NCBI GenBank assembly: GCA_030668485.1
Contig: DAOUTW010000022.1
Location: 1-63,201 of the forward strand
From: Candidatus Zixiibacteriota bacterium
GTDB lineage: Bacteria > Zixibacteria > MSB-5A5 > GN15 > JAAZOE01
Reading direction: 5' to 3'
DNA length: 63,201 nucleotides
Positions 1-63,201 of the stretch are shown here, piece by piece. The position numbers were made by a program, and so were the translations under genes. Numbering within the stretch: position 1 is the first letter of the stretch; every line of letters starts with the position of its first letter. The notes beneath the pieces were generated by a model. That model searched no databases. It worked only from the letters and a program-made list of their open reading frames with translations, and had not been told where the DNA came from.

Positions 1-1
1 A

Positions 2-286
2 TTCGAAATTGAAATATTATTCAATGAGTCCGCCGATGACCAGTGGATTTTCCGAAGAAATCAGGAAATCACCTATCCCCTTGCAAAACTCGGCCATGTT
101 ACCAAAGATGGTATCCCCTATTTGTCGCCGGAGGTAGTTTTATTGTATAAGGCCAAAAGTCCATCCCCGCAAGATGAGGCTGATTATTATCGAGCTTTTG
201 AGGCTCTTGACGATGATGGCCGCCGGTGGTTGAGACAAGCAATCAAGACAAATCACCCGGATCACCCCTGGCTGCCATTGTTGTAA
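2..286 (+). CDS. Nucleotidyltransferase-like protein, C-terminal fragment
   Basis: The gene is open at the left edge of the window and stops with TAA at 284-286, giving 94 visible residues. The segment holds WIFRRNQ, GIPYLSPEVVLLYKAK, a following DEADY and a final HPDHPWL. From memory this matches the C-terminal half of the aminoglycoside-adenylyltransferase-like family often found as single genes of unknown substrate in many bacteria. The nucleotidyltransferase catalytic motif should lie upstream of the window and cannot be seen, so neither activity nor substrate can be claimed. The gene converges on the rhodanese gene that follows, and I see no clear terminator in the 32 bases between them. 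Confidence 0.6.
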   Translation, partial: FEIEILFNESADDQWIFRRNQEITYPLAKLGHVTKDGIPYLSPEVVLLYKAKSPSPQDEADYYRAFEALDDDGRRWLRQAIKTNHPDHPWLPLL

Positions 287-318
287 AAATCAATGATTGG
301 TCAGGTTAAAATATCGAA

Positions 319-936
319 TTATTCGCTTCTCTCGAAACTCTTAACTAATAGCTCGCCATGCATGTTGTAAATGCTATTTCCGGTCTCGACCCAATCCTCG
401 ACACCCCCCTTTAGATAAGTCACATCGGTAAAGCCCAGCTCTTTGAGAGTTTTGGCAGCCAATGAGCTACGGGGATCTTTTTTACAATAGACAACGATCC
501 TGGCATTAGCCGGTGGCAGTTTGCCTTTGGAGGCTTCGAATTCCAGGGTCCCTCTGGCTACCCATTGTGCGCCCTTGATATGGCCTTGATCAAATTCAGC
601 CTGAGTTCGAATGTCCAATATTTCCACTGATTCTCCATTTTCCATGAGAGCAGCCAGATCATTCACGGAAATCGAGGACGTGACCTCTTTTGCCGCCGAC
701 ACCATACGGTCTTTGCGCGATATGATATCGTCGTTTGCAAAAGCGATTGAACTGGCAAGGAGCATCAGGATTAAGACAATGCGAATCGCAAATCGGGCAA
801 TTCCTCTTACTACTAAACCTATACTCTCTCCCTTTTCGATCAATTTATCGGAAATAATTTCAACGCTTTCATTGAGATTCTGGTCTATCACCAAAGCAGA
901 ATCCAGAAATTTCTCTTGCTGAAATTCAACAAGCAA
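319..936 (-). CDS. Exported rhodanese-domain protein
   Basis: A single rhodanese domain fills about residues 85-195. The active-site loop begins at Cys151 and reads CKKDPRS, with the upstream DIRTQAEFDQGHI motif typical of the family. A hydrophobic stretch (about residues 46-67, ending AFA) looks like a signal peptide, so the protein probably acts in the periplasm as a sulfur carrier or sulfurtransferase. The start is doubtful. The listed start is TTG at 936 without a ribosome binding site, and it puts 45 polar residues before the signal peptide. No better ATG exists in frame before the hydrophobic stretch. The upstream end overlaps a possible promoter for the next, divergent gene. Confidence 0.75.
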   Translation of the reverse strand: MLVEFQQEKFLDSALVIDQNLNESVEIISDKLIEKGESIGLVVRGIARFAIRIVLILMLLASSIAFANDDIISRKDRMVSAAKEVTSSISVNDLAALMENGESVEILDIRTQAEFDQGHIKGAQWVARGTLEFEASKGKLPPANARIVVYCKKDPRSSLAAKTLKELGFTDVTYLKGGVEDWVETGNSIYNMHGELLVKSFERSE

Positions 937-943
937 CTATATT
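916..943 (+). promoter_or_regulatory. Possible promoter for the first C25 peptidase gene
   Basis: TTGCTG at 916-921, 16 bases, then TATATT at 938-943. It points to the gene starting at 1030 and leaves a leader of about 80 bases. It overlaps the doubtful 5' end of the rhodanese gene, so it is only a candidate. Confidence 0.3.
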
Positions 944-1029
944 GCTATATATAGAGATACATGCGTTTACAAAAATAGGTCTTCTTTGTCATGATTTCAA
1001 GTATATTATTGTATTTTAGGAGGATCCAC

Positions 1030-4000
1030 ATGCGTAAGAGTTCATTGCTTCTGCTGGTTCTGCTTTTATCAATCTGGACGATGGCAGGTGCTGAGCAGGT
1101 GTATCTGGGTAACGGCACCGAAAATCTGTCAATTACGGTCGAGCAGTCGAATGATATCCGCACGGTCGTCAATTATCAGATTGGCTCGTTTTCGAAGGAA
1201 TCTGTCATAATCAACAACCAGGAGTACTTCCTCATCTCTCTGGATAAGGAAGGTATCCTGTTGAACAAATCGGAACCGGCTTTGCCGCGAATTTGTCGCA
1301 GCATTATCATTCCCGATGATGCCGCGATGAAGGTCAATATCTTGAAATCCGAATATGTCGATTTTCCGATAACGGCCGTGGCGCCATCCAAGGGTAATTT
1401 ACCTCGAACGGTAAACCCCGACGATGTTCCCTATACTTTCGGCCCGGTTTACAGTTCGGACGATTGGTATCCGGAGAATCTGGCCGAAATCCGGGAGCCG
1501 TATATCCTGCGGGATTATCGCGGTACGGTAATTGAATTAAACGCCTTTCAATACAATGCGGGAACGCAGACCCTTCGTGTCTTCACATCGGTAACGGTCG
1601 AGGTGGTCAGTGAAGGTCCCGGCAGTATAAATATTCTTGAAAACAGTAAACGCGCGGAATCGATAATTCCCGATTTCGAATTGATATACAAGCGCCGCTT
1701 TATCAACTATGAATTCCTTCAGGGAAAATATACCCCGGTGGAAGAACGCGGCGACATGCTGATAATAACGTATGACGATTTTCGTCAATATATAGAGCCG
1801 TTCGCCGACTGGAAACGTCAGAAAGGGATCAAAACCTGGGTGGTCGATGTTTCCGATATCGGAAATAACGGAGGCACCATCGAAGCCTGGATTCAGGATT
1901 TTTACGATGACGATTCTACCAATCTGGCTTTTGTTCTTCTGGTCGGTGATAATGCTGAGGTCAACAAACCTCTGGGCAGTGGGATTTCTGATCCTGTCTA
2001 TTCAACCGTTGCCGGGGGCGACAGCTATCCCGACATTTTTATCGGTCGTTTTTCCGCACAGTCGGCCGGTGATGTTCAGACTCAGGTCGAGCGGACGATC
2101 ACATATGAGAGCAATCCGCAGGCAGGCGACTGGTTCCATAAAGGCTTCGGGATCGGGTCTAATGATACCGGTACCGGTCAGGGCGGTGAACATGATTGGG
2201 AACATCAGGATCTCATGCGTGCCGATCTTTTGAGTTTTACATATACTGTGGTTGATCAGCTTTATGCCACGGTCGGCGCCACTGCATCCGATGTCACCAA
2301 CGCCCTCAATAATGGGCGCAGTATCGGCAATTATACCGGGCATGGCGCTCCGACCAGTTGGAGCACCACCGGTTTCAGCAACACCCATGTGAACGCTCTG
2401 GCAAATGATAACAAACTGCCGTTTATTGTCAGCGTGGCCTGCAATAACGGTGAGTTTGACAGTTATACCTGTTTCGGCGAGGCGTGGCTGCGGGCGACCA
2501 ACAACGGCACCGGCGCTCCCACCGGCGCAATCGGATTTTATGGTTCGGTGATCAGTCAGTCCTGGTCCCCGCCGATGGATGCCCAGGATGAGGTGGTCGA
2601 TCTGCTTTGTGCCGTGCAAAAAGTCACCTATGGCGGCCTGTGTTTCAACGGTTCATGTAAGATGATGGACATCAACGGCAGCACCGGAATCGATGAATTC
2701 AATGCCTGGACCATTTTCGGCGATCCGTCGCTTCTGGTTCGGACCGATGTCCCGGCTCCGATGACGATCAATCATGATGATGCCATGCTGTTTACGCTGA
2801 CCGAATTTGACGTTCAGGTAGTCGGCGTCGAGGGAGCCCTTTGTGCGCTTTACGCCAACGGCACTTTGTTCGGAAGCGCCTATACCGACGTCACCGGCAA
2901 CGCCGTTATTCCGATTGAAGGTTCTTTGCCGATCGGCGAAGAGGTTACCCTGACGGTTACCGCCTTTAATAAAGAAACATACATAGCCGGCGTTATGGCT
3001 ATCTCCCCTGACGGCCCGTATGTTGTTCATGAAAGTAATGTCGTTGATGATGCTGTCGGCGGCAATGGCGACGGTATGATAGATTACGGCGAGAGTGTTG
3101 TTCTGGGGATGGAATTAAAAAATGTCGGTCCTGATACCGCCTACAATTTGCAGGCGGTTCTGTCGACTTCAGACATTTATGTTACTCTGACTGACGACAC
3201 CGAAGCGTACGGCGACCTGGCAGGCGATTTCGCTACCGCCTATATCGCCGATGCTTTCGCCTTTGATGTTGCGGCCAATACTCCTGACGGTCACGTTATG
3301 GACTTTTTGGTAACGATGACCGAGACCAGCAAAGACAGTGTCTGGACCAGTAATGTGTCTCTCACCTCGCATGCACCCGTTCTCGAGTATCTGGCTATCG
3401 ACATTAATGATCCCACCGGCAATAACAACGGTGTCCTCGATCCGGGTGAGACGGTCGAGTTCGTAGTCACGCTTAGAAACTCCGGAAGCGGCCAGGCCGA
3501 TAATGTCCTGGCGACATTAACCGAAAGCGATATCTATGTTTCGGTCGGAGACGCCGACGGCGACTTCGGAATGCTGGCTGCGTCCGGCGGTATGGGCGAA
3601 AACGACATTGATATCTTCTCAGCATCGGCCGACGCCTCCTGCCCTCGCGGATATGAAGCGACCTTCCAAATGGACATTACAGCGGTCAATGGGTACACGG
3701 CGACGCTGAACTTTACCGTGATTGTCGGCGATCGGGTGATTTTCTTCTCCGACGATTTCTCCTTTAACCAGGGCTGGTCAGGTTTGGGCGGTACTGGAGA
3801 ATGGACCATCGGTCCGGCTACGGGTGGCGCCGGCGGCGATAGTTACGGTGGCCCCGACCCGGCCGTAGATCACAGCCTCACCGGCGACAACGGGGTCTTG
3901 GGTAATGATCTCACCGGCGGTGACGGAGGCGATTACAATTTCGGTATGAGTTCCACCTATTGGGTAACCTCTCCGCTAATCGACTGCGGTGACTTCAGCG

Positions 4001-5829
4001 GCGTCATCCTTAATTTCTATCGCTGGCTCGGTATCGAGAGCGGTAGCTATGACCATGTTTACCTGCAGATTTACGACGGTACTTCCTGGAGCACTATCTT
4101 CGAGAACAGTGCCACTATTGACGAGTCGGAGTGGACCCCGCAGGAATTCGATATTTCCGCCGTCGCCGACAGTAATACTGCGTTCCAGGTTCGTTTCGGA
4201 ATCGGAGTTACCGATGGCAGTATGAATTACTGCGGATGGAATCTCGATGACCTGACCCTCAAGGGTTATGGCGAACGTACCTCGGCCATTATCTCTCTGG
4301 ATACCGAGGAGTTGATCGACAGTCTTATTCCCGGCGATATGGTTGAAGATACGATCACTATATCAAACCTGAGCACCGAGGCGACCTTGCGGGTCAGTTT
4401 CGTTCCGGATGTCAGTTGGATAAGCTGCGATAACGCCCAGCAATTTATCGAACCTGAGAGTAGTCAGGACTTTGTTTTCATGGTCAATTCCGCAAGCATG
4501 GACCCCGGAGATTATGTCGGGAATATTACCTATATCAGCAACGATTACTCCCATCAATATGACACAGTACAAGTGTTGATGCATCTGTTTGCGCCTGAAA
4601 TGGAAATCACCACTTCTCTTATCGAGGAGGCGCTGGAAACGGGCGGTATTTCTGACCAATTGATTACTATAAACAATATCGGTCCGGGACGTTTGGAATA
4701 TGAGGTAGTATGCCAGATGTTACGCGACACCGAACCGCCGCTGGCCAAGCCGGTCATGGAGCCGGAACCGCTGGGCGTTCGCGCTGCCGATGGTGACAAG
4801 TCGGATGCGACCGAAGAGTACTTTGGTCCGGTCGAAAGAGGCTTCGGCGGTCCCGATACTTTCGGTTATCTATGGTCCGATTCGGATGAGCCGGGTGGCC
4901 CAACATATTCCTGGGTTGACATATCCGGCCTGGGTACGGCAATAGCTCTTGGCGATGACGCTGCCTCCGGGCCGCTACCCCTGGGATTCAACTTTCCGTT
5001 CTATGAGAACAATTACAGCGAAGTATTTATCGGCTCCAACGGAATCCTGACTTTCGGCGCCGGAAGCACCAGTCGATTGAACACGGCTCTTCCCACTACC
5101 AGTGTGCCGAATGATATGATTGCGATGTGGTGGGATGATCTCGATCCGGCCGAAGGCGGCAATATTTATTACTATTATGACGCCTCTGGTGACCGGTTTA
5201 TAGTCACTTTCGCCAATATTCAAAATTACATCTCGGGCGGAGGTACCGGCGCGTTGACATTCCAGGCCATTCTATATCCGAATGGTCGAATTATTCTGCA
5301 ATATGCGACGATGCTTTCGGGAACCGACTCCGAGGGTCTTGCCGGAGCCTCGATCGGTCTGGAAAACATCGACGGCAGTGACGGCCTGGAAGTGTTGTAC
5401 AACGCCGAGTATATGCATACCAATCTGGCGATTTCATTGAACGCCGCTCGCTGGCTGACGATTTCACCGGCGAGTGGAACGATTGAGCCGTATTCATCCG
5501 ACGTGGTGACGGTAAGTTTCGATGCGGCTGATTTGGAGTCGGGGACCTACACCGGCCAATTGATATTCGACTGCAATGATCCGGTTTCGCCAAGTATGTC
5601 GATTCCGGTTTCGCTCGAAGTTGCGAGCTTTACCTGCGGCGATGCCAATGGAGATAGCGATATCAACGTGGCTGATGCGGTGACATTGATCAACTATGTC
5701 TTTAAAGGTGGTCCGGCTCCCGACCCGTTGCTGGCGGGAGATGCCAATGGTGATGGCGACGTCAACGTGGCCGACGCCGTTTATATGATCAACTTTGTCT
5801 TCAGTGGCGGCCCCGCGCCAATATGTTGA
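1030..5829 (+). CDS. Gingipain-like C25 cysteine peptidase with C-terminal dockerin
   Basis: The start at 1030 is chosen because AGGAGG lies 6 bases upstream and because it opens a clean signal peptide (MRKSSLLLLVLLLSIW, cleavage near residue 21). The product is 1599 residues. A propeptide-like region covers roughly 22-205 and the C25 catalytic domain roughly 210-580. The catalytic pair is His438 in TGHGAPTSW and Cys471 in VACNNGEF. Their 33-residue spacing is the same as in Arg-gingipain. Then follow an Ig-like C25 tail domain, two CARDB-like repeats (about 670-900), a MAM-like jelly roll (about 905-1080), further beta modules, and a dockerin at about 1537-1599 of the NVADAV subtype. Gingipains of Bacteroidetes usually carry a type IX secretion tail. 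Here the dockerin takes that place. It probably works outside the cell as an endopeptidase. Most of its C-terminal 1000 residues are shared with the gene at 17456. Confidence 0.92.
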   Translation: MRKSSLLLLVLLLSIWTMAGAEQVYLGNGTENLSITVEQSNDIRTVVNYQIGSFSKESVIINNQEYFLISLDKEGILLNKSEPALPRICRSIIIPDDAAMKVNILKSEYVDFPITAVAPSKGNLPRTVNPDDVPYTFGPVYSSDDWYPENLAEIREPYILRDYRGTVIELNAFQYNAGTQTLRVFTSVTVEVVSEGPGSINILENSKRAESIIPDFELIYKRRFINYEFLQGKYTPVEERGDMLIITYDDFRQYIEPFADWKRQKGIKTWVVDVSDIGNNGGTIEAWIQDFYDDDSTNLAFVLLVGDNAEVNKPLGSGISDPVYSTVAGGDSYPDIFIGRFSAQSAGDVQTQVERTITYESNPQAGDWFHKGFGIGSNDTGTGQGGEHDWEHQDLMRADLLSFTYTVVDQLYATVGATASDVTNALNNGRSIGNYTGHGAPTSWSTTGFSNTHVNALANDNKLPFIVSVACNNGEFDSYTCFGEAWLRATNNGTGAPTGAIGFYGSVISQSWSPPMDAQDEVVDLLCAVQKVTYGGLCFNGSCKMMDINGSTGIDEFNAWTIFGDPSLLVRTDVPAPMTINHDDAMLFTLTEFDVQVVGVEGALCALYANGTLFGSAYTDVTGNAVIPIEGSLPIGEEVTLTVTAFNKETYIAGVMAISPDGPYVVHESNVVDDAVGGNGDGMIDYGESVVLGMELKNVGPDTAYNLQAVLSTSDIYVTLTDDTEAYGDLAGDFATAYIADAFAFDVAANTPDGHVMDFLVTMTETSKDSVWTSNVSLTSHAPVLEYLAIDINDPTGNNNGVLDPGETVEFVVTLRNSGSGQADNVLATLTESDIYVSVGDADGDFGMLAASGGMGENDIDIFSASADASCPRGYEATFQMDITAVNGYTATLNFTVIVGDRVIFFSDDFSFNQGWSGLGGTGEWTIGPATGGAGGDSYGGPDPAVDHSLTGDNGVLGNDLTGGDGGDYNFGMSSTYWVTSPLIDCGDFSGVILNFYRWLGIESGSYDHVYLQIYDGTSWSTIFENSATIDESEWTPQEFDISAVADSNTAFQVRFGIGVTDGSMNYCGWNLDDLTLKGYGERTSAIISLDTEELIDSLIPGDMVEDTITISNLSTEATLRVSFVPDVSWISCDNAQQFIEPESSQDFVFMVNSASMDPGDYVGNITYISNDYSHQYDTVQVLMHLFAPEMEITTSLIEEALETGGISDQLITINNIGPGRLEYEVVCQMLRDTEPPLAKPVMEPEPLGVRAADGDKSDATEEYFGPVERGFGGPDTFGYLWSDSDEPGGPTYSWVDISGLGTAIALGDDAASGPLPLGFNFPFYENNYSEVFIGSNGILTFGAGSTSRLNTALPTTSVPNDMIAMWWDDLDPAEGGNIYYYYDASGDRFIVTFANIQNYISGGGTGALTFQAILYPNGRIILQYATMLSGTDSEGLAGASIGLENIDGSDGLEVLYNAEYMHTNLAISLNAARWLTISPASGTIEPYSSDVVTVSFDAADLESGTYTGQLIFDCNDPVSPSMSIPVSLEVASFTCGDANGDSDINVADAVTLINYVFKGGPAPDPLLAGDANGDGDVNVADAVYMINFVFSGGPAPIC

Positions 5830-5854
5830 TATCTATTTAGTTTGAATTTTACAG

Positions 5855-5886
5855 GGGGAGAGGTTTTTCAAACCTCTCCCCTTTTT
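5855..5886 (+). terminator. Rho-independent terminator
   Basis: A 12-base stem GGGGAGAGGTTT with a short loop and its complement, followed by five T. It lies 25 bases after the C25 stop codon. Confidence 0.9.
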
Positions 5887-6004
5887 GTACGAGCTCTTTG
5901 TAAACGTCTAAGTATTTCGTGTCATATGTCCGATTTATTGGCTTAAGGCGGATTGCCTGGCGGATAGATATTTTGAAATGACTTCTTGTCCGAAGGAAGG
6001 TATA

Positions 6005-8170
6005 ATGACATCAGTTAGGATTTGTGGATTTTTGCTCCTCTTCACTTTTTTGGCCGCCGGAATTCTTTCAGCAGGCAACCCGCCGGTTATCCAGGCGAGA
6101 ATTTTTATAGAATCAAAAGATGCCTGGGTACAACTTCGCGATATGCATCTCGACCAGGTCTGGGCCGGAGAGAATTATATTGAAATTGTCACCGATCAGG
6201 AGGAACTGGAGAAAATCACGTCGCTGGGATTTAAAACCGAGATCGTGCATTCCGACCTGACTAAGTATTTCCAGTCACGACTCCCTGCCAAAGCGATGGG
6301 CGACTATAAGACTCTTGATGAAATAAATCAGTATATAGATCAGGTGATTGTAAATTATCCCGAAATCGTATCTCAAAAAATGAGTATCGGGCTAACCATC
6401 GAAGGCCGCGAAACGTGGGCCTTCAAGATCTCCGATAATCCCAATGTGGATGAAGATGAGCCGGAACTTCTATATACGGCGGCAATTCATGCCCGCGAGG
6501 TGATAACTCCGGAGTTGCTTATATACTATATCGATCATCTGACGCAGAATTACGGAATCGATTCTGATATCACCGATCTTGTCAATGAGCGAGAGATGTG
6601 GTTTATACTGGTTTGCAATCCTGATGGTTATTATCACAACGAGGTTATCGAGCCCGACGGCGGCGGAATGTGGCGAAAGAATCGGCGCGACAACGGCGAC
6701 GATACCTACGGTGTTGACCTGAATCGTAATTTCGGCTATCAATGGGGTTATGACGATGCCGGATCATCACCGTATACCAGCGATCCGACTTACCGGGGTA
6801 CAGCCCCGTTTTCCGAGCCTGAGTCTCAAAATCTTCGGGATTTTACGATCTCTCATGATTTCGTCCTGATTGCAAATTATCATTCTCATTCCAACCTGAT
6901 CATCTGGCCCTGGGGTTACGACAAACTCTATTGTCCCGATGAAGATATTTTCGCCCAGATCGGTGACACGGTGCAGGCCATGAATAATTATGATCCCGGT
7001 CCGGGCTGGACTTTATATGTTGTCAACGGCGGTACCGATGACTGGTATTACGGTGAGCAGACGTTGAAGGACAAGCAATTCTCCTTCACCCTCGAGGTCG
7101 GCAGTTATGATGATAATTTCTGGCCCCCGGCTTCCCGGATAAACGATCTGATATCGGAAAATCTGGAGCCGAATTTATTCTATGCCCGTATCGCCGGGGA
7201 TATTTATTCCCTCCGAGCGCCGGCGGCACCGGTTTTAACTGTCGCCGACACTGTCAGCATCATTTCCTTTTCCGTCGACTGGACTCATTATGATACTCTG
7301 AATCCGGCGTCAGTTTATGAACTGATTGAGATGACCGATTATCAGATCATTTCCGATTCCGCCAATGGCCTCGACAATTGGAAAAATCGAGAATTTGAAT
7401 TGTCCCCTGCACGGTATTCTTCATTTCCAACAAGTTTTTATTCGGGCGAGGACAATAACATTATAAGATATGTTCAGAGTATCGATCCCTATCTGGTTCA
7501 GTCGGGTGATACCTTGAAGGTCAACACCTTTTATGATATTGAAACCGACTGGGACTATGCCTATGTCGAGGTTTCCACCGACGGATTAATTTACATGCCG
7601 ATTCCTGGTAATATCACGACCACTTATGACCCTAATGGTAATAACCGGGGCAATGGGATCACCGGCTTTTGCGGCGGCGTCTGGACACTCGGTTTATTCG
7701 ACCTGTCCGGGTTTGTCGGCCAGAATGTAATGTTCCGATTTTCATATTACACCGATTCGTATGTTACCGAGGAGGGGTTTTATATAGACGATATTTACCC
7801 CACCGGTATTTTCGGGTCGAGCGTAACTCATTTTCCGATTATGGATACAACCTATGAGCTGACCGACCGGCCTGAAGGTGATTACTATTACAAAGTCCGT
7901 GCGAGAGATGAAGAGAGGCAATGGGGTCAATATTCCGATATTGTCCAAACGTACGTAACCAACACTTATGTTTGCGGAGATGCCAATGGTGATAGCAACA
8001 ATGATGTTGCCGATGCCGTCTTCCTGATCAATTATGTTTTCAAAGGCGGCCCGGCGCCTGATCCGATCGAGGCGGGTGATGCCAATGGCGATGGCGAAAC
8101 AAATATCGCCGACGGCGTTTATGTCATCAATTATGTTTTCAAAGGCGGACCGGAGCCGGTTTGCCCATAA
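6005..8170 (+). CDS. Zinc carboxypeptidase, family M14, with dockerin
   Basis: The start at 6005 follows GAAGGAAGG and opens a signal peptide (hydrophobic residues 6-23, then SAG). The product is 721 residues. The M14 domain covers about 90-400. Zinc ligands are His162 and Glu165 in HARE and His293 in YHSHSN. The catalytic Glu is Glu364 in FTLEVG. VDLNRNFGY and PFSEPES are also typical of the family. The enzyme should remove C-terminal residues from peptides outside the cell. A MAM-like beta domain follows (about 470-620), then a fibronectin-like segment, and a dockerin (NVADAV-like, second repeat NIADGV) at the end. A short pro-region lies before the catalytic domain. The gene stands alone between two terminators. 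Confidence 0.92.
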   Translation: MTSVRICGFLLLFTFLAAGILSAGNPPVIQARIFIESKDAWVQLRDMHLDQVWAGENYIEIVTDQEELEKITSLGFKTEIVHSDLTKYFQSRLPAKAMGDYKTLDEINQYIDQVIVNYPEIVSQKMSIGLTIEGRETWAFKISDNPNVDEDEPELLYTAAIHAREVITPELLIYYIDHLTQNYGIDSDITDLVNEREMWFILVCNPDGYYHNEVIEPDGGGMWRKNRRDNGDDTYGVDLNRNFGYQWGYDDAGSSPYTSDPTYRGTAPFSEPESQNLRDFTISHDFVLIANYHSHSNLIIWPWGYDKLYCPDEDIFAQIGDTVQAMNNYDPGPGWTLYVVNGGTDDWYYGEQTLKDKQFSFTLEVGSYDDNFWPPASRINDLISENLEPNLFYARIAGDIYSLRAPAAPVLTVADTVSIISFSVDWTHYDTLNPASVYELIEMTDYQIISDSANGLDNWKNREFELSPARYSSFPTSFYSGEDNNIIRYVQSIDPYLVQSGDTLKVNTFYDIETDWDYAYVEVSTDGLIYMPIPGNITTTYDPNGNNRGNGITGFCGGVWTLGLFDLSGFVGQNVMFRFSYYTDSYVTEEGFYIDDIYPTGIFGSSVTHFPIMDTTYELTDRPEGDYYYKVRARDEERQWGQYSDIVQTYVTNTYVCGDANGDSNNDVADAVFLINYVFKGGPAPDPIEAGDANGDGETNIADGVYVINYVFKGGPEPVCP

Positions 8171-8194
8171 CAGGAAAATCAGATTTCGATATCG

Positions 8195-8223
8195 AAGACC
8201 GGCATTTTGCCGGTCTTTTTTTT
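8195..8223 (+). terminator. Rho-independent terminator
   Basis: Stem AAGACCGGCA with TTT loop and exact complement, followed by eight T. It ends the M14 gene. Confidence 0.92.
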
Positions 8224-8243
8224 ATGGGATAGATGATGTTTTC

Positions 8244-8271
8244 TTGACAAAAATGGAATTACCCCTATAAT
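8244..8271 (+). promoter_or_regulatory. Sigma-70-type promoter, consensus -35 and -10
   Basis: TTGACA at 8244-8249, 16 bases, then TATAAT at 8266-8271. Both boxes are full consensus. It sits between the upstream terminator and the gene starting at 8366, giving a leader of about 88 bases. This is the clearest promoter of the peptidase array. Confidence 0.8.
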
Positions 8272-8365
8272 ATTGTTAGCAGGAAGAAACTTAAGTTTTC
8301 CGGGATCAGACTACCGTCCTCATCTTCCGGAGATTTATAAGATCCGCTTGCAGGAGGAGAAGTAG

Positions 8366-10171
8366 ATGAAAAGCCATTCAAACAAATCATATTATCGAAT
8401 CGCGGTAATACTTTCTCTTCTTTGCCTGGTGGCGAGTGGGGTTTCGATCCGGGCGGAAGAAACCATTCCAGATGTTCACAATAATGTTAACGAAACAGCC
8501 CCGGTATGGCGAGATCATACCGACGGAATTCCGGTGACGCGCTGGATGGATGCCGAGGGTAGAAAACCAATCAGTTATGCCGAATGGAAAGCTCAGACCG
8601 GCGATGCCAGGCCGTTTGCTTCACAATTGGTGGCCGTTCAGACTCCGGCTAAGAATACGCGCGGCGAGGGACTCTTTTGCATTCTGGTCAATTCCGATTT
8701 ATATGGCAATATCGAGGCGGCGCTCGATCAATATATGATCGATGTGGCTGCCGACGGCTTCACTGTCAGCATCCATACCATATCCGGCGGAACGCCGTCT
8801 GACCTGCGGCTTTTCCTGCAGGGGAAATACGGTGAGGGAATGGTGGGAGCGGTGTTAGTCGGTGATCTGCCTATCCCCTGGTATGAGGCCAACTGCTGGG
8901 ACCCGGTGGAGCACGAAGAATTTCCCTGTGATTTTTATTATATGGATTTGGATGGGATATGGGAAGATATCGACGCAGACGAAAAATATGATGAGCATTA
9001 CGGCAATGTCACACCGGAAGTCTGGATTGGCCGGCTGACCGCTTCCCCGATGACTTATGACGGCGCCGATGAAGTCAGCCTGCTGCAAAATTATTTCGTC
9101 AAAAACCATCTTTATCGCACCGGACAGATGATCCTCAATGATCGCGGTCTGGCATTTGTCGATGACGACTGGGAACCCTGGGCCGGATCATGGGGAGGCA
9201 ACCTGGGACAGTCGTGTTCCGCGGTTACTACCATATCCGATCCGAATACGACGACGGCGCCTAATTATGTGGCGCAATTGCCTTTGAACTATGAATCGAT
9301 TCTGGTATGTGCTCATTCCAGCCCCAACACTCACTGGTTTAAGATTCCGGCGGGAACTTGGACGACGATCGACTATGATGGTATTGTCGATATCGATCCG
9401 GTGGCCGTTTTTTACAATCTTTTCGCCTGTTCCAACGCGCGTTATGTCGAGAGTAACTATATGTCGGGGTGGTATATTTTCTGCCAGTCTTACGGATTGG
9501 CCTCAATCGGTAGTACCAAAACCGGGTCGATGCTGGAATTCGGCGGCTTTTACGGGCCGTTTGGCAACGGCAAGACTATCGGTGAATCATTCGCCGATTG
9601 GTTTACATCGATTGGTAACGACGGGTATGAAATAGGTGAACTCTGCTGGCATTACGGTATGACTTTATGCGGCGATCCGACCCTGAAGCGAATCACGGTC
9701 TCGATGCCCAGTATTATTACCGAAACAACGCCGGACGGCTTTTTTGGCGATGATTATCTGGAAACTCTGGAAGCTGTCGATGGGACTCCTCCTTATAGCT
9801 GGCTACTGATCGACGGAATACTCCCAAAGAATCTAAATCTTGATGCCGACAATGGAATCATTTCCGGAAACGCTAATGAGGTCGGAACGTACGAATTCAC
9901 TGTCGAAGTTACCGATCTGGCCGCAGTGCCACATTCCGACACAGCCATATTTCAAATTCAGATTAATTATCTTTGTGGCGACGCCAACAACGATCAGGCA
10001 ATCAATGTAGCCGATGCAGTCTTTTTGATAAACCATATCTTTAAGGCTGGGCCTTACCCCGACCTGGATGAGGCGGCCGATGCCAATTGTGATGGTGCTA
10101 CAAATGTTGCCGATTGTGTCTTTCTTATAAATTTCGTTTTCAGCGGCGGCCCCGAACCGTGCTGTCGTTGA
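8366..10171 (+). CDS. C25-like cysteine peptidase with dockerin
   Basis: AGGAGGAGAAGTAG precedes the ATG, and a signal peptide follows (hydrophobic residues 12-28, RAEE after). The 601-residue product has a caspase/gingipain-like core at about 100-450. Motifs are GAVLVGDLPIPWYE, EVWIGRLTASP, His317 in CAHSSPNTHW, Cys355 in LFACSNARY, and LCGDPTLKRI at its end. The order and the GDP-T-L end match the C25 family. The HisCys spacing (38) is longer than in Arg-gingipain, so this is a divergent relative of uncertain specificity. An Ig-like putative-Ig module (about 450-535) and an NVADAV-type dockerin close the protein. The second repeat has NVADCV. It is likely a secreted endopeptidase. Confidence 0.82.
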   Translation: MKSHSNKSYYRIAVILSLLCLVASGVSIRAEETIPDVHNNVNETAPVWRDHTDGIPVTRWMDAEGRKPISYAEWKAQTGDARPFASQLVAVQTPAKNTRGEGLFCILVNSDLYGNIEAALDQYMIDVAADGFTVSIHTISGGTPSDLRLFLQGKYGEGMVGAVLVGDLPIPWYEANCWDPVEHEEFPCDFYYMDLDGIWEDIDADEKYDEHYGNVTPEVWIGRLTASPMTYDGADEVSLLQNYFVKNHLYRTGQMILNDRGLAFVDDDWEPWAGSWGGNLGQSCSAVTTISDPNTTTAPNYVAQLPLNYESILVCAHSSPNTHWFKIPAGTWTTIDYDGIVDIDPVAVFYNLFACSNARYVESNYMSGWYIFCQSYGLASIGSTKTGSMLEFGGFYGPFGNGKTIGESFADWFTSIGNDGYEIGELCWHYGMTLCGDPTLKRITVSMPSIITETTPDGFFGDDYLETLEAVDGTPPYSWLLIDGILPKNLNLDADNGIISGNANEVGTYEFTVEVTDLAAVPHSDTAIFQIQINYLCGDANNDQAINVADAVFLINHIFKAGPYPDLDEAADANCDGATNVADCVFLINFVFSGGPEPCCR

Positions 10172-10520
10172 GTGGATGAACCGCGCTACGGAATAAAAGG
10201 CCGGCTTAACCGGTCTTTTAATGTTCTTTGCCAAAAATTAAATATTGCTATATATGATCTATCTTTTATATTATAGCTAACTACAAGATTCGGTAATACT
10301 GCGTTCCGGCCTTTTTATACCCCTCACCGCCATATGACTCCGGCTGAGTCGAGTACCGGGCGGAATCAGGAGCAATTTACTCCGAAAAAGGGTTATATGA
10401 TTGCGCCTGTTGACAGGACCGACACTTGCCGAAGGTATAGGCTGGGAACTCTATATCCCCGCCTGATGTTATACTGAGAGAAAATAGGACTTCAACACAG
10501 CGTTTCGTAGGAAGGCTTAA
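10172..10520 (+). other. Intergenic region before the C10 peptidase gene
   Basis: It holds the weak terminator at 10195-10219 and the leader of the next gene with AGGAAGG 6 bases before its ATG. TTGACA at 10410-10415 is followed by TATAGG only after 20 bases, too long for a normal promoter. I see no small gene here. Confidence 0.5.
10195..10219 (+). terminator. Weak hairpin terminator
   Basis: AAGGCCGG pairs with CCGGTCTT (one G-T pair) across a 5-base loop and is followed by a short T run. Confidence 0.6.
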
Positions 10521-13500
10521 ATGAGATTTAACTCCGTGTCGAAAGAGCCCACCACCTTCTTTAATTCCCTCAAAAAGTTAACCCTGCCGATCATGGTCGC
10601 TGCTTTTATACTGGCTGCTCCGAGCTCCGTTATGGCCGAGCTGGCGACATACGATGAGATGCAGGAGGTGGCTCAAAATTGGATCACCTATATCGTTTCC
10701 GAGACAGGTGATTGGGCGGGTGCAACAAATCCCTTTATTCTTGATGTCCAGGACGTAATTGTCAACGATACCCTCGTGGCACGGTATTATACCGTTTCAT
10801 CGGGCGGCTTTATTCTGGTACCGGTTTTAAAGGAATTACAGCCGGTGAAGGCATACTCGGAGACGGATGCTTTTGATATTTACGGCGAGGACGGAATGGC
10901 GCTGCTTTTGAGGCAGGTTTTGCAGCAGCGGACGCAGATATTCGCCGAGTATTACGGCGATCTGGACGCGATCCAGCCGGATGGCGAACAGCCTTTATTT
11001 GATTTCAAAAATCGCGAAAATTGGAACCTGTTTGCGGTTTCCCCCAAGGAATTTGCCTCGGCGACCAATAAAAGTCTGATGGCGGTGACCGAAGGTGAAG
11101 GCCCGCTTCTGACGACAACCTGGCACCAGAGCGCTCCCTATAATAATATCTGCCCGATGGGTGATGGCGGGCGGGTTGTGGTCGGATGTGTCGCCACGGC
11201 CGCGGCCCAGATTCAGTATTACCATCAATGGCCTCCTCAGGGCGAGGGCACTCATTCTTATTACTGGCCGGGTGATAATTCCTGCGGCGGCAGTTCGCCC
11301 GGGCAGACTCTCACGGCTGATTTTTCCGATTCTTATGTTTATGATGATTCTCCCGAGGCGGTGGCTAACATCAGTTATGAGATGGGCGTGGCCTTTGAGA
11401 TGGGTTATGGTTATTGCGGGTCAGGCGCGTGGACGATGTACGGGGCTTATGTCTTCCCGGCCTATTATCGCTATGACGAATCGGCCACGGCGGTATACCG
11501 TAGCGATAACAGCGCCTATTCATGGTTCAATATGATTAAAAACGATATCAACAAAGGCCGTCCGCTTCTTTATCGGATTTACAGTCATGCTATCGTTTGT
11601 GACGGCTGGCGCGTATCGGGAACCCTGGATCAGTATCATTTCAATTATGGTTGGGGCGGCAGTCAGAACATATGGTACACGGTCGACGATTTGCATTGCC
11701 CGTGGAGTGGCTGCGATCCGATGGTCGAGGCGATGGTGATCAACATCATCCCCAAAAACGGCAATCCGTGGCTTAGCAGCAGCGAATTTACGGATGATCT
11801 CGGCGATGGCGACGGTATTCCGGAAAGCGGTGAGACAATTGAATTATCGGTTCTCGTCGCCAACTATGGCGGAGCTGCGATCAGCGACGTTACGGTAAAT
11901 TTGTCCGTAGACGACGCTTCGCTCAATATTATTGACGGAACCTCATACCTGGGGACGATCAACATCAACGACTCCGTCTCCAATGATACCGATCCGTTCG
12001 CTTTTGAAATCCCGGCCGATTATATTTCTCGAATCGATTCGTTTACGATCGAGATAGCCTGGAACGGCGGGGCTGAGACCGATACTCTCGTGGTCGAGAA
12101 GGCGATCGGCAATGTGTCGATCCTGCTGGTCGATGACGACGATAACGGCGACCGCGATACCTATTACAAAAACAGTCTGGGAAGTTTCCGAATCCCTTAT
12201 GATGTTTACGAGCATGCTGCCTATTCGACACCCGACGCGACTTATCTGAGCAATTATGATATTGTCATCTGGTTTACCGGCGATTACCGATCATATCCGA
12301 TCAGTGGTCCGGAAGTGACGTCGATGCAGGGATATCTCGACAACGGCGGCAAGTTATTCCTTACCGGCCAACGGATTGCCGCTCAGTTGGACGGGTTCGA
12401 TCAGGCCTTTCTTAACAATTACCTGAAAATCACCTATGAGGGATCCGAGTTTGTGCCGGTGTTGACGACCGAGGCAGGCCAGGTCCTTGATTCCGGATAT
12501 ATGGTTGCTCTTCAGGGTGGCAACAGCGCCTCCAACCAGCAGTATCCCGACTTTATCGCACCCATTGGCGGCAGCGTTTCGGAGATGGATTATCTCGGAT
12601 ATGACTATACCGGGGCGGTCTCATATTCGGGCGCTTATCAACTGGTTTACTTCGGTTTTGGATTTGAGGCACTGGTTTCCGATGATAGCCGCTGGCGCGA
12701 CCGCGACAGCGTCATGTCCGATGTTATGGACTTCTTCAGCTATCAGAGACCGAATATACAACCGACCGTTTATGATATCCTGGTTTCGCCCGGCGATCCG
12801 ATGCATTTACTCGACCCTGCCCCTGAAATTGCCTGGTCATACTCGGATGCGGAAGCTTCACCCCAGACAGCTTATCAGGTTCAAGTCGGCAGCGACGACA
12901 GTTGGATGACGGCCGAGATGTGGGATTCCGGTCCGATATCAGGGTCTGAATCGCTGGTAGCTTATGCCGGTTCGGAACTGCTCGACGGCGAGATGTATTA
13001 CATCCGTGTTCGCGTCTTCGACGGCAACCTCTGGTCCGATTGGGCTTCCGGCCAAATGAGAACCAATTCTGCTCCGGCGCCATCTACCGATTTGAGCCCG
13101 GCTGATTTGCAGGGAATAACCTCGGCGACGCCGTCGCTGAGCCATACCAATGCCGTCGATGGACAAAACGACGCGATCACGTATGGTTATGAAGTTTATA
13201 CCGATGCTGAGATGACAGTTCTGGTTGATCAGGTCTCGGGCCATCCCTCGGGAGTCAGTTCAACTTCCTGGGCGGTGATGGTTTCCCTTGATGACAATAT
13301 GACTTATTACTGGCGCGTACGGGGCAGTGACATTTACGAGGATGGCGAATGGACGGAACTGGCTTCCTTCTGGGTTAATTCCGATAATTCCCTGCCGGTT
13401 GCGTTCGATCTGGCTTCTCCCGCCGACAATGCCCAGCTTTCCGAACTGACGGTGACATTTAACTGGACAGCTTCATCCGATCCCGATCCATTCGATCAGA

Positions 13501-13892
13501 TCGGATACACGCTTTATTACTCGACGGATGAATCCTTCCTGACCAAGACGACGGTTCCTGACCTGGACAGCACTTCTTATTCTCTGCCCGGCGTTCTCGA
13601 TTATGGCACGACTTATTATTGGATGGTCAGGGTTCACGATATGTTCGGTGGCGAAACCTACAGCGACCGGACCTGTTCGTTCTCGACGATGACCCGCGGC
13701 GACGCCAATGGTGACGGTCAGATCAATATTGCCGATGCCGTCTTCTTGATTAACTTTATTTTCAATGCCGGGGCGGCGCCTGAGCCGCTTGAATCCGGCG
13801 ACGCCAATTGCGACGGCAATCCCAATGTCGGAGATGCTGTGTACCTCATTAATTATGTCTTCAGCGGCGGCCCCGAACCGGGATGTAATTAA
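10521..13892 (+). CDS. Streptopain-like C10 cysteine peptidase with dockerin
   Basis: The product is 1123 residues. A signal peptide ends near residue 39 (SSVMA-ELAT). A pro-region (about 40-130) precedes the C10 domain (about 190-410). The catalytic Cys223 is in VGCVATA and His356 is in YSHAIVCDGWR, followed by FNYGWGG, all hallmarks of the streptopain/interpain family. These are secreted endopeptidases made as zymogens. A CARDB-like domain follows, then an alpha/beta glutamine-amidotransferase-like domain (about 533-760, with LLVDDDDNG, WFTGDY and GGKLFLTGQ), three fibronectin type III-like domains, and a dockerin whose first repeat is NIADAV and second NVGDAV. The amidotransferase-like domain shows no obvious catalytic triad and may be structural. 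AGGAAGG before the ATG supports the start. Confidence 0.9.
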   Translation: MRFNSVSKEPTTFFNSLKKLTLPIMVAAFILAAPSSVMAELATYDEMQEVAQNWITYIVSETGDWAGATNPFILDVQDVIVNDTLVARYYTVSSGGFILVPVLKELQPVKAYSETDAFDIYGEDGMALLLRQVLQQRTQIFAEYYGDLDAIQPDGEQPLFDFKNRENWNLFAVSPKEFASATNKSLMAVTEGEGPLLTTTWHQSAPYNNICPMGDGGRVVVGCVATAAAQIQYYHQWPPQGEGTHSYYWPGDNSCGGSSPGQTLTADFSDSYVYDDSPEAVANISYEMGVAFEMGYGYCGSGAWTMYGAYVFPAYYRYDESATAVYRSDNSAYSWFNMIKNDINKGRPLLYRIYSHAIVCDGWRVSGTLDQYHFNYGWGGSQNIWYTVDDLHCPWSGCDPMVEAMVINIIPKNGNPWLSSSEFTDDLGDGDGIPESGETIELSVLVANYGGAAISDVTVNLSVDDASLNIIDGTSYLGTININDSVSNDTDPFAFEIPADYISRIDSFTIEIAWNGGAETDTLVVEKAIGNVSILLVDDDDNGDRDTYYKNSLGSFRIPYDVYEHAAYSTPDATYLSNYDIVIWFTGDYRSYPISGPEVTSMQGYLDNGGKLFLTGQRIAAQLDGFDQAFLNNYLKITYEGSEFVPVLTTEAGQVLDSGYMVALQGGNSASNQQYPDFIAPIGGSVSEMDYLGYDYTGAVSYSGAYQLVYFGFGFEALVSDDSRWRDRDSVMSDVMDFFSYQRPNIQPTVYDILVSPGDPMHLLDPAPEIAWSYSDAEASPQTAYQVQVGSDDSWMTAEMWDSGPISGSESLVAYAGSELLDGEMYYIRVRVFDGNLWSDWASGQMRTNSAPAPSTDLSPADLQGITSATPSLSHTNAVDGQNDAITYGYEVYTDAEMTVLVDQVSGHPSGVSSTSWAVMVSLDDNMTYYWRVRGSDIYEDGEWTELASFWVNSDNSLPVAFDLASPADNAQLSELTVTFNWTASSDPDPFDQIGYTLYYSTDESFLTKTTVPDLDSTSYSLPGVLDYGTTYYWMVRVHDMFGGETYSDRTCSFSTMTRGDANGDGQINIADAVFLINFIFNAGAAPEPLESGDANCDGNPNVGDAVYLINYVFSGGPEPGCN

Positions 13893-13918
13893 TCGCAAAG
13901 AATAATTTTGCTCAAATG

Positions 13919-13946
13919 AAAAAGGCCGGCAATTGCCGGCCTTTTT
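13919..13946. terminator. Perfect palindromic terminator
   Basis: AAAAAGGCCGGCAA pairs exactly with its complement and ends in five T. Symmetry means it could stop transcription on both strands. Confidence 0.92.
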
Positions 13947-14011
13947 CCTGACCTGGTCCGGGAGTCGATCCGGGGCTAATATTATGTGGAGATGATGTCG
14001 AAAATATAATA

Positions 14012-14039
14012 TTGACGCCCGTCCAAAATTGAGTATCTT
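14012..14039 (+). promoter_or_regulatory. Promoter for the second M14 gene
   Basis: TTGACG at 14012-14017, 16 bases, TATCTT at 14034-14039. It has the same 16-base spacing as the promoter at 8244. Transcription would begin near 14046, which leaves both possible start codons of the next gene usable. Confidence 0.6.
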
Positions 14040-14142
14040 GTTTTTATAGAGAGAGGTCTTGATGCCAGTATTTTGTCATAGGTACCGGTCTTATCAAGGT
14101 AGTACCGCCATGCGTAACCATTTGACCAGAAGGTCGTCAAAA

Positions 14143-17025
14143 ATGAGGAAAACCACCGCGCTATATTTATTGCTTGTATTGATCCTCGTAACAAACATAT
14201 ACGCAGCGCGTTCCGAGAATTATTTCAAGTTTAACATTAATAACCGCGAAGAAATCGGTAAGCTCACCAGAGTCGTCTCGATTGATAATATCGAGGGATT
14301 TACGGTCTATGCTTATGCCAACGATGAACAATTGCGTGATTTTGAGGCTCTGGGATATTCGTATGAAATCCTCCCCCACCCCGGGACATTGATTATACCT
14401 CAGATGTCGATCGACAAGTTTGACGCCCAAGCCTGGGACGTCTACCCTACTTATGAAGCTTATGTCAGTATGATGAATCAATTCGCGGCCGATTATCCCG
14501 GGTTGTGCCAGATTGTCAACGCCGGTTCCTCGATTGAGGGCCGGTCGCTCTTGTTTGCCCGGATTTCGGATAATGTCGCCGTTGAGGAAGATGAGCCGGA
14601 GGTAATGTTTACGTCGTCAATGCACGGTGATGAGATAACCGGTTATGTTCTGATGCTGCATCTGATAGATTCGTTGCTGGTAAGTTATGGCACCGATTCG
14701 TTGGTAACCCGTTTGGTTGACAGTTGTGAAATCTGGATCAATCCGCTGGCCAACCCTGATGGAACTTATAATGGCGGCAATAGCACTGTCTATAGCGCCA
14801 CGCGGTCGAATGCCAACGGTGTCGACCTGAATCGCAACTTTCCCGATCCTGACGACGGTCCCCATCCGGACGGCTACCCCTGGCAGGCGGAGACGGTTGT
14901 CATGATGGATTTCGCAACGGCTCATTCTTTCGTGATCGGGGGCAATTTTCATGGCGGCGCCGAGGTGGTCAATTACCCCTGGGATACCTGGTCCCGGCTA
15001 CATGTTGATACTTATTGGTTTGAGGATATCTGTCACGAATATGCCGACTCGGCTCAATATTACAGTCCATCCGGTTATATTGACGGCTTTGACGACGGAA
15101 TCACTAACGGTTATGCCTGGTATACTATTACCGGCGGCCGCCAGGATTATATGAATTACTGGCATGGCTGCCGGGAAGTAACTTTTGAGATTTCGAACAC
15201 TAAGTTGATTCCGGCCAGCCAGCTTCCGGCGCACTGGAATTATAACCGGGTTTCTTTCCTCAACTGGCTGGAAAATGGTCTTTATGGCATCCGCGGAGTG
15301 GTCACCGACGCCAATACCGGCGATCCGGTTTTTGCCACGATAAAAATTCCGGGGCATGATAGCGACCTTGATAGTTCTCGTATATTCACCGACCCCGATG
15401 TCGGTGATTACCATCGAATGATTCAGGCAGGCATTTTTGATGTAGAATTTTCCGCCCCTGGATACGCGATGAAAACCGTTAAGGGTGTCGCTGTTTCCGA
15501 CCAATCGGCAACCAGAGTCGATGTTGCTCTGACACCACTACTCATCGAACCCGATTTTGATTTTGTCAGCCAGAATGCAGGCACGGTCGACCCGGGCGAT
15601 GATGTGGCGATGAATTTAACGCTAATCAATAATGGAGCCGGCAATGGCACCGGGATCGGCGCCACGCTGTCAACTGCTGACAGTTATATATCCATAACCC
15701 AGGCCTACTCCGATTTCCCCACTATCACCGCCCTGGGGGGCACCGGGACATCGCTGAGCGCCTATCTATTCTCGGTGTCACCTTCCTGCCCGTTATATCA
15801 TACGGTCTATTTTGATCTTTATATCACCGCCGACGGCGACCATTACGACACGGTCTCGTTTGAAATAATAGTCGGACAGGTTATCGAAGATTTCGAAAGC
15901 GGCGATTTCGCCTCAATGCCCTGGACAATGAGCGGCAGCCTCGATTGGACGATTACTTCCTCCAATCCTTACGAAGGTACCTATTCGGCCCAGTCCGGCA
16001 GTATCACGCATAATCAGATTTCGAAAATGAGCATTACTCTGGATGTCGGTACGGCAGGGAATATCACTTTCCAGTATAAGGTATCATCGGAAGGCGGGTG
16101 GGATTTTCTGCGGTTTTATATCGATGGCGTTGAAAAAGGTGAGTGGTCCGGCACTGTGAGTTGGAGTGAGGCGAGCTACGCGGTAACTCCGGGAACGAGG
16201 ATTTTCGCGTGGGAATATTCAAAAGATGGTTCCTACTCCTCAGGGGGTGACTGCGGCTGGGTTGACAAAATCATCTTCCCGCAAGTGTCTATGCCGGCGC
16301 CGGAGATAATTACGGTATCCTTGCCTGATTGGACGGCCGGCATCTATTATTCCGAACAATTAGAAGCCTCCGGCGGTAGTGGAGCTTTAACCTGGTCCGA
16401 TCTAAACGGCGACCTCGCCGGCACCGGGCTGTCGATGTCATCGGGAGGCCTGCTATCGGGAACTCCCGCGAGCGCACAATCGATTTCTTTCACGGCTGAA
16501 GTCACTGATGAGGGATCAGGTACCGACCAGCGGCTATTTGGTTTTACTATTAATCCCGCAGTAACTATTACGACTACTTCGCTTCCCGACGGGATAATCG
16601 ACGAAGCCTATTCGCAACAGTTGCTGTCGGATGGCGGAACTGGGAGCATGACATGGGGTGACAAAAACGGCGATCTGGTTTCGACCGGTTTGAGCCTGTC
16701 GTCGACCGGATTGATTTCCGGCGCCGTTGATAATCCGGATACTGTTAATTTCACGGCATTGCTTCAGGACAATGTCGGATCATCGACGGAGAAACCGATG
16801 AGCATTATTTTCATCAGGCCGTATGTTTGCGGGGATGCCAATGGAGATGACCTGGTTAATGTCGGCGACGCGGTATTCCTGATCAATTATGTTTTCCGCA
16901 GTGGTTCCGCGCCCGATCCATTGGAGGCGGGATTTGCCAATGGCGATGAGGATTTGAATGTCGGTGATGCCGTTTATGTCATCAACTATGTTTTCAAAAG
17001 TGGCGGTTCGCCAGTTTGCCCTTGA
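14143..17025 (+). CDS. Zinc carboxypeptidase, family M14 (CPN/D-like), with dockerin
   Basis: I choose ATG 14143. It opens a textbook signal peptide (MRKTTALYLLLVLILVTNIYA) and has AGAAGG about 10 bases upstream. ATG 14062 also has GAGAGG and would add 27 residues. The 960-residue product has zinc ligands His161 and Glu164 in MHGDE and His270 in NFHGGA, the motif GVDLNRNFP, and catalytic Glu349 in VTFEIS. A transthyretin-like regulatory domain (about 380-470, GVVTDANTGDPVFATI) directly after the catalytic domain is typical of the carboxypeptidase N/D subfamily. CARDB-like, jelly-roll and two putative-Ig (He_PIG-like) modules follow, then a dockerin of the NVGDAV subtype in both repeats. It probably trims C-terminal residues of peptides outside the cell. 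Confidence 0.92.
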   Translation: MRKTTALYLLLVLILVTNIYAARSENYFKFNINNREEIGKLTRVVSIDNIEGFTVYAYANDEQLRDFEALGYSYEILPHPGTLIIPQMSIDKFDAQAWDVYPTYEAYVSMMNQFAADYPGLCQIVNAGSSIEGRSLLFARISDNVAVEEDEPEVMFTSSMHGDEITGYVLMLHLIDSLLVSYGTDSLVTRLVDSCEIWINPLANPDGTYNGGNSTVYSATRSNANGVDLNRNFPDPDDGPHPDGYPWQAETVVMMDFATAHSFVIGGNFHGGAEVVNYPWDTWSRLHVDTYWFEDICHEYADSAQYYSPSGYIDGFDDGITNGYAWYTITGGRQDYMNYWHGCREVTFEISNTKLIPASQLPAHWNYNRVSFLNWLENGLYGIRGVVTDANTGDPVFATIKIPGHDSDLDSSRIFTDPDVGDYHRMIQAGIFDVEFSAPGYAMKTVKGVAVSDQSATRVDVALTPLLIEPDFDFVSQNAGTVDPGDDVAMNLTLINNGAGNGTGIGATLSTADSYISITQAYSDFPTITALGGTGTSLSAYLFSVSPSCPLYHTVYFDLYITADGDHYDTVSFEIIVGQVIEDFESGDFASMPWTMSGSLDWTITSSNPYEGTYSAQSGSITHNQISKMSITLDVGTAGNITFQYKVSSEGGWDFLRFYIDGVEKGEWSGTVSWSEASYAVTPGTRIFAWEYSKDGSYSSGGDCGWVDKIIFPQVSMPAPEIITVSLPDWTAGIYYSEQLEASGGSGALTWSDLNGDLAGTGLSMSSGGLLSGTPASAQSISFTAEVTDEGSGTDQRLFGFTINPAVTITTTSLPDGIIDEAYSQQLLSDGGTGSMTWGDKNGDLVSTGLSLSSTGLISGAVDNPDTVNFTALLQDNVGSSTEKPMSIIFIRPYVCGDANGDDLVNVGDAVFLINYVFRSGSAPDPLEAGFANGDEDLNVGDAVYVINYVFKSGGSPVCP

Positions 17026-17455
17026 TCGGGACAGCAAAATTTTGTTAGTGAAAAGGCCGATTTTTATCGGCCTTTTATGGTTTTTATGAAAATTAACCCT
17101 AAATTCGTCCTTTTTTATTTATTAAGTCGCCAGTGGGGTCCATTATTGATTATTAAAACTTCTTTTATAAGTTAGTAATAACAGGTTTTTATATAATAAG
17201 TTACGGTTTTCACAACTCCGAAGGCAGAGAATAAGGCCACCATACCCACATAGTATCATTCCGTATATCGTTGCCATTTTATGCTTTACATTAACTTGAA
17301 ATTTATTATTTTACAGTATGTGGGAAAAGGAACCCGTACTTACATTTTGTACCTGCAGAGGGTTTTTGATAATATATACCAAAATAGAATAAAACGTTTC
17401 AGGATATTCTTAACTTTTGCAACACGACGATGGTTTCAAGAGACGGGAGGAAACT
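17026..17455 (+). other. AT-rich intergenic region before the second C25 gene
   Basis: After the terminator at 17051 the region is AT-rich and holds no convincing gene. A weak promoter-like pair is TTGTAC (17347) and TAATAT (17370) with 17 bases between. GGGAGG just before 17456 serves the next gene. Confidence 0.5.
17051..17076 (+). terminator. Rho-independent terminator
   Basis: AAAAGGCCGAT and ATCGGCCTTTT form an 11-base stem that ends in four T. Confidence 0.88.
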
Positions 17456-20400
17456 TTGAGAAGAATCATCTGGGCGGCAGGTTTGGTCGTATTGACCATT
17501 GCCGGTTTTACCGTTTTGGCCTCAGCCAGTCAGACCATTCAACTGAGTGATTCACCTTCAAAAGTCACAATTTTTGATTCGGATGAAACGGGCGTAAGGA
17601 TGCGCCTGGAAATCGGGGCGATTGAGTTTATACCTGTTACCACCGAAAAGGGTGATTTCATTCTACCTCGAATCGACGGGTTTATCAAATCGAATAATGT
17701 CGGTGAACCGAATTTGCCGACCGCCACTCGTATGATTGCGATTCCCTACGGGTGCAAATTGACAGCCACGGTTGAAAATTATTCTGTGGAGGAAATTTCC
17801 TTATCCGATTACGGTTTGTCGGTTCCTCTGATGCCCTCCCAGCCGTCTTTGTCGAAATCTCAGCAACCGGGCGATGTGCCGTTTGAGTATAACGATGCCG
17901 TCTATGAGACCGACGGTTCTTATACCCGGCCGATAGTCGAAACCGAAGTCCTCGGTATAATGAGATCGACGCGGGTCGGTTTGATCACCTCTTCCCCCAT
18001 TGAATACAACCCGGTCCGGAACACGATCAAGGTTTATCGGGAATTGACGATTCGAGTCGAATTCCAGAACCCCGACTGGGCGCTGACGTATGACAAAATG
18101 GAGCAACATTATTCTCCATTTTTCGAACCGGTTCTCGATCAGATATCCAACTATGAAGGCCTTTCATCGGCCAAGGATACGCTGACCAGATATCCGGTGA
18201 AATATGTAATCGTTTCCGATCGGATGTTTGAAAGCCAGTTGCAGCCGTTTATCGCCTGGAAGATCAAAAAGGGATTCAATGTTCAGACCTTCTATACCGA
18301 TGAGATCGGATCTTCCAATACGTTAATCAAGAACCATCTGGATAGTATTTACAATGCCGGCACTCCATCCGACCCGTCGCCCTCATTTGTTCTTTTTGTC
18401 GGAGATGCCGGGGAAATACCGCCGTTCAGCGGAACGGCCGGATCGCATGTGACAGATTTGTACCTGTGTGAATTTACCGGCGATATTTATCCTGAAATTC
18501 TCCACGGACGTTTCTCGGCGCAGACTCCGGCCCTTCTGCAACCGCAAATAGACAAGACTCTGGAATACGAACAGTACCAGATGCCAGACCCGAGTTACCT
18601 GGACGAAGTAATCATGATTGCCGGTGTTGACGGCACCTACGCTACCACCCACGGAAACGGGCAGATCAATTACGGCACCAACTATTATTTCAACGCCGCA
18701 CATGGAATTTATTCACACACGTGGCTCTACCCGGCTTCTGATGGCTCTGGTGTCAATACTCAGATAATCGATGAAATCAATGACGGCGTTTGTTTCGCCA
18801 ACTATACCGCTCACTGCGGTCATGACAGTTGGAGCGATCCGTATATCAACGTTTCCAATGTTAACGGATTCACCAACTTTGACAAATATCTACTGGGAGT
18901 CGGCAATTGCTGCCTCTCCAGCACTTTTGCCGATGGCACCCCCTGTTTCGGTGAGGCCTGGATGCAGAAGAACGGCGCCGGCGGTATCGGATATATCGGC
19001 GGAACCAACTCCACCTATTGGGATGAGGATTATTGGTGGGGTGTCGGATACGGCCCGGTAGTCGGCAGCGGACCGACTTATGAGCAGACCGGTCTGGGCG
19101 TTTATGACCGTCTATTCCATGATCATGGTGAACCGGTCGAGGATCATTATGTCACCAACGCCGCCATTTATTATGCCGGTAACCTAGCTGTCAGCGCGTC
19201 GACCAGTAGCCGTAAAACTTATTACTGGGAAATTTACCACCTTCTGGGCGATCCTTCCGTGATGACTTACATGGGAGTCCCGGCGGAAAATACGGTGATG
19301 CATACCGATGCTTTACTGATGACCGAGCCGACCATTACCGTTTCCGCCGATCCGGCTTCTTATGTCGGCATCTCCGTCGATGGTGTCCTTTACGGGGCCG
19401 GTTATGTCGACGAAACCGGTTCGGTGACAATCAACCTGAAGGCTTTCACTCAGCCGGGTGTGGCCGATATTGTGGTGACAGGCCAGAACAAGCAACCATA
19501 TGTCTCCACAATCCAGGTTATCACGCCCTCCGGACCGTATGTCATATATAATGACGACAACGTCGATGATGCCTCCGGTAACGGTAACGGATTGATCGAT
19601 TATGGCGAAAGTATCGTGATCGGGCTGGAATTAAAAAATGTCGGCCCTGACAATGCAATGGACGTTCAGGTAGTCCTTTCGACCGAAGATACTTATATCA
19701 CGATCACCGACGATTCCGAATTTTTCGGAACCATTTTGGGCGACAACGGCACGGTTTATGTCGCCGATGCCTTCGGCTTCGATGTCGCTGCTAATGTTCC
19801 CGACGGACACACGATCACATTCACGGCCACTATGACCGATGTCAACGATAGTGTCTGGACCAGCAATTTCAATGTAACGGCTCACGCCCCGGCGCTGGAA
19901 TATCTGGCTCTTGAGATCGATGATGCCTCGGGCAATAACAATGGTGTTCTCGATCCGGGCGAGTCGGCCGAATTCGTGGTTACCATACAAAATTCCGGTA
20001 GCGGTCAGGCCGATGCAGTCGCCGCCGTGATTTCTGAGGGTGACATTTACATTGATGTGAGTGATGACAGCGGTGATTTTGGCGTGCTGGCGGCCTCCGG
20101 CGGCACGGGTATGAACGATTTCGATGTCTTTGTCGTCGCAGCCGACGCTTCCTGTCCACGAGGTCACGAGGCGGTATTCCAACTTGATGTAACAGCCGTT
20201 AATGGATTTACCGCGACACTATATTTCACTATCATAGTCGGTGACCGGGTTGTCTTCTTCTCCGATGATTTCTCGTTCGACCAGGGCTGGACCGGCCTTG
20301 GCGGCAGCGGCGAATGGACTATCGGTCCGGCTACAGGCGGCGCCGGTAACGACAGTTACGGCGGCTCCGATCCAGCCATAGATCACAGCCTCACCGGCGA

Positions 20401-22342
20401 CAACGGCGTCCTGGGTAATGATCTCACCGGCGGTGACGGCGGTGATTATAATTCCGGCTTGAGTTCCACCTATTGGGTGACCTCTCCGCTGTTAGACTGT
20501 GCTGACTTCAACGGCGTCATATTGAATTTCCATCGCTGGCTCGGTGTCGAGAGCAGCAGTTACGATCATGCTTATCTGCAGATTTACGACGGTTCCTCCT
20601 GGGGCACTATCTTTGAGAACAGCGCCACTATTGATGAATCGGAGTGGACCGCGCAGGAATTTGATGTCTCTGCGGCAGCCGACAGTAATACGTCCTTCCA
20701 GATCCGTTTCGGAATAGGTGTTTCCGATGGTAGTATGAACTACTGCGGATGGAATCTCGATGATCTGACCCTCAAGGGTTATGGCGAACGTACCTCGGCC
20801 ATTATTTCTCTGAGTACCGAGGAATTGATCGACAGCCTTATTCCCGGCGACATGACCGAGGATACCATCACAATCAATAACTTGAGTACTGAAGCTACCC
20901 TGCGCGTCAGTTTCATACCTGATGTCAGTTGGCTCATTTGTGATAACACACAGCAATTTATCGATCCTGAGAGTAGTCAGGATTTTGTCATTACGGTTAA
21001 TTCCGCAGGTATGGACCCCGGCGATTATGTCGGTAACATTACCTATGTCAGCAATGACTACTCCCATCAGTATGACACGGTACAAGTGTTGATGCATCTG
21101 TTCGCTCCGGAAATGGATATTACCACCATGTCTATCGACGAGTCATTGGGATCTGGAGAGCAGTCAAGTCAGCAGATGACTATCAACAATATCGGTCCCG
21201 GTCGTTTGGAATTCGATCTCGGATGCCAGATGTTCCGTGGCTCAACTCCCCCTCTGGCCAAAACCGTTGTGGAGCCGGAGCCTCTTGGAATTCGTGCCGC
21301 CGATGGCGACAAATCGGAATTGACCGAGCCGTATTTCAGTCCGGTTGAAAAAGGCTTTGGCGGTCCCGACCTGTTCGGCTACCTCTGGTCAGACTCTGAC
21401 GAGCCGGGCGGCCCGACATATTCGTGGGTGGATATTTCGACTTCCGGATCGGCTGTGGGCCTTGGGGACGACGCCTTTGGAGGTCCCTTCTCAATCGGTT
21501 TCGACTTCCCCTTCTACGAAAACAGTTATAACGAAATATATATCGGTTCGAACGGAATTCTGACTTTCGGTTCCGGAAGCAGCAGCCGCATAAACACGAC
21601 GCTCCCGACCGGGACTATTCCCAACAATCTCATCGCCATGTGGTGGGATGATCTTGATCCGGCCGAGGGCGGCAGTGTTTACTATTATTATGATGCCCCC
21701 GGGGAACGGTTTATTGTCAGTTTCGTCGGAATTCAGAACTATATTTCCGGCGGAGGGACAGGTTCATTGACATTCCAGGCTATTCTGTATGCTAATGGTC
21801 AGGTAGTCCTGCAATATGGTACAATGGATCCCGGCACTGACGCCGACGGACTGACCAGTGCATCAATCGGAGTTGAAAATGTTGATGGCAGCGACGGTCT
21901 GGAAGTGGTTTATAATGCCGCCTATATGCATGATAATCTGGCCGTTTTGATAAATGCTGCGCGCTGGTTGTCGGTCTCGCCGGCGAGCGGAACGATTGAG
22001 CCCTACTCATCGGAAGTTGTGACAGTCAGTTTTGATGCCGCCGATATGGAGTCCGGTACTTATACCGGGCAGCTAATGATCAACTGCAATGATCCTGTTT
22101 CGCCGTCAATGTCGATTCCGGTTTCACTTGAAGTGGCCAGTTTCGAATGTGGCGATGCCAATGGCGATGGCGAACTCAATGTTGCCGATGCGGTGACGTT
22201 GATCAACTATGTCTTCAAAGGCGGCCCGGCACCGGAGCCGTTGCAGGCGGGCGATGCCAACGGCGACGGTGATGTCAACGTGGCCGATGCCGTATACTTA
22301 ATTAATTATGTATTCAGTGGTGGTCCAGCGCCCATTTGTTGA
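17456..22342 (+). CDS. Second gingipain-like C25 cysteine peptidase with dockerin
   Basis: I place the start at TTG 17456, 6 bases after GGGAGGA, because it opens the signal peptide RRIIWAAGLVVLTIAG directly. An upstream TTG at 17417 has no ribosome binding site. The product is 1628 residues. Its catalytic His456 lies in CGHDSW and Cys486 in NCCLSS, with YPEILHGRFSAQ and CFGEAW as further C25 marks. The HisCys spacing is 30, three shorter than in its paralogue at 1030. The tail repeats the paralogue's order: C25 Ig-like domain, two CARDB-like repeats, MAM-like jelly roll, beta modules and an NVADAV dockerin. From about residue 690 the two proteins are almost identical, while the catalytic halves differ widely. 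The two enzymes may therefore have different specificity on the same scaffold. Confidence 0.92.
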   Translation: MRRIIWAAGLVVLTIAGFTVLASASQTIQLSDSPSKVTIFDSDETGVRMRLEIGAIEFIPVTTEKGDFILPRIDGFIKSNNVGEPNLPTATRMIAIPYGCKLTATVENYSVEEISLSDYGLSVPLMPSQPSLSKSQQPGDVPFEYNDAVYETDGSYTRPIVETEVLGIMRSTRVGLITSSPIEYNPVRNTIKVYRELTIRVEFQNPDWALTYDKMEQHYSPFFEPVLDQISNYEGLSSAKDTLTRYPVKYVIVSDRMFESQLQPFIAWKIKKGFNVQTFYTDEIGSSNTLIKNHLDSIYNAGTPSDPSPSFVLFVGDAGEIPPFSGTAGSHVTDLYLCEFTGDIYPEILHGRFSAQTPALLQPQIDKTLEYEQYQMPDPSYLDEVIMIAGVDGTYATTHGNGQINYGTNYYFNAAHGIYSHTWLYPASDGSGVNTQIIDEINDGVCFANYTAHCGHDSWSDPYINVSNVNGFTNFDKYLLGVGNCCLSSTFADGTPCFGEAWMQKNGAGGIGYIGGTNSTYWDEDYWWGVGYGPVVGSGPTYEQTGLGVYDRLFHDHGEPVEDHYVTNAAIYYAGNLAVSASTSSRKTYYWEIYHLLGDPSVMTYMGVPAENTVMHTDALLMTEPTITVSADPASYVGISVDGVLYGAGYVDETGSVTINLKAFTQPGVADIVVTGQNKQPYVSTIQVITPSGPYVIYNDDNVDDASGNGNGLIDYGESIVIGLELKNVGPDNAMDVQVVLSTEDTYITITDDSEFFGTILGDNGTVYVADAFGFDVAANVPDGHTITFTATMTDVNDSVWTSNFNVTAHAPALEYLALEIDDASGNNNGVLDPGESAEFVVTIQNSGSGQADAVAAVISEGDIYIDVSDDSGDFGVLAASGGTGMNDFDVFVVAADASCPRGHEAVFQLDVTAVNGFTATLYFTIIVGDRVVFFSDDFSFDQGWTGLGGSGEWTIGPATGGAGNDSYGGSDPAIDHSLTGDNGVLGNDLTGGDGGDYNSGLSSTYWVTSPLLDCADFNGVILNFHRWLGVESSSYDHAYLQIYDGSSWGTIFENSATIDESEWTAQEFDVSAAADSNTSFQIRFGIGVSDGSMNYCGWNLDDLTLKGYGERTSAIISLSTEELIDSLIPGDMTEDTITINNLSTEATLRVSFIPDVSWLICDNTQQFIDPESSQDFVITVNSAGMDPGDYVGNITYVSNDYSHQYDTVQVLMHLFAPEMDITTMSIDESLGSGEQSSQQMTINNIGPGRLEFDLGCQMFRGSTPPLAKTVVEPEPLGIRAADGDKSELTEPYFSPVEKGFGGPDLFGYLWSDSDEPGGPTYSWVDISTSGSAVGLGDDAFGGPFSIGFDFPFYENSYNEIYIGSNGILTFGSGSSSRINTTLPTGTIPNNLIAMWWDDLDPAEGGSVYYYYDAPGERFIVSFVGIQNYISGGGTGSLTFQAILYANGQVVLQYGTMDPGTDADGLTSASIGVENVDGSDGLEVVYNAAYMHDNLAVLINAARWLSVSPASGTIEPYSSEVVTVSFDAADMESGTYTGQLMINCNDPVSPSMSIPVSLEVASFECGDANGDGELNVADAVTLINYVFKGGPAPEPLQAGDANGDGDVNVADAVYLINYVFSGGPAPIC

Positions 22343-22739
22343 GCAACAAAGAGCAACCATCTGTGACAGAAACCGCAGAATCGCGGTTTCTGTCCCGGGT
22401 TCAATAGATCTTTATTAAAGAATAATGTAAAGTGAGACCTTCTGAAAGGAGGAGTTAATCAGGCCAATTCAATTGGCGATAACCAGAGACTGAAATGCGT
22501 TGTGACTAAGATTTTGTTTCGGATCGTATGTAAATTTCATGGGGAATTACGCTCGCTGACCGCTGTCACGTGATTGGCCGTCTTATTGTTTCACCAACTA
22601 ATTAGTTTACACAAATAAAAACATACTATAGAGGCCTTTAGCATAGGAGGATTCAAAGGCGAAAGACACCTCATAATTCAGTAATAACTTAGGGAGAAAA
22701 AGTTAGTATTATTCACCACATTAACAGAGAGGTCAACTT
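22343..22739 (+). other. Long intergenic/leader region before the adhesin-like gene
   Basis: It holds the hairpin at 22364. Two sequences look like ribosome binding sites (AAAGGAGGAG at 22447 and AGGAGG at 22646) but no reading frame follows them. GAGAGGTC at 22727 serves the gene at 22740. No promoter with normal spacing is clear. Confidence 0.45.
22364..22395 (+). terminator. Strong hairpin without T run
   Basis: GACAGAAACCGC pairs exactly with GCGGTTTCTGTC across a 6-7 base loop, 21 bases after the stop codon. No T tract follows, so it may protect the transcript's 3' end more than terminate it. Confidence 0.6.
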
Positions 22740-25700
22740 ATGACGTATGGAAGAATGTCACGGGCAATGATCTTGGCGCTCATAGCGGTCATTGGATTTT
22801 GCCTGGGTGCAGTGGCGACAGAAAAGCCAGTTTATCTTAATTTGCAACAGATCTCGCCAAACGCACCTGAACAAACTCCCGATCCCAACTGGGAGCTAAA
22901 AGAACAGATGGGAGTGGTCGAGAATCCAGGTGCTTCGGTACCGGATTTCGATCCCCTCGGAAAAGTCGGCCCGAAAAAGGGTCCGGCTCCGGTCCGAGAC
23001 GCGAAAGCCACGCTTTTGGGCGAGGATTTCGAAGTATCCGTCCCGCCGGCGGGATGGGGAATTACCAGTACTCACACTGATACCATGACATGGTATCAGG
23101 ATGACTACAACCCGTATTCGGGTTTGTATCTTGCTGATTGCAAATACGATGCGGCCTTGGTCCCTCAGGACGAATGGCTTTATACATCGGTTATCGACTT
23201 TGAGACCGCCACCAGCGACCTTAAAGTCACTTTCCACTTCTTGATGAGTTATTACTGGGGTGTTGATCCCTATGATAACTACAATATCGAATTGTGGATT
23301 TCGACCGACGCCGGCGCTACTTATCCTACCAAACTGTGGGATGATAATAGCTATGGCCTCTTCGAAAACTGGATATGGAACGAAGTTAGTATCAGTCTGG
23401 CCAGCTATGTCGGCGAAAAGGATGTGGTTTTGGCCTGGCGTTATGTCGGTGCCGACGGTGCGCAGGGTTCGGTTGATCTGATTTCGATCGACGACGATCC
23501 GGCGCCTGGCGGTCGCTGCTGTTATGGCGATCCGCTGGCTCCCAGTTGTGTCGAAAATACCCAGTTCGAATGCGAAGCTCTGGGTGACATGATGTCCTGG
23601 GACGAGGGTCTCACTTGCGCCGACGCCTGCCCTGTTGCGGGTCCCGGCGACAACTGCAGCAACCCGATCACCTTCAGCCTTCCGGCTGAATTGCCGTATT
23701 CCAACAACAATTACACTTGCGGCCGCGGAAATGATTATTCCGAAGTCGACATGTGTTATACTTATGGTTATGGCGCTGGTGAGGATATTGTCTACGAATT
23801 CGAGGTCACCTCGGAAATTCAGGTAACCTTCAATATGGATCCGAAGGGTACCACGTGGACATATTGCGAAATTCGAACCGATTGTGTTCCGCCGGCCGGC
23901 GATTGTGTCGCCTATTTCAAGAGCACCGGCGGTGATCCTTATAGTTCCAGCCTGCTAACCCTTGCGCCTGGAACCTACTACATGATCATCGACTCGTGGC
24001 CGTCACCTGACTGCATTCCGGATTACGATATCTCGATTGAGGAGTTTGCCGGTAGTGAAGTGGGTGATGAATGCGGCAATCCGATTTCGCTCAAACTTCC
24101 GGATGATATGCCATATAACGATGTTGCCAATACCAACTGCGGCAGGATGGATTATTATGAAGCCACCTGTCTGGGAAGCTATGATGGCGGTGAAGACATC
24201 ATTTATGAACTCGATGTTTCCAGCACCATCACGGTTGATATTGTACTCGATCCGAAGACTACTACATACACTGGTATAGCTATCGGCGATGCCTGTCCGC
24301 TTCCGGATCCGTGTATCGCTACCAGCACCAGCAGCGGTGCCGGTGTGCACGGATTGTATGCGCTCACGCTTGATCCCGGTCTGTATTATCTCATGATCGA
24401 TACTTATCCGTCTCCGGATTGTATTCCGGATTTCGATCTGACGATAACGACTTCAGCCGGTGGTCCTGAGAACGATGACTGCGCCAATGCTGAAAAGATT
24501 GGCGACGTTATTGACCTTGCTTTCAACACAGCGATGGCCAGCTTTGACGGTCTTGGGACCTGTCAAACGGCTCCCAATCTCTGGTATTGCTACGAGGCGA
24601 CCTGTGATGGCTGGGCGACATTCAGCCTGTGCGGTTCCAGTTACGATACCAAGATGGCCGTTTATGACGGTTGCGGCTGCGATCCTCTGGGAACCCAGCT
24701 CGGTTGTAACGACGATGCCTGCGGCGTACAATCCGAACTCGTTCTTCCAGTCGTGGCCGGTCAGGAATATATGATCGAAGTCGGCGGCTACGGTTCCAAC
24801 ACTGGCGCGGGGATTCTCAATGTTTCCTGCACTGGCGGTGGTGATCCTCCGCCGAACGATAATTGCTCGGATGTTACTCCGGTAACGGTACCGCCTTCAA
24901 CCGTGGTTACCGTAACTGGAAACAACGAAAGCGCCACTAATGATTGTGCATCTCTGGCTCCGGCGACGGAAGCCTGGGAAGCGATCACGCTGACCGAGAA
25001 GATGGACCTGGTCATCGATTACTGCGGCACGGCTCCGGCGTTTGAGCTGGTCTATGTAATTCTGACCACTGATTGCCCTTGCGGCGAGCCCATCTATGCC
25101 ACCACCACCGACTGGGATGCCTGCGGCGACGGCAACGTCACCATGTACTTCCCGGCGATGGATGCCGGCACATACTATATTCCGGTGCTGTCCTTCCATC
25201 CGGATTATACAACCGAGTACTATGCGGGTGATTATACCATAAACTTCTATGGTACTTCGTGGATACCGGGTTATTGTGATGCCGACGGTGGTTGTGATGA
25301 GTATATCGAGAACGTTACGGTTGCCGATATAAACAACACTTCCGCTTGCGACGGCTACGCTGATTACACCGGTCAGATTGCGAATATGCAATACAGTGTC
25401 GGTTACCCGATCACGATTACAATCGGCGGCGGTTACAGTTCCGATTATGGTGGTGTCTGGGTTGACTGGAACCAGGATTACGATTTCAGCGATCCCGGTG
25501 AACAAATCACTCTCGACGTCGCCAGTGGTTATGGTCCGTATACCGGAACCATTACGGTTCCCGGTGATGCCACAGCCGGAATGACCCGTATGAGAGTGCG
25601 TGTCAGTTATTCCTCGGCTCCGCCTGCTTGCGGAACAACCTCATATGGTGAAGCCGAAGACTACACCATCAACGTCGGCGGAGAACAGTCCGAGCTGACG

Positions 25701-27134
25701 ATTGATCCCACGGCTATTGACTTTGGAACGGTCCCGGTCGACGCGGAAGGCAGCTCAGTGCTGACCTTAGGCGCTGACGGCAGCGCTCCTATCAACTTCA
25801 GTATCGGAGTTGAGTATGGTGCCAAGGCAAGTGTCGGCGGCGGTCAATGTGATCCGGCTCTCCGGACCAGTCCGTTTGAAGCCCCAGGATTCACGGCGGC
25901 TGCTGAAAAAGACCCGAACCAGTTGTTGTTCGAGGGTTTTGAAGCCGGCGTACCGCCCGCAGGCTGGACAACCATCGTGACCAATGCGTTCACCTGGGCA
26001 TCTGGTGATTATGCTCCGTATGAAGGCTTGTACTATGCGACCTGCGAATACGATGCGGACTATACCGGCGCTCAGGATGAGTGGCTTATTTCACCGACCA
26101 TCGACTTCGGTGGCGGCAAATATGTCCTCGACTTCTGGTGGAATGGCAGTTATTACTGGTCGGTAGACCCGTATGACAACTGCGATCTGTCGGTCTGGGT
26201 TTCGACTGACGGCGGCGCCACCTGGCTGGTCGAACTGTGGAACGAAGACGGTGTCGGCGTATTCGTAAACTGGGAATGGAACAACGCCGTTATCGACCTG
26301 TCAATGTTCAAGGATGATAGCAATGTCAAGATAGCCTTTGTTTACACTGGCTATGACGGCGCTCAATTGTCCGTTGACGCGGTCGGTATCAATCCGGCTC
26401 CGCTGAGCTGGCTGAGTGTCAACCCGACCAGCGGTACGGTTCCGGGCGACAAGGGGACCTTCCCTGTTGACGTCAATTATGACGCCACTGGCATGGAATT
26501 CGGTCTCTATGAAGCCAATCTGGTCATCACTCATACCGGCGCCAAAGGTGTTGATATGGTACCGGTGACGATGGAAGTCGGCGAAGAAGCCCTGATCGAA
26601 ATCGACCCGTGGCCGATTTACGCTCTGTACAGATTCGCCATGGAACCGATGACCGGACATACCTTCGTACGTGATGCTGATCTGGGTGATTATCCTGGAT
26701 ATGATGTCGGTGATATTGACTCGTCTACATTTGAGATCAATAGTAGCGCTGTCCCCATTACCGGAATTGACTTCCCTGCCGAGAGTTTCTTTGACATCTA
26801 TTTCAACGTCAATGACTTCCTCGATGATTATCCGCTGATGTGGGATATGGTTGAACTTCCGTACACGGTTTCCGGTCTGTTTGGGGATGCCACGCCATTT
26901 ACTCTGAGCCGTACGGTTGAGGGTATTGGTCACATTTCCGGCGATGCCAACCTCGACGGTGCCGCAAATGTCGGAGATGCCGTATTCCTGATCAATGCCA
27001 TCTTCAAGGACGGTGATCAACAAAGACTGGATGCCACGGCCGACGCCAACTGCGACGGAAACGTCAATGTGGGCGATGTCGTTCGTCTGATTAACTACGT
27101 CTTCAGGAGTGGTACTACTCCATGCCATCCATAG
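22740..27134 (+). CDS. Secreted multidomain adhesin-like protein with dockerin
   Basis: The product is 1464 residues with a signal peptide (hydrophobic 9-25). I recognise no catalytic domain. Modules in order: a cleaved-adhesin-type jelly roll (about 97-255, EDFEVSVPPAGW), a Cys-rich linker, several pre-peptidase C-terminal-like beta domains (about 305-845), a GEVED domain (about 855-985, VWVDWNQDYDFSDPGEQ and GEAEDY), a second cleaved-adhesin domain (about 1055-1225, EGFEAGVPPAGW) and a dockerin in the last 70 residues. The dockerin is divergent: first repeat NVGDAV with INAIF, second NVGDVV. Many Cys residues suggest disulfides. It is likely a surface or matrix protein displayed with the peptidases. 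The own terminator at 27161 marks it as a single-gene unit. Confidence 0.85.
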   Translation: MTYGRMSRAMILALIAVIGFCLGAVATEKPVYLNLQQISPNAPEQTPDPNWELKEQMGVVENPGASVPDFDPLGKVGPKKGPAPVRDAKATLLGEDFEVSVPPAGWGITSTHTDTMTWYQDDYNPYSGLYLADCKYDAALVPQDEWLYTSVIDFETATSDLKVTFHFLMSYYWGVDPYDNYNIELWISTDAGATYPTKLWDDNSYGLFENWIWNEVSISLASYVGEKDVVLAWRYVGADGAQGSVDLISIDDDPAPGGRCCYGDPLAPSCVENTQFECEALGDMMSWDEGLTCADACPVAGPGDNCSNPITFSLPAELPYSNNNYTCGRGNDYSEVDMCYTYGYGAGEDIVYEFEVTSEIQVTFNMDPKGTTWTYCEIRTDCVPPAGDCVAYFKSTGGDPYSSSLLTLAPGTYYMIIDSWPSPDCIPDYDISIEEFAGSEVGDECGNPISLKLPDDMPYNDVANTNCGRMDYYEATCLGSYDGGEDIIYELDVSSTITVDIVLDPKTTTYTGIAIGDACPLPDPCIATSTSSGAGVHGLYALTLDPGLYYLMIDTYPSPDCIPDFDLTITTSAGGPENDDCANAEKIGDVIDLAFNTAMASFDGLGTCQTAPNLWYCYEATCDGWATFSLCGSSYDTKMAVYDGCGCDPLGTQLGCNDDACGVQSELVLPVVAGQEYMIEVGGYGSNTGAGILNVSCTGGGDPPPNDNCSDVTPVTVPPSTVVTVTGNNESATNDCASLAPATEAWEAITLTEKMDLVIDYCGTAPAFELVYVILTTDCPCGEPIYATTTDWDACGDGNVTMYFPAMDAGTYYIPVLSFHPDYTTEYYAGDYTINFYGTSWIPGYCDADGGCDEYIENVTVADINNTSACDGYADYTGQIANMQYSVGYPITITIGGGYSSDYGGVWVDWNQDYDFSDPGEQITLDVASGYGPYTGTITVPGDATAGMTRMRVRVSYSSAPPACGTTSYGEAEDYTINVGGEQSELTIDPTAIDFGTVPVDAEGSSVLTLGADGSAPINFSIGVEYGAKASVGGGQCDPALRTSPFEAPGFTAAAEKDPNQLLFEGFEAGVPPAGWTTIVTNAFTWASGDYAPYEGLYYATCEYDADYTGAQDEWLISPTIDFGGGKYVLDFWWNGSYYWSVDPYDNCDLSVWVSTDGGATWLVELWNEDGVGVFVNWEWNNAVIDLSMFKDDSNVKIAFVYTGYDGAQLSVDAVGINPAPLSWLSVNPTSGTVPGDKGTFPVDVNYDATGMEFGLYEANLVITHTGAKGVDMVPVTMEVGEEALIEIDPWPIYALYRFAMEPMTGHTFVRDADLGDYPGYDVGDIDSSTFEINSSAVPITGIDFPAESFFDIYFNVNDFLDDYPLMWDMVELPYTVSGLFGDATPFTLSRTVEGIGHISGDANLDGAANVGDAVFLINAIFKDGDQQRLDATADANCDGNVNVGDVVRLINYVFRSGTTPCHP

Positions 27135-27160
27135 TAACCGGATGACATAAAAAGAAACAA

Positions 27161-27194
27161 AAAAGGACCGACCTTTTAAGGGTCGGTCCTTTTT
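27161..27194. terminator. Bidirectional terminator between convergent genes
   Basis: AAAAGGACCGACC and its complement form a 13-base stem, with A and T runs on either side. It can serve both the adhesin-like gene and the convergent dockerin gene. Confidence 0.9.
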
Positions 27195-27311
27195 AATAGG
27201 ACTTAAATGCTACATCGCCTTACGATCAATCTCTCCCCTGTCGGCCATTATCAGTCACAGAAATATAGATTGAAACAGTCTGACAATTGGCTTTCTCTGC
27301 GTGATCGTAAT

Positions 27312-28262
27312 TTACGGTTCCAGTTCGATGACTCTGCGATCAGATAAAATGATCGTACCGGGCATATCCTGGGCGTATATTTCGGCAACAAAGGTCCCGG
27401 GCGAGATTCCGATCACCGACACGGTGACTTCAAAATAACACATGCAAAGAGCGTATAAATCGGAAATGTTGACTTCATAAAACCGGAGCGTATCTCCCGC
27501 CTGCTCGAAGCTGACCATCAACCTCGCCCCACAGTTAAAATAGGCATCATCATGATGCAAGGTCAGGGTATCGCCTGAATAAAGATATTCGATACCGACC
27601 GATGACGACGCTCCCTTGTCCAGGCAGCCGCTGTGCTGATAATCCACCAGTCCGAAATCGGCATTAACTGTGATCCCTCCGACGCCTACGGTATCACCAT
27701 TAATCCCGATCAGGGTGACGAGATAGTCGCCATCGGCAAGATCGTAAAACGTCGATTCGAGATCAAAACGGCAAATGCAGTCACACTCTTCTGCGGTGTC
27801 TGACTCCCGGGCGATAATGTTCATACCCTCAATCGCATAATCGACATAATAACCGAGACAGCATTGATAATTGGCGTTCATATGATGAATATGCAGATCG
27901 TTGCCGAGGACTTCCAGAATCATGTAACCGGAGTCATTTTTCTGTTCACTACCTTCGATGCAATTGCCGGATATATCAAGGTGCTGACAGCCCAAAACGA
28001 GGATGACCGTCCCCGGTTTGAAGACATAATTGATCATGACCACGGCGTCACCGATATTTACACCGCAATCATTATTCACATCTGCCGCCGATTGATTAAC
28101 CGGTTCCGGTCCATGGCGAAAGACATAGTTGATGATAAAAACAGCATCGCCGATATTGGCCAGATTATCCTGATTGGCATCGCCCGGTATAATGACGGCC
28201 TCGGATGTTGAGACGGTGCAGAGAAGCAAAAAGACGATCAGACAAAAAACTGTATATTTCAT
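27312..28262 (-). CDS. Secreted protein with N-terminal dockerin
   Basis: The start at 28262 is fixed by GGAGGGGGG just upstream and by the signal peptide it opens (MKYTVFCLIVFLLLC). The 316-residue product begins, right after the signal peptide, with a complete dockerin (about 24-90; repeats NIGDAV and NIGDAV). This is opposite to the C-terminal place in its neighbours. The rest (about 95-316) is two similar Cys-containing beta-rich segments, each with a YYVDYAIEG or GARLMVSFEQ-like strand and a DLADGDYLVTLIGI or ISPGTFVAEIYA-like strand. I do not recognise this domain. It may be a binding module. The gene is divergent from the thrombospondin-repeat gene at 28663. Confidence 0.75.
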   Translation of the reverse strand: MKYTVFCLIVFLLLCTVSTSEAVIIPGDANQDNLANIGDAVFIINYVFRHGPEPVNQSAADVNNDCGVNIGDAVVMINYVFKPGTVILVLGCQHLDISGNCIEGSEQKNDSGYMILEVLGNDLHIHHMNANYQCCLGYYVDYAIEGMNIIARESDTAEECDCICRFDLESTFYDLADGDYLVTLIGINGDTVGVGGITVNADFGLVDYQHSGCLDKGASSSVGIEYLYSGDTLTLHHDDAYFNCGARLMVSFEQAGDTLRFYEVNISDLYALCMCYFEVTVSVIGISPGTFVAEIYAQDMPGTIILSDRRVIELEP

Positions 28263-28295
28263 ACCCCCCTCCAGATATAAGTGTTCATCATCATT

Positions 28296-28324
28296 ATTAT
28301 TAGAACTTCTACCATAATTGTCAA
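28296..28324 (-). promoter_or_regulatory. Promoter for the N-terminal-dockerin gene
   Basis: On the minus strand TTGACA (28324-28319), 17 bases, AATAAT (28301-28296). The leader is about 25 bases and contains the strong ribosome binding site. Confidence 0.55.
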
Positions 28325-28579
28325 GCAAATTTCGTTGGAGACTGGATTTCCGATCCGGTAACGACTTGGGAATTTTATACCTGTCAGCGGCCCTACTCAT
28401 TAGCGTACTACTTTATATAATACCTATAACTCATTGCATATCCGGCTAATACGGCTATTAGTCGCCATTCTTTAGTTTCCTTGTTTTAATCCCGGAGATT
28501 ACAGCCATCGGAACCGGATGCCGATACATTGAAAGTGCAACAGGATCGCGGCGGGGTTTGCACACATTTCCGAAACTTC

Positions 28580-28607
28580 TTGACAGTCAATGAAATGTGT
28601 GTATTTT
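28580..28607 (+). promoter_or_regulatory. Promoter for the thrombospondin-repeat gene
   Basis: TTGACA at 28580-28585, 16 bases, TATTTT at 28602-28607, about 55 bases before the ATG. Confidence 0.62.
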
Positions 28608-28662
28608 AAAAGTATCAGCTTCTTCGCGTTCTCCTGAAGTCGCAGCGTTTTCGGAGGAATAA

Positions 28663-30948
28663 ATGTCAAGGCCATTGGTACTGTTTATCTTTCTGTCAAT
28701 TTTCCTGGTGGCTACAAATCCATATGCCGAAGACAATACAGCCTTCACCAGCCCGGGATTGATCGATATAAAGACGGAATTCGGTGAACCTTTTGAGACC
28801 GATGGCGGCATGGAAACTGATATTTCCCTCCAGCAAAAACTTTATGATGCCTGTGTTCGCCAGGAATATAAATGCGTTCCCAGCTATTTCTGGAGAGTAC
28901 CGGGAATGGCCGATTATTGTGCTATGAGGTTTTCCGCGTACAGCCCGGATTCCGTTTTGGGCGCCATCGGTATTTCATTATACGGCAGCGAAACACAGGG
29001 AACGCCTGATCTGGATATTTTCGTTTGGGAAGATGACGGTTCCGGCTTCCCCGATCTTTCCAATGTTCTGTATCAGACGACGGTTCCTTTTGCCAATCTG
29101 GTTTTTTATCCAGAATATGTTGTGGTTGATCTCTCCGGGGCCGGTATCATAAGGCAGTCCGATTTTCATGTTGGCTGGACAACCAACCTGACGTCCGATC
29201 CCACTGGTATTCTGGCCATCATGACGGATAACGGCTCCTGCGGTGAGTTGCGCAGTTCCATAAATCGTTTCGGTTCCTGGATGCATATGCCCGATGCGGC
29301 CGGAGTTGATTACAATTTCCTTATTTATGTTGAAATGTGTAATCCCGATCTTGACGCCGATTTAATCATAAATGAAAATGACAACTGTCCCCTGACCTAT
29401 AATCCCGGTCAGGAGGACGGCGACATCGATAATGTTGGCGATGTTTGTGATAATTGTGCCGACAGCGCCAATACCGATCAATCCGACCTTGATGAAGACA
29501 GCCGGGGCGATGTCTGTGATAACTGCCCGACGGTTAGCAATTATGACCAGATTGACGGCGATGGCGACGGTTATGGCGACGCCTGCGATAATTGTGCTAT
29601 CGACTATAATCCCGGGCAGGAGGACGGCGACAACGACGATATCGGCGATATTTGCGACAGTTGCCCGAACGACCCGGAAAATGATATCGATGGTGATGGG
29701 TTTTGTGCCGATGTCGACAATTGTCCTTCGGCCTATAACCCGGGTCAGGAAGACATTGATGGGGACGGCATCGGAGACGCCTGCGATGAATGTAGCGACA
29801 CCGATGGTGACGGATTCGGAGATCCCGGATATGTCGCCAATGTTTGTCAGGAGGACAACTGTCCCGATATCAGCAATCCCGATCAGGAGGATTTCGACGG
29901 AGACGGCATTGGTGATATATGTGATTTCTGCAACGATTCCGACGATGACGGGTATGGTAACCCCGGTTTTCCCTCCGACACCTGCCTGCCGGACAACTGC
30001 CCCACCGCGACAAACCCCGACCAGCTTGACAGCGATATTGACGGTTCCGGCGATGCCTGCGACGTCTGCCCGTTCGATTCTCTGAACGATTCAGACAACG
30101 ACGGAATCTGCGGAGACATCGATAATTGTCCCGATCTGTACAACCCCGATCAACTGGACACCGACGGCGACGGCATCGGCGATTATTGTGAATCTCCCGA
30201 TACGGTTTACCTGGATGCGGCTAGTTCCGCTATCTCACAACCGCTCGACACTATATACGCCGGCATCAATTGCGTATTCCGGATATGGCTTAAGAACGGC
30301 GTTGATCTGGGAGGGATGAGTCTCGGTTTCAAGGTATGGTCGGATGACGGAGCTATTTGGGTATGGTTGAGTCAGTACAGCGGTTGGGGGCCCGATGGCC
30401 CGGGGACAGGCCTTTCATGTGTGACCGTGGTGGATGGCAGTCGGATGGATCCTCCCGACAGTATATGGGATATGAGCGGATTATTGGTGGCTGAAAAAAG
30501 CATGGATGGTATTTCACCGGACACGATACAACTGGGCGGCATTTCCATGCTTTCTTCCCTGCCGATCGGTCCCCTGGAAAAAATGATTTCAATTCACTTT
30601 GAGTCACAGCTTCCTGACGGCAATAAACGAACCATTTGCATCGACAGCGCCTTTATTCCACCGTCCGGTGATTTTGTCTTTGTCGACTTTGAAGGCGATG
30701 CGCTCTACCCCGAAGTGGCCGGATCTCGATGCTGGGTGGTGGCCCCGCAATGCGGTGACGCCAGTGGCGACGGCCGTTTTAATGTCGGCGACGTGGTCTA
30801 TATCATCAATTATGTTTTCAATGGCGGCCCCGCTCCCGACCCGATTGAAGCCGGCGATGAAAACTGCGATGGCGAGGTCAATGTCGGAGATGCTGTGTAT
30901 TTGATCAATTATATATTCCGGGGTGGTCCGGGGCCTTGCTGCCTATAG
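28663..30948 (+). CDS. Calcium-binding thrombospondin type 3 repeat protein with cohesin-like domain and dockerin
   Basis: CGGAGGAA precedes the ATG. The signal peptide covers about residues 1-21 of 761. A beta domain (about 30-225) is followed by about twelve thrombospondin type 3 repeats (about 226-505) of the form DNCPxxxNPDQxD with D-rich calcium loops. These form a rigid calcium-dependent rod. Then comes a beta-sandwich (about 510-695) that opens with VYLDAASSAI and has NGVDLGGMSLGFKVW. Its strands recall a cohesin or related carbohydrate-binding fold, but I cannot confirm this. The last 60 residues are a dockerin (NVGDVV, NVGDAV). A protein with both a cohesin-like and a dockerin module could act as an adaptor. 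No terminator is seen after the stop codon. Confidence 0.8.
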   Translation: MSRPLVLFIFLSIFLVATNPYAEDNTAFTSPGLIDIKTEFGEPFETDGGMETDISLQQKLYDACVRQEYKCVPSYFWRVPGMADYCAMRFSAYSPDSVLGAIGISLYGSETQGTPDLDIFVWEDDGSGFPDLSNVLYQTTVPFANLVFYPEYVVVDLSGAGIIRQSDFHVGWTTNLTSDPTGILAIMTDNGSCGELRSSINRFGSWMHMPDAAGVDYNFLIYVEMCNPDLDADLIINENDNCPLTYNPGQEDGDIDNVGDVCDNCADSANTDQSDLDEDSRGDVCDNCPTVSNYDQIDGDGDGYGDACDNCAIDYNPGQEDGDNDDIGDICDSCPNDPENDIDGDGFCADVDNCPSAYNPGQEDIDGDGIGDACDECSDTDGDGFGDPGYVANVCQEDNCPDISNPDQEDFDGDGIGDICDFCNDSDDDGYGNPGFPSDTCLPDNCPTATNPDQLDSDIDGSGDACDVCPFDSLNDSDNDGICGDIDNCPDLYNPDQLDTDGDGIGDYCESPDTVYLDAASSAISQPLDTIYAGINCVFRIWLKNGVDLGGMSLGFKVWSDDGAIWVWLSQYSGWGPDGPGTGLSCVTVVDGSRMDPPDSIWDMSGLLVAEKSMDGISPDTIQLGGISMLSSLPIGPLEKMISIHFESQLPDGNKRTICIDSAFIPPSGDFVFVDFEGDALYPEVAGSRCWVVAPQCGDASGDGRFNVGDVVYIINYVFNGGPAPDPIEAGDENCDGEVNVGDAVYLINYIFRGGPGPCCL

Positions 30949-31001
30949 AATCTACTTGCCGTCATTCGCTGAATCGTTGTGAATAATAAATCCTACTTCG
31001 A

Positions 31002-31499
31002 TCATATTTTCTTCCGGTTGATGTAATATTTCAGGTAATGCCTCCCCTTTTCAGTCAAATCATAGTAGGTATGATTGCGATGTTTGATCCATTTTCCTTT
31101 GACAATATTTTTTCGGTATTGGATCATTTTCGGTTCGACCCTTTGTAGCAGGTCCATTCCGCGCAGCTTATTATGGCGATCGAAGACGATTTGCTTTTCA
31201 AGCTGAAGCATCGCCGCCATTTTGAGAGTATAATCGAAGCCATAATCTTGATGATGAGCCAAAATTCTGAAGTCAATTCGGTCCAGGTCATCGTAGTCTT
31301 TATCCGGTTCAAATTCCTCTGCGGCGAGAATATCGGTCCAGGCCAACTTAATCAGGCGTGACTGCTCGGCTTTGGCCAGATTGGGACAGCCGAGTTTGTG
31401 GACTTTGATAATATTGTTGTGACTGTAATACCCGATGATGTCGTCACCGGTAGTCGGGCGGCAGCAGTTTGCCGCGCTATAATCATCCTTCAGGCGCAT
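31002..31499 (-). CDS. RelA-type zinc-finger plus winged-helix protein
   Basis: From ATG 31499 the product is 165 residues. Residues 12-40 carry Cys12, Cys13, His34 and Cys38 in the context CCRPTTGDDIIGYY and VHKLGCPN. This is the CC-x20-H-x3-C pattern of the zinc-finger (RIS) domain found late in RelA/SpoT stringent-response enzymes. No synthetase, hydrolase, TGS or ACT domain is present. The C-terminal half (about 75-165, ending LTEKGRHYLKYYINRKK) looks like a winged helix. It could be an RNA- or DNA-binding regulator. No ribosome binding site precedes ATG 31499, but TATTAT lies about 10 bases upstream, so a leaderless message is possible. A longer TTG start at 31571 falls in the glnA terminator hairpin. 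The gene lies downstream of glutamine synthetase. Confidence 0.6.
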   Translation of the reverse strand: MRLKDDYSAANCCRPTTGDDIIGYYSHNNIIKVHKLGCPNLAKAEQSRLIKLAWTDILAAEEFEPDKDYDDLDRIDFRILAHHQDYGFDYTLKMAAMLQLEKQIVFDRHNKLRGMDLLQRVEPKMIQYRKNIVKGKWIKHRNHTYYDLTEKGRHYLKYYINRKKI

Positions 31500-31569
31500 T
31501 AGAATAATATCAACCGTTAAAATGTCACAATTAACTTTTTTGAAACTCAGACATTTCCAGATATATTGC

Positions 31570-31604
31570 AACAGCCATCGTCATGATAATGACGACGGCT
31601 GTTT
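31570..31604 (-). terminator. Hairpin after glutamine synthetase
   Basis: AACAGCC(A)TCGTCAT pairs with ATGACGACGGCTGTT with one mismatch across GATA. The T-rich side faces the plus strand, so it is an imperfect terminator for glnA. Confidence 0.5.
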
Positions 31605-31620
31605 ATTGTTCTTAAATTGG

Positions 31621-33036
31621 CTAATTGTTGTAATATATTTCAAATTCGTACGGCGTCGGTCGTATCCGGATTTGATCGACCTCTTTCCGTTTGAGTCTGA
31701 CCCAGTTAACCAGCAAATCCTCGGTGAAGACCCCACCTTGCAGGAGGTAATCATAATCTTCTTCGAGGGCGTTGAGAGCCTTGCTCAGAGAGGTCGGGAG
31801 TTTATGTATTTTCGCCAGATCCTTCTTTGACAAGCGATCCAGGTTCATGCTCAGCGGCTCTCCGGGATCGATTTTATTCTTGATGCCGTCGATTCCGGCC
31901 ATCAGGATTGCTGAAAAGGCCAGGTAGGGGTTCATCGTGCCATCTGGAGGACGGAACTCCAGCCGCATCATACTGGGATCACGCTGATAGCCGGGGATAC
32001 GGATGCAGGCGGTACGATTTCCAGTCGCATAGGTACCGGCAACCGGTGCCTCGAATCCGGGCACCAGCCGTTTGAACGAATTTGTCGACGGATTGGTAAA
32101 AGCCAGAAGCGAGTCGACATGTTTGAGGATCCCGCCGATGTAGTAGAGCCCAAGTTTGGAGAACCGGGCCGGACCGTTTTTATCATAGAAAATCGATCCT
32201 TTGGAATTGGCCAGATACTGGTGGATATGAAGTCCGGAACCGGGCTCGTTGAATAACGGCTTGGGCATGAAAGTCGCCGATTTGCCCGCGCGGAAACATT
32301 CATTCTTGATGATATACTTGATCATCATCGTCTGGTCGGCCATTTTCAACAAGGGCGAAAACTGTACTTCGATTTCATGCTGCCCGCCGCCGCCGACTTC
32401 ATGGTGGTGATATTTCAGACCGACTCCGACATCGGCCAGCATAGTCGATATTTTCGAACGCAAGTTGAAGGTACGGTCCATGGGCGGGGCGGCGTGATAG
32501 CCTTTCTTATACGGAATTTTATATCCCAGATTTTCCTCATCGTCCGCGGCGTTCCATTCCGACTCCATTGAATCGATAAAATAGAAGGCGCTTTCCGGTC
32601 CCTGGTAGAAATTGACCTTATCGAAAACATAAAATTCGAATTCCGGGCCGACAATCAGGCTGGTCCCTTTTACAATTTTTCGCAGGTATTTTTCAGCGTC
32701 GGCTGACACGCGCCTGGGATTCCGCGAGTATGGGGTCATTTTTGTTTTACCCGACTCAAAGATATCGCAGGTTATCGATATTGTCGGGGCATCAAAGAAA
32801 GGATCCAAAAAGGCGGTTTCAGGGACCGGAATGGCGATCATATCGCCCGATTCGATTTTTGAAAAACCGGCCAGCGACGACCCGTCAACTCCGACTCCGT
32901 CGGTGAACAGCTTCTGATTGAGAGCTGATACTGGGATGGTGATATGATGCCAGGTGCCGGGCAGATCTGAAAATTTCAAATCGATATATTCGGCTTTGGT
33001 ATCTTTGGCCATTTTCTTGAGAGCGTCTATTTTCAC
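31621..33036 (-). CDS. glnA: Type I glutamine synthetase
   Basis: The enzyme makes glutamine from glutamate, ammonia and ATP in the cytoplasm, and its length of 471 residues is normal for type I. Seen motifs are DGSSLAGF near the start, GPEFEFYVF (metal-binding Glu), GGGGQHEIEVQ, NEPGSGLHIHQ, the ATP site KRLVPGFEAP and the glutamate-binding NRTACIRIPG. The start is GTG at 33036, with AAAGGAG 7 bases upstream. ATG 33038 is out of frame and meets TGA at once. In the place where adenylylated enzymes have NMYDLP this one reads NLDRLS, so the target Tyr is missing. The enzyme is therefore probably not controlled by adenylylation. The RelA-type zinc-finger gene lies just downstream. Confidence 0.95.
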   Translation of the reverse strand: MKIDALKKMAKDTKAEYIDLKFSDLPGTWHHITIPVSALNQKLFTDGVGVDGSSLAGFSKIESGDMIAIPVPETAFLDPFFDAPTISITCDIFESGKTKMTPYSRNPRRVSADAEKYLRKIVKGTSLIVGPEFEFYVFDKVNFYQGPESAFYFIDSMESEWNAADDEENLGYKIPYKKGYHAAPPMDRTFNLRSKISTMLADVGVGLKYHHHEVGGGGQHEIEVQFSPLLKMADQTMMIKYIIKNECFRAGKSATFMPKPLFNEPGSGLHIHQYLANSKGSIFYDKNGPARFSKLGLYYIGGILKHVDSLLAFTNPSTNSFKRLVPGFEAPVAGTYATGNRTACIRIPGYQRDPSMMRLEFRPPDGTMNPYLAFSAILMAGIDGIKNKIDPGEPLSMNLDRLSKKDLAKIHKLPTSLSKALNALEEDYDYLLQGGVFTEDLLVNWVRLKRKEVDQIRIRPTPYEFEIYYNN

Positions 33037-33079
33037 ATGTTTCTCCTTTCAACTATTCCACAGGCACTATTTCAGGGAT

Positions 33080-33107
33080 AAATTAATACATCTTTTTAAT
33101 AAAGCAA
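33080..33107 (-). promoter_or_regulatory. Possible glnA promoter
   Basis: Minus strand TTGCTT (33107-33102), 16 bases, TAATTT (33085-33080), about 44 bases before the GTG start. Confidence 0.45.
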
Positions 33108-33355
33108 GCATTCTCGGCACCCCAAACGCGAAATCGGGAAAGCGTCAAAGGAGGCTTGTCGGCGGGTGGCGAGTTTTCTCTTTACAGCTCTCATGTCTGC
33201 TATGGCCGGAAGCGCGTGAGAGTCCGCATCGATTTCCAACTCATCAGGGGATGGGAATTCCGACCCTCGAGGTTATTAAAAACCACCTTCTGATCTTCCA
33301 TATTGAACTATAATATCGGTTTACAAATACCACCTTTTGCCGACAATATATATAG

Positions 33356-33383
33356 TTGACACTAATCAATAATTTCTTATATT
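33356..33383 (+). promoter_or_regulatory. Promoter for the M4 peptidase gene
   Basis: TTGACA at 33356-33361, 16 bases, TATATT at 33378-33383. It shares the full-consensus -35 and 16-base spacer of the promoter at 8244. Confidence 0.7.
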
Positions 33384-33479
33384 GTATAGAGTTACGATGC
33401 GTATCAAGTACAACAAGTACTCACGGGGCGGAAGACCCCATTGATCTATTTACAGCGTTTTGAGGAAGTCGGAGGGTCT

Positions 33480-36400
33480 ATGCAACGCCTTTTAATTCTG
33501 TCAATCTCTATCCTATTTTTATGCGGTATTATCGGGGCTGCGGAAGACGGCCCGATTCTCGGCCCGAATAAATTGAAGGCCGACAAAAGTGTCACTACTT
33601 ATCGAGAAAGCGATAAAGGTATTCCCTTCTACGTGGAAGGTCTTCTCTCGAATGAGAAAGCCAGGGGAAATGAAGTCGATATCGCAATAAGGTTTTTTGA
33701 AAATAACAAGGGCGCCTATAGAATGGCGGCCCCGGCTGAGGAATTGAAAGCCAGAAAAATTGATGAAGATGTTCTGGGTATGCGTCATCTGCGCCTCGAC
33801 CAGCAGTATCAGGGTGTAAGGGTCCTGGGCGGCAATCTTATTGCGCATTTTAACTCGTCCGGGCAGTTAAAGACTGTTAACGGCTCCTACTATCACGACA
33901 TTGAACTCAATATTATACCAGCCATCACTGGCGCTGAGGCCATCAGTACGGCATCGGCCAACCTTAAATCATTCTTCGGCGATGGCACACCGAACGATCC
34001 TGAACTTGTCGTATTCCCCTGGGATGAAGAGTATTTCCTGTGCTGGCGGCTATTTTTGTTCTCCGACTCGCCGATGGGGCGCTGGGAATATCTGATTGAT
34101 GCCGAAAACGGTGATGTCATTTTCAGCGCCAACCGGATTATGAATGATAACGATATCGGGACCGGCTATGGAGTAATGGGCGGCTTTCGCGATCATATCG
34201 ACACCGACTTCAATGGCTCGGTATATAGCATGTATGACGATACGCGGCAGTTGAGCAACAACCCTCACGGGCATGATGGTCAAATGCCGAGCGGCAGTTA
34301 TATTCAGACCAATATTGCCAGCAGTTCTCTCCCCGGCTCAATCGCCACCGATGCCGACAATTATTGGGATGATGTCAACACGCAACGACCGGCCGTGGAC
34401 GGACAGGTTTACTCCGGTCTTTTTTACGACTGGCTGCTGGCCGCACTCGGGCGTAACAGTTTTGACGATAACGGCGCCACCATGCTCACCAGCGTAAATT
34501 ACTCTGCCGAGGGCGACAATAACGCCTATTGGAACGGCGGTCAGATTGTCATCTGGAGTTGGTCGACCGGCTGGAGATCGCTGGCGGGATGTCCCGACGT
34601 TATTGCTCATGAATGGGGTCACGCGGTTACCGATTACACCTCCGACCTTGTTTATCAACTCGAACCGGGCGCCCTCAATGAATCGTTTTCCGATATGTTG
34701 GGAGCGGCGTTCGAATGGGCTCATCCGACTTATGACACACCCGACTGGCAAATGGGTGAAAACGGCCGCACCACCGGGGTTGGCTTCCGCGATATGGAAA
34801 ACCCTCACAATGCCGGCGATCCCGATTATTACGGCACCTCCGACCCCTACTGGATTGATGTTGTCGGCTGTTCCCCTTCTTATTTGAATGATTATTGCGG
34901 AGTCCACACTAACAGCGGTGTGGGAAATAAGTGGTTTGTCCTGCTGTCCGACGGCGGAATTCATCACGACGTAACCGTCACCGGTATCAGCGTTGCCAGC
35001 GCTATGGAGGTCGCGTATCGGGCCAACGCCTTTTACTGGAATAACCAAACCGATTATCATGAGGCGGCATTAGGTACAATCTCGGCGGCAAACGATCTGG
35101 ATCCCTCCGGCGTTTGGGCGACACAGGTGGCCAATGCCTGGAATGCCGTGGGAGTTTCGACTCCGGGACCAGCGGTTGTTTTTGGTTATCCTGACGGCGT
35201 ACCGAACATCCTGACTCCCAATCTTGATAAGACTTTTGAAGTCCTGGTCACCGGTACTTTGGGAGGTATTCCGGTTCCTAATTCGGGGCAGATTCATTAC
35301 TCTCTCGATGGCGGTTCTTATGTCGCCACCTATATGACGCCGTTAACCTCCACCCGTTACCAGGCTACCTTACCGGGTACCGATTGCGGCAGTCAATATG
35401 AATTTTATTTCAGCGCGGAGGAAACTGCGACCGGAATTTACTACGATCCCTCTCCGTCCTCGCCCAATATCGCCGTTTCGGCCGACTCTGTGATAGTCAT
35501 CTTCGAGGATGACTTTGAAACCGATAAAGGCTGGACTGTCTCCGGAGACGCCAGCGACGGCCAGTGGAATCGCGGCATTCCAGCCGGTCTTGGCGAGCGC
35601 GGCGATCCGGCTGACGATTATGACGGCTCCGGGCAGTGTTATCTGACTGACAATGTATACGGTAATTCCGACGTCGATGGCGGTACCACCAATCTTGATT
35701 CACCGATTTTCGACCTTTCCGGCGGAGACGCCCGGATTGAATACGCGCGCTGGTATTCCAACAACTGGGGAGATAATGCCTATGCCAACACCATGAGTGT
35801 CTATATTTCCAACGACGGCGGCAGCGGCTGGACGCTTGCGGAAACCATCGGACCGACCAATCAGGCGTCCGGTGGCTGGTATGAGTATTCATTCTGGGCC
35901 GGAAGTTTCGTCACTCCGACGAACCAGATGAAAGTTCGCTTCTCGGCTTCCGATTTAGGCGCTGGCGCAGTCGTCGAAGCGGCGGTAGATGCCTTCAAGG
36001 TTATCAGCATCTCCTGCGGTTCCTCGCCGGCCCCTCTGGAAATCACCACCGAATCGGTTCCAGATTGGACAGCGGACTATTATTTCTCCGAGCAATTGAC
36101 CTCCGCCGGGGGCACCGGGATGCATATGTGGCTTGACAAATTTGACGATCTTCCGGGAAGCGGATTGTCGTTATCTATCGACGGTTTACTTTCCGGGACA
36201 CCGCTTGGAGGAGGCGTCATTTCCTTCACGGCTCAGGTGAGCGATGAGGAAAGCGAAATCGACGAAAAGCTTTTCAGTTTCACGGTTAATACCGGAGTTG
36301 CGATTACCACCTCCTCACTGCCTGACTGGACCGAGGGGGTCGCTTATTCGCAGCAATTGACCGGCTCCGGCGGCACCGGAGGGCTGACATGGGCCGATAA

Positions 36401-37022
36401 AAACGGCGATCTGAGCGGTACCGGCCTAAGTCTTTCGACGGGAGGTTTACTCTCCGGGACACCATCGAGTGCGGGACCGATTAATTTCACGGCCCAAATT
36501 ACCGATCAGATCGGCGCCACCGATGAGACCCTCTTTAGCTTTACCATCAATGCGGCGGTCGACATAACCACTGCCACATTGCCAGATGGCGAGGTAAGTG
36601 TTGCTTACTCACAGGTTTTAGGATCATCAGGGGGTACGGGGACCAAAACCTGGACCGACCGTGATGGTGACCTCGCCGGTACCGGCCTTGCGCTGGCTTC
36701 GGACGGAACGCTATCCGGCACTCCGCTGGCTCCCGCGACAGTCAGTTTCACCGCCCGCGTTGTAGATGCGGTCGGCAGCGCCGATGAGCAGTTGTACAGC
36801 TTTGAACTTGTCCGGACCTATGTTTGCGGTGATGCCAATGGTGACGAGGAGATTAATGTCGCTGACGGTGTGTTTATCATCAATTATGTTTTCAAAGGCG
36901 GTCCGGCTCCCGATCCGCAGGAAGCTGGCGATGCCAATTGCGATGGCGATGTGAATGTCGCTGACGGCGTTTATATGATCAATTACGTCTTCAAGGACGG
37001 CCCGGCGCCTTGCTGCCCATAA
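33480..37022 (+). CDS. Thermolysin-like M4 metallopeptidase with dockerin
   Basis: ATG 33480 follows GGAGGG and opens a signal peptide (MQRLLILSISILFLCGIIGAA). The product is 1180 residues. An FTP/PepSY-type propeptide (about 25-215) precedes the M4 domain (about 230-560). Zinc ligands are His377 and His381 in HEWGH, with catalytic Glu378, and Glu401 in GALNESFSD. The 24-residue step from first His to the distal Glu is the same as in thermolysin. After it come a cleaved-adhesin-like jelly roll (about 680-850), three putative-Ig (He_PIG-like) repeats similar to those of the M14 protein at 14143, and a dockerin with NVADGV in both repeats. It should be a secreted endopeptidase that matures by loss of its propeptide. 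Confidence 0.93.
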   Translation: MQRLLILSISILFLCGIIGAAEDGPILGPNKLKADKSVTTYRESDKGIPFYVEGLLSNEKARGNEVDIAIRFFENNKGAYRMAAPAEELKARKIDEDVLGMRHLRLDQQYQGVRVLGGNLIAHFNSSGQLKTVNGSYYHDIELNIIPAITGAEAISTASANLKSFFGDGTPNDPELVVFPWDEEYFLCWRLFLFSDSPMGRWEYLIDAENGDVIFSANRIMNDNDIGTGYGVMGGFRDHIDTDFNGSVYSMYDDTRQLSNNPHGHDGQMPSGSYIQTNIASSSLPGSIATDADNYWDDVNTQRPAVDGQVYSGLFYDWLLAALGRNSFDDNGATMLTSVNYSAEGDNNAYWNGGQIVIWSWSTGWRSLAGCPDVIAHEWGHAVTDYTSDLVYQLEPGALNESFSDMLGAAFEWAHPTYDTPDWQMGENGRTTGVGFRDMENPHNAGDPDYYGTSDPYWIDVVGCSPSYLNDYCGVHTNSGVGNKWFVLLSDGGIHHDVTVTGISVASAMEVAYRANAFYWNNQTDYHEAALGTISAANDLDPSGVWATQVANAWNAVGVSTPGPAVVFGYPDGVPNILTPNLDKTFEVLVTGTLGGIPVPNSGQIHYSLDGGSYVATYMTPLTSTRYQATLPGTDCGSQYEFYFSAEETATGIYYDPSPSSPNIAVSADSVIVIFEDDFETDKGWTVSGDASDGQWNRGIPAGLGERGDPADDYDGSGQCYLTDNVYGNSDVDGGTTNLDSPIFDLSGGDARIEYARWYSNNWGDNAYANTMSVYISNDGGSGWTLAETIGPTNQASGGWYEYSFWAGSFVTPTNQMKVRFSASDLGAGAVVEAAVDAFKVISISCGSSPAPLEITTESVPDWTADYYFSEQLTSAGGTGMHMWLDKFDDLPGSGLSLSIDGLLSGTPLGGGVISFTAQVSDEESEIDEKLFSFTVNTGVAITTSSLPDWTEGVAYSQQLTGSGGTGGLTWADKNGDLSGTGLSLSTGGLLSGTPSSAGPINFTAQITDQIGATDETLFSFTINAAVDITTATLPDGEVSVAYSQVLGSSGGTGTKTWTDRDGDLAGTGLALASDGTLSGTPLAPATVSFTARVVDAVGSADEQLYSFELVRTYVCGDANGDEEINVADGVFIINYVFKGGPAPDPQEAGDANCDGDVNVADGVYMINYVFKDGPAPCCP

Positions 37023-37042
37023 GCACCATATAATCTTTTTTC

Positions 37043-37073
37043 AAAGGAGCGACCGTCGTCGCTCCTTTTTTTT
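37043..37073 (+). terminator. Rho-independent terminator
   Basis: AAAGGAGCGAC and GTCGCTCCTTT form the stem, followed by eight T. Confidence 0.92.
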
Positions 37074-37138
37074 GTGCGATTTACAAATTGGAGTTATATT
37101 GCTTTTCAATAATTACCGTTTCATCGAGGAATAATTTG

Positions 37139-37969
37139 ATGGCGAATATATCCATCATGACTGCTGACGATATCGGATTTGCTATTGCGATGACCGATTA
37201 TGAGCGCTGGGGGAACGCACCGGCGGATTTCGAAAGGTTGATCAACCTCGATCCTACGGGATGCTTTGTGGCCCGTGAGGATGCTCAAAAGGTCGGTATG
37301 ATCACGACGACTACCTTCAATGATTATGCCTTTATGGGTGGCCTGATAATCGAGATTGATCATCGCCGCCGGGGAATCGGCGAGGCGTTAATGCGTCATG
37401 CTATCGAATATCTTCAAAGAAAAGGGACTACCAGTATCGAATTGGACGCTACTTTTCAAGGAGTTCCTCTCTATCGCAAACTCGGTTTTCGCGATAAATA
37501 CCTTTCCTTCCGCCTAATGCGCTCCGCGTCGGGGGTTTCATCCACGAAGCCTAATTGCCCCGATTATACACCGGAAGAGATTCTATCGCTGGACAAACAA
37601 TTGACCGGTCTTGATCGCTCGAATATCTTAAGCCGCCTAATGTATGAGTTTAATAATTCGGTGCATCTCATTCGCACCGACGAGCTAAGAGGTTACGCGT
37701 TTGTGTTCCCCCGAGCTGACCTGATGATGCAAATCGGTCCGGTCGTGGCGGAATCCGACGAGATCGCCGCCTCTCTCCTCTCCGAAATTGTCCGGGATAA
37801 TAAGGATCATCATCTGGCCATCGGGCTCCCTGAATCATCTCAGCGCTTCACTTCGGTGCTCCTGGAGCACCAGTTTGAATATTGGGAACCAACACTGCGA
37901 ATGTTCCTGGGCAAAAAACGCGACTATGAATCTTCTATTTACGGTATCGTATCACCTGAGAGTGGGTGA
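37139..37969 (+). CDS. GNAT-family N-acetyltransferase with tandem GNAT fold
   Basis: ATG 37139 follows GAGGA by 6 bases. The product is 276 residues. Residues 1-135 form a GNAT domain. The acetyl-CoA loop is HRRRGIGEALM and the last strand region is GVPLYRKLGF. The C-terminal part (about 150-276, YAFVFPRADLMMQIGPVVAE) fits the degenerate second GNAT domain called Acetyltransf_18. Such proteins acetylate an unknown small molecule or protein with acetyl-CoA in the cytoplasm. The gene lies alone between two terminators, so context gives no clue to its substrate. Confidence 0.85.
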   Translation: MANISIMTADDIGFAIAMTDYERWGNAPADFERLINLDPTGCFVAREDAQKVGMITTTTFNDYAFMGGLIIEIDHRRRGIGEALMRHAIEYLQRKGTTSIELDATFQGVPLYRKLGFRDKYLSFRLMRSASGVSSTKPNCPDYTPEEILSLDKQLTGLDRSNILSRLMYEFNNSVHLIRTDELRGYAFVFPRADLMMQIGPVVAESDEIAASLLSEIVRDNKDHHLAIGLPESSQRFTSVLLEHQFEYWEPTLRMFLGKKRDYESSIYGIVSPESG

Positions 37970-38003
37970 GCGAGATCGTATCACAAAACCGAATCGATAA
38001 GAA

Positions 38004-38030
38004 AAAGGCTCATCGATTGGATGAGCCTTT
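38004..38030. terminator. Bidirectional terminator
   Basis: AAAGGCTCATC pairs with GATGAGCCTTT across five bases, between the convergent GNAT and MmgE/PrpD genes. Confidence 0.88.
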
Positions 38031-38053
38031 CCAATTATAAAGCCAATATGTTC

Positions 38054-39424
38054 TTATTTTACAACCAGCCCGGCTACGAAATCAGCAGCAGACATATCCT
38101 CGCAGGCAAAAACCATCTCTTTGATTTCGGCCTGACGATCGGGTGTCAGCAGATCGGTTGAGAGGGCATTGAATTTGGCCTCGATATCATCGAGCGTCAT
38201 CGGTTCGCGGGGGTCGCCTTTGGGATATTCCAGATATTCCTCATAGCTCTTCCCGTCTTTGGTTTTGACGACAACTCTCGACGGCTGCTTGGCCGGAAAC
38301 ATCTTTTCGAATTCCTCCGACGCCACACCTTTGATCTTGTCGATCACCTCCCAAATCCGCTTGTCTTTGAGTTTTTCGTCGGAGAAAGCCTGGGTCGTGA
38401 CCTTATGATCCACCAGTGCCACTGCGACGCAGTACGGAAGCGAATGATCGGCCGTCTCGCGTGAATCGGGCCGGTATTTGTGCGGGTCGAACAGGATATC
38501 GCACGCGCGGGCAATGGTGGTGATTGTCACCTCTTCGATCTGATCGTACGAAACATTATTCTCTGTGACCGCTTTGAGGACCGCTGAGATATGGGTATGG
38601 GTCAGGGCCTCGGTCGGGAATGCCTTCATGCTGCATTCCAGAATTTTGTAATTCTCACCCAGGCCGCCGACCATCTTGTCCATAGCCCAATCGGGGCCAT
38701 AGACATCCATCAGCCCCTCTTTCCCCTCGAAAACAGCCTCAGTACCGGTGTAACCTTTCTGGGCCATCAGCGCGGCCAGAACGCCGCTTTGCACCGCCAT
38801 CGGATCGACCGTGTTTTTCATCATGGTCAGTTTGCCGGCGGTGGGACATCCGATAGTATGATTATGAGAGCCGCTGATTCCTATGGCATGGACCATTTCG
38901 TCAACAGTCAGGCCCAGGACCTTGCCAGCCACGATCGGGGAAACGAATTGCGTCAGGGTGGCATGATGCCATTTTCTTTCGCGGACGCCGGGAACGGCGA
39001 ATTCGCACAACCGTTGTTCGAATTCATAAGCCAAAACGATGGCGACGATCACATCTTTCATGGAGGCGCCGACTTTTTCCCCGGTACAGAGAGCGGCCGG
39101 AATCAGGTCGGACGGATGCGAGGGATCTTCTTTCCAGTAAATATCGTTGAAATCAAGAGCGCGAATCATCAGCGAATTTACCAAAGTGGCATTGACCGCC
39201 GGAATTTTGTCACCGAAACCGAACAATGTCGCCTCGCCGGCGCCGCCCATATCGAGGTAGATATCCTTCAGGATATTGACGTCCCTGGTATGATATCCCC
39301 CGAAGGCGCATCCGGCCGAGTCGTAGAGATAACGCTTGACCTCATGGACGACTTTTTCCGGCAGATCTTCGTATTTAAGATTGACGGCAAATTCCGCAAT
39401 CTGTCTTGAAACTGATTTTTCCAT
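38054..39424 (-). CDS. MmgE/PrpD family protein (2-methylcitrate dehydratase-like)
   Basis: The 456-residue product matches the MmgE/PrpD family over its full length: DSAGCAFGGYHTRD near the start, LVNSLMIRALDFND, HPSDLIPAALCTGE, the central GISGSHNHTIG and GKLTMMKN, and KAFPTEALTHTH. PrpD dehydrates 2-methylcitrate in propionate use, but the family also holds other dehydratases and decarboxylases such as cis-aconitate decarboxylase, so the substrate is open. AGAGGACATAAG precedes the ATG. The gene comes 130 bases after the MFS gene and in the same direction as the (homo)aconitase gene. A dehydratase next to an aconitase-family hydratase would fit a methylcitrate cycle, but no citrate synthase or lyase is in the window. 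Confidence 0.85.
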   Translation of the reverse strand: MEKSVSRQIAEFAVNLKYEDLPEKVVHEVKRYLYDSAGCAFGGYHTRDVNILKDIYLDMGGAGEATLFGFGDKIPAVNATLVNSLMIRALDFNDIYWKEDPSHPSDLIPAALCTGEKVGASMKDVIVAIVLAYEFEQRLCEFAVPGVRERKWHHATLTQFVSPIVAGKVLGLTVDEMVHAIGISGSHNHTIGCPTAGKLTMMKNTVDPMAVQSGVLAALMAQKGYTGTEAVFEGKEGLMDVYGPDWAMDKMVGGLGENYKILECSMKAFPTEALTHTHISAVLKAVTENNVSYDQIEEVTITTIARACDILFDPHKYRPDSRETADHSLPYCVAVALVDHKVTTQAFSDEKLKDKRIWEVIDKIKGVASEEFEKMFPAKQPSRVVVKTKDGKSYEEYLEYPKGDPREPMTLDDIEAKFNALSTDLLTPDRQAEIKEMVFACEDMSAADFVAGLVVK

Positions 39425-39554
39425 CTTATGTCCTCTTTATCCTAATCTTCGTTCAAAGCAGGTATTCATACTTGGCCCAAAAAACATTTTTTTTCTCGAA
39501 ATTCAAGCGAAATCGACACGGCCATACAATTTTACGATTGTTTTCTATTTATTC

Positions 39555-40820
39555 TTAAGATTTCTGTTCGGGCCGATAGGCCAGGAATTCCCGAAAATCT
39601 CGGTTGGTGGAAACGATCAGGGTACAGAGAGCGGTGATCAATCCACTGGCTATGAAAATCGCGGGCACATTCTGATGCGCCATATCAGCAATGACACCGG
39701 CAAGGGCCATTCCGATCGGCATCAAGCCGCCGGAAATGGTGCCGAGGACACCGAAAACACGGCCCCGAATATTGCTCGGGGTAGTGACCTGAAGAATGGT
39801 GATGATGTTGATATTGACGATTCCGTTGAGAAAGCCGATTAGCAACCCCATTACCAGGGAGAATATTTTGGCTGTAACGAAACCCAGTGCGGCAATGGCC
39901 AGGGCGTTAAAAAATAAAGCGATAATAACAACCAGCATCCGGGTTTTTCCATAGGTCTTGATTGCCCCGGCGGTGATAAAGCCCAGCATGGAACCGCCCC
40001 CGATGGCAGCAAGGAAAAAGCCGAACCAGTCGGGCGTGGCATGAAGAAAATCCTCGATATAAAACGGTAGTAGAATCATAATCGGGGATAAAAAGAAATT
40101 CAGAAAGGTGGCGGCGAAGAACAGGTTGCGCATTCCTTTGCGCCGCCAAATATAGCGAAATCCTTCGGCGGTATCGCCGGCAAAAGCCCGGATCAATTCT
40201 CGTGAGCTTTTGTCCCGTTCGGGAAGCTTTTGAGGGATCTTTATAAACGATTCGGAGAAGGCTGAGACCAGGTAGGTGATTCCATCGACCAGGAACAACA
40301 TTGGAGCGCCCAGTACCCGGAACAGAATGCCACCCATCCCCTGCCCGACCAGGTTTGCAATTTGAGAAGACGACTGATTGAATGAATTGGCGGCAGCAAC
40401 CTTGTCAGTGGGTACCAAATCGGGAATCGAGGCTGAGATGGCCGGGCGAAATACCGCGGAAAATAAGCCCAGCATGATTGATACCACCGCCAGCCAGATA
40501 ACCGTCAGATCGACCGCTTCTGGGGACACAAACATCATTATTGCCAGCGATAAGACAACGACACCGGCCAGCGTATCGCAGACAACGATTATCTTTTTGC
40601 GGGAATAACGGTCGGCAAAGGTTCCGCCAATCGGTCCCAGGATCACTCCCGGTAACATCGACAACATCATTATCAGACCGATAATACTGGCCGAATCGGT
40701 CACCCGTTTTAGCCAGAACATCATGGCGATGTTGTGAGCCTGGCTGCCGAGATTACTGACGAACTGCCCCTGCCAGAGCAGTAAGAAGTTTTTATTTAGC
40801 AGTCGCCGCGGTTGTTCCAA
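39555..40820 (-). CDS. MFS transporter (MFS_3/EntS-like)
   Basis: The 421-residue product has about twelve hydrophobic helices and the loop 2-3 signature GGTFADRYSRKK of the major facilitator superfamily. The overall pattern (NKNFLLLWQGQFVSNLG start, PDLVPTDKVAAANSF in the middle, TTPSNIRGRVFGVLGT late) fits the MFS_3 exporters such as EntS and related drug efflux proteins. It sits in the inner membrane and probably exports a small molecule by proton exchange. The start is TTG at 40820 with only a weak AACGGGA upstream, 40 bases after the (homo)aconitase gene, so it is probably cotranscribed. The substrate cannot be inferred. Confidence 0.88.
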   Translation of the reverse strand: MEQPRRLLNKNFLLLWQGQFVSNLGSQAHNIAMMFWLKRVTDSASIIGLIMMLSMLPGVILGPIGGTFADRYSRKKIIVVCDTLAGVVVLSLAIMMFVSPEAVDLTVIWLAVVSIMLGLFSAVFRPAISASIPDLVPTDKVAAANSFNQSSSQIANLVGQGMGGILFRVLGAPMLFLVDGITYLVSAFSESFIKIPQKLPERDKSSRELIRAFAGDTAEGFRYIWRRKGMRNLFFAATFLNFFLSPIMILLPFYIEDFLHATPDWFGFFLAAIGGGSMLGFITAGAIKTYGKTRMLVVIIALFFNALAIAALGFVTAKIFSLVMGLLIGFLNGIVNINIITILQVTTPSNIRGRVFGVLGTISGGLMPIGMALAGVIADMAHQNVPAIFIASGLITALCTLIVSTNRDFREFLAYRPEQKS

Positions 40821-40860
40821 AATAGATTTCAGATCCCGTTATAATTTCTAAATACGATAT

Positions 40861-42834
40861 CTACTTCCTCAGATTCGCCCCCACCCAACTTTCCAAACCT
40901 CCGGCCAGGACCAGTTCCTGAGCTGTCGTTCCCACTGGGCTGATCGCGTATTGCCTGCCGGCGGCGGTTAGAATCGAATTACGAAAATCAAGTCCTACTG
41001 ATATTCCCGTTCGAACCGTCAATTTATCTCCGCCGAAACGTGATTTCATATCCTTGACCAATTCCGGAGCCTCAATCGCCAGGAAGCCATTGTTCAGGGC
41101 ATTCCTTTTGTAAGTCTCCGAAAATGACCCGGCCAGAACCAGGCGGATGCCCCGATATTTGAGGGAGGTGGCGGCCTGTTCGCGAGAACTTCCGGTGCCG
41201 AAATTGAACCCCCCGAGCAGGAGATCGCCTTCCCTGACCATTTTGCCGAATTCCGGGTCGTAGTTTTCCATGACCACTTCAGCCTGCTGTTCGGCTGTAA
41301 AATCGTCTATATATGTATATTTGCCGGGATAAATGCCATCGGTATTAAGATTGTCCTGATGGCAGAAAATCAATTCACCTTCGACCGTTTCGGGAAAGCC
41401 GTCCAAAATGTCAACAGCAGCAGCGAACGCCGCCGGTTTATCGCTGGTTTTAATACTTCCTCTGACCTGATCGCCCGCAACCGTTTCCGGTCCGTCAATA
41501 TATCCGGCGATGGCCGAGGCGGTAACGACTTCCGGCGAGGCCAGGTAGACTTCGGCCAGCTTGGAACCCATGCGGCCCTTAAAATTACGATTGGTGGCCG
41601 AAATTCCCACTTCGTTGTCTTCGAGCAGTCCGGTGCCAAGGCCGATACATGGCCCGCATCCCGGCGGAAGAGCCTTTGCTCCGGCGTCAACCAGTTTCTG
41701 CCAGTCGCCCTGCTTTTCACTCTCGGCCTGCACTTCACTTGAGGCGGCGGCAATATAAAATTCAACGCCTTCCGCAACCTTCTTCCCCTCGGCCACTCTG
41801 GCAGCGGCGGCGATATCTACGACACGGCTGTTAACGCAGGAAACCAGATAGGCCTTGTGGATTTTCATTTTCTTCCGGCTCATTTCCGTTACCGGCGTCA
41901 TCGTCTTGACATGGTTGGGACCGGAAACATGCGGCCGTACCGAACCGAGATCGAGTGTCAGTTCTTTGGCATACATGGCATCCGGATCGGCAGTAATAAT
42001 ATTATTTTCCAGTTCGGCGATATTTTTTGCATTCATCCGCGGGTTGATCCGGTCGGCCTCAGCATCGGAAGGCACACCGGCCAAACCACGTTCGGCCACA
42101 AACTCAGCCCGTTTTTTAAGCCAGTCGAGAGTAACGCTGTCGATCGGAAATACTCCGGCCAAAGCTCCCCATTCGGTGGTCATATTGGCGATAGTCAGAC
42201 GGGAGTCGATATTGAGTGCCGCCACGCCGTCGCCGACGAATTCGACCGCATGATTGAGAACCTCATCATGATTGAAATAACCGCAGAGAGTAATAATAAC
42301 ATCTTTCCCGGTTACACCCGGATTGAGTTTGCCGGTTAATTCGACTCTGGCGACCGGAGGGACCAGCCACCAGGTACGACCCGTGGCCCAGATGGCAGCG
42401 GCGTCGGTGCGTACGATCGGAGTCCCCAGGCATCCCAGCCCGCCGTACATATTGGAGTGACTGTCGGAGGCGACCATCATCGAACCGGGCCAGGCATAAC
42501 CTTCCTCGCACATAATTTGATGACCGATACCTCTTCCGGCGGGATAAAAATCGACACCCATATCATCGGCGAATTCTTGAATACCGGCATACTTTTGCAG
42601 GTTTCTTTCCGACCGATCCTGAACATTGTGGTCGAGGGTATAAACAGGCTGACGCGGGTTGGCGATTTTCTCGGCTCCGATACTTCTAAATTTCGGGATT
42701 ACCGCGCCGGTGTTGTCATGGGTCATCACATGCGCCGGTTGAATAAATATATATTCACCGCTGTGGACTTCATGCTCCGCCGCAAGTTCAACCGCAAATC
42801 GCTGAGCTATCTTTTCAATTAAATTCTGGGCCAT
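40861..42834 (-). CDS. Aconitase-superfamily hydratase, Lys4/homoaconitase-type
   Basis: The 657-residue product has the three-domain aconitase core and a C-terminal swivel domain. Seen are WPGSMMVASDSHSNMYGG, PIVRTDAAAIWATGRTWW, the iron-sulfur Cys in SCVNSRVVD and the pair in GCGPCIGLG, and the swivel motifs GGFNFGTGSSREQAAT and AGSFSETYKRNALNNG. These words are closer to fungal-type homoaconitase (Lys4) than to AcnA or AcnB, as I remember them. In a bacterium it may serve as aconitase of the citric acid cycle, in a 2-methylcitrate route, or in lysine synthesis. The sequence alone does not decide. Its ATG follows directly on the TAA of the HD gene (TAAATG), so the two are translationally coupled. 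The MFS and MmgE/PrpD genes lie downstream on the same strand. Confidence 0.87.
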   Translation of the reverse strand: MAQNLIEKIAQRFAVELAAEHEVHSGEYIFIQPAHVMTHDNTGAVIPKFRSIGAEKIANPRQPVYTLDHNVQDRSERNLQKYAGIQEFADDMGVDFYPAGRGIGHQIMCEEGYAWPGSMMVASDSHSNMYGGLGCLGTPIVRTDAAAIWATGRTWWLVPPVARVELTGKLNPGVTGKDVIITLCGYFNHDEVLNHAVEFVGDGVAALNIDSRLTIANMTTEWGALAGVFPIDSVTLDWLKKRAEFVAERGLAGVPSDAEADRINPRMNAKNIAELENNIITADPDAMYAKELTLDLGSVRPHVSGPNHVKTMTPVTEMSRKKMKIHKAYLVSCVNSRVVDIAAAARVAEGKKVAEGVEFYIAAASSEVQAESEKQGDWQKLVDAGAKALPPGCGPCIGLGTGLLEDNEVGISATNRNFKGRMGSKLAEVYLASPEVVTASAIAGYIDGPETVAGDQVRGSIKTSDKPAAFAAAVDILDGFPETVEGELIFCHQDNLNTDGIYPGKYTYIDDFTAEQQAEVVMENYDPEFGKMVREGDLLLGGFNFGTGSSREQAATSLKYRGIRLVLAGSFSETYKRNALNNGFLAIEAPELVKDMKSRFGGDKLTVRTGISVGLDFRNSILTAAGRQYAISPVGTTAQELVLAGGLESWVGANLRK

Positions 42835-43368
42835 TTACTTCACCAGCTCAAAGTCGATAAAATCAGCATGATGGAAAATGATACTTTCCGGCAAACGTTT
42901 CTCGCCCGCACCTTCTTTGGAATGGGTCGCGATAATATGCATTACCTCAGAGGGGACATCATGCTTAAACGCCAGACCGACGCCGCTGAAAGGATGACGG
43001 ATATGCCTGCCGTAATCGGACTTGACCGGCTTGCCGTCGACGATTTCAAACTCGCACAGCTTGCCAACATCGGCCAGCAAAGCACCCGCAATCAGGTAAT
43101 CGCGGTTTACCGGGGTGCGGTTCTCGCCGTGGATATCGATCAAGACATTGTCGCAGGCAATACACATTCGGCAAACGGCCCGAACGTGATCAATGAAGGT
43201 GATTTTGACATTTTCCGCCAGCAGGGTAAACGGCATAGAGCGGAGTAATTCCTCGGTCCAGCCCCGGAAATTAATAGCATCTTCCCAGCAGGCAATCACT
43301 TTGTCCCGAAGGGCGGCCTCTCTGATTTCATCTATCTCAGGCAGCAATTTGACTATTATATCTTTCAT
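42835..43368 (-). CDS. HD-superfamily protein with degenerate HD dyad
   Basis: I choose ATG 43368 (MKDIIVKLLPEID), four bases after GAGGT. ATG 43371 is one base from it and less likely. The 177-residue product has an HD-like helical order: His in FIDHVRAVCRM, then GALLADVGKL where active members read HD, then HPFSGVGLA, ATHSKEG and FHHADFIDF. The His of the HD dyad is replaced by Ala, so phosphohydrolase activity is doubtful unless another His compensates. No signal peptide is present, so it is cytoplasmic. The stop codon touches the start of the (homo)aconitase gene, which suggests a shared role, perhaps as a partner or regulator. Confidence 0.7.
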   Translation of the reverse strand: MKDIIVKLLPEIDEIREAALRDKVIACWEDAINFRGWTEELLRSMPFTLLAENVKITFIDHVRAVCRMCIACDNVLIDIHGENRTPVNRDYLIAGALLADVGKLCEFEIVDGKPVKSDYGRHIRHPFSGVGLAFKHDVPSEVMHIIATHSKEGAGEKRLPESIIFHHADFIDFELVK

Positions 43369-43638
43369 CATTACCTCACATAATATCGTTTTTTTAACCT
43401 CAGGGAAAATAGAACAGGCAAGACAGTTTGTCAACTGGTTAAAAAACAACTGTATTTTTAGGGAATTATCGCCTGTTTTGCTATTATTCACGTCTTTGAG
43501 ACAGATGTAGAATATGCGCCAAATTCTCGTTGCCAGGAACTCTGGATGATGTTAGAGCCGATTACGATTTCAGTTGACATCGACTCTGTTTTTTTCGATT
43601 TTAAACCTTACTGAAACTACCATATGAGGAATTTTGCC

Positions 43639-43905
43639 GTGCCTATTAAGAAAGAATTACTTGAAATACTCTGTTGCCCCGTCACCAAAGAACCGGTGGA
43701 AATTCTCGCCGAAGATAAAACGGCTCTGGTTAACAAAGCGATCGAGGCCGGCATCGTCAAGCATGTCGACGGAAGTGTGGTCGAACAGCCGCTCACTGAC
43801 GCTGTCATAACTACTGACCGGAATACCATTTACCGGATCGACGATGGTATTCCAGTGATGCTGACGGACATGGGAATTAGCACCGACCAGATTGAAAATT
43901 TATAG
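43639..43905 (+). CDS. Trm112-like (UPF0434/YcaR-type) protein
   Basis: GTG 43639 is preferred: GAGGA ends 8 bases upstream and the product then begins MPIKKELLEILCCPVTKEP like other family members. ATG 43624 would overlap that ribosome binding site. The 88-residue product has the short zinc-ribbon-like form of the family, with CPVTK at the start and YRIDDGIPVMLTD at the end. Only the first Cys of the usual CPxC is kept. In eukaryotes Trm112 activates methyltransferases. The bacterial role is not settled. A middle insertion (about 35-60) is longer than usual. Confidence 0.78.
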   Translation: MPIKKELLEILCCPVTKEPVEILAEDKTALVNKAIEAGIVKHVDGSVVEQPLTDAVITTDRNTIYRIDDGIPVMLTDMGISTDQIENL

Positions 43906-43965
43906 CCGGCCAATGGCGTTCCAATTATCTGAGGAAGTCCAACCGCAAAAAGGCATTGTCGCGGA

Positions 43966-44592
43966 CTAAAATTTTAGTCCTATCGATATAGGGAAAAAAG
44001 TAACCGTTTTATTGGCAATCCTGGAATTATCATCATCATAAAATATCAATACCATCTGACCCTGGAAGAAGAGGGATAATTTCGGTCCCAGCGCCGACTC
44101 CACTCCTCCCGCAAAGCTTAGATACGGTTTGGTTTCACCGGCTCCCTGCCGAACGGTTAGACCGTTATAATTCAAGTCATCGACGTCAGTATCGGCAATT
44201 CCGAACCCCAACTGAACATACGGCCTGGCCCGAGCGCCCGGCGCTGTCACACTAAATCGGGTATCAAGTCCTATCATAATCACGCTGTAAGTACGTCCGT
44301 CAAACTCATCCACCGATGAATTAGGAAATGTCCCCGAGTTCACATACTTATCGATATCATAAGGAAATACATGATATCCAAAATGACCGATAACTTGCAG
44401 GCACGGCATCAGATTGTATCCGACACCGCCGAAAACATGATATCCGATTTTCCAACTGTCCTTGAAACCGTCTGGTCCGCCGGGGACACTCAGGCCGGTG
44501 CCGGCATACAGCGTTATCGGCTTTAGATTCCCTGCTGAGACTCCGCCGGCAAGAAGAACGATCATAACGACGGTGATCAGAGCCCTTCTCAT
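43966..44592 (-). CDS. Outer-membrane beta-barrel protein
   Basis: AGGAGGGAAT precedes the ATG. The 208-residue product begins with a signal peptide (MRRALITVVMIVLLAGGVSAG) and then shows alternating polar and hydrophobic strands, with ITLYAGTGLSVPGG, YVQLGFGIAD and a final aromatic FPISIGLKF. Ending on Phe is typical of BAM-assembled barrels. About eight strands can be counted by eye. Function is unknown; it could be a small channel or adhesin. It contains a single Cys in LMPCLQV, which suggests no disulfide. It is a separate unit from the next minus-strand genes. Confidence 0.72.
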   Translation of the reverse strand: MRRALITVVMIVLLAGGVSAGNLKPITLYAGTGLSVPGGPDGFKDSWKIGYHVFGGVGYNLMPCLQVIGHFGYHVFPYDIDKYVNSGTFPNSSVDEFDGRTYSVIMIGLDTRFSVTAPGARARPYVQLGFGIADTDVDDLNYNGLTVRQGAGETKPYLSFAGGVESALGPKLSLFFQGQMVLIFYDDDNSRIANKTVTFFPISIGLKF

Positions 44593-44643
44593 ATTCCCTC
44601 CTCTACGGCTTGCTGGATATATTTAACAAATAATTACCTATGT

Positions 44644-44672
44644 AAGATGACTAGTTTCCGTTCCAATGTCAA
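44644..44672 (-). promoter_or_regulatory. Possible promoter for the beta-barrel gene
   Basis: Minus strand TTGACA (44672-44667), 17 bases, CATCTT (44649-44644). The -10 box is weak. Confidence 0.35.
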
Positions 44673-44812
44673 ATTAATTTATTCTTCGAACGAATGACAG
44701 GTGCTGTCTTAAAGGGCGGGGCCTGCCGGATTAAACCGACCCTCCCCGCCTGTACTAACTGTTTAAATAGTGCGTCAACAATTAATCCGACGCTTTTCTC
44801 CTCCCCGACTGA

Positions 44813-44938
44813 CTAATAAATCACACAATGGTTGGGGGGACAAATCGGATGGATGCTAAGACGTCCGCAAATATCGGTATTGCATACCGTCTTGCATTTG
44901 TGATCCAGCACCGCGAGGGGTTCGATCAGATAAATCAT
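44813..44938 (-). CDS. 41-residue Cys-rich peptide, possible RiPP precursor
   Basis: ATG at 44938-44936 has AAGGAGGTGA five bases upstream. This matches the 16S 3' end visible at 62821 over ten bases and is the strongest ribosome binding site in the window. The 41 codons end in TAG. The N-terminal 14 residues (MIYLIEPLAVLDHK) have no Cys and could be a leader. The rest has Cys15, 19, 24, 33 and 38, spaced x3, x4, x8, x4, and closes PPNHCVIY. There is no signal peptide. This leader/Cys-core form recalls ribosomally made, modified peptides, but no maturase (radical SAM, LanM, YcaO) is in the window. A metal-binding peptide is the other option. No family is recognised. Confidence 0.55.
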   Translation of the reverse strand: MIYLIEPLAVLDHKCKTVCNTDICGRLSIHPICPPNHCVIY

Positions 44939-45186
44939 GTTTCACCTCCTTATAAGGGTATTATGAGATAAAGTGGCCGTAATCGTCTGGCAATGATAAA
45001 GTACCTGCCATCGAAATTTACCGGGCCACGTCGTTTCTATTACTCCTGATTAATCGAAATCTACCCATGCCTTTACTCTAACATCCCGTTTCAGGGAGAC
45101 CTATAATAAGAGAATCAACAATTCTATAGCGTAGATAAGATTCCTATTCATAATCAAAGATGCCAGTTCAATGCTTGCTTTCACTA

Positions 45187-45215
45187 TCGATATACTTTTT
45201 AATATAAAATGTCAA
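45187..45215 (-). promoter_or_regulatory. Promoter for the 41-residue peptide gene
   Basis: Minus strand TTGACA (45215-45210), 17 bases, TATCGA (45192-45187). A GGCATC box follows at 45164-45159, as in the leaders of the other Cys-rich genes. Confidence 0.5.
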
Positions 45216-45377
45216 GTGCAATATCCCCCAATCAATTTCGGTCTTCCCTATCACATGAGCCTGCAAAGCTCTTGCATCAGTCGCTTTTCCTCCTTAAATT
45301 GGATTCAGATCAAATGATATTCTCATCACCGCTCGACATGTCGAAAATTCTCATTTGCATTAGGAAGGAGTAACTCG

Positions 45378-45848
45378 ATGAACGGTTGCAAAATTGGGAC
45401 CCTGGTATTGATGGCTTTTATTGTCCTGTATTCCCCCGCTATGGCTCAGGACAAGCCCTGGATTGATATGGAAAACTGCGATTTCTGCGAATGCCTGACC
45501 GAGGACTCGCATCTGATGGACCATATGTCCTGGGAGCATCACGATATCACCAATGGACTGCTGAGCCTTACCATTGTCGACCCCGAATACCGGAATTCCT
45601 ATACTAAGGCCCAGAAGAAGATGGAGCAGATCGCCATGGATCTGAGTTCGGGAAAAACCGGATTAAAAATGTGCCAGCATTGCCTGACATTCGGCAAATT
45701 GATGATGCTCGGGGCAAAATTAGAGTCGGTTCATACCGGCGCAGGTGATATTATATTGATCACCTCCGACAATAAGGAGGTCCTGAAGTCAATCCAGAAA
45801 TACGGACAGCGCTGCCGCGAGGAACTGGCTAAGGAGGAGTCAAAGTAG
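45378..45848 (+). CDS. Secreted protein with CxxCxC and CxxC motifs
   Basis: AGGAAGGAG precedes the ATG by about 7 bases. The 156-residue product has a signal peptide (KIGTLVLMAFIVLYSPAMAQ). The mature part holds ENCDFCECL with CxxCxC, a His-rich SHLMDHMSWEHHD, then MCQHCLTF with CxxC, and a last Cys near the end. The pattern suggests metal binding or thiol chemistry in the periplasm. I do not recognise the family. The C-terminal half is helical and charged. It converges on the Cys-rich gene at 45953 and shares a terminator with it. Confidence 0.72.
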   Translation: MNGCKIGTLVLMAFIVLYSPAMAQDKPWIDMENCDFCECLTEDSHLMDHMSWEHHDITNGLLSLTIVDPEYRNSYTKAQKKMEQIAMDLSSGKTGLKMCQHCLTFGKLMMLGAKLESVHTGAGDIILITSDNKEVLKSIQKYGQRCREELAKEESK

Positions 45849-45885
45849 TATTCCCTTCAGGCATGGTCGACTTAATCCAATAATA

Positions 45886-45911
45886 AAGGCTGCCCCTGCG
45901 GGCAGCCTTTT
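45886..45911. terminator. Bidirectional terminator
   Basis: AAGGCTGCCC and GGGCAGCCTT around CTGC, with A and T runs on both sides. Confidence 0.9.
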
Positions 45912-45952
45912 CCGATATGAGACAATGCCTAAGTTGTTTGATTAACGCGGTA

Positions 45953-46219
45953 TTACATTATGTGAGAACAGGGCACCGGTAACCACCAGTCACCGGAGCA
46001 GTATTCCGTTTCGAAATCGGGATAACAGTAGAAAATGCCGCCGGTCTGATAGGTTCCGTCGCAACCGATACTCGTGCAGTATATATCGTCGGGACTGCAG
46101 GGCAAAGGCGGATTAATCGGTTTTTTGGCCATTGCCGAGTCAGCCGTAAAGACCACAAGGCCCAATCCTAACAAAAACGACATGGCAAACACGGTTGTAA
46201 AGACAGCTATCCTTTTCAT
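45953..46219 (-). CDS. Small secreted Cys-rich protein, family 1 (copy A)
   Basis: The 88-residue product begins with a signal peptide (MKRIAVFTTVFAMSFLLGLG, through SAMA-KKP). The mature 56 residues carry six Cys: LPC, IYC, IGC, FYC, EYC and VPC. The shared frame is LPCxPDDIYC, then GG(I/V)FYC, D(W/F)xxxYCSGD and PVPCSHI. The genes at 48674 and 51913 are clear paralogues with eight Cys. This copy lacks both the Cys before LPC and the one in GTC, where it has Tyr. Loss of exactly two suggests they form one disulfide in the others. The protein should be exported and oxidised. Function is unknown; candidates are toxin, bacteriocin or surface structure. TCTCC-type ribosome binding complement (GGAGAAATAAT) precedes the ATG. 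Confidence 0.72.
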   Translation of the reverse strand: MKRIAVFTTVFAMSFLLGLGLVVFTADSAMAKKPINPPLPCSPDDIYCTSIGCDGTYQTGGIFYCYPDFETEYCSGDWWLPVPCSHIM

Positions 46220-46413
46220 ATTATTTCTCCTTCCATGAAGTACGTTTATGTCTCATACCGGGACATATGTTGAATTACTGATGCCATATACCTGTATCCC
46301 GGACTACCATTGACCGGAATCGGATATTTGTTGTTCCTGAGTAATGCGCTTAATTGATGCCGCTTGCCCTTCAGGATGCCTGCAATCGTCAGCCATGCAG
46401 CGATTGCGCTTAT

Positions 46414-46442
46414 ATATTAGACATATTATCCACCGGGTGCAA
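46414..46442 (-). promoter_or_regulatory. Promoter of Cys-rich copy A
   Basis: Minus strand TTGCAC (46442-46437), 17 bases, TAATAT (46419-46414). Two GGCATC boxes lie in the transcribed leader. Confidence 0.55.
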
Positions 46443-46504
46443 TGAAAATTTTATACTTTTTGTAATATTTTTAGGGAGGCGGCCTGATGGCAGATATTTT
46501 AAAC

Positions 46505-46530
46505 CGAGGCGCACCGCCTGCGGCGCGCCT
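46505..46530 (-). terminator. GC-rich hairpin after Cys-rich copy D
   Basis: GAGGCGC and GCGCCTC pair around a GC-rich middle, and GGTTTAAAA follows on the minus strand. The T run is short. Confidence 0.5.
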
Positions 46531-46562
46531 CCGGACAAGTTTGGATGTTGAGAATAGCCGGG

Positions 46563-46874
46563 TTATTGAGGCGTGCCGCAAATCAGCGGACAGCTTTTGG
46601 GATTATTCGGCGGTGGACCCAGCAATCCGGAGCAAGAGCAACTGATATTGTCTTCATACCGACAGCCGGTGCCCGTCCACACGCCGCTGCCACCCCAGGG
46701 AGCGTCGCAGCAACGACCTTCAACCACCCAATAGTCACCAGGTGCTCCATCGCATAGATCCGGGTCCCGACCGGGATCCTCAAGGCCGGCAAAAGCGGAC
46801 ATATTAAGACCGGCCGTAAAGCCGAAGGCGAGGGCAAAGATAAGGACCAGCCCGATGAGATGTTTGAATCGCAT
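46563..46874 (-). CDS. Small secreted Cys-rich protein, family 2 (copy D)
   Basis: ATG 46874 follows GGGAGGAATAATT. The 103-residue product has a signal peptide (HLIGLVLIFALAFGFTAGLNMSAFA). The mature part has CC in GRCCDAPWGG, WTGTGC, SCSC, and NNPKSCPLICG at the end. The gene at 57034 shows the same order: CC, a Trp-Gly stretch with VW, CxC, NNPxSC and a final Cys. The two form a second family distinct from the LPC family, though both are short, exported, Cys-rich and carry the same promoter type. Function is unknown. An upstream in-frame ATG at 46907 has no ribosome binding site. Confidence 0.68.
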   Translation of the reverse strand: MRFKHLIGLVLIFALAFGFTAGLNMSAFAGLEDPGRDPDLCDGAPGDYWVVEGRCCDAPWGGSGVWTGTGCRYEDNISCSCSGLLGPPPNNPKSCPLICGTPQ

Positions 46875-47000
46875 AATTATTCCTCCCATGCTAATAGTTG
46901 ATGCCATCGACCGATGAGAGGGTACATCTCTGCCCTGCTCAAACAGTGCGGCGGGTATGATTAAAATGACTTTCCCGAGAAAAAGGACAAATATGATATG

Positions 47001-47018
47001 GATGCCTCTCAGGATGCC
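47001..47018 (-). promoter_or_regulatory. Direct repeat of GGCATC, 12-base period
   Basis: On the minus strand GGCATC-CTGAGA-GGCATC, beginning 7 bases after the -10 box of copy D. The same pair with CTGATA between occurs at 58909-58926. It may be an operator or an RNA-level signal. Confidence 0.5.
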
Positions 47019-47024
47019 TGATAT

Positions 47025-47053
47025 TGTATAGCCGTAAGATCGGGGCTATGCAA
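47025..47053 (-). promoter_or_regulatory. Promoter of Cys-rich copy D
   Basis: Minus strand TTGCAT (47053-47048), 17 bases, TATACA (47030-47025) followed by AT. Confidence 0.62.
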
Positions 47054-47078
47054 GTTAAAAACTGATGACAACCAAAGT

Positions 47079-47786
47079 TTAGAAATAGACCGATAATCCG
47101 AACCGGACCTCGTCCGCCTCGAATATCAGGTCCTTATCGATTCTTTCTCTATTGGATCGGCTGATATTATCAGGATAAGTGCTAATCGTCTCGTTGGTGC
47201 TCTTGTGGTATCTATAATACGCCATTGTACTATATTCCGCAATCAGGCTAATATTACCGGATGCAAACCATTCTACCCCAAAGACTCCCGATGCCCCGAT
47301 TTCCCACTTATTGAAAGAAGCTTCGTTACTCAACAACCTCTCATAGGAAATTCTTAACTGATCGGTATTATTCCTGCCGTGGGCGAATCCGATCAGCGGT
47401 CCGAAGCCATAAAAGAACTTAATGCCGGCGAATGAATTGGGATAAAACAACGCCTGGATTCGAAGCTGGATATCTTGAATGTTCACACTACTTTCAGTCT
47501 TGGTTTGTAGGGAGTCTTCCCTGAAATCTTGAGATTCATCATCATTAAATTCAAGACTAATATCGAGACCCAATCGCCAGGCGAATCCCGATGATTTATG
47601 CTTCTTCAATGACAAGGTCGATCCCTGGAACGCCCCCAGACTGAAATTATCATTAATCTGAAATTGCATGGCCCATGCGCCGGCCGGGTCGGTTTTGGCG
47701 TCGGCGCAAACAGATGATGCTAAAACCACACTCAGCCCTATCAATAACAGGCAGGTGAGAGCAGACCTACTTGATTTCCCAGACAT
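47079..47786 (-). CDS. Outer-membrane beta-barrel protein
   Basis: GGAGGGGAAG precedes the ATG. The 235-residue product has a signal peptide ending near residue 29 (ASSVCADA). Cys27 near the cleavage site could instead be a lipobox, but the residues before it (ASSV) fit poorly. The mature part alternates in barrel style: WAMQFQINDNFSLGAF, FAWRLGLDISLEF, QLRIQALFYP, KFFYGFGPLIGFAHG, GASGVFGVEWFA, and a final VRFGLSVYF. The end on Phe agrees with an outer-membrane barrel of about ten strands. Function is unknown. It has its own promoter with a consensus -10. Confidence 0.72.
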   Translation of the reverse strand: MSGKSSRSALTCLLLIGLSVVLASSVCADAKTDPAGAWAMQFQINDNFSLGAFQGSTLSLKKHKSSGFAWRLGLDISLEFNDDESQDFREDSLQTKTESSVNIQDIQLRIQALFYPNSFAGIKFFYGFGPLIGFAHGRNNTDQLRISYERLLSNEASFNKWEIGASGVFGVEWFASGNISLIAEYSTMAYYRYHKSTNETISTYPDNISRSNRERIDKDLIFEADEVRFGLSVYF

Positions 47787-47860
47787 TCTTCCCCTCCTCT
47801 TTCATGTCACATATTTATAAAATAGTTTTGACGCGTTTATTTATTCTTGAATGTAATCAT

Positions 47861-47889
47861 ATTATAAAGCTATAAGTATTATTTTGCAA
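47861..47889 (-). promoter_or_regulatory. Promoter of the second beta-barrel gene
   Basis: Minus strand TTGCAA (47889-47884), 17 bases, TATAAT (47866-47861). No GGCATC box lies downstream, unlike at the Cys-rich genes. Confidence 0.65.
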
Positions 47890-47920
47890 GACGAATATTT
47901 TAGGTTTCTTGTGATGATTG

Positions 47921-48343
47921 TCAGGAGGTCAGGCGGCGGTAATAGATCAAACTGGAAAGCAACAGGGCCAGCCCGATAGCGGTATAAATCGGCACAATAT
48001 AAATCTTGGCCACCGGAAGATGGCGAAGGATATACCCAAGCACAATCATAGCAATAATTATGACATAGCTTTTGGTATTCTGAAATGAGAATATACAGAC
48101 TTTTTCCTTGCCGGGGGACTGAGAGAAGATGCGGGAGATATTGATCGTCACCAGTTTGGAAAATCCGAAACGATAGATGATCACTCCAAATATAATTCCG
48201 ATTGTCGGCCACAGGATCGGGTAGAATTCCGGAAGCGGAATCAACCAACGCAGGGCGGTGATAATAAGCCAAAGCCCGACCAGTGACCAGAGTGCGCCGG
48301 CGATTAAAACCAGCGTTTTTCTTTTTGCGACGGGAGCATTCAT
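47921..48343 (-). CDS. Small membrane protein with four helices
   Basis: The 140-residue product has four hydrophobic segments: about 10-30, 40-58, 91-106 and 110-132. A charged loop lies between the second and third (RFGFSKLVTINISRIFSQSPGKEK), and YYRR near the end gives the positive-inside signal. It is an inner-membrane protein of unknown function. There is no clear ribosome binding site at ATG 48343, and no family comes to mind. The downstream end has no terminator. Confidence 0.6.
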   Translation of the reverse strand: MNAPVAKRKTLVLIAGALWSLVGLWLIITALRWLIPLPEFYPILWPTIGIIFGVIIYRFGFSKLVTINISRIFSQSPGKEKVCIFSFQNTKSYVIIIAMIVLGYILRHLPVAKIYIVPIYTAIGLALLLSSLIYYRRLTS

Positions 48344-48673
48344 ATCATTGTATACGCATCGTTACCGTAAGTATATGAAATAAATACTTTATTACCAGAT
48401 AAAATAAATCCGCCACATTGATACCGATCACAAATGGTATCACCCTTGGATCGGTACACTATAAAGCGGTTGAATCGGTTTGAATGGTTTGCTTTTGTCC
48501 GGGAATTGGTTTGTTTTCGACTGCTCATACGGATTGCTTAGATAAGCCATGCCATCACCTTCTCAATTGAAACGCACCACTTTCAGCCGATCGGTATCGT
48601 GTATCAGTAAATAAGGCCGCTCGAGCGAACAGCCTTATCCGATATGAGACGGTTTAAATGTTAAGTACTATTT
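48344..48673 (-). other. Region between the membrane protein and Cys-rich copy B
   Basis: It contains the weak terminator of copy B at 48612-48635 followed by CCGATATGAGAC, a sequence also found after copy A. A 62-codon frame (48340-48528) overlaps the membrane-protein start but has no ribosome binding site, and I do not call it. Confidence 0.45.
48612..48635 (-). terminator. Weak hairpin after Cys-rich copy B
   Basis: AAGGC and GCCTT enclose an inner CGCTCGAGCG palindrome. Confidence 0.45.
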
Positions 48674-48943
48674 TTACAGTATATGGGAGCAGGGTACCGG
48701 CCAGTAATAATCGCCGGAGCAATACTCTATGTTCCAATCCGGGGCACAATAAAATACCCCACCATTGGGATAGCATGTCCCTGGACAGGGAGTGCTGGTG
48801 CAGTAGATATTATCCGGGTGGCAAGGCAATTCCTTGAGACAGATTCTCCTCGCCTCGACGTTTTCGGCGGTGAAAACAACAGCGCCGATTCCAATTAAAA
48901 ACGCAATGACAAAAACTGATGTGAAAGCACATACCTTTTTCAT
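48674..48943 (-). CDS. Small secreted Cys-rich protein, family 1 (copy B)
   Basis: ATG 48943 follows GGAAGGAGGATGT. The 89-residue product has a signal peptide (MKKVCAFTSVFVIAFLIGIG, through VEA-RRI). The mature part has eight Cys: RIC, LPC, IYC, TPC, GTC, FYC, EYC and VPC. It matches copy A at most positions of the last 50 residues and copy C almost as well. A clear duplication with copy A extends outside the gene: both have CCGGTATGAGAC in the leader and CCGATATGAGAC after the end. It should be exported and held by up to four disulfides. Function unknown. Confidence 0.75.
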   Translation of the reverse strand: MKKVCAFTSVFVIAFLIGIGAVVFTAENVEARRICLKELPCHPDNIYCTSTPCPGTCYPNGGVFYCAPDWNIEYCSGDYYWPVPCSHIL

Positions 48944-49380
48944 CACATCCTCCTTCCTGGACTTATCAAGTCCCGGTCTCATACCGGACTTATCGCATTT
49001 ACTGGCGCGGATAATCGAACCGCTCATTTATATCACAATACGGAGGTGTTTGCTTATCCTCGCCGGCAAATAATCTCTGAACTATGATGCTTGCAACTCT
49101 GATTGATGCCATTCGAAAGGCTCATAGTATTTGCCTTATTGATATTTACAGGACTATAACCCAGGCAAATGAGCCTGACATTCGCTGCCGAAAGTTACCG
49201 ACCGGTAAGATAAGCCATCCAACATCCGCAAAGACGGGCTGTGAACGGGCACTGGGTCCAATGCAATTGACTCCAGTCGGCATATTTCACAACGGCTGCA
49301 TCACCTGCATAAACGCCTTCATATAGTCGGCGCACATAAATGTGCGCCGACCTGAATAATACGTCATCCATTCCGGTTCA
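48944..49380 (-). other. Leader and promoter of copy B; end of the free dockerin gene
   Basis: It holds CCGGTATGAGACCGG (48987-48973 on the minus strand), GGCATC at 49110-49105, GGCAAA at 49135-49130 and the weak promoter at 49139. GGAGGTG at 49043 on the plus strand precedes only an 8-codon frame. No further gene is seen. Confidence 0.5.
49139..49168 (-). promoter_or_regulatory. Possible promoter of Cys-rich copy B
   Basis: Minus strand TTGCCT (49168-49163), 18 bases, TATCAA (49144-49139). It is weaker than at the sister genes. Confidence 0.35.
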
Positions 49381-49695
49381 TCAGAATCCGCAGTCAAGCT
49401 CCGGGCCGCTATAGTACAACCAGCCGATCACAGCTTCGATATCCGCATACGTAAATGCATGGTCGTGGTTGACATCGATATTGTCTTCGCAGATGATTTC
49501 ACCCAGCTCTTCGCAACGTTCGATGCTGACGTTGCCACAATTATAAAAATTAATCATAAGTGCTACATCGAGAATGTTTACGTTGCCGTCGCCGTCGGCA
49601 TCGCCGCAGACGCCGTTATCGCAAATAATCGCATACGTTGATGATGCGAAGAAACTGATCACTCCGATCAGGGCCAAGATGAGAATCTTTTTCAT
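49381..49695 (-). CDS. Free-standing secreted dockerin
   Basis: ATG 49695 follows AAGGAGGAAGTA. The 104-residue product is a signal peptide (MKKILILALIGVISFFASSTYA) plus a two-repeat dockerin-like module and nothing else. The first repeat is clear: GDADGDGNVNILDVALMINF. The second, after an insert with two Cys, reads NIDVNHDHAFTYADIEAV with a divergent calcium loop. Four Cys flank the repeats and probably make disulfides. A free dockerin has no enzyme to anchor. It could cap, compete for or bridge the partner that holds the peptidases. Its promoter is the strongest of the accessory region. Confidence 0.72.
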   Translation of the reverse strand: MKKILILALIGVISFFASSTYAIICDNGVCGDADGDGNVNILDVALMINFYNCGNVSIERCEELGEIICEDNIDVNHDHAFTYADIEAVIGWLYYSGPELDCGF

Positions 49696-49970
49696 TACTT
49701 CCTCCTTGGAAGTTAAGGTTAAATAAATACACAACCTACCTTGCGCCGCCTGAAGCGGGGCCTGGTATTAATAATTTCAGAAAGCCGATGCCTGCTGGAT
49801 AGCCCTGATGTTGTTACATCAATGACGGATGTATTTCTCATGTAAACACTCCCGCTTTTCTAAGGTACTGGAGTGATTATACGGGGGATGGCAATTGCCA
49901 AGTATGATGCAACGTTATTATTCCCATCCCTGGTCTGTACTATTAATTCGATGCCTCGAATATATAGTTA

Positions 49971-49999
49971 ATTATAACCTAATATATTTCCTGTGTCAA
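49971..49999 (-). promoter_or_regulatory. Consensus promoter of the free dockerin gene
   Basis: Minus strand TTGACA (49999-49994), 17 bases, TATAAT (49976-49971), both full consensus. A GGCATC box lies 15 bases downstream. Confidence 0.8.
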
Positions 50000-50137
50000 T
50001 CAATATTATGGTTGGTGGACTCGACATTTGGTCGCGCTTTGTAAATACTTACTACCCATATCATTAACCAATGCCTATTTTCTTATTCTTAAATTGAGAC
50101 TTAATCGCTGGTGTATTCTTGCTCTCGGCCTTCGATG

Positions 50138-50160
50138 GGCCGCGATCAGGGATCGCGGCC
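50138..50160. repeat. Perfect hairpin GGCCGCGATC-AGG-GATCGCGGCC
   Basis: A related, shorter copy (CCCGATCAGAGATCGCGGG) lies at 52389. It is probably a dispersed intergenic repeat. It may also protect the 3' end of the gene at 50187, but no T run follows. Confidence 0.5.
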
Positions 50161-50186
50161 ACCTGCCGAGTACAACACGGCGGTTT

Positions 50187-51485
50187 TTATTCAGGTTCGC
50201 ACGGGGGCGGTCCATAATTGAAAATAAAATTGATCAGGTAGACGGCGTCGCCGATGTTAATCCATCCGTCGGCGTTGATATCGCCACATTGATAAATCCC
50301 TTCGCAAGCATCTCCCGTACCGTTAGCGTCGGAGTCCTGCTGGTCTGGATTATGTGTAATCGGGCAATTATCTATATCGCCGCAAATACCGTCGCCGTCG
50401 ATATCGTTATCGGCATCTAACGGACAGGCATCGCAAACGTCGCCGATCCCGTCAGCGTCGATATCTGCCTGGTCGGCATTGGGATCGTCCGGGCAATTGT
50501 CGCATACATCTCCGAGGTCATCGCCGTCGGTATCGAGCTGGTCGTCATTGGGGACTGCAGAGCAATTGTCGCAGACATCTCCGAAGAGGTCCCCATCGCC
50601 GTTTTGCTGGTCCGCGTTGGGCGTAAACGGGCAGTTGTCATAGTCATCAAATAGACCGTCACCATCGGAATCGATATTCAGGACTTCGTCCTGACTGAAG
50701 ACAATCGTCGGGATGTACGCTTCGTTATTCGGCTTGTTTTTGGTGAAAATGATAGTGTTTTCAGGCGCATATCCGGTTGTATCCAGGTCGATCATCTGAT
50801 CCTGGAATTCATCCACCGTTGACAGAGTGAACCAGAATGATGCCAGCAGGTATTCTTCTTCCGGTACCAGTCCGGGATAGGCGAGGCAGTTTAGGCCGAG
50901 AACAGCTTTCTGCTCGACATTATCGTATGCCTTGGCGTAAATGGGAAAATCATCGACGAGTCCCGGGGGAAACGCAATTGAATCGCAGGATACCTCCGAT
51001 GTCAGACAGTCAAAGCTCAGCGGGAGGCACATCCCGTAAGTCAAATTCTTGACCCGCAAGCGCACCTGTACCTGACATCGCGTCTCTCCTGCCGGTACGC
51101 GCCCGCCCACCACCTCAAGCGTATCGTCCGTCACCGGCAAGACCGTATCCGGTTTCGGGCCGCATTGCGGAGGCTCGCCCGACTGATAGAAAAAGTCGAC
51201 CAAAAGGGCACAGTCGTTGGTATTCAAACCCGCTATCTGGTCAACGTCCGACGCTTCCATGTTTGCCGGTACCGCACCGCCCTTAAACAAGTAATTATAC
51301 AAATAAGTCACGTCCAGAATATTGAAGTCTTCATCGGAGTTGATGTCGCCGCAGAGATAGTTCCCCTCGGCAGCCGCAGGAACAAATCCGGCAATTACAA
51401 ACAGGCACAAAACTATCGTACTTAGCCGCCAACGATTCAGGCCAATTTGCTCGCCGCACAATTGTTGCTGTATCTTATTGCACAT
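50187..51485 (-). CDS. Thrombospondin type 3 repeat protein with N-terminal dockerin and C-terminal half-dockerin
   Basis: ATG 51485 follows AGAGGTG by 5 bases. The 432-residue product has a signal peptide (RLSTIVLCLFVIAGFVPAAA). A full but divergent dockerin follows at once (about 42-105; NILDVT, then NTNDCA). A beta-sandwich of about 145 residues (about 121-266) comes next, with VRLRVKNLTYGMCLPLSFD and LLASFWFTL, reminiscent of a cohesin. About six thrombospondin type 3 repeats (DNCPxxPNADQxD) lead to one single dockerin repeat of the NIGDAV type at the very end. The protein thus has dockerin parts at both ends. It may be a calcium-dependent spacer or adaptor. The layout resembles the protein at 28663 with the order changed. 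Confidence 0.78.
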   Translation of the reverse strand: MCNKIQQQLCGEQIGLNRWRLSTIVLCLFVIAGFVPAAAEGNYLCGDINSDEDFNILDVTYLYNYLFKGGAVPANMEASDVDQIAGLNTNDCALLVDFFYQSGEPPQCGPKPDTVLPVTDDTLEVVGGRVPAGETRCQVQVRLRVKNLTYGMCLPLSFDCLTSEVSCDSIAFPPGLVDDFPIYAKAYDNVEQKAVLGLNCLAYPGLVPEEEYLLASFWFTLSTVDEFQDQMIDLDTTGYAPENTIIFTKNKPNNEAYIPTIVFSQDEVLNIDSDGDGLFDDYDNCPFTPNADQQNGDGDLFGDVCDNCSAVPNDDQLDTDGDDLGDVCDNCPDDPNADQADIDADGIGDVCDACPLDADNDIDGDGICGDIDNCPITHNPDQQDSDANGTGDACEGIYQCGDINADGWINIGDAVYLINFIFNYGPPPCEPE

Positions 51486-51625
51486 AGCAACACCTCTATA
51501 TTTTGAATTATTAGGTTCTTGATATGAACCAAAATCCAATCAATGGCTTTAATAATACCCGGGAAATGGTAGTCGCCTCAGACATGTTTTAACGAGCCAT
51601 TTGATAGGTTACTTTTTATAAGTAA

Positions 51626-51653
51626 AATATATAGTCCTTTTTAAAAAGCACAA
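51626..51653 (-). promoter_or_regulatory. Promoter of the thrombospondin-repeat gene
   Basis: Minus strand TTGTGC (51653-51648), 16 bases, TATATT (51631-51626). Confidence 0.5.
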
Positions 51654-51838
51654 GAGTAAAGGTGGCTTTTGCAGACCGAGACACTCCTGTATTTAAGTGA
51701 CGACAACCGCTCGGTACCGCGTTGGCTGAAGCAAACTGTGGATTTTCGACCTAAACTGGACCGCGGAAGCGTACTAACCCACAGACCGCCATGACCATGA
51801 GTCACCCGCCATCTTTTCAGGAATTTACAACAGAATAA

Positions 51839-51869
51839 TAAAGGACTGCTCCGATAGAGCAGCCCTTTA
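51839..51869 (-). terminator. Terminator of Cys-rich copy C
   Basis: AAAGGGCTGCTC and GAGCAGTCCTTT pair across TATCG with one mismatch. TTTATTATT follows on the minus strand. Confidence 0.8.
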
Positions 51870-51912
51870 ATCCAGCGTGAGGTCTTATTTGGTTAAGATG
51901 CTATTCTATTAT

Positions 51913-52185
51913 TTACAGCTCGCAGGGAACCGGATAGAAATAATCCTTGGAACAATACTGCGTATTCCAATCCCCTTCACAATAGAAAACACCACCGCGG
52001 GTTAGCGGATAGCATGTTCCCCAGCAGAGTTCTCCAGTATTACAGATAATATCATCAGGGACGCACGGGAGATCATACAAGCAATCGCGTGGTGGTTTGG
52101 CCGTTGCATCAGTGGATAAAAATCCTCCGGCGGCGAAGATAAACGTGAACACAAATATACCAATTATGGCACATGTCTTTTTCAT
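51913..52185 (-). CDS. Small secreted Cys-rich protein, family 1 (copy C)
   Basis: ATG 52185 follows GGAAGGAGACAAC. The 90-residue product has a signal peptide (TCAIIGIFVFTFIFAAGGF, through ATA-KPP). The eight Cys of copy B are all present: RDC, LPC, IIC, LCW, GTC, FYC, QYC and VPC. Small insertions (GEL before the fourth Cys, LTR before GGVFYC) show that it is the most distant of the three. It ends PVPCEL, without SHI. The leader carries TTCCGGTTTGAGG, like the CCGGTATGAG of copies A and B. It should be exported and disulfide-bonded; function unknown. Confidence 0.74.
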   Translation of the reverse strand: MKKTCAIIGIFVFTFIFAAGGFLSTDATAKPPRDCLYDLPCVPDDIICNTGELCWGTCYPLTRGGVFYCEGDWNTQYCSKDYFYPVPCEL

Positions 52186-52306
52186 GTTGTCTCCTTCCTG
52201 GATAAAAAGTCCCGACCTCAAACCGGAACGTTGACTTCCTTATCTTTATCGATCGAGAATGTGATGCCTTTTGCGATTATTAATACCAAATGCCTTCTTA
52301 TGTTTT

Positions 52307-52335
52307 ATAATATACATCCAAGTAAATATATGCAA
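52307..52335 (-). promoter_or_regulatory. Promoter of Cys-rich copy C
   Basis: Minus strand TTGCAT (52335-52330), 17 bases, TATTAT (52312-52307). GGCATT at 52294 and GGCATC at 52268 follow in the leader. Confidence 0.65.
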
Positions 52336-52468
52336 GTAAAATCGAAATCTGATCACGATACCCTACCGAAACGGTGGTATTTTAGGGATAAGCCCCGATC
52401 AGAGATCGCGGGCACGCGTTAATCATATATCATACTGTTAAAGCAGTGCGGCACCCGTCAGGAAGTTC

Positions 52469-54121
52469 CTAAAGCGGTGGTCGTATTCCGGCATACGGTG
52501 TGATTGGCTCCGGACCTCCCTTAAATATGTAATTGACCAGGTAGACAATATCACCGACATTTATGTTCACATCACCATTCACATTCGGCAGATCACGTGG
52601 CCAGAATCGGACGTTTGAGTCTTTGAAAACGTAATTCACAAGGTAAATAATGTCGCCAACGTTAGACTGAAGATCAAGGTTGACATCACCGGGAATAAAC
52701 GTTCCGATGTCGTGATATGGCATCAACTGGCATAATGTATGCTGGTCTAGTGATCCCGTCGTCCACAGTCCGTCAGTCCAGACTATCACAGCCTGCCCGG
52801 CGTTGTTGATATCACAATTCGAACCCACGCCATATATGTCACCGGCACCTCGATGGTCGTTTATCAGGTAGTTCGGACCGACAAGATTTCCATCAGGATC
52901 GATTTTCTGTGCAAAAAGATCCAATGTCTCACTGAACCATCCATTTTCTTCGACAAAATTGCGTCCATCCGACCAGAGCACAAGGACATTGCCACTGTCA
53001 TCACATGCTATGGCAGGCCAAACGAGTTGTCCCAATTCCATATTCAACGAATCCGCATCGTTGATGTGGACCGCATCATATTTGGGTGAGCCGTCGGCAT
53101 TAAAACCTCGCATCCAGAAATGCTTACGCGTATAGTAATCAGGGTGGTTTAACTTGGCTTCATTCCAGATAATATAGAAATCGCCGTCTGCTTCCATGAT
53201 CATGTCGAGTTGACTGACATTTTCAGTAACACAAAAAGAAGTGTCGTAGTATCCCTTATCGCAATCGGCCATCTTAACTTCCGAACGCACTGTGTAATCT
53301 GAGTTGTAGACCACATAAAATACATGATATATGGGATGATCCCTTGAAATCCATGCAACAGCAAATCCGCCATCATCGGCCAAGCCCATAGCGGGAGGAC
53401 CCCGCCAGGTTATTCTGCCGTCCCATTCCGGATCGTCTGTTAGCGGATGTGGCAAAGAGGTTGGGTTAATGAGTGGGCTGAAACTGTCCGAGGCTGAATA
53501 GTACAATCTTACGAGGATTGAGTCAAGCCCCAGATGATTTTCATCGCCATTAATTTCCCATGCTGCTGCGACAACATTCTCATTATTAATGGCTCCGTAC
53601 GGAAATTCTTCCCAGAAATAAGGATGTTCAGAACCGGAATAGGCTGGAGTTAATGGTGTTTCTGTCGGCCTCCCATCCTCATCGATCAGGAGAAAGGGGG
53701 TTTTCGTGGCATAGGGAGAGGTTATACGACTTATGGTCATGTATGGAATAAAACTCATCCCTGCATTATTACCATACACACGAGTGAGGGCATGAGGCAC
53801 AAAGATAGTGTCCTGATTCAATGTATCTGGAAGGAAAGTTATGACCGGCTGAGTTTGAAAACCAGAATCGTCAAGACGAAGGTACTGGTACGCAGAATAA
53901 TCAAGATCACGGTTATAGGCATTGTATACAACTGACAGCCTGCCGCGTGAGTCAATCGCCACGGCCGGCCAGCCAGTACCATCAAGTTCATACGTGGTAT
54001 CTTCACAGAGGAAATCATTTTTCGTCACAAGATCCTGAGCAAGTAAATCTGTCGATGGAGTGCATAAGAAGTGGTACACAATCCCCATAACACAGAGACA
54101 ACAAAGGTTTCTCAGTTTCAT
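52469..54121 (-). CDS. Secreted protein with beta-propeller-like repeats and dockerin
   Basis: ATG 54121 follows GGAGGAGCAATC. The 550-residue product has a signal peptide (LCCLCVMGIVYHFLC, then TDLLAQ). The body (about 30-480) holds recurring segments such as GWPAVAIDSRGRLSVVYNA, PAMGLADDGGFAVAWI, PAIACDDSGNVLVLWSDGR and CDINNAGQAVIVWTDG. These look like blades of a propeller of the BNR/sialidase-like kind, without a visible active site. A dockerin (NVGDII and NVGDIV, with YLVNY) ends the protein, followed by a short Pro-rich tail. It is probably a binding or structural partner of the peptidase set. Its promoter is of the same type as those of the Cys-rich genes. Confidence 0.75.
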   Translation of the reverse strand: MKLRNLCCLCVMGIVYHFLCTPSTDLLAQDLVTKNDFLCEDTTYELDGTGWPAVAIDSRGRLSVVYNAYNRDLDYSAYQYLRLDDSGFQTQPVITFLPDTLNQDTIFVPHALTRVYGNNAGMSFIPYMTISRITSPYATKTPFLLIDEDGRPTETPLTPAYSGSEHPYFWEEFPYGAINNENVVAAAWEINGDENHLGLDSILVRLYYSASDSFSPLINPTSLPHPLTDDPEWDGRITWRGPPAMGLADDGGFAVAWISRDHPIYHVFYVVYNSDYTVRSEVKMADCDKGYYDTSFCVTENVSQLDMIMEADGDFYIIWNEAKLNHPDYYTRKHFWMRGFNADGSPKYDAVHINDADSLNMELGQLVWPAIACDDSGNVLVLWSDGRNFVEENGWFSETLDLFAQKIDPDGNLVGPNYLINDHRGAGDIYGVGSNCDINNAGQAVIVWTDGLWTTGSLDQHTLCQLMPYHDIGTFIPGDVNLDLQSNVGDIIYLVNYVFKDSNVRFWPRDLPNVNGDVNINVGDIVYLVNYIFKGGPEPITPYAGIRPPL

Positions 54122-54200
54122 GATTGCTCCTCCAAAGCCCAAAATTGCATTGTCGCAGTTACCAATCACTGTTGTAGAGACAATATGGTGTTATATGGAT

Positions 54201-54229
54201 AATATAATACTTATTAGTCAATTATGCAA
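54201..54229 (-). promoter_or_regulatory. Promoter of the propeller-dockerin gene
   Basis: Minus strand TTGCAT (54229-54224), 17 bases, TATATT (54206-54201). Confidence 0.65.
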
Positions 54230-54306
54230 GAATTATTCTAATGAAACCAGAGCTCTTTATTTGTATACTATAGAGGTGTAACAGCTTATAGGATGGCAGG
54301 GCAGGT

Positions 54307-54408
54307 GAGGCGGCTTTTCTGCTGTCGCGTGGATGCCCCTACCTTTGGCAAACGAGGGCGTCTGTCGCCACAAAGTCATTTCACACTCCAAAAGGAGTGC
54401 GGCTCCGG
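54307..54408. repeat. Dispersed intergenic repeat, copy 1
   Basis: Marks are GCTGTCGCGTGGATG, CCCCTACCTTTGGCA, GAGGGCGTCTGT, CACAAAGTCATTTCACACTC and AAAAGGAGTGCGGC. The same words in the same order recur at 56820-56925. Confidence 0.75.
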
Positions 54409-54790
54409 CGATCGTATACCCTGGGGCAGACAGGGACGTTCGTCTGCCACGAAACAGGTAAGTGTATGTATTTAACATACACCCGAGGGGTATTCTATGC
54501 TCCATAATGATTTGTCGCGCTTGGAATTGCAGCATATTTGGCTTTGGTCCCTCATTTTTTAAGTTTTTGCGGCAGGAGCCGCTTTTTGGCTGTCGCGCGG
54601 ACGGGTTGCCATCTGCTGATGCGAATTGATATTATTTTTGTGACCACATATATCTTTTCGGTTACTGTTGAATTGGCTTTGTATAAGTGACGTATTTTGC
54701 ATGACATATATCTCCTTTATTGTTCGTTGCTTCTACTAATGTATTTGGTTCCGGGATTAACATCGATTTACTGTCGATTTTGTGGCTTAG

Positions 54791-54930
54791 CCGCCGGAAG
54801 GCGGTTTTATGCTGTCGCGAGGATGCCCCTACCTTTGGCAGACGAAGGCGTCTGTGGCCACATGAGTTCTGGGTTATGAAACCCGGACGAAGGTCCGCGG
54901 CACACAGGTGATTGGTCCTGGGCACCCGGC
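54791..54930. repeat. Dispersed intergenic repeat, copy 2 (hybrid)
   Basis: It starts with a CCGCCGGAAGGCGG hairpin and the CTACCTTTGGCAGACG part, then switches to GAAACCCGGACGAAGGTCCG and ends TGGGCACCCGGC. It joins the two repeat types. Confidence 0.7.
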
Positions 54931-54985
54931 GAGCATATGCATAATTAATCCACAGTCCGCCGCGGCGGATGGGGAACCTGCCCTA

Positions 54986-55717
54986 CTATGTTACTGAACA
55001 ATGAATAGTCCGACGAATTAGCATACCCGTAAGAATCAATACAGCTATGACCATAAAGACATAAACCTTGCTAGTCGATGTCGGCACGGGGATTGGCAGA
55101 TATCTGAATTGAAGGTTGTCAAAGGCGACATAGTCACCATTCCCCATATCACCAATAGCAACCTCGACGTGCTTGATCAAAGTATCTGCTTTGACTCCAA
55201 AAAACAGAACGCCGGCCGGGCTCGTCCCGATCACATCCTGGAGGTTGTATTTGACAATCGAGTTATCATTAACATCGAAAAGCTCGAGGGTGCTCATACC
55301 GTAGGTTCCTGGGTCCTGAAGATCAACAACGTTTAACCCGAAGTAGCTAACAGGCTGTTCGGTGAAAACCACGCGGAAACCACCGCCGCCGCCGCCGATC
55401 TCCTTCGTCTGCAACCAGTTGGGTAGCGAGAGTTCCTCATAGCTTTCGTAGCCTTCAGCCACATCACCTATCTGAGGATCTCCAGATGCAAACGGTTCAA
55501 AGATAACGCCTATTGAAGAGTATTGGTTGGTCAATGGTTCACCTACACCAAGCGGCGAACCGTCGGGTTCAGCATCGAAATTGACCATAATCCGCGGACC
55601 GATAGCGGCGGCAAATGCAGCCTCGTCGGTGAAAACCTCCTGGGCCAGCAGTTGGCCGGACCAAGGGACGAAGAAGACAAACAAAGCTACAACAACATGT
55701 TTGAAATTCGTTAACAT
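54986..55717 (-). CDS. Secreted surface protein with C-terminal sorting-like tail
   Basis: ATG 55717 follows GGAGGG by 8 bases. The 243-residue product has a signal peptide (HVVVALFVFFVPWSGQLLA). The body is beta-rich with VNFDAEPDGSPLG, EIGGGGGGFRVVFTEQPVSYFGLNVVD and YVAFDNLQFRYL, a lectin-like pattern often seen in PEP-CTERM cargo. The tail reads PIPVPTSTS, then a hydrophobic helix VYVFMVIAVLILTGMLI, then RR. This three-part form resembles the PEP-CTERM/IPTL sorting signals, although the motif itself is not canonical. It may be anchored or processed at the membrane. No exosortase gene is in the window. Confidence 0.7.
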   Translation of the reverse strand: MLTNFKHVVVALFVFFVPWSGQLLAQEVFTDEAAFAAAIGPRIMVNFDAEPDGSPLGVGEPLTNQYSSIGVIFEPFASGDPQIGDVAEGYESYEELSLPNWLQTKEIGGGGGGFRVVFTEQPVSYFGLNVVDLQDPGTYGMSTLELFDVNDNSIVKYNLQDVIGTSPAGVLFFGVKADTLIKHVEVAIGDMGNGDYVAFDNLQFRYLPIPVPTSTSKVYVFMVIAVLILTGMLIRRTIHCSVT

Positions 55718-55761
55718 GTGAATACCCTCCATTCCTTATTGCAAGAACATAATTATAGATA

Positions 55762-55850
55762 CAGGAGTGCCGCACCACTTCAGCGGTGCGAAATGTAATT
55801 TGGCGATCAATGATAATCGCCTCACACTCCTAAAGGAGTGCGGCACCCGG
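55762..55850. repeat. Dispersed intergenic repeat, partial copy
   Basis: AGGAGTGCCGCACC at the left and CTCACACTCC, AAAGGAGTGCGGCACCCGG at the right. The right end equals the end of the repeat at 56900-56925. Confidence 0.6.
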
Positions 55851-55969
55851 CCTGTGGGTTTATATATAGGGTATGGCAATTGCGAACAGCTCTGATTAAA
55901 AGGCTGGATCGTCCCTACCCTTCGGCAAGCGGACGCATGGGCCACCCGGCCCGACCACCCGTCAATTCG

Positions 55970-56392
55970 TCAAAAGCAGAATATCTTTTCGTTCCACTTC
56001 ACCAAAGTCTTGAACCAGCCATCGATCTCCCCCCGCGTATAGAGGCAGTGGTTCTCCAGGGCGAAACAAAACTTTATGCCGAGGAGTTTTCCGAGTTTCG
56101 GATGCCAACATATCTCGTGCTTGGATAGATCTGCCGTCGTGTGGGCGATCTCGATTCCGCAGACGGAGCCCCTGAAATCGATCATGCCAGTCTTGCAAAT
56201 GCTGCCGCTAATCTTCAGCAGCTTAATATCGAAGTTGAACGACTGACAATCATCAGAGGCTGCGCTAGCCGCAATGCGTTCGTCATCCGGTTTCTCTCCC
56301 ACTACGAGGCTGTTTTGAATCAACGCGCCAAGAGGCTCCTTGATCTGGATCTGGGATTTTAGCTCATCGAGCTTTTGCTGAGTAATTTCCAT
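55970..56392 (-). CDS. Hypothetical cytoplasmic protein
   Basis: ATG 56392 follows GGAGGGCAAGTA, a good ribosome binding site, which is the main reason to accept the gene. The 140-residue product has no signal peptide or membrane helix. Its N-terminal 25 residues look helical (TQQKLDELKSQIQIKEPLG). The rest has several Cys and a WHPKLGKLLG and WFKTLVKWNEKI end. I recognise no family. It lies within a repeat-rich stretch, and the end of the frame abuts repeat-like sequence at 55917-55960. Confidence 0.55.
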   Translation of the reverse strand: MEITQQKLDELKSQIQIKEPLGALIQNSLVVGEKPDDERIAASAASDDCQSFNFDIKLLKISGSICKTGMIDFRGSVCGIEIAHTTADLSKHEICWHPKLGKLLGIKFCFALENHCLYTRGEIDGWFKTLVKWNEKIFCF

Positions 56393-56693
56393 TACTTGCC
56401 CTCCATTCTGTTGCCTATTTGCAACCTAACGGCTTGATGATAAGCTGCAGTTGCAGTAGGCGGCGATAGTGAGATGGCAGAAGTCGGAGACTTCTGCCCT
56501 ACTCGATTTAGTGGCAATTGAATACTCCCCGTTTAAGCATGGTGATGCACACGATCTTAGGCCGGAGAGCCATTCAATCATTAGATTTTTAATTTATCCT
56601 GAGATTTCAAAAAGGGACTATTTGGTCAGCCCTCAGGATGCCTTGTATACAATAATTATAATCGATACCCCTGTGGTATACAAGGAAAAATAA

Positions 56694-56819
56694 ACCGGCA
56701 GAGGCCGGTTTTCTGCTGTCGTGTGGATGAACAGCGTAATGTAGTAGAATTCTTGACTTATCATGAAACCCGGACCAAAGGTCCGGGCCACACAGGGCAA
56801 TGGTCCCGGGCACCCGGCC
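56694..56819. repeat. Dispersed intergenic repeat, copy 3
   Basis: CCGGCAGAGGCCGG hairpin, TTTTCTGCTGTCGTG, then CGTAATGTAGTAGAATTC, GACTTATCATGAAACCCGG, AAGGTCCGGGCCAC, TGGTCCCGGGCACCCGGC. Confidence 0.78.
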
Positions 56820-57010
56820 GACAGAGGCCGGTTTTCTGCTGTCGTGTGGATGACCCTACCTTTGGCAGACGAGGGCGTCTGTCGCCACAAAGTCATTTCA
56901 CACTCCAAAAGGAGTGCGGCACCCGGCGTAATGTAGTAGAATTCTTGACTTATCATGAAACCCGGACCAGAGGTCCGGGCCACGCTGAGCAATGGTCCCG
57001 GGCACCCGTC
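56820..57010. repeat. Dispersed intergenic repeat, copy 4 (long form)
   Basis: It has the same start as copy 3, then the CTACCTTTGGCAGACGAGG and CACTCCAAAAGGAGTGCGGC block of copy 1, then the GTAATGTAGTAG and CCCGGACCAGAGG block. Copy 3 equals copy 4 without the middle block. Confidence 0.78.
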
Positions 57011-57033
57011 TAAAGGAGGCGGTACCCGGTGCT

Positions 57034-57279
57034 TCAGGCCTTCATTCCGGGACAGCTTATGAGGCAACTATTCGGATTGTTGATCTCATCACACATGCAT
57101 TCCAATTCGCCATCAACATCAATCCAGACCCCCCAGACGTATTCACCGGTCCACCAGATACGTACCTTGCAGCAGTCGCCCGGATCTGCATATTCCCGCG
57201 GCGTGTAGGAATAAGCAATGGTAAAGGTGAAAGCGAATAGAAATACGAGAATGAGGCCGCAAAACAGTTTCTTATACAT
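57034..57279 (-). CDS. Small secreted Cys-rich protein, family 2 (copy E)
   Basis: ATG 57279 follows AAGGAGGATGTC. The 81-residue product has a signal peptide (KKLFCGLILVFLFAFTFTIA, then YSY). The mature part has DCC, a Trp-rich IWWTGEYVWGVWI, ECMC, NNPNSCLISCPG. It aligns with the protein at 46563 through CC, W-G-VW, CxC, NNPxSC and the final Cys. The six Cys are conserved in both. It is exported and probably disulfide-bonded. Its 3' end runs up to the dispersed repeat at 56820-57010. Function unknown. Confidence 0.7.
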   Translation of the reverse strand: MYKKLFCGLILVFLFAFTFTIAYSYTPREYADPGDCCKVRIWWTGEYVWGVWIDVDGELECMCDEINNPNSCLISCPGMKA

Positions 57280-57411
57280 GACATCCTCCTTGGAAATATT
57301 ATGTATATTGCATGATCCGCAATGAACCATGGTTTATTAAATCTATCAGTTGGTCAATTATTGCGATGCCCGGGCAGCCTGACCCGCCCACAGGATGCCT
57401 TACTCTTCTTT

Positions 57412-57440
57412 AGCATAGCTATTTTTGTTGGATTATACAA
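57412..57440 (-). promoter_or_regulatory. Promoter of Cys-rich copy E
   Basis: Minus strand TTGTAT (57440-57435), 17 bases, TATGCT (57417-57412). GGCATCCTG lies 13 bases downstream at 57399, and a second GGCATC at 57370. Confidence 0.6.
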
Positions 57441-57516
57441 GTTATAATTGTCGAATCAAACCCGGCGAAAGATTGCTTCGCCGCACCTATCCCACAGCAA
57501 AGCTGTGGGGCACCCG

Positions 57517-57585
57517 GCTTGACTTATCATGAAACCCGGACCAGAGAGCTCCGGGCCACACAGGGCAATGGTGCCGGGCACCCGG
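57517..57585. repeat. Dispersed intergenic repeat, copy 5
   Basis: GCTTGACTTATCATGAAACC, then CGGACCAGAG, CCGGGCCACACAGGGCAATG, and GGGCACCCGGCC. It overlaps the end of the gene on the minus strand. Confidence 0.75.
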
Positions 57586-57916
57586 CCGGTAGAAATCCGA
57601 ATTCTTTAAGCTTTTCAAGAACCGCCGGATGGCCAAATTTCCTTTCGGTGAAATAACCGAGTGTTCTGCGTTGTTTTGGTGTTTTGATGCGTACTTTCAA
57701 CTCGGTGGGCGAATACGGCTCATTGGTAAGAAGTGAATGGCCTCTTGAAATGGAGACGCCGCTTTCGATGTGATATCGTCGTATATTCTTCTCATCACTT
57801 AAGTCAACGGCTAACAGATCGATTTCCATTTGCTGTCCGCATTTAATATTAGGAAACGTGAACCAGCCCTTTATGTATCGAACATATGCCTCGACTATCT
57901 TTTCTGTGGTTTCCAT
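57527..57916 (-). pseudogene. Nuclease-like protein gene with 3' end replaced by a repeat
   Basis: ATG 57916 follows GGGGAG by about 9 bases. The frame has 129 codons. The first 110 residues look like a real protein: VEAYVRYIKGWFTFPNIKCG, QQMEIDLLAVDL and RRYHIESGVSIS. This order recalls the acidic core of restriction-endonuclease-like (PD-(D/E)xK) folds, but the catalytic Lys is not clear. The last 19 residues (GCPAPLPCVARSSLVRVS) and the stop codon are read from the dispersed repeat at 57517-57585. The native end is therefore missing, and the gene is probably truncated by repeat insertion or recombination. Confidence 0.55.
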
Positions 57917-57990
57917 ATGCCTTTAACTCCCCTTTAATTGTTGGCGCACGGGGACATACGCCAACCACAAAATCAAGACTTTTTCAACAA

Positions 57991-58037
57991 GCCTCAGAGG
58001 TCCGGGCCACGCTGGTAATCGGTCCTGGGCACCCGGC
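57991..58037. repeat. Dispersed intergenic repeat, short copy
   Basis: GCCTCAGAGGTCCGGGCCAC, GCTGGTAATCGGTCCTGGG and CACCCGGC, the end block of the long repeat. Confidence 0.65.
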
Positions 58038-58042
58038 GATTC

Positions 58043-58756
58043 CTAGTACTTCGGTCGCAATAGTTCGGCTATCGTCGGACCTGTGTTTCTCATCGTTTCG
58101 GCAATTGTTGGGCTGCTTGTTGCTTTCTTCCAATCGTCCTCTTGGGCAAGCCGCAGATTTCTTTCTCCTGCCGTTTCTGTTCGAGGTTCAAATGTGTTTG
58201 TTTTGAAAGGTCTATTTAGATGCTCATTCCTTGCCATGATTTCATATTTTTGCATTTCCAAATAGTTTGGGTGTGCTTCAATCCAGATTTTATATTCCTG
58301 ATTTAGGTTTTCTCGCCAGAGACGAAACTCCTCATTTTCTTTGGCGACAAATGCATTGTATCTTTGTACAATTTTGTTTTTTTCTTCCTGGTATATCTTT
58401 TTTATTGTTGAAATACTGCAAATCCATTGTCCTCGGAGCCAACTCGTATCCTTACATGCTTTTCGATACATTACCCTTTCTTGCTTTCTTTCCAGAGGAT
58501 CTTCTATTCCATCTATATATTCCTTTTCCTCTTTTTTCCAACGTGTAATCCACTGCTTTTCGGTCACTCCCAAATTGTCAGCCAGTTCCTCCGACTCTTC
58601 CTGGATGATATCCTGCAGCTTTTGTTCATAATAGATTTTGGTAGAATTTATATACTCCACAAAGCTCTTGTGCATTTTTGCGACATATTGATCAAATTCA
58701 TCTCTTTCTGCGGCGAGCCATCTTTTCAATTCTGAGATTCTTAGTTGCAGATTCAT
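58043..58756 (-). CDS. Charged coiled-coil protein of unknown function
   Basis: ATG 58756 follows AAAGGAGGAAATATA. The 237-residue product has no signal peptide. Residues 1-175 are almost wholly helical and rich in Glu, Lys, Trp and Tyr (ELKRWLAAERDEFDQYVAKM, YYEQKLQDIIQEE, TRWKKEEKEYIDG, RLWRENLNQEYKIW), which suggests a long coiled coil. The C-terminal part is loose, with two similar short words SSPTIAETMRN and TGPTIAELLRP. No family is recognised. The gene is AT-richer than its neighbours, which may indicate transfer. Its promoter and GGCATC pair are of the same type as those of the Cys-rich genes, although this protein is cytoplasmic. Confidence 0.7.
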   Translation of the reverse strand: MNLQLRISELKRWLAAERDEFDQYVAKMHKSFVEYINSTKIYYEQKLQDIIQEESEELADNLGVTEKQWITRWKKEEKEYIDGIEDPLERKQERVMYRKACKDTSWLRGQWICSISTIKKIYQEEKNKIVQRYNAFVAKENEEFRLWRENLNQEYKIWIEAHPNYLEMQKYEIMARNEHLNRPFKTNTFEPRTETAGERNLRLAQEDDWKKATSSPTIAETMRNTGPTIAELLRPKY

Positions 58757-58908
58757 TATATTTCCTCCTTTCGAATTTGGAGACAGCACAAATACACCAC
58801 TTCATACCCGCCGAGTTTATATAGAATGGCGTAGTAATCCCGGGCACACTACAGTTTTGCTGTTAGTTAATCTTCCAATCCTGATAATTCTGATGTAAGA
58901 AATGCCCC

Positions 58909-58926
58909 GATGCCTATCAGGATGCC
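58909..58926 (-). promoter_or_regulatory. Direct repeat of GGCATC, 12-base period
   Basis: Minus strand GGCATC-CTGATA-GGCATC, 13 bases after the -10 box of the coiled-coil gene. It matches the pair at 47001-47018 in 17 of 18 positions. Confidence 0.5.
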
Positions 58927-58938
58927 TTACTCTCATCA

Positions 58939-58967
58939 AATATAACTATGCCAATTGGGGTGTGCAA
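58939..58967 (-). promoter_or_regulatory. Promoter of the coiled-coil gene
   Basis: Minus strand TTGCAC (58967-58962), 17 bases, TATATT (58944-58939). Confidence 0.65.
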
Positions 58968-59120
58968 GCGAAAAAAGTGGTCGAATCGGGCTATAGATTG
59001 CTTCGTCGGCCCCATACTTCGCTTCGCTGGTATTTCCGGGCCTCCTCGCAATGACGTAACTCTTTATTTAGCTATAAATTACACCATTTTTCTGAATGGC
59101 GATTTGAATGGTATTGCAAT

Positions 59121-59152
59121 AAAAAACCCCCGCTATTTGAAGCGGGGGTTTG
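59121..59152 (-). terminator. Terminator of the rRNA operon
   Basis: AAACCCCCGCT and AGCGGGGGTTT pair, and six T follow on the minus strand, about 10 bases after 5S. Confidence 0.92.
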
Positions 59153-59161
59153 GAATTTAAA

Positions 59162-59277
59162 GCCGGCAGCGATCTACTCTCCCACACAGTCTCCCGTGCA
59201 GTACCATCGACGCTGTAGGGCTTAACTACTGTGTTCGGAATGGGAACAGGTGTATCCCCTACGCCATTACCACCGGC
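59162..59277 (-). rRNA. rrf: 5S ribosomal RNA
   Basis: About 116 bases. The reverse strand opens GCCGGTGGTAATGGCG and closes GATCGCTGCCGGC, which form the terminal stem. The loop word CCCATTCCGAACACAG is typical of 5S. It is the last gene of the rRNA operon. Confidence 0.95.
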
Positions 59278-59356
59278 ATTATTAATTTATAAACAACATA
59301 TTGTCGCATGACGAGAATCTTACAGCAAATAGTGACCGATTTGTAAAATTTTTATG

Positions 59357-62370
<3,014 letters not shown>

Positions 62371-62528
62371 CAATTCTTCAAATCGATAAATCACCGTAGT
62401 TTTGTTGAAGATGCTCGCCACGATATGATCATCCTGAGATAATCATATACGTTTGCGACAATATGAAGTTGTCAAAGATCGAAACATCTCGCCTGCGCGA
62501 GATGGTGTAACAAAATTTTTTTACTCTA

Positions 62529-62601
62529 TGGAGATGACCGGGCTCGAACCGGCGACCTGCGGCTTGCAAAGCCGCCGCTCTCCCAGCTGAGCTACATCCC
62601 C
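62529..62601 (-). tRNA. tRNA-Ala (anticodon TGC)
   Basis: The 73-base cloverleaf has acceptor GGGGATG/CATCTCC, D-arm with AGCTCAGCTGGGAGAGC, anticodon loop CTTTGCAAG and T-loop GGTTCGAGCCC. The discriminator is A, and CCA is not encoded. Confidence 0.96.
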
Positions 62602-62608
62602 ATTAATA

Positions 62609-62682
62609 TGGGCCTAGGTGGATTCGAACCACCGACCTTGCGCTTATCAGGCGCACGCTCTAACCAACTGAGCTATAAGCCC
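62609..62682 (-). tRNA. tRNA-Ile (anticodon GAT)
   Basis: The 74-base cloverleaf has acceptor GGGCTTA/TAGGCCC, D-arm AGCTCAGTTGGTTAGAGC, anticodon in CTGATAA and T-loop GGTTCGAATCC. The discriminator is A, and CCA is not encoded. It lies between 16S and tRNA-Ala. Confidence 0.96.
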
Positions 62683-62820
62683 TAAGCTTGGTCTTCGCCC
62701 ATCAAAGACGGACTAAATTTATCAAAAAATAATACGTGTCGCGATCGAAAAATGTATGTCCATCGATCGACCTGGTTTTCGTTGCAATCGTTGCGAGATT
62801 GCATCGAAACCTACTCCTTA

Positions 62821-63201
<381 letters not shown>

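Follow-up and report, generated by a model that had tools for sequence, protein, structure and literature searches.

A short gene in the genome of a Candidatus Zixiibacteriota bacterium most probably encodes an orphan RiPP precursor that belongs to a Zixibacteria radical SAM system but stands alone, its maturase being supplied in trans from an operon on another contig, C128. The gene lies on contig C56 of this genome (G000), within the window, i.e. the whole stretch of 63,201 nucleotides that was analysed. A RiPP precursor with its enzyme elsewhere had been proposed in the first-pass annotation, and this idea is supported, since the same leader and ribosome binding site (RBS) occur directly upstream of radical SAM/SPASM maturases. 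An operon of this kind is present on C128.

The gene and its surroundings

The reading frame runs from ATG to TAA exactly where it had been annotated (Table 1), its coordinates being correct and its strand now corrected to minus. It translates as MIYLIEPLAVLDHKCKTVCNTDICGRLSIHPICPPNHCVIY, with cysteines at positions 15, 19, 24, 33 and 38. As described before, the first 14 residues hold no Cys and the other 27 hold five. As for the leader/core layout read from this distribution, the leader conserved in sequence alignments is M1-P7, which is shorter than the 14-residue Cys-free segment.

Table 1. Positions in the window of the precursor gene and its associated features
Feature	Position	Strand	Basis or remark
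Precursor peptide gene, 41 aa	44813..44938	minus	ATG 44938 to TAA 44813; translation, homologues, purifying selection (G005/G006 pair)
RBS AAGGAGGTGA	44942..44951	minus	perfect match to the genome's 16S 3' end
Conserved leader motif, codons 1-7, MIYLIEP	44918..44938	minus	M[ILVF][YF][LI][IVL][DEN]P; 58 unique precursors, leader-codon pN/pS 0.19, alignment
Putative core, residues 15-41, five Cys	44816..44896	minus	translation, alignments; leader/core boundary inferred
Conserved core block CGRLSIHPICPP, diagnostic of the orphan subtype	44834..44869	minus	exact pattern in 4/132 phylum genomes, backwards control 0
GC-rich stem-loop GGCGGGG...CCCCGCC, without T tract	44715..44750	minus	62 nt past the stop codon

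The ATG is separated by 3 nt from AAGGAGGTGA, which had rightly been singled out as a ten-base perfect RBS and is the strongest of the whole window. Its only other copy there, at 62823, is the complement of the genome's own 16S rRNA 3' end, which makes it a perfect anti-SD match. The claim that the gene has its own promoter fared less well. A consensus scan of the minus strand from 44600 to 45400 found no sigma-70-like site, and a relaxed search yielded weak candidates only. Since the upstream neighbour is divergent and 439 nt away, a promoter must nevertheless exist, at a position that could not be located. Downstream, the 110-nt stretch 3' of the gene folds with a z of -3.3. Values below -2 are found in 39 of the 58 members of the wider family described below, whose stem-loops mostly lack T tracts and, by inference, may stabilise or end the precursor message.

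Other features of the window include the divergent neighbour (45378-45848, plus strand), a 156-aa protein with an apparent signal peptide, Cys motifs and no Pfam match. Small secreted Cys-rich proteins are encoded on the minus strand at 45953-46219, 48674-49027 and possibly 46563-46907, none with a significant Pfam or NCBIfam match. The products of the first two are 56% identical paralogues, both ending in ...EYCSGDxxxPVPCSHI. Positions 991-37022 hold a run of long ORFs, all with a short domain that recurs in a protein at L048 16399-16767 and may serve the secretion or sorting of surface proteins. An rRNA operon occupies 59161-63201 (minus strand), with the 3' end of the 16S gene (cut by the window's end), two tRNAs, 23S and 5S.

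Conservation and the precursor family

A search of 60 related genomes with the single peptide sequence identified intact homologues in G005 and G006, both from the family of G000 (E ~5e-6), and a weaker one in G034, from another family of the order. In all three, the start codon is at the same place and is preceded by a GGAGG RBS. Matches at E 0.01-1 in this search were mostly due to chance, with no RBS or no matching start (e.g. C57:42489); among these weak matches, those in G034 and G012 turned out to be real. Among 132 genomes of the phylum, the core-block pattern matches G000, G005, G006 and G034 only, which together form the orphan subtype with the core consensus C-[GR]-R-L-S-I-x-P-[IV]-C-P-P. 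A profile of these four members (A3) recovers the same four genomes, with E values between 1e-15 and 1e-24, and has no further match below 0.002; the G005 and G006 rows themselves helped to build it. M1, Y3, I5 and P7 are invariant in the four-member alignment, while Cys count and spacing vary, from three to five Cys.

Absence or disruption in close relatives, which the first-pass annotation had named as grounds for refutation, was checked. An undisrupted frame is present in two species that belong to a different genus of the same family, and also in a single genome from a different family. It is missing from four of the six other same-family genomes, a patchy distribution. Apart from the peptide itself, no synteny was detected between the window and G005, G006 or G034. 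In these three genomes the orphan-subtype genes sit at unrelated places, each genome also containing the operon of the C128 type. Comparison of the closest pair, G005 and G006, served as the coding-selection check: 11 synonymous changes over 28.7 sites and 10 nonsynonymous changes over 94.3 sites give a dN/dS of 0.21 (Fisher p 0.001). Judged from these substitutions, the frame is under purifying selection and, on the same comparative evidence, is a genuine gene.

The leader is shared far beyond this subtype. In G012, two tandem peptides starting MIFLI[ED]P immediately precede a radical SAM/SPASM protein of 451 aa. A DNA pattern combining RBS and leader was searched for in 80 genomes from the order and is present in 21 of these, at 43 places in total, with none in the backwards control; a broader pattern is present in 28 of 127 genomes. 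The family recovered comprises 58 unique peptides of 31-48 aa, mainly from Zixibacteria and nearly all with two to five Cys, whose common start is a strong RBS followed by M[ILV]YL[IV][DE]P. Across the 58 genes, leader codons vary mainly at synonymous positions (pN/pS 0.19). P-x-Y-G is found near the end of 53 members; the five without it are the four of the orphan subtype and an orphan on C48. Pfam and NCBIfam scans of the precursor peptides returned no family match, only one meaningless Pfam match (E 0.14).

General RiPP traits are met by this family, namely a short gene, a conserved N-terminal leader and a variable C-terminal core (27-row alignment; 58 members). A neighbouring modifying enzyme is found for the family members of most genomes, not for the gene in the window. 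Typically, the peptides are directly upstream of two radical SAM/SPASM enzymes, the Clo7bot-like rSAM1 and then rSAM2, often with a B12-radical-SAM enzyme (B12-rSAM), and an ABC transporter. G005, G006, G034, G043 and G029 also contain precursors without a maturase in the neighbourhood fetched. Among 79 genomes of the order, leader (strict pattern) and rSAM1 (E below 1e-100) are found together in 21, rSAM1 alone in five, the leader alone in none and neither in 53 (Fisher p about 9e-15). With the broader pattern, the sole exception in the order is G031, whose peptide lies <300 nt from a contig end.

Outside Zixibacteria, peptide and rSAM1 were found in records labelled Calditrichaeota (L110), GN15 (L129) and Ignavibacterium (L130), and in an uncultured bacterium (L135). 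Leader-pattern matches in Brevibacterium, Komagataeibacter, Sphingomonas, Saprospiraceae and others were attributed to chance. A Christensenellaceae peptide, MVYLVEPKVFSDESAACGVNCLDFCAGNCGFF (L122 3964, minus strand), is near a 28%-identical rSAM and weakly matches TIGR04118, the AC3_0185 Cys-rich RiPP; the leader motif may be common to Firmicutes Cys-rich RiPPs too. At two loci, L103 (G025:C27, 2669-8384) and L097 (G003:C20, 5451-10575), rSAM1 is duplicated, and in L103 both copies come with a precursor and an rSAM2 of their own.

The maturase and the choice between readings

In the window's own genome, the C128 operon encodes two precursors, MLYLIDPKDLCGAKCWPFFITCRPDNHPMYGIDPCGRIDS and MIYLVDPRENISLKCRFYCGIKPLYGVPPILCNIVQ, along with rSAM1 (455 aa), rSAM2 (372 aa), B12-rSAM (477 aa) and the ABC transporter (610 aa). 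Five further precursors are scattered over C1, C48, C54, C56 (the gene studied here) and C75, with no maturase in the stretch examined; the one on C75 sits <1 kb from a contig end. At least seven precursors are thus present, five of them off C128, sharing a leader and meeting the expectation of a dispersed repertoire in which some precursors are unlinked to the one operon. The observation that no maturase is near the 41-aa frame holds for the entire window, where tblastn with the operon proteins found none in 63 kb.

Across nine loci, rSAM1 has an invariant radical SAM CxxxCxxC motif (Cys 106/110/113) and invariant SPASM-type cysteines towards the C-terminus (332, 351, 390, 393, 399, 403 and 418), a combination that is also a trait of SCIFF/ranthipeptide enzymes. 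Its top profile is TIGR04334, the Clo7bot maturase, matched over nearly the full length at 331.9 and 351.7 bits, without meeting the 600-bit cut-off. By these scores, rSAM1 is a relative of the Clo7bot maturase, not a member. The SCIFF maturase profile TIGR03974 (94.9 and 95.7 bits, cut-off 425) and the PapB profile NF047865 (143 bits, cut-off 340) are not met either.

The N-terminal 92 residues of rSAM1 were folded alone, as the whole-maturase VIA comparison hardly covered residues 1-85, and are predicted with low confidence to form beta-beta-beta-alpha-alpha-alpha. The 13 best VIA matches of this domain are all RiPP enzymes, including TigE, TbiB1, MccB, a lasso B1 protein, CteB, ThcOx and McbB, at Z scores of only 3.3-4.5; Foldseek alone found no significant match for the domain. 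The predicted fold is consistent with an RRE-like domain, for which the evidence remains weak.

The proposed mechanism would begin with synthesis of the 41-aa peptide, driven by its strong RBS. MIYLIEP, a hydrophobic strand, would act as the recognition signal and is inferred to be bound in trans by the RRE-like domain of C128 rSAM1, which would then modify the Cys-rich C-terminal part by linking core Cys to other residues. By analogy with CteB, this chemistry would most likely yield Cys thioether cross-links. Further modifications are probably added by rSAM2 and B12-rSAM, and the operon's ABC transporter may export the product, both by inference; any cleavage of the peptide and its biological role are likewise matters of inference. 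Following this model of action in trans, a single C128 maturase set would act on at least seven precursors, counting the two of the operon and the five dispersed ones. Several points weigh against it: there are no transcript, peptide or enzyme-assay data, the promoter has not been placed, the RRE-like domain rests on low-scoring matches and the orphan subtype is narrow (4 of 132 phylum genomes). Pairing with C128 is also called into question by the subtype's lack of the P-x-Y-G motif carried by 53 of 58 members. Because this motif is missing, the C128 enzymes may treat the orphan subtype differently.

A RiPP precursor could also be served by another enzyme. The genome contains a second, paralogous radical SAM system at L049 (G000:C109, 8292-12159), with two tandem rSAM1-like enzymes and an rSAM2-like enzyme, as well as a single enzyme on C124, and maturation by either is considered unlikely, though not negligible. 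Enzymes of the C109 type share 32-33% identity with rSAM1 and are also found in G005 and G034, both of which carry the orphan subtype; the core of this subtype has no P-x-Y-G, the signature of C128-type precursors. Although rSAM1 is present in all four genomes with the subtype, co-occurrence alone cannot choose the maturase, because the second system is found in G000, G005 and G034 too. The leaders speak for C128: the C109 candidate precursor, MKFIEKPQMKKTDRPCPCYKMFFPIICSAD, begins with MKFIEKP and its counterpart at the matching G034 locus with MKLIRLP, whereas MIYLIEP resembles the starts of the C128-linked peptides. In addition, G006 has the subtype, and no C109-type enzyme was found in that genome, which is only 87% complete.

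There is still less to recommend the view that the peptide is a small Cys-rich protein that stays unmodified, binds metal or forms disulfides, and kept its leader-like start by descent. Such a protein, which we regard as improbable, would fit the five Cys among 27 residues, the conserved core without P-x-Y-G and the lack of a maturase in the 63-kb window. The leader is kept in all four members and the maturase operon is present in every genome with the subtype, while the variable number and spacing of cysteines is ill-suited to a fixed metal site; the metal-binding alternative raised in the first-pass annotation thus received no specific support. A chance ORF with a fortuitous strong RBS, compatible with so short a frame and with the absence of a consensus sigma-70 promoter, is already contradicted by the G005/G006 homologues (significant with the single sequence and then with profile A3), the low dN/dS and six more family members in the same genome.

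Comparison with known systems

The orphan precursor and the C128 operon can be compared with several known RiPP systems. Clo7bot (TIGR04333 peptide, TIGR04334 maturase) likewise pairs a short Cys-rich precursor with a radical SAM/SPASM maturase. It differs in that rSAM1, at 332-352 bits, scores well below the TIGR04334 cut-off, and in that the Zixibacteria family has its own leader, P-x-Y-G in most members, and an operon extended by rSAM2 as another radical SAM/SPASM enzyme, in many cases by B12-rSAM, and by an ABC transporter. A TIGR04333 search of the window's own genome gave nothing over the 31-bit cut-off, the best match reaching 14.5 bits and none being at these peptides. A Cys-rich core is also shared with the SCIFF (CteA-CteB) and PapA-PapB ranthipeptides, and CteB is the closest solved RiPP maturase to rSAM1, by sequence and fold. 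CteB binds its leader on the RRE, in the form of a beta strand, and the bridge it makes is a Cys-Thr thioether (PMC8326336). Differences from these ranthipeptides include the core motifs and the low scores against TIGR03974 (95 bits vs 425) and NF047865 (143 vs 340). A ranthipeptide-like thioether linkage (Cys S to non-alpha carbon) is an inference only.

In a literature search that left most subscription journals out of scope, no paper was found on this precursor family, on a dispersed precursor repertoire for radical SAM enzymes, on Clo7bot/geopeptide or linking Zixibacteria with radical SAM RiPPs, nor, among the papers listed, on TIGR04334, TIGR04463 or TIGR04333. Precursors encoded at a distance from the maturase escape cluster-based genome mining, and gene finders readily overlook frames of this length. 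The combined leader and RBS pattern recovers such orphans without matches in the backwards control, providing a simple way to map the whole repertoire. If the proposal is true, a leader of only seven residues that a radical SAM maturase recognises in trans would serve as a compact tag for introducing cross-links into peptides of choice.

Scattered precursors with one maturase are already known from the prochlorosins and their lanthionine synthetases. In these systems (ProcA/ProcM, SyncA/SyncM), many precursors with a conserved leader, both clustered and scattered, are processed by one maturase (PMC10783134). The same logic applies to the dispersed repertoire of Zixibacteria, where action of a single maturase on unlinked precursors is inferred. 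The families are unrelated: prochlorosins rely on a class II lanthionine synthetase and Nif11-type leaders, Zixibacteria on radical SAM enzymes and a seven-residue leader. On balance, we lean slightly towards regarding the C128 system as a radical SAM counterpart of the prochlorosins from an uncultured phylum, in which one operon would modify in trans scattered precursors sharing only a seven-residue leader, and the orphan subtype would be a second core class (CGRLSIxPICPP, without P-x-Y-G) that left the operon and was kept under selection.
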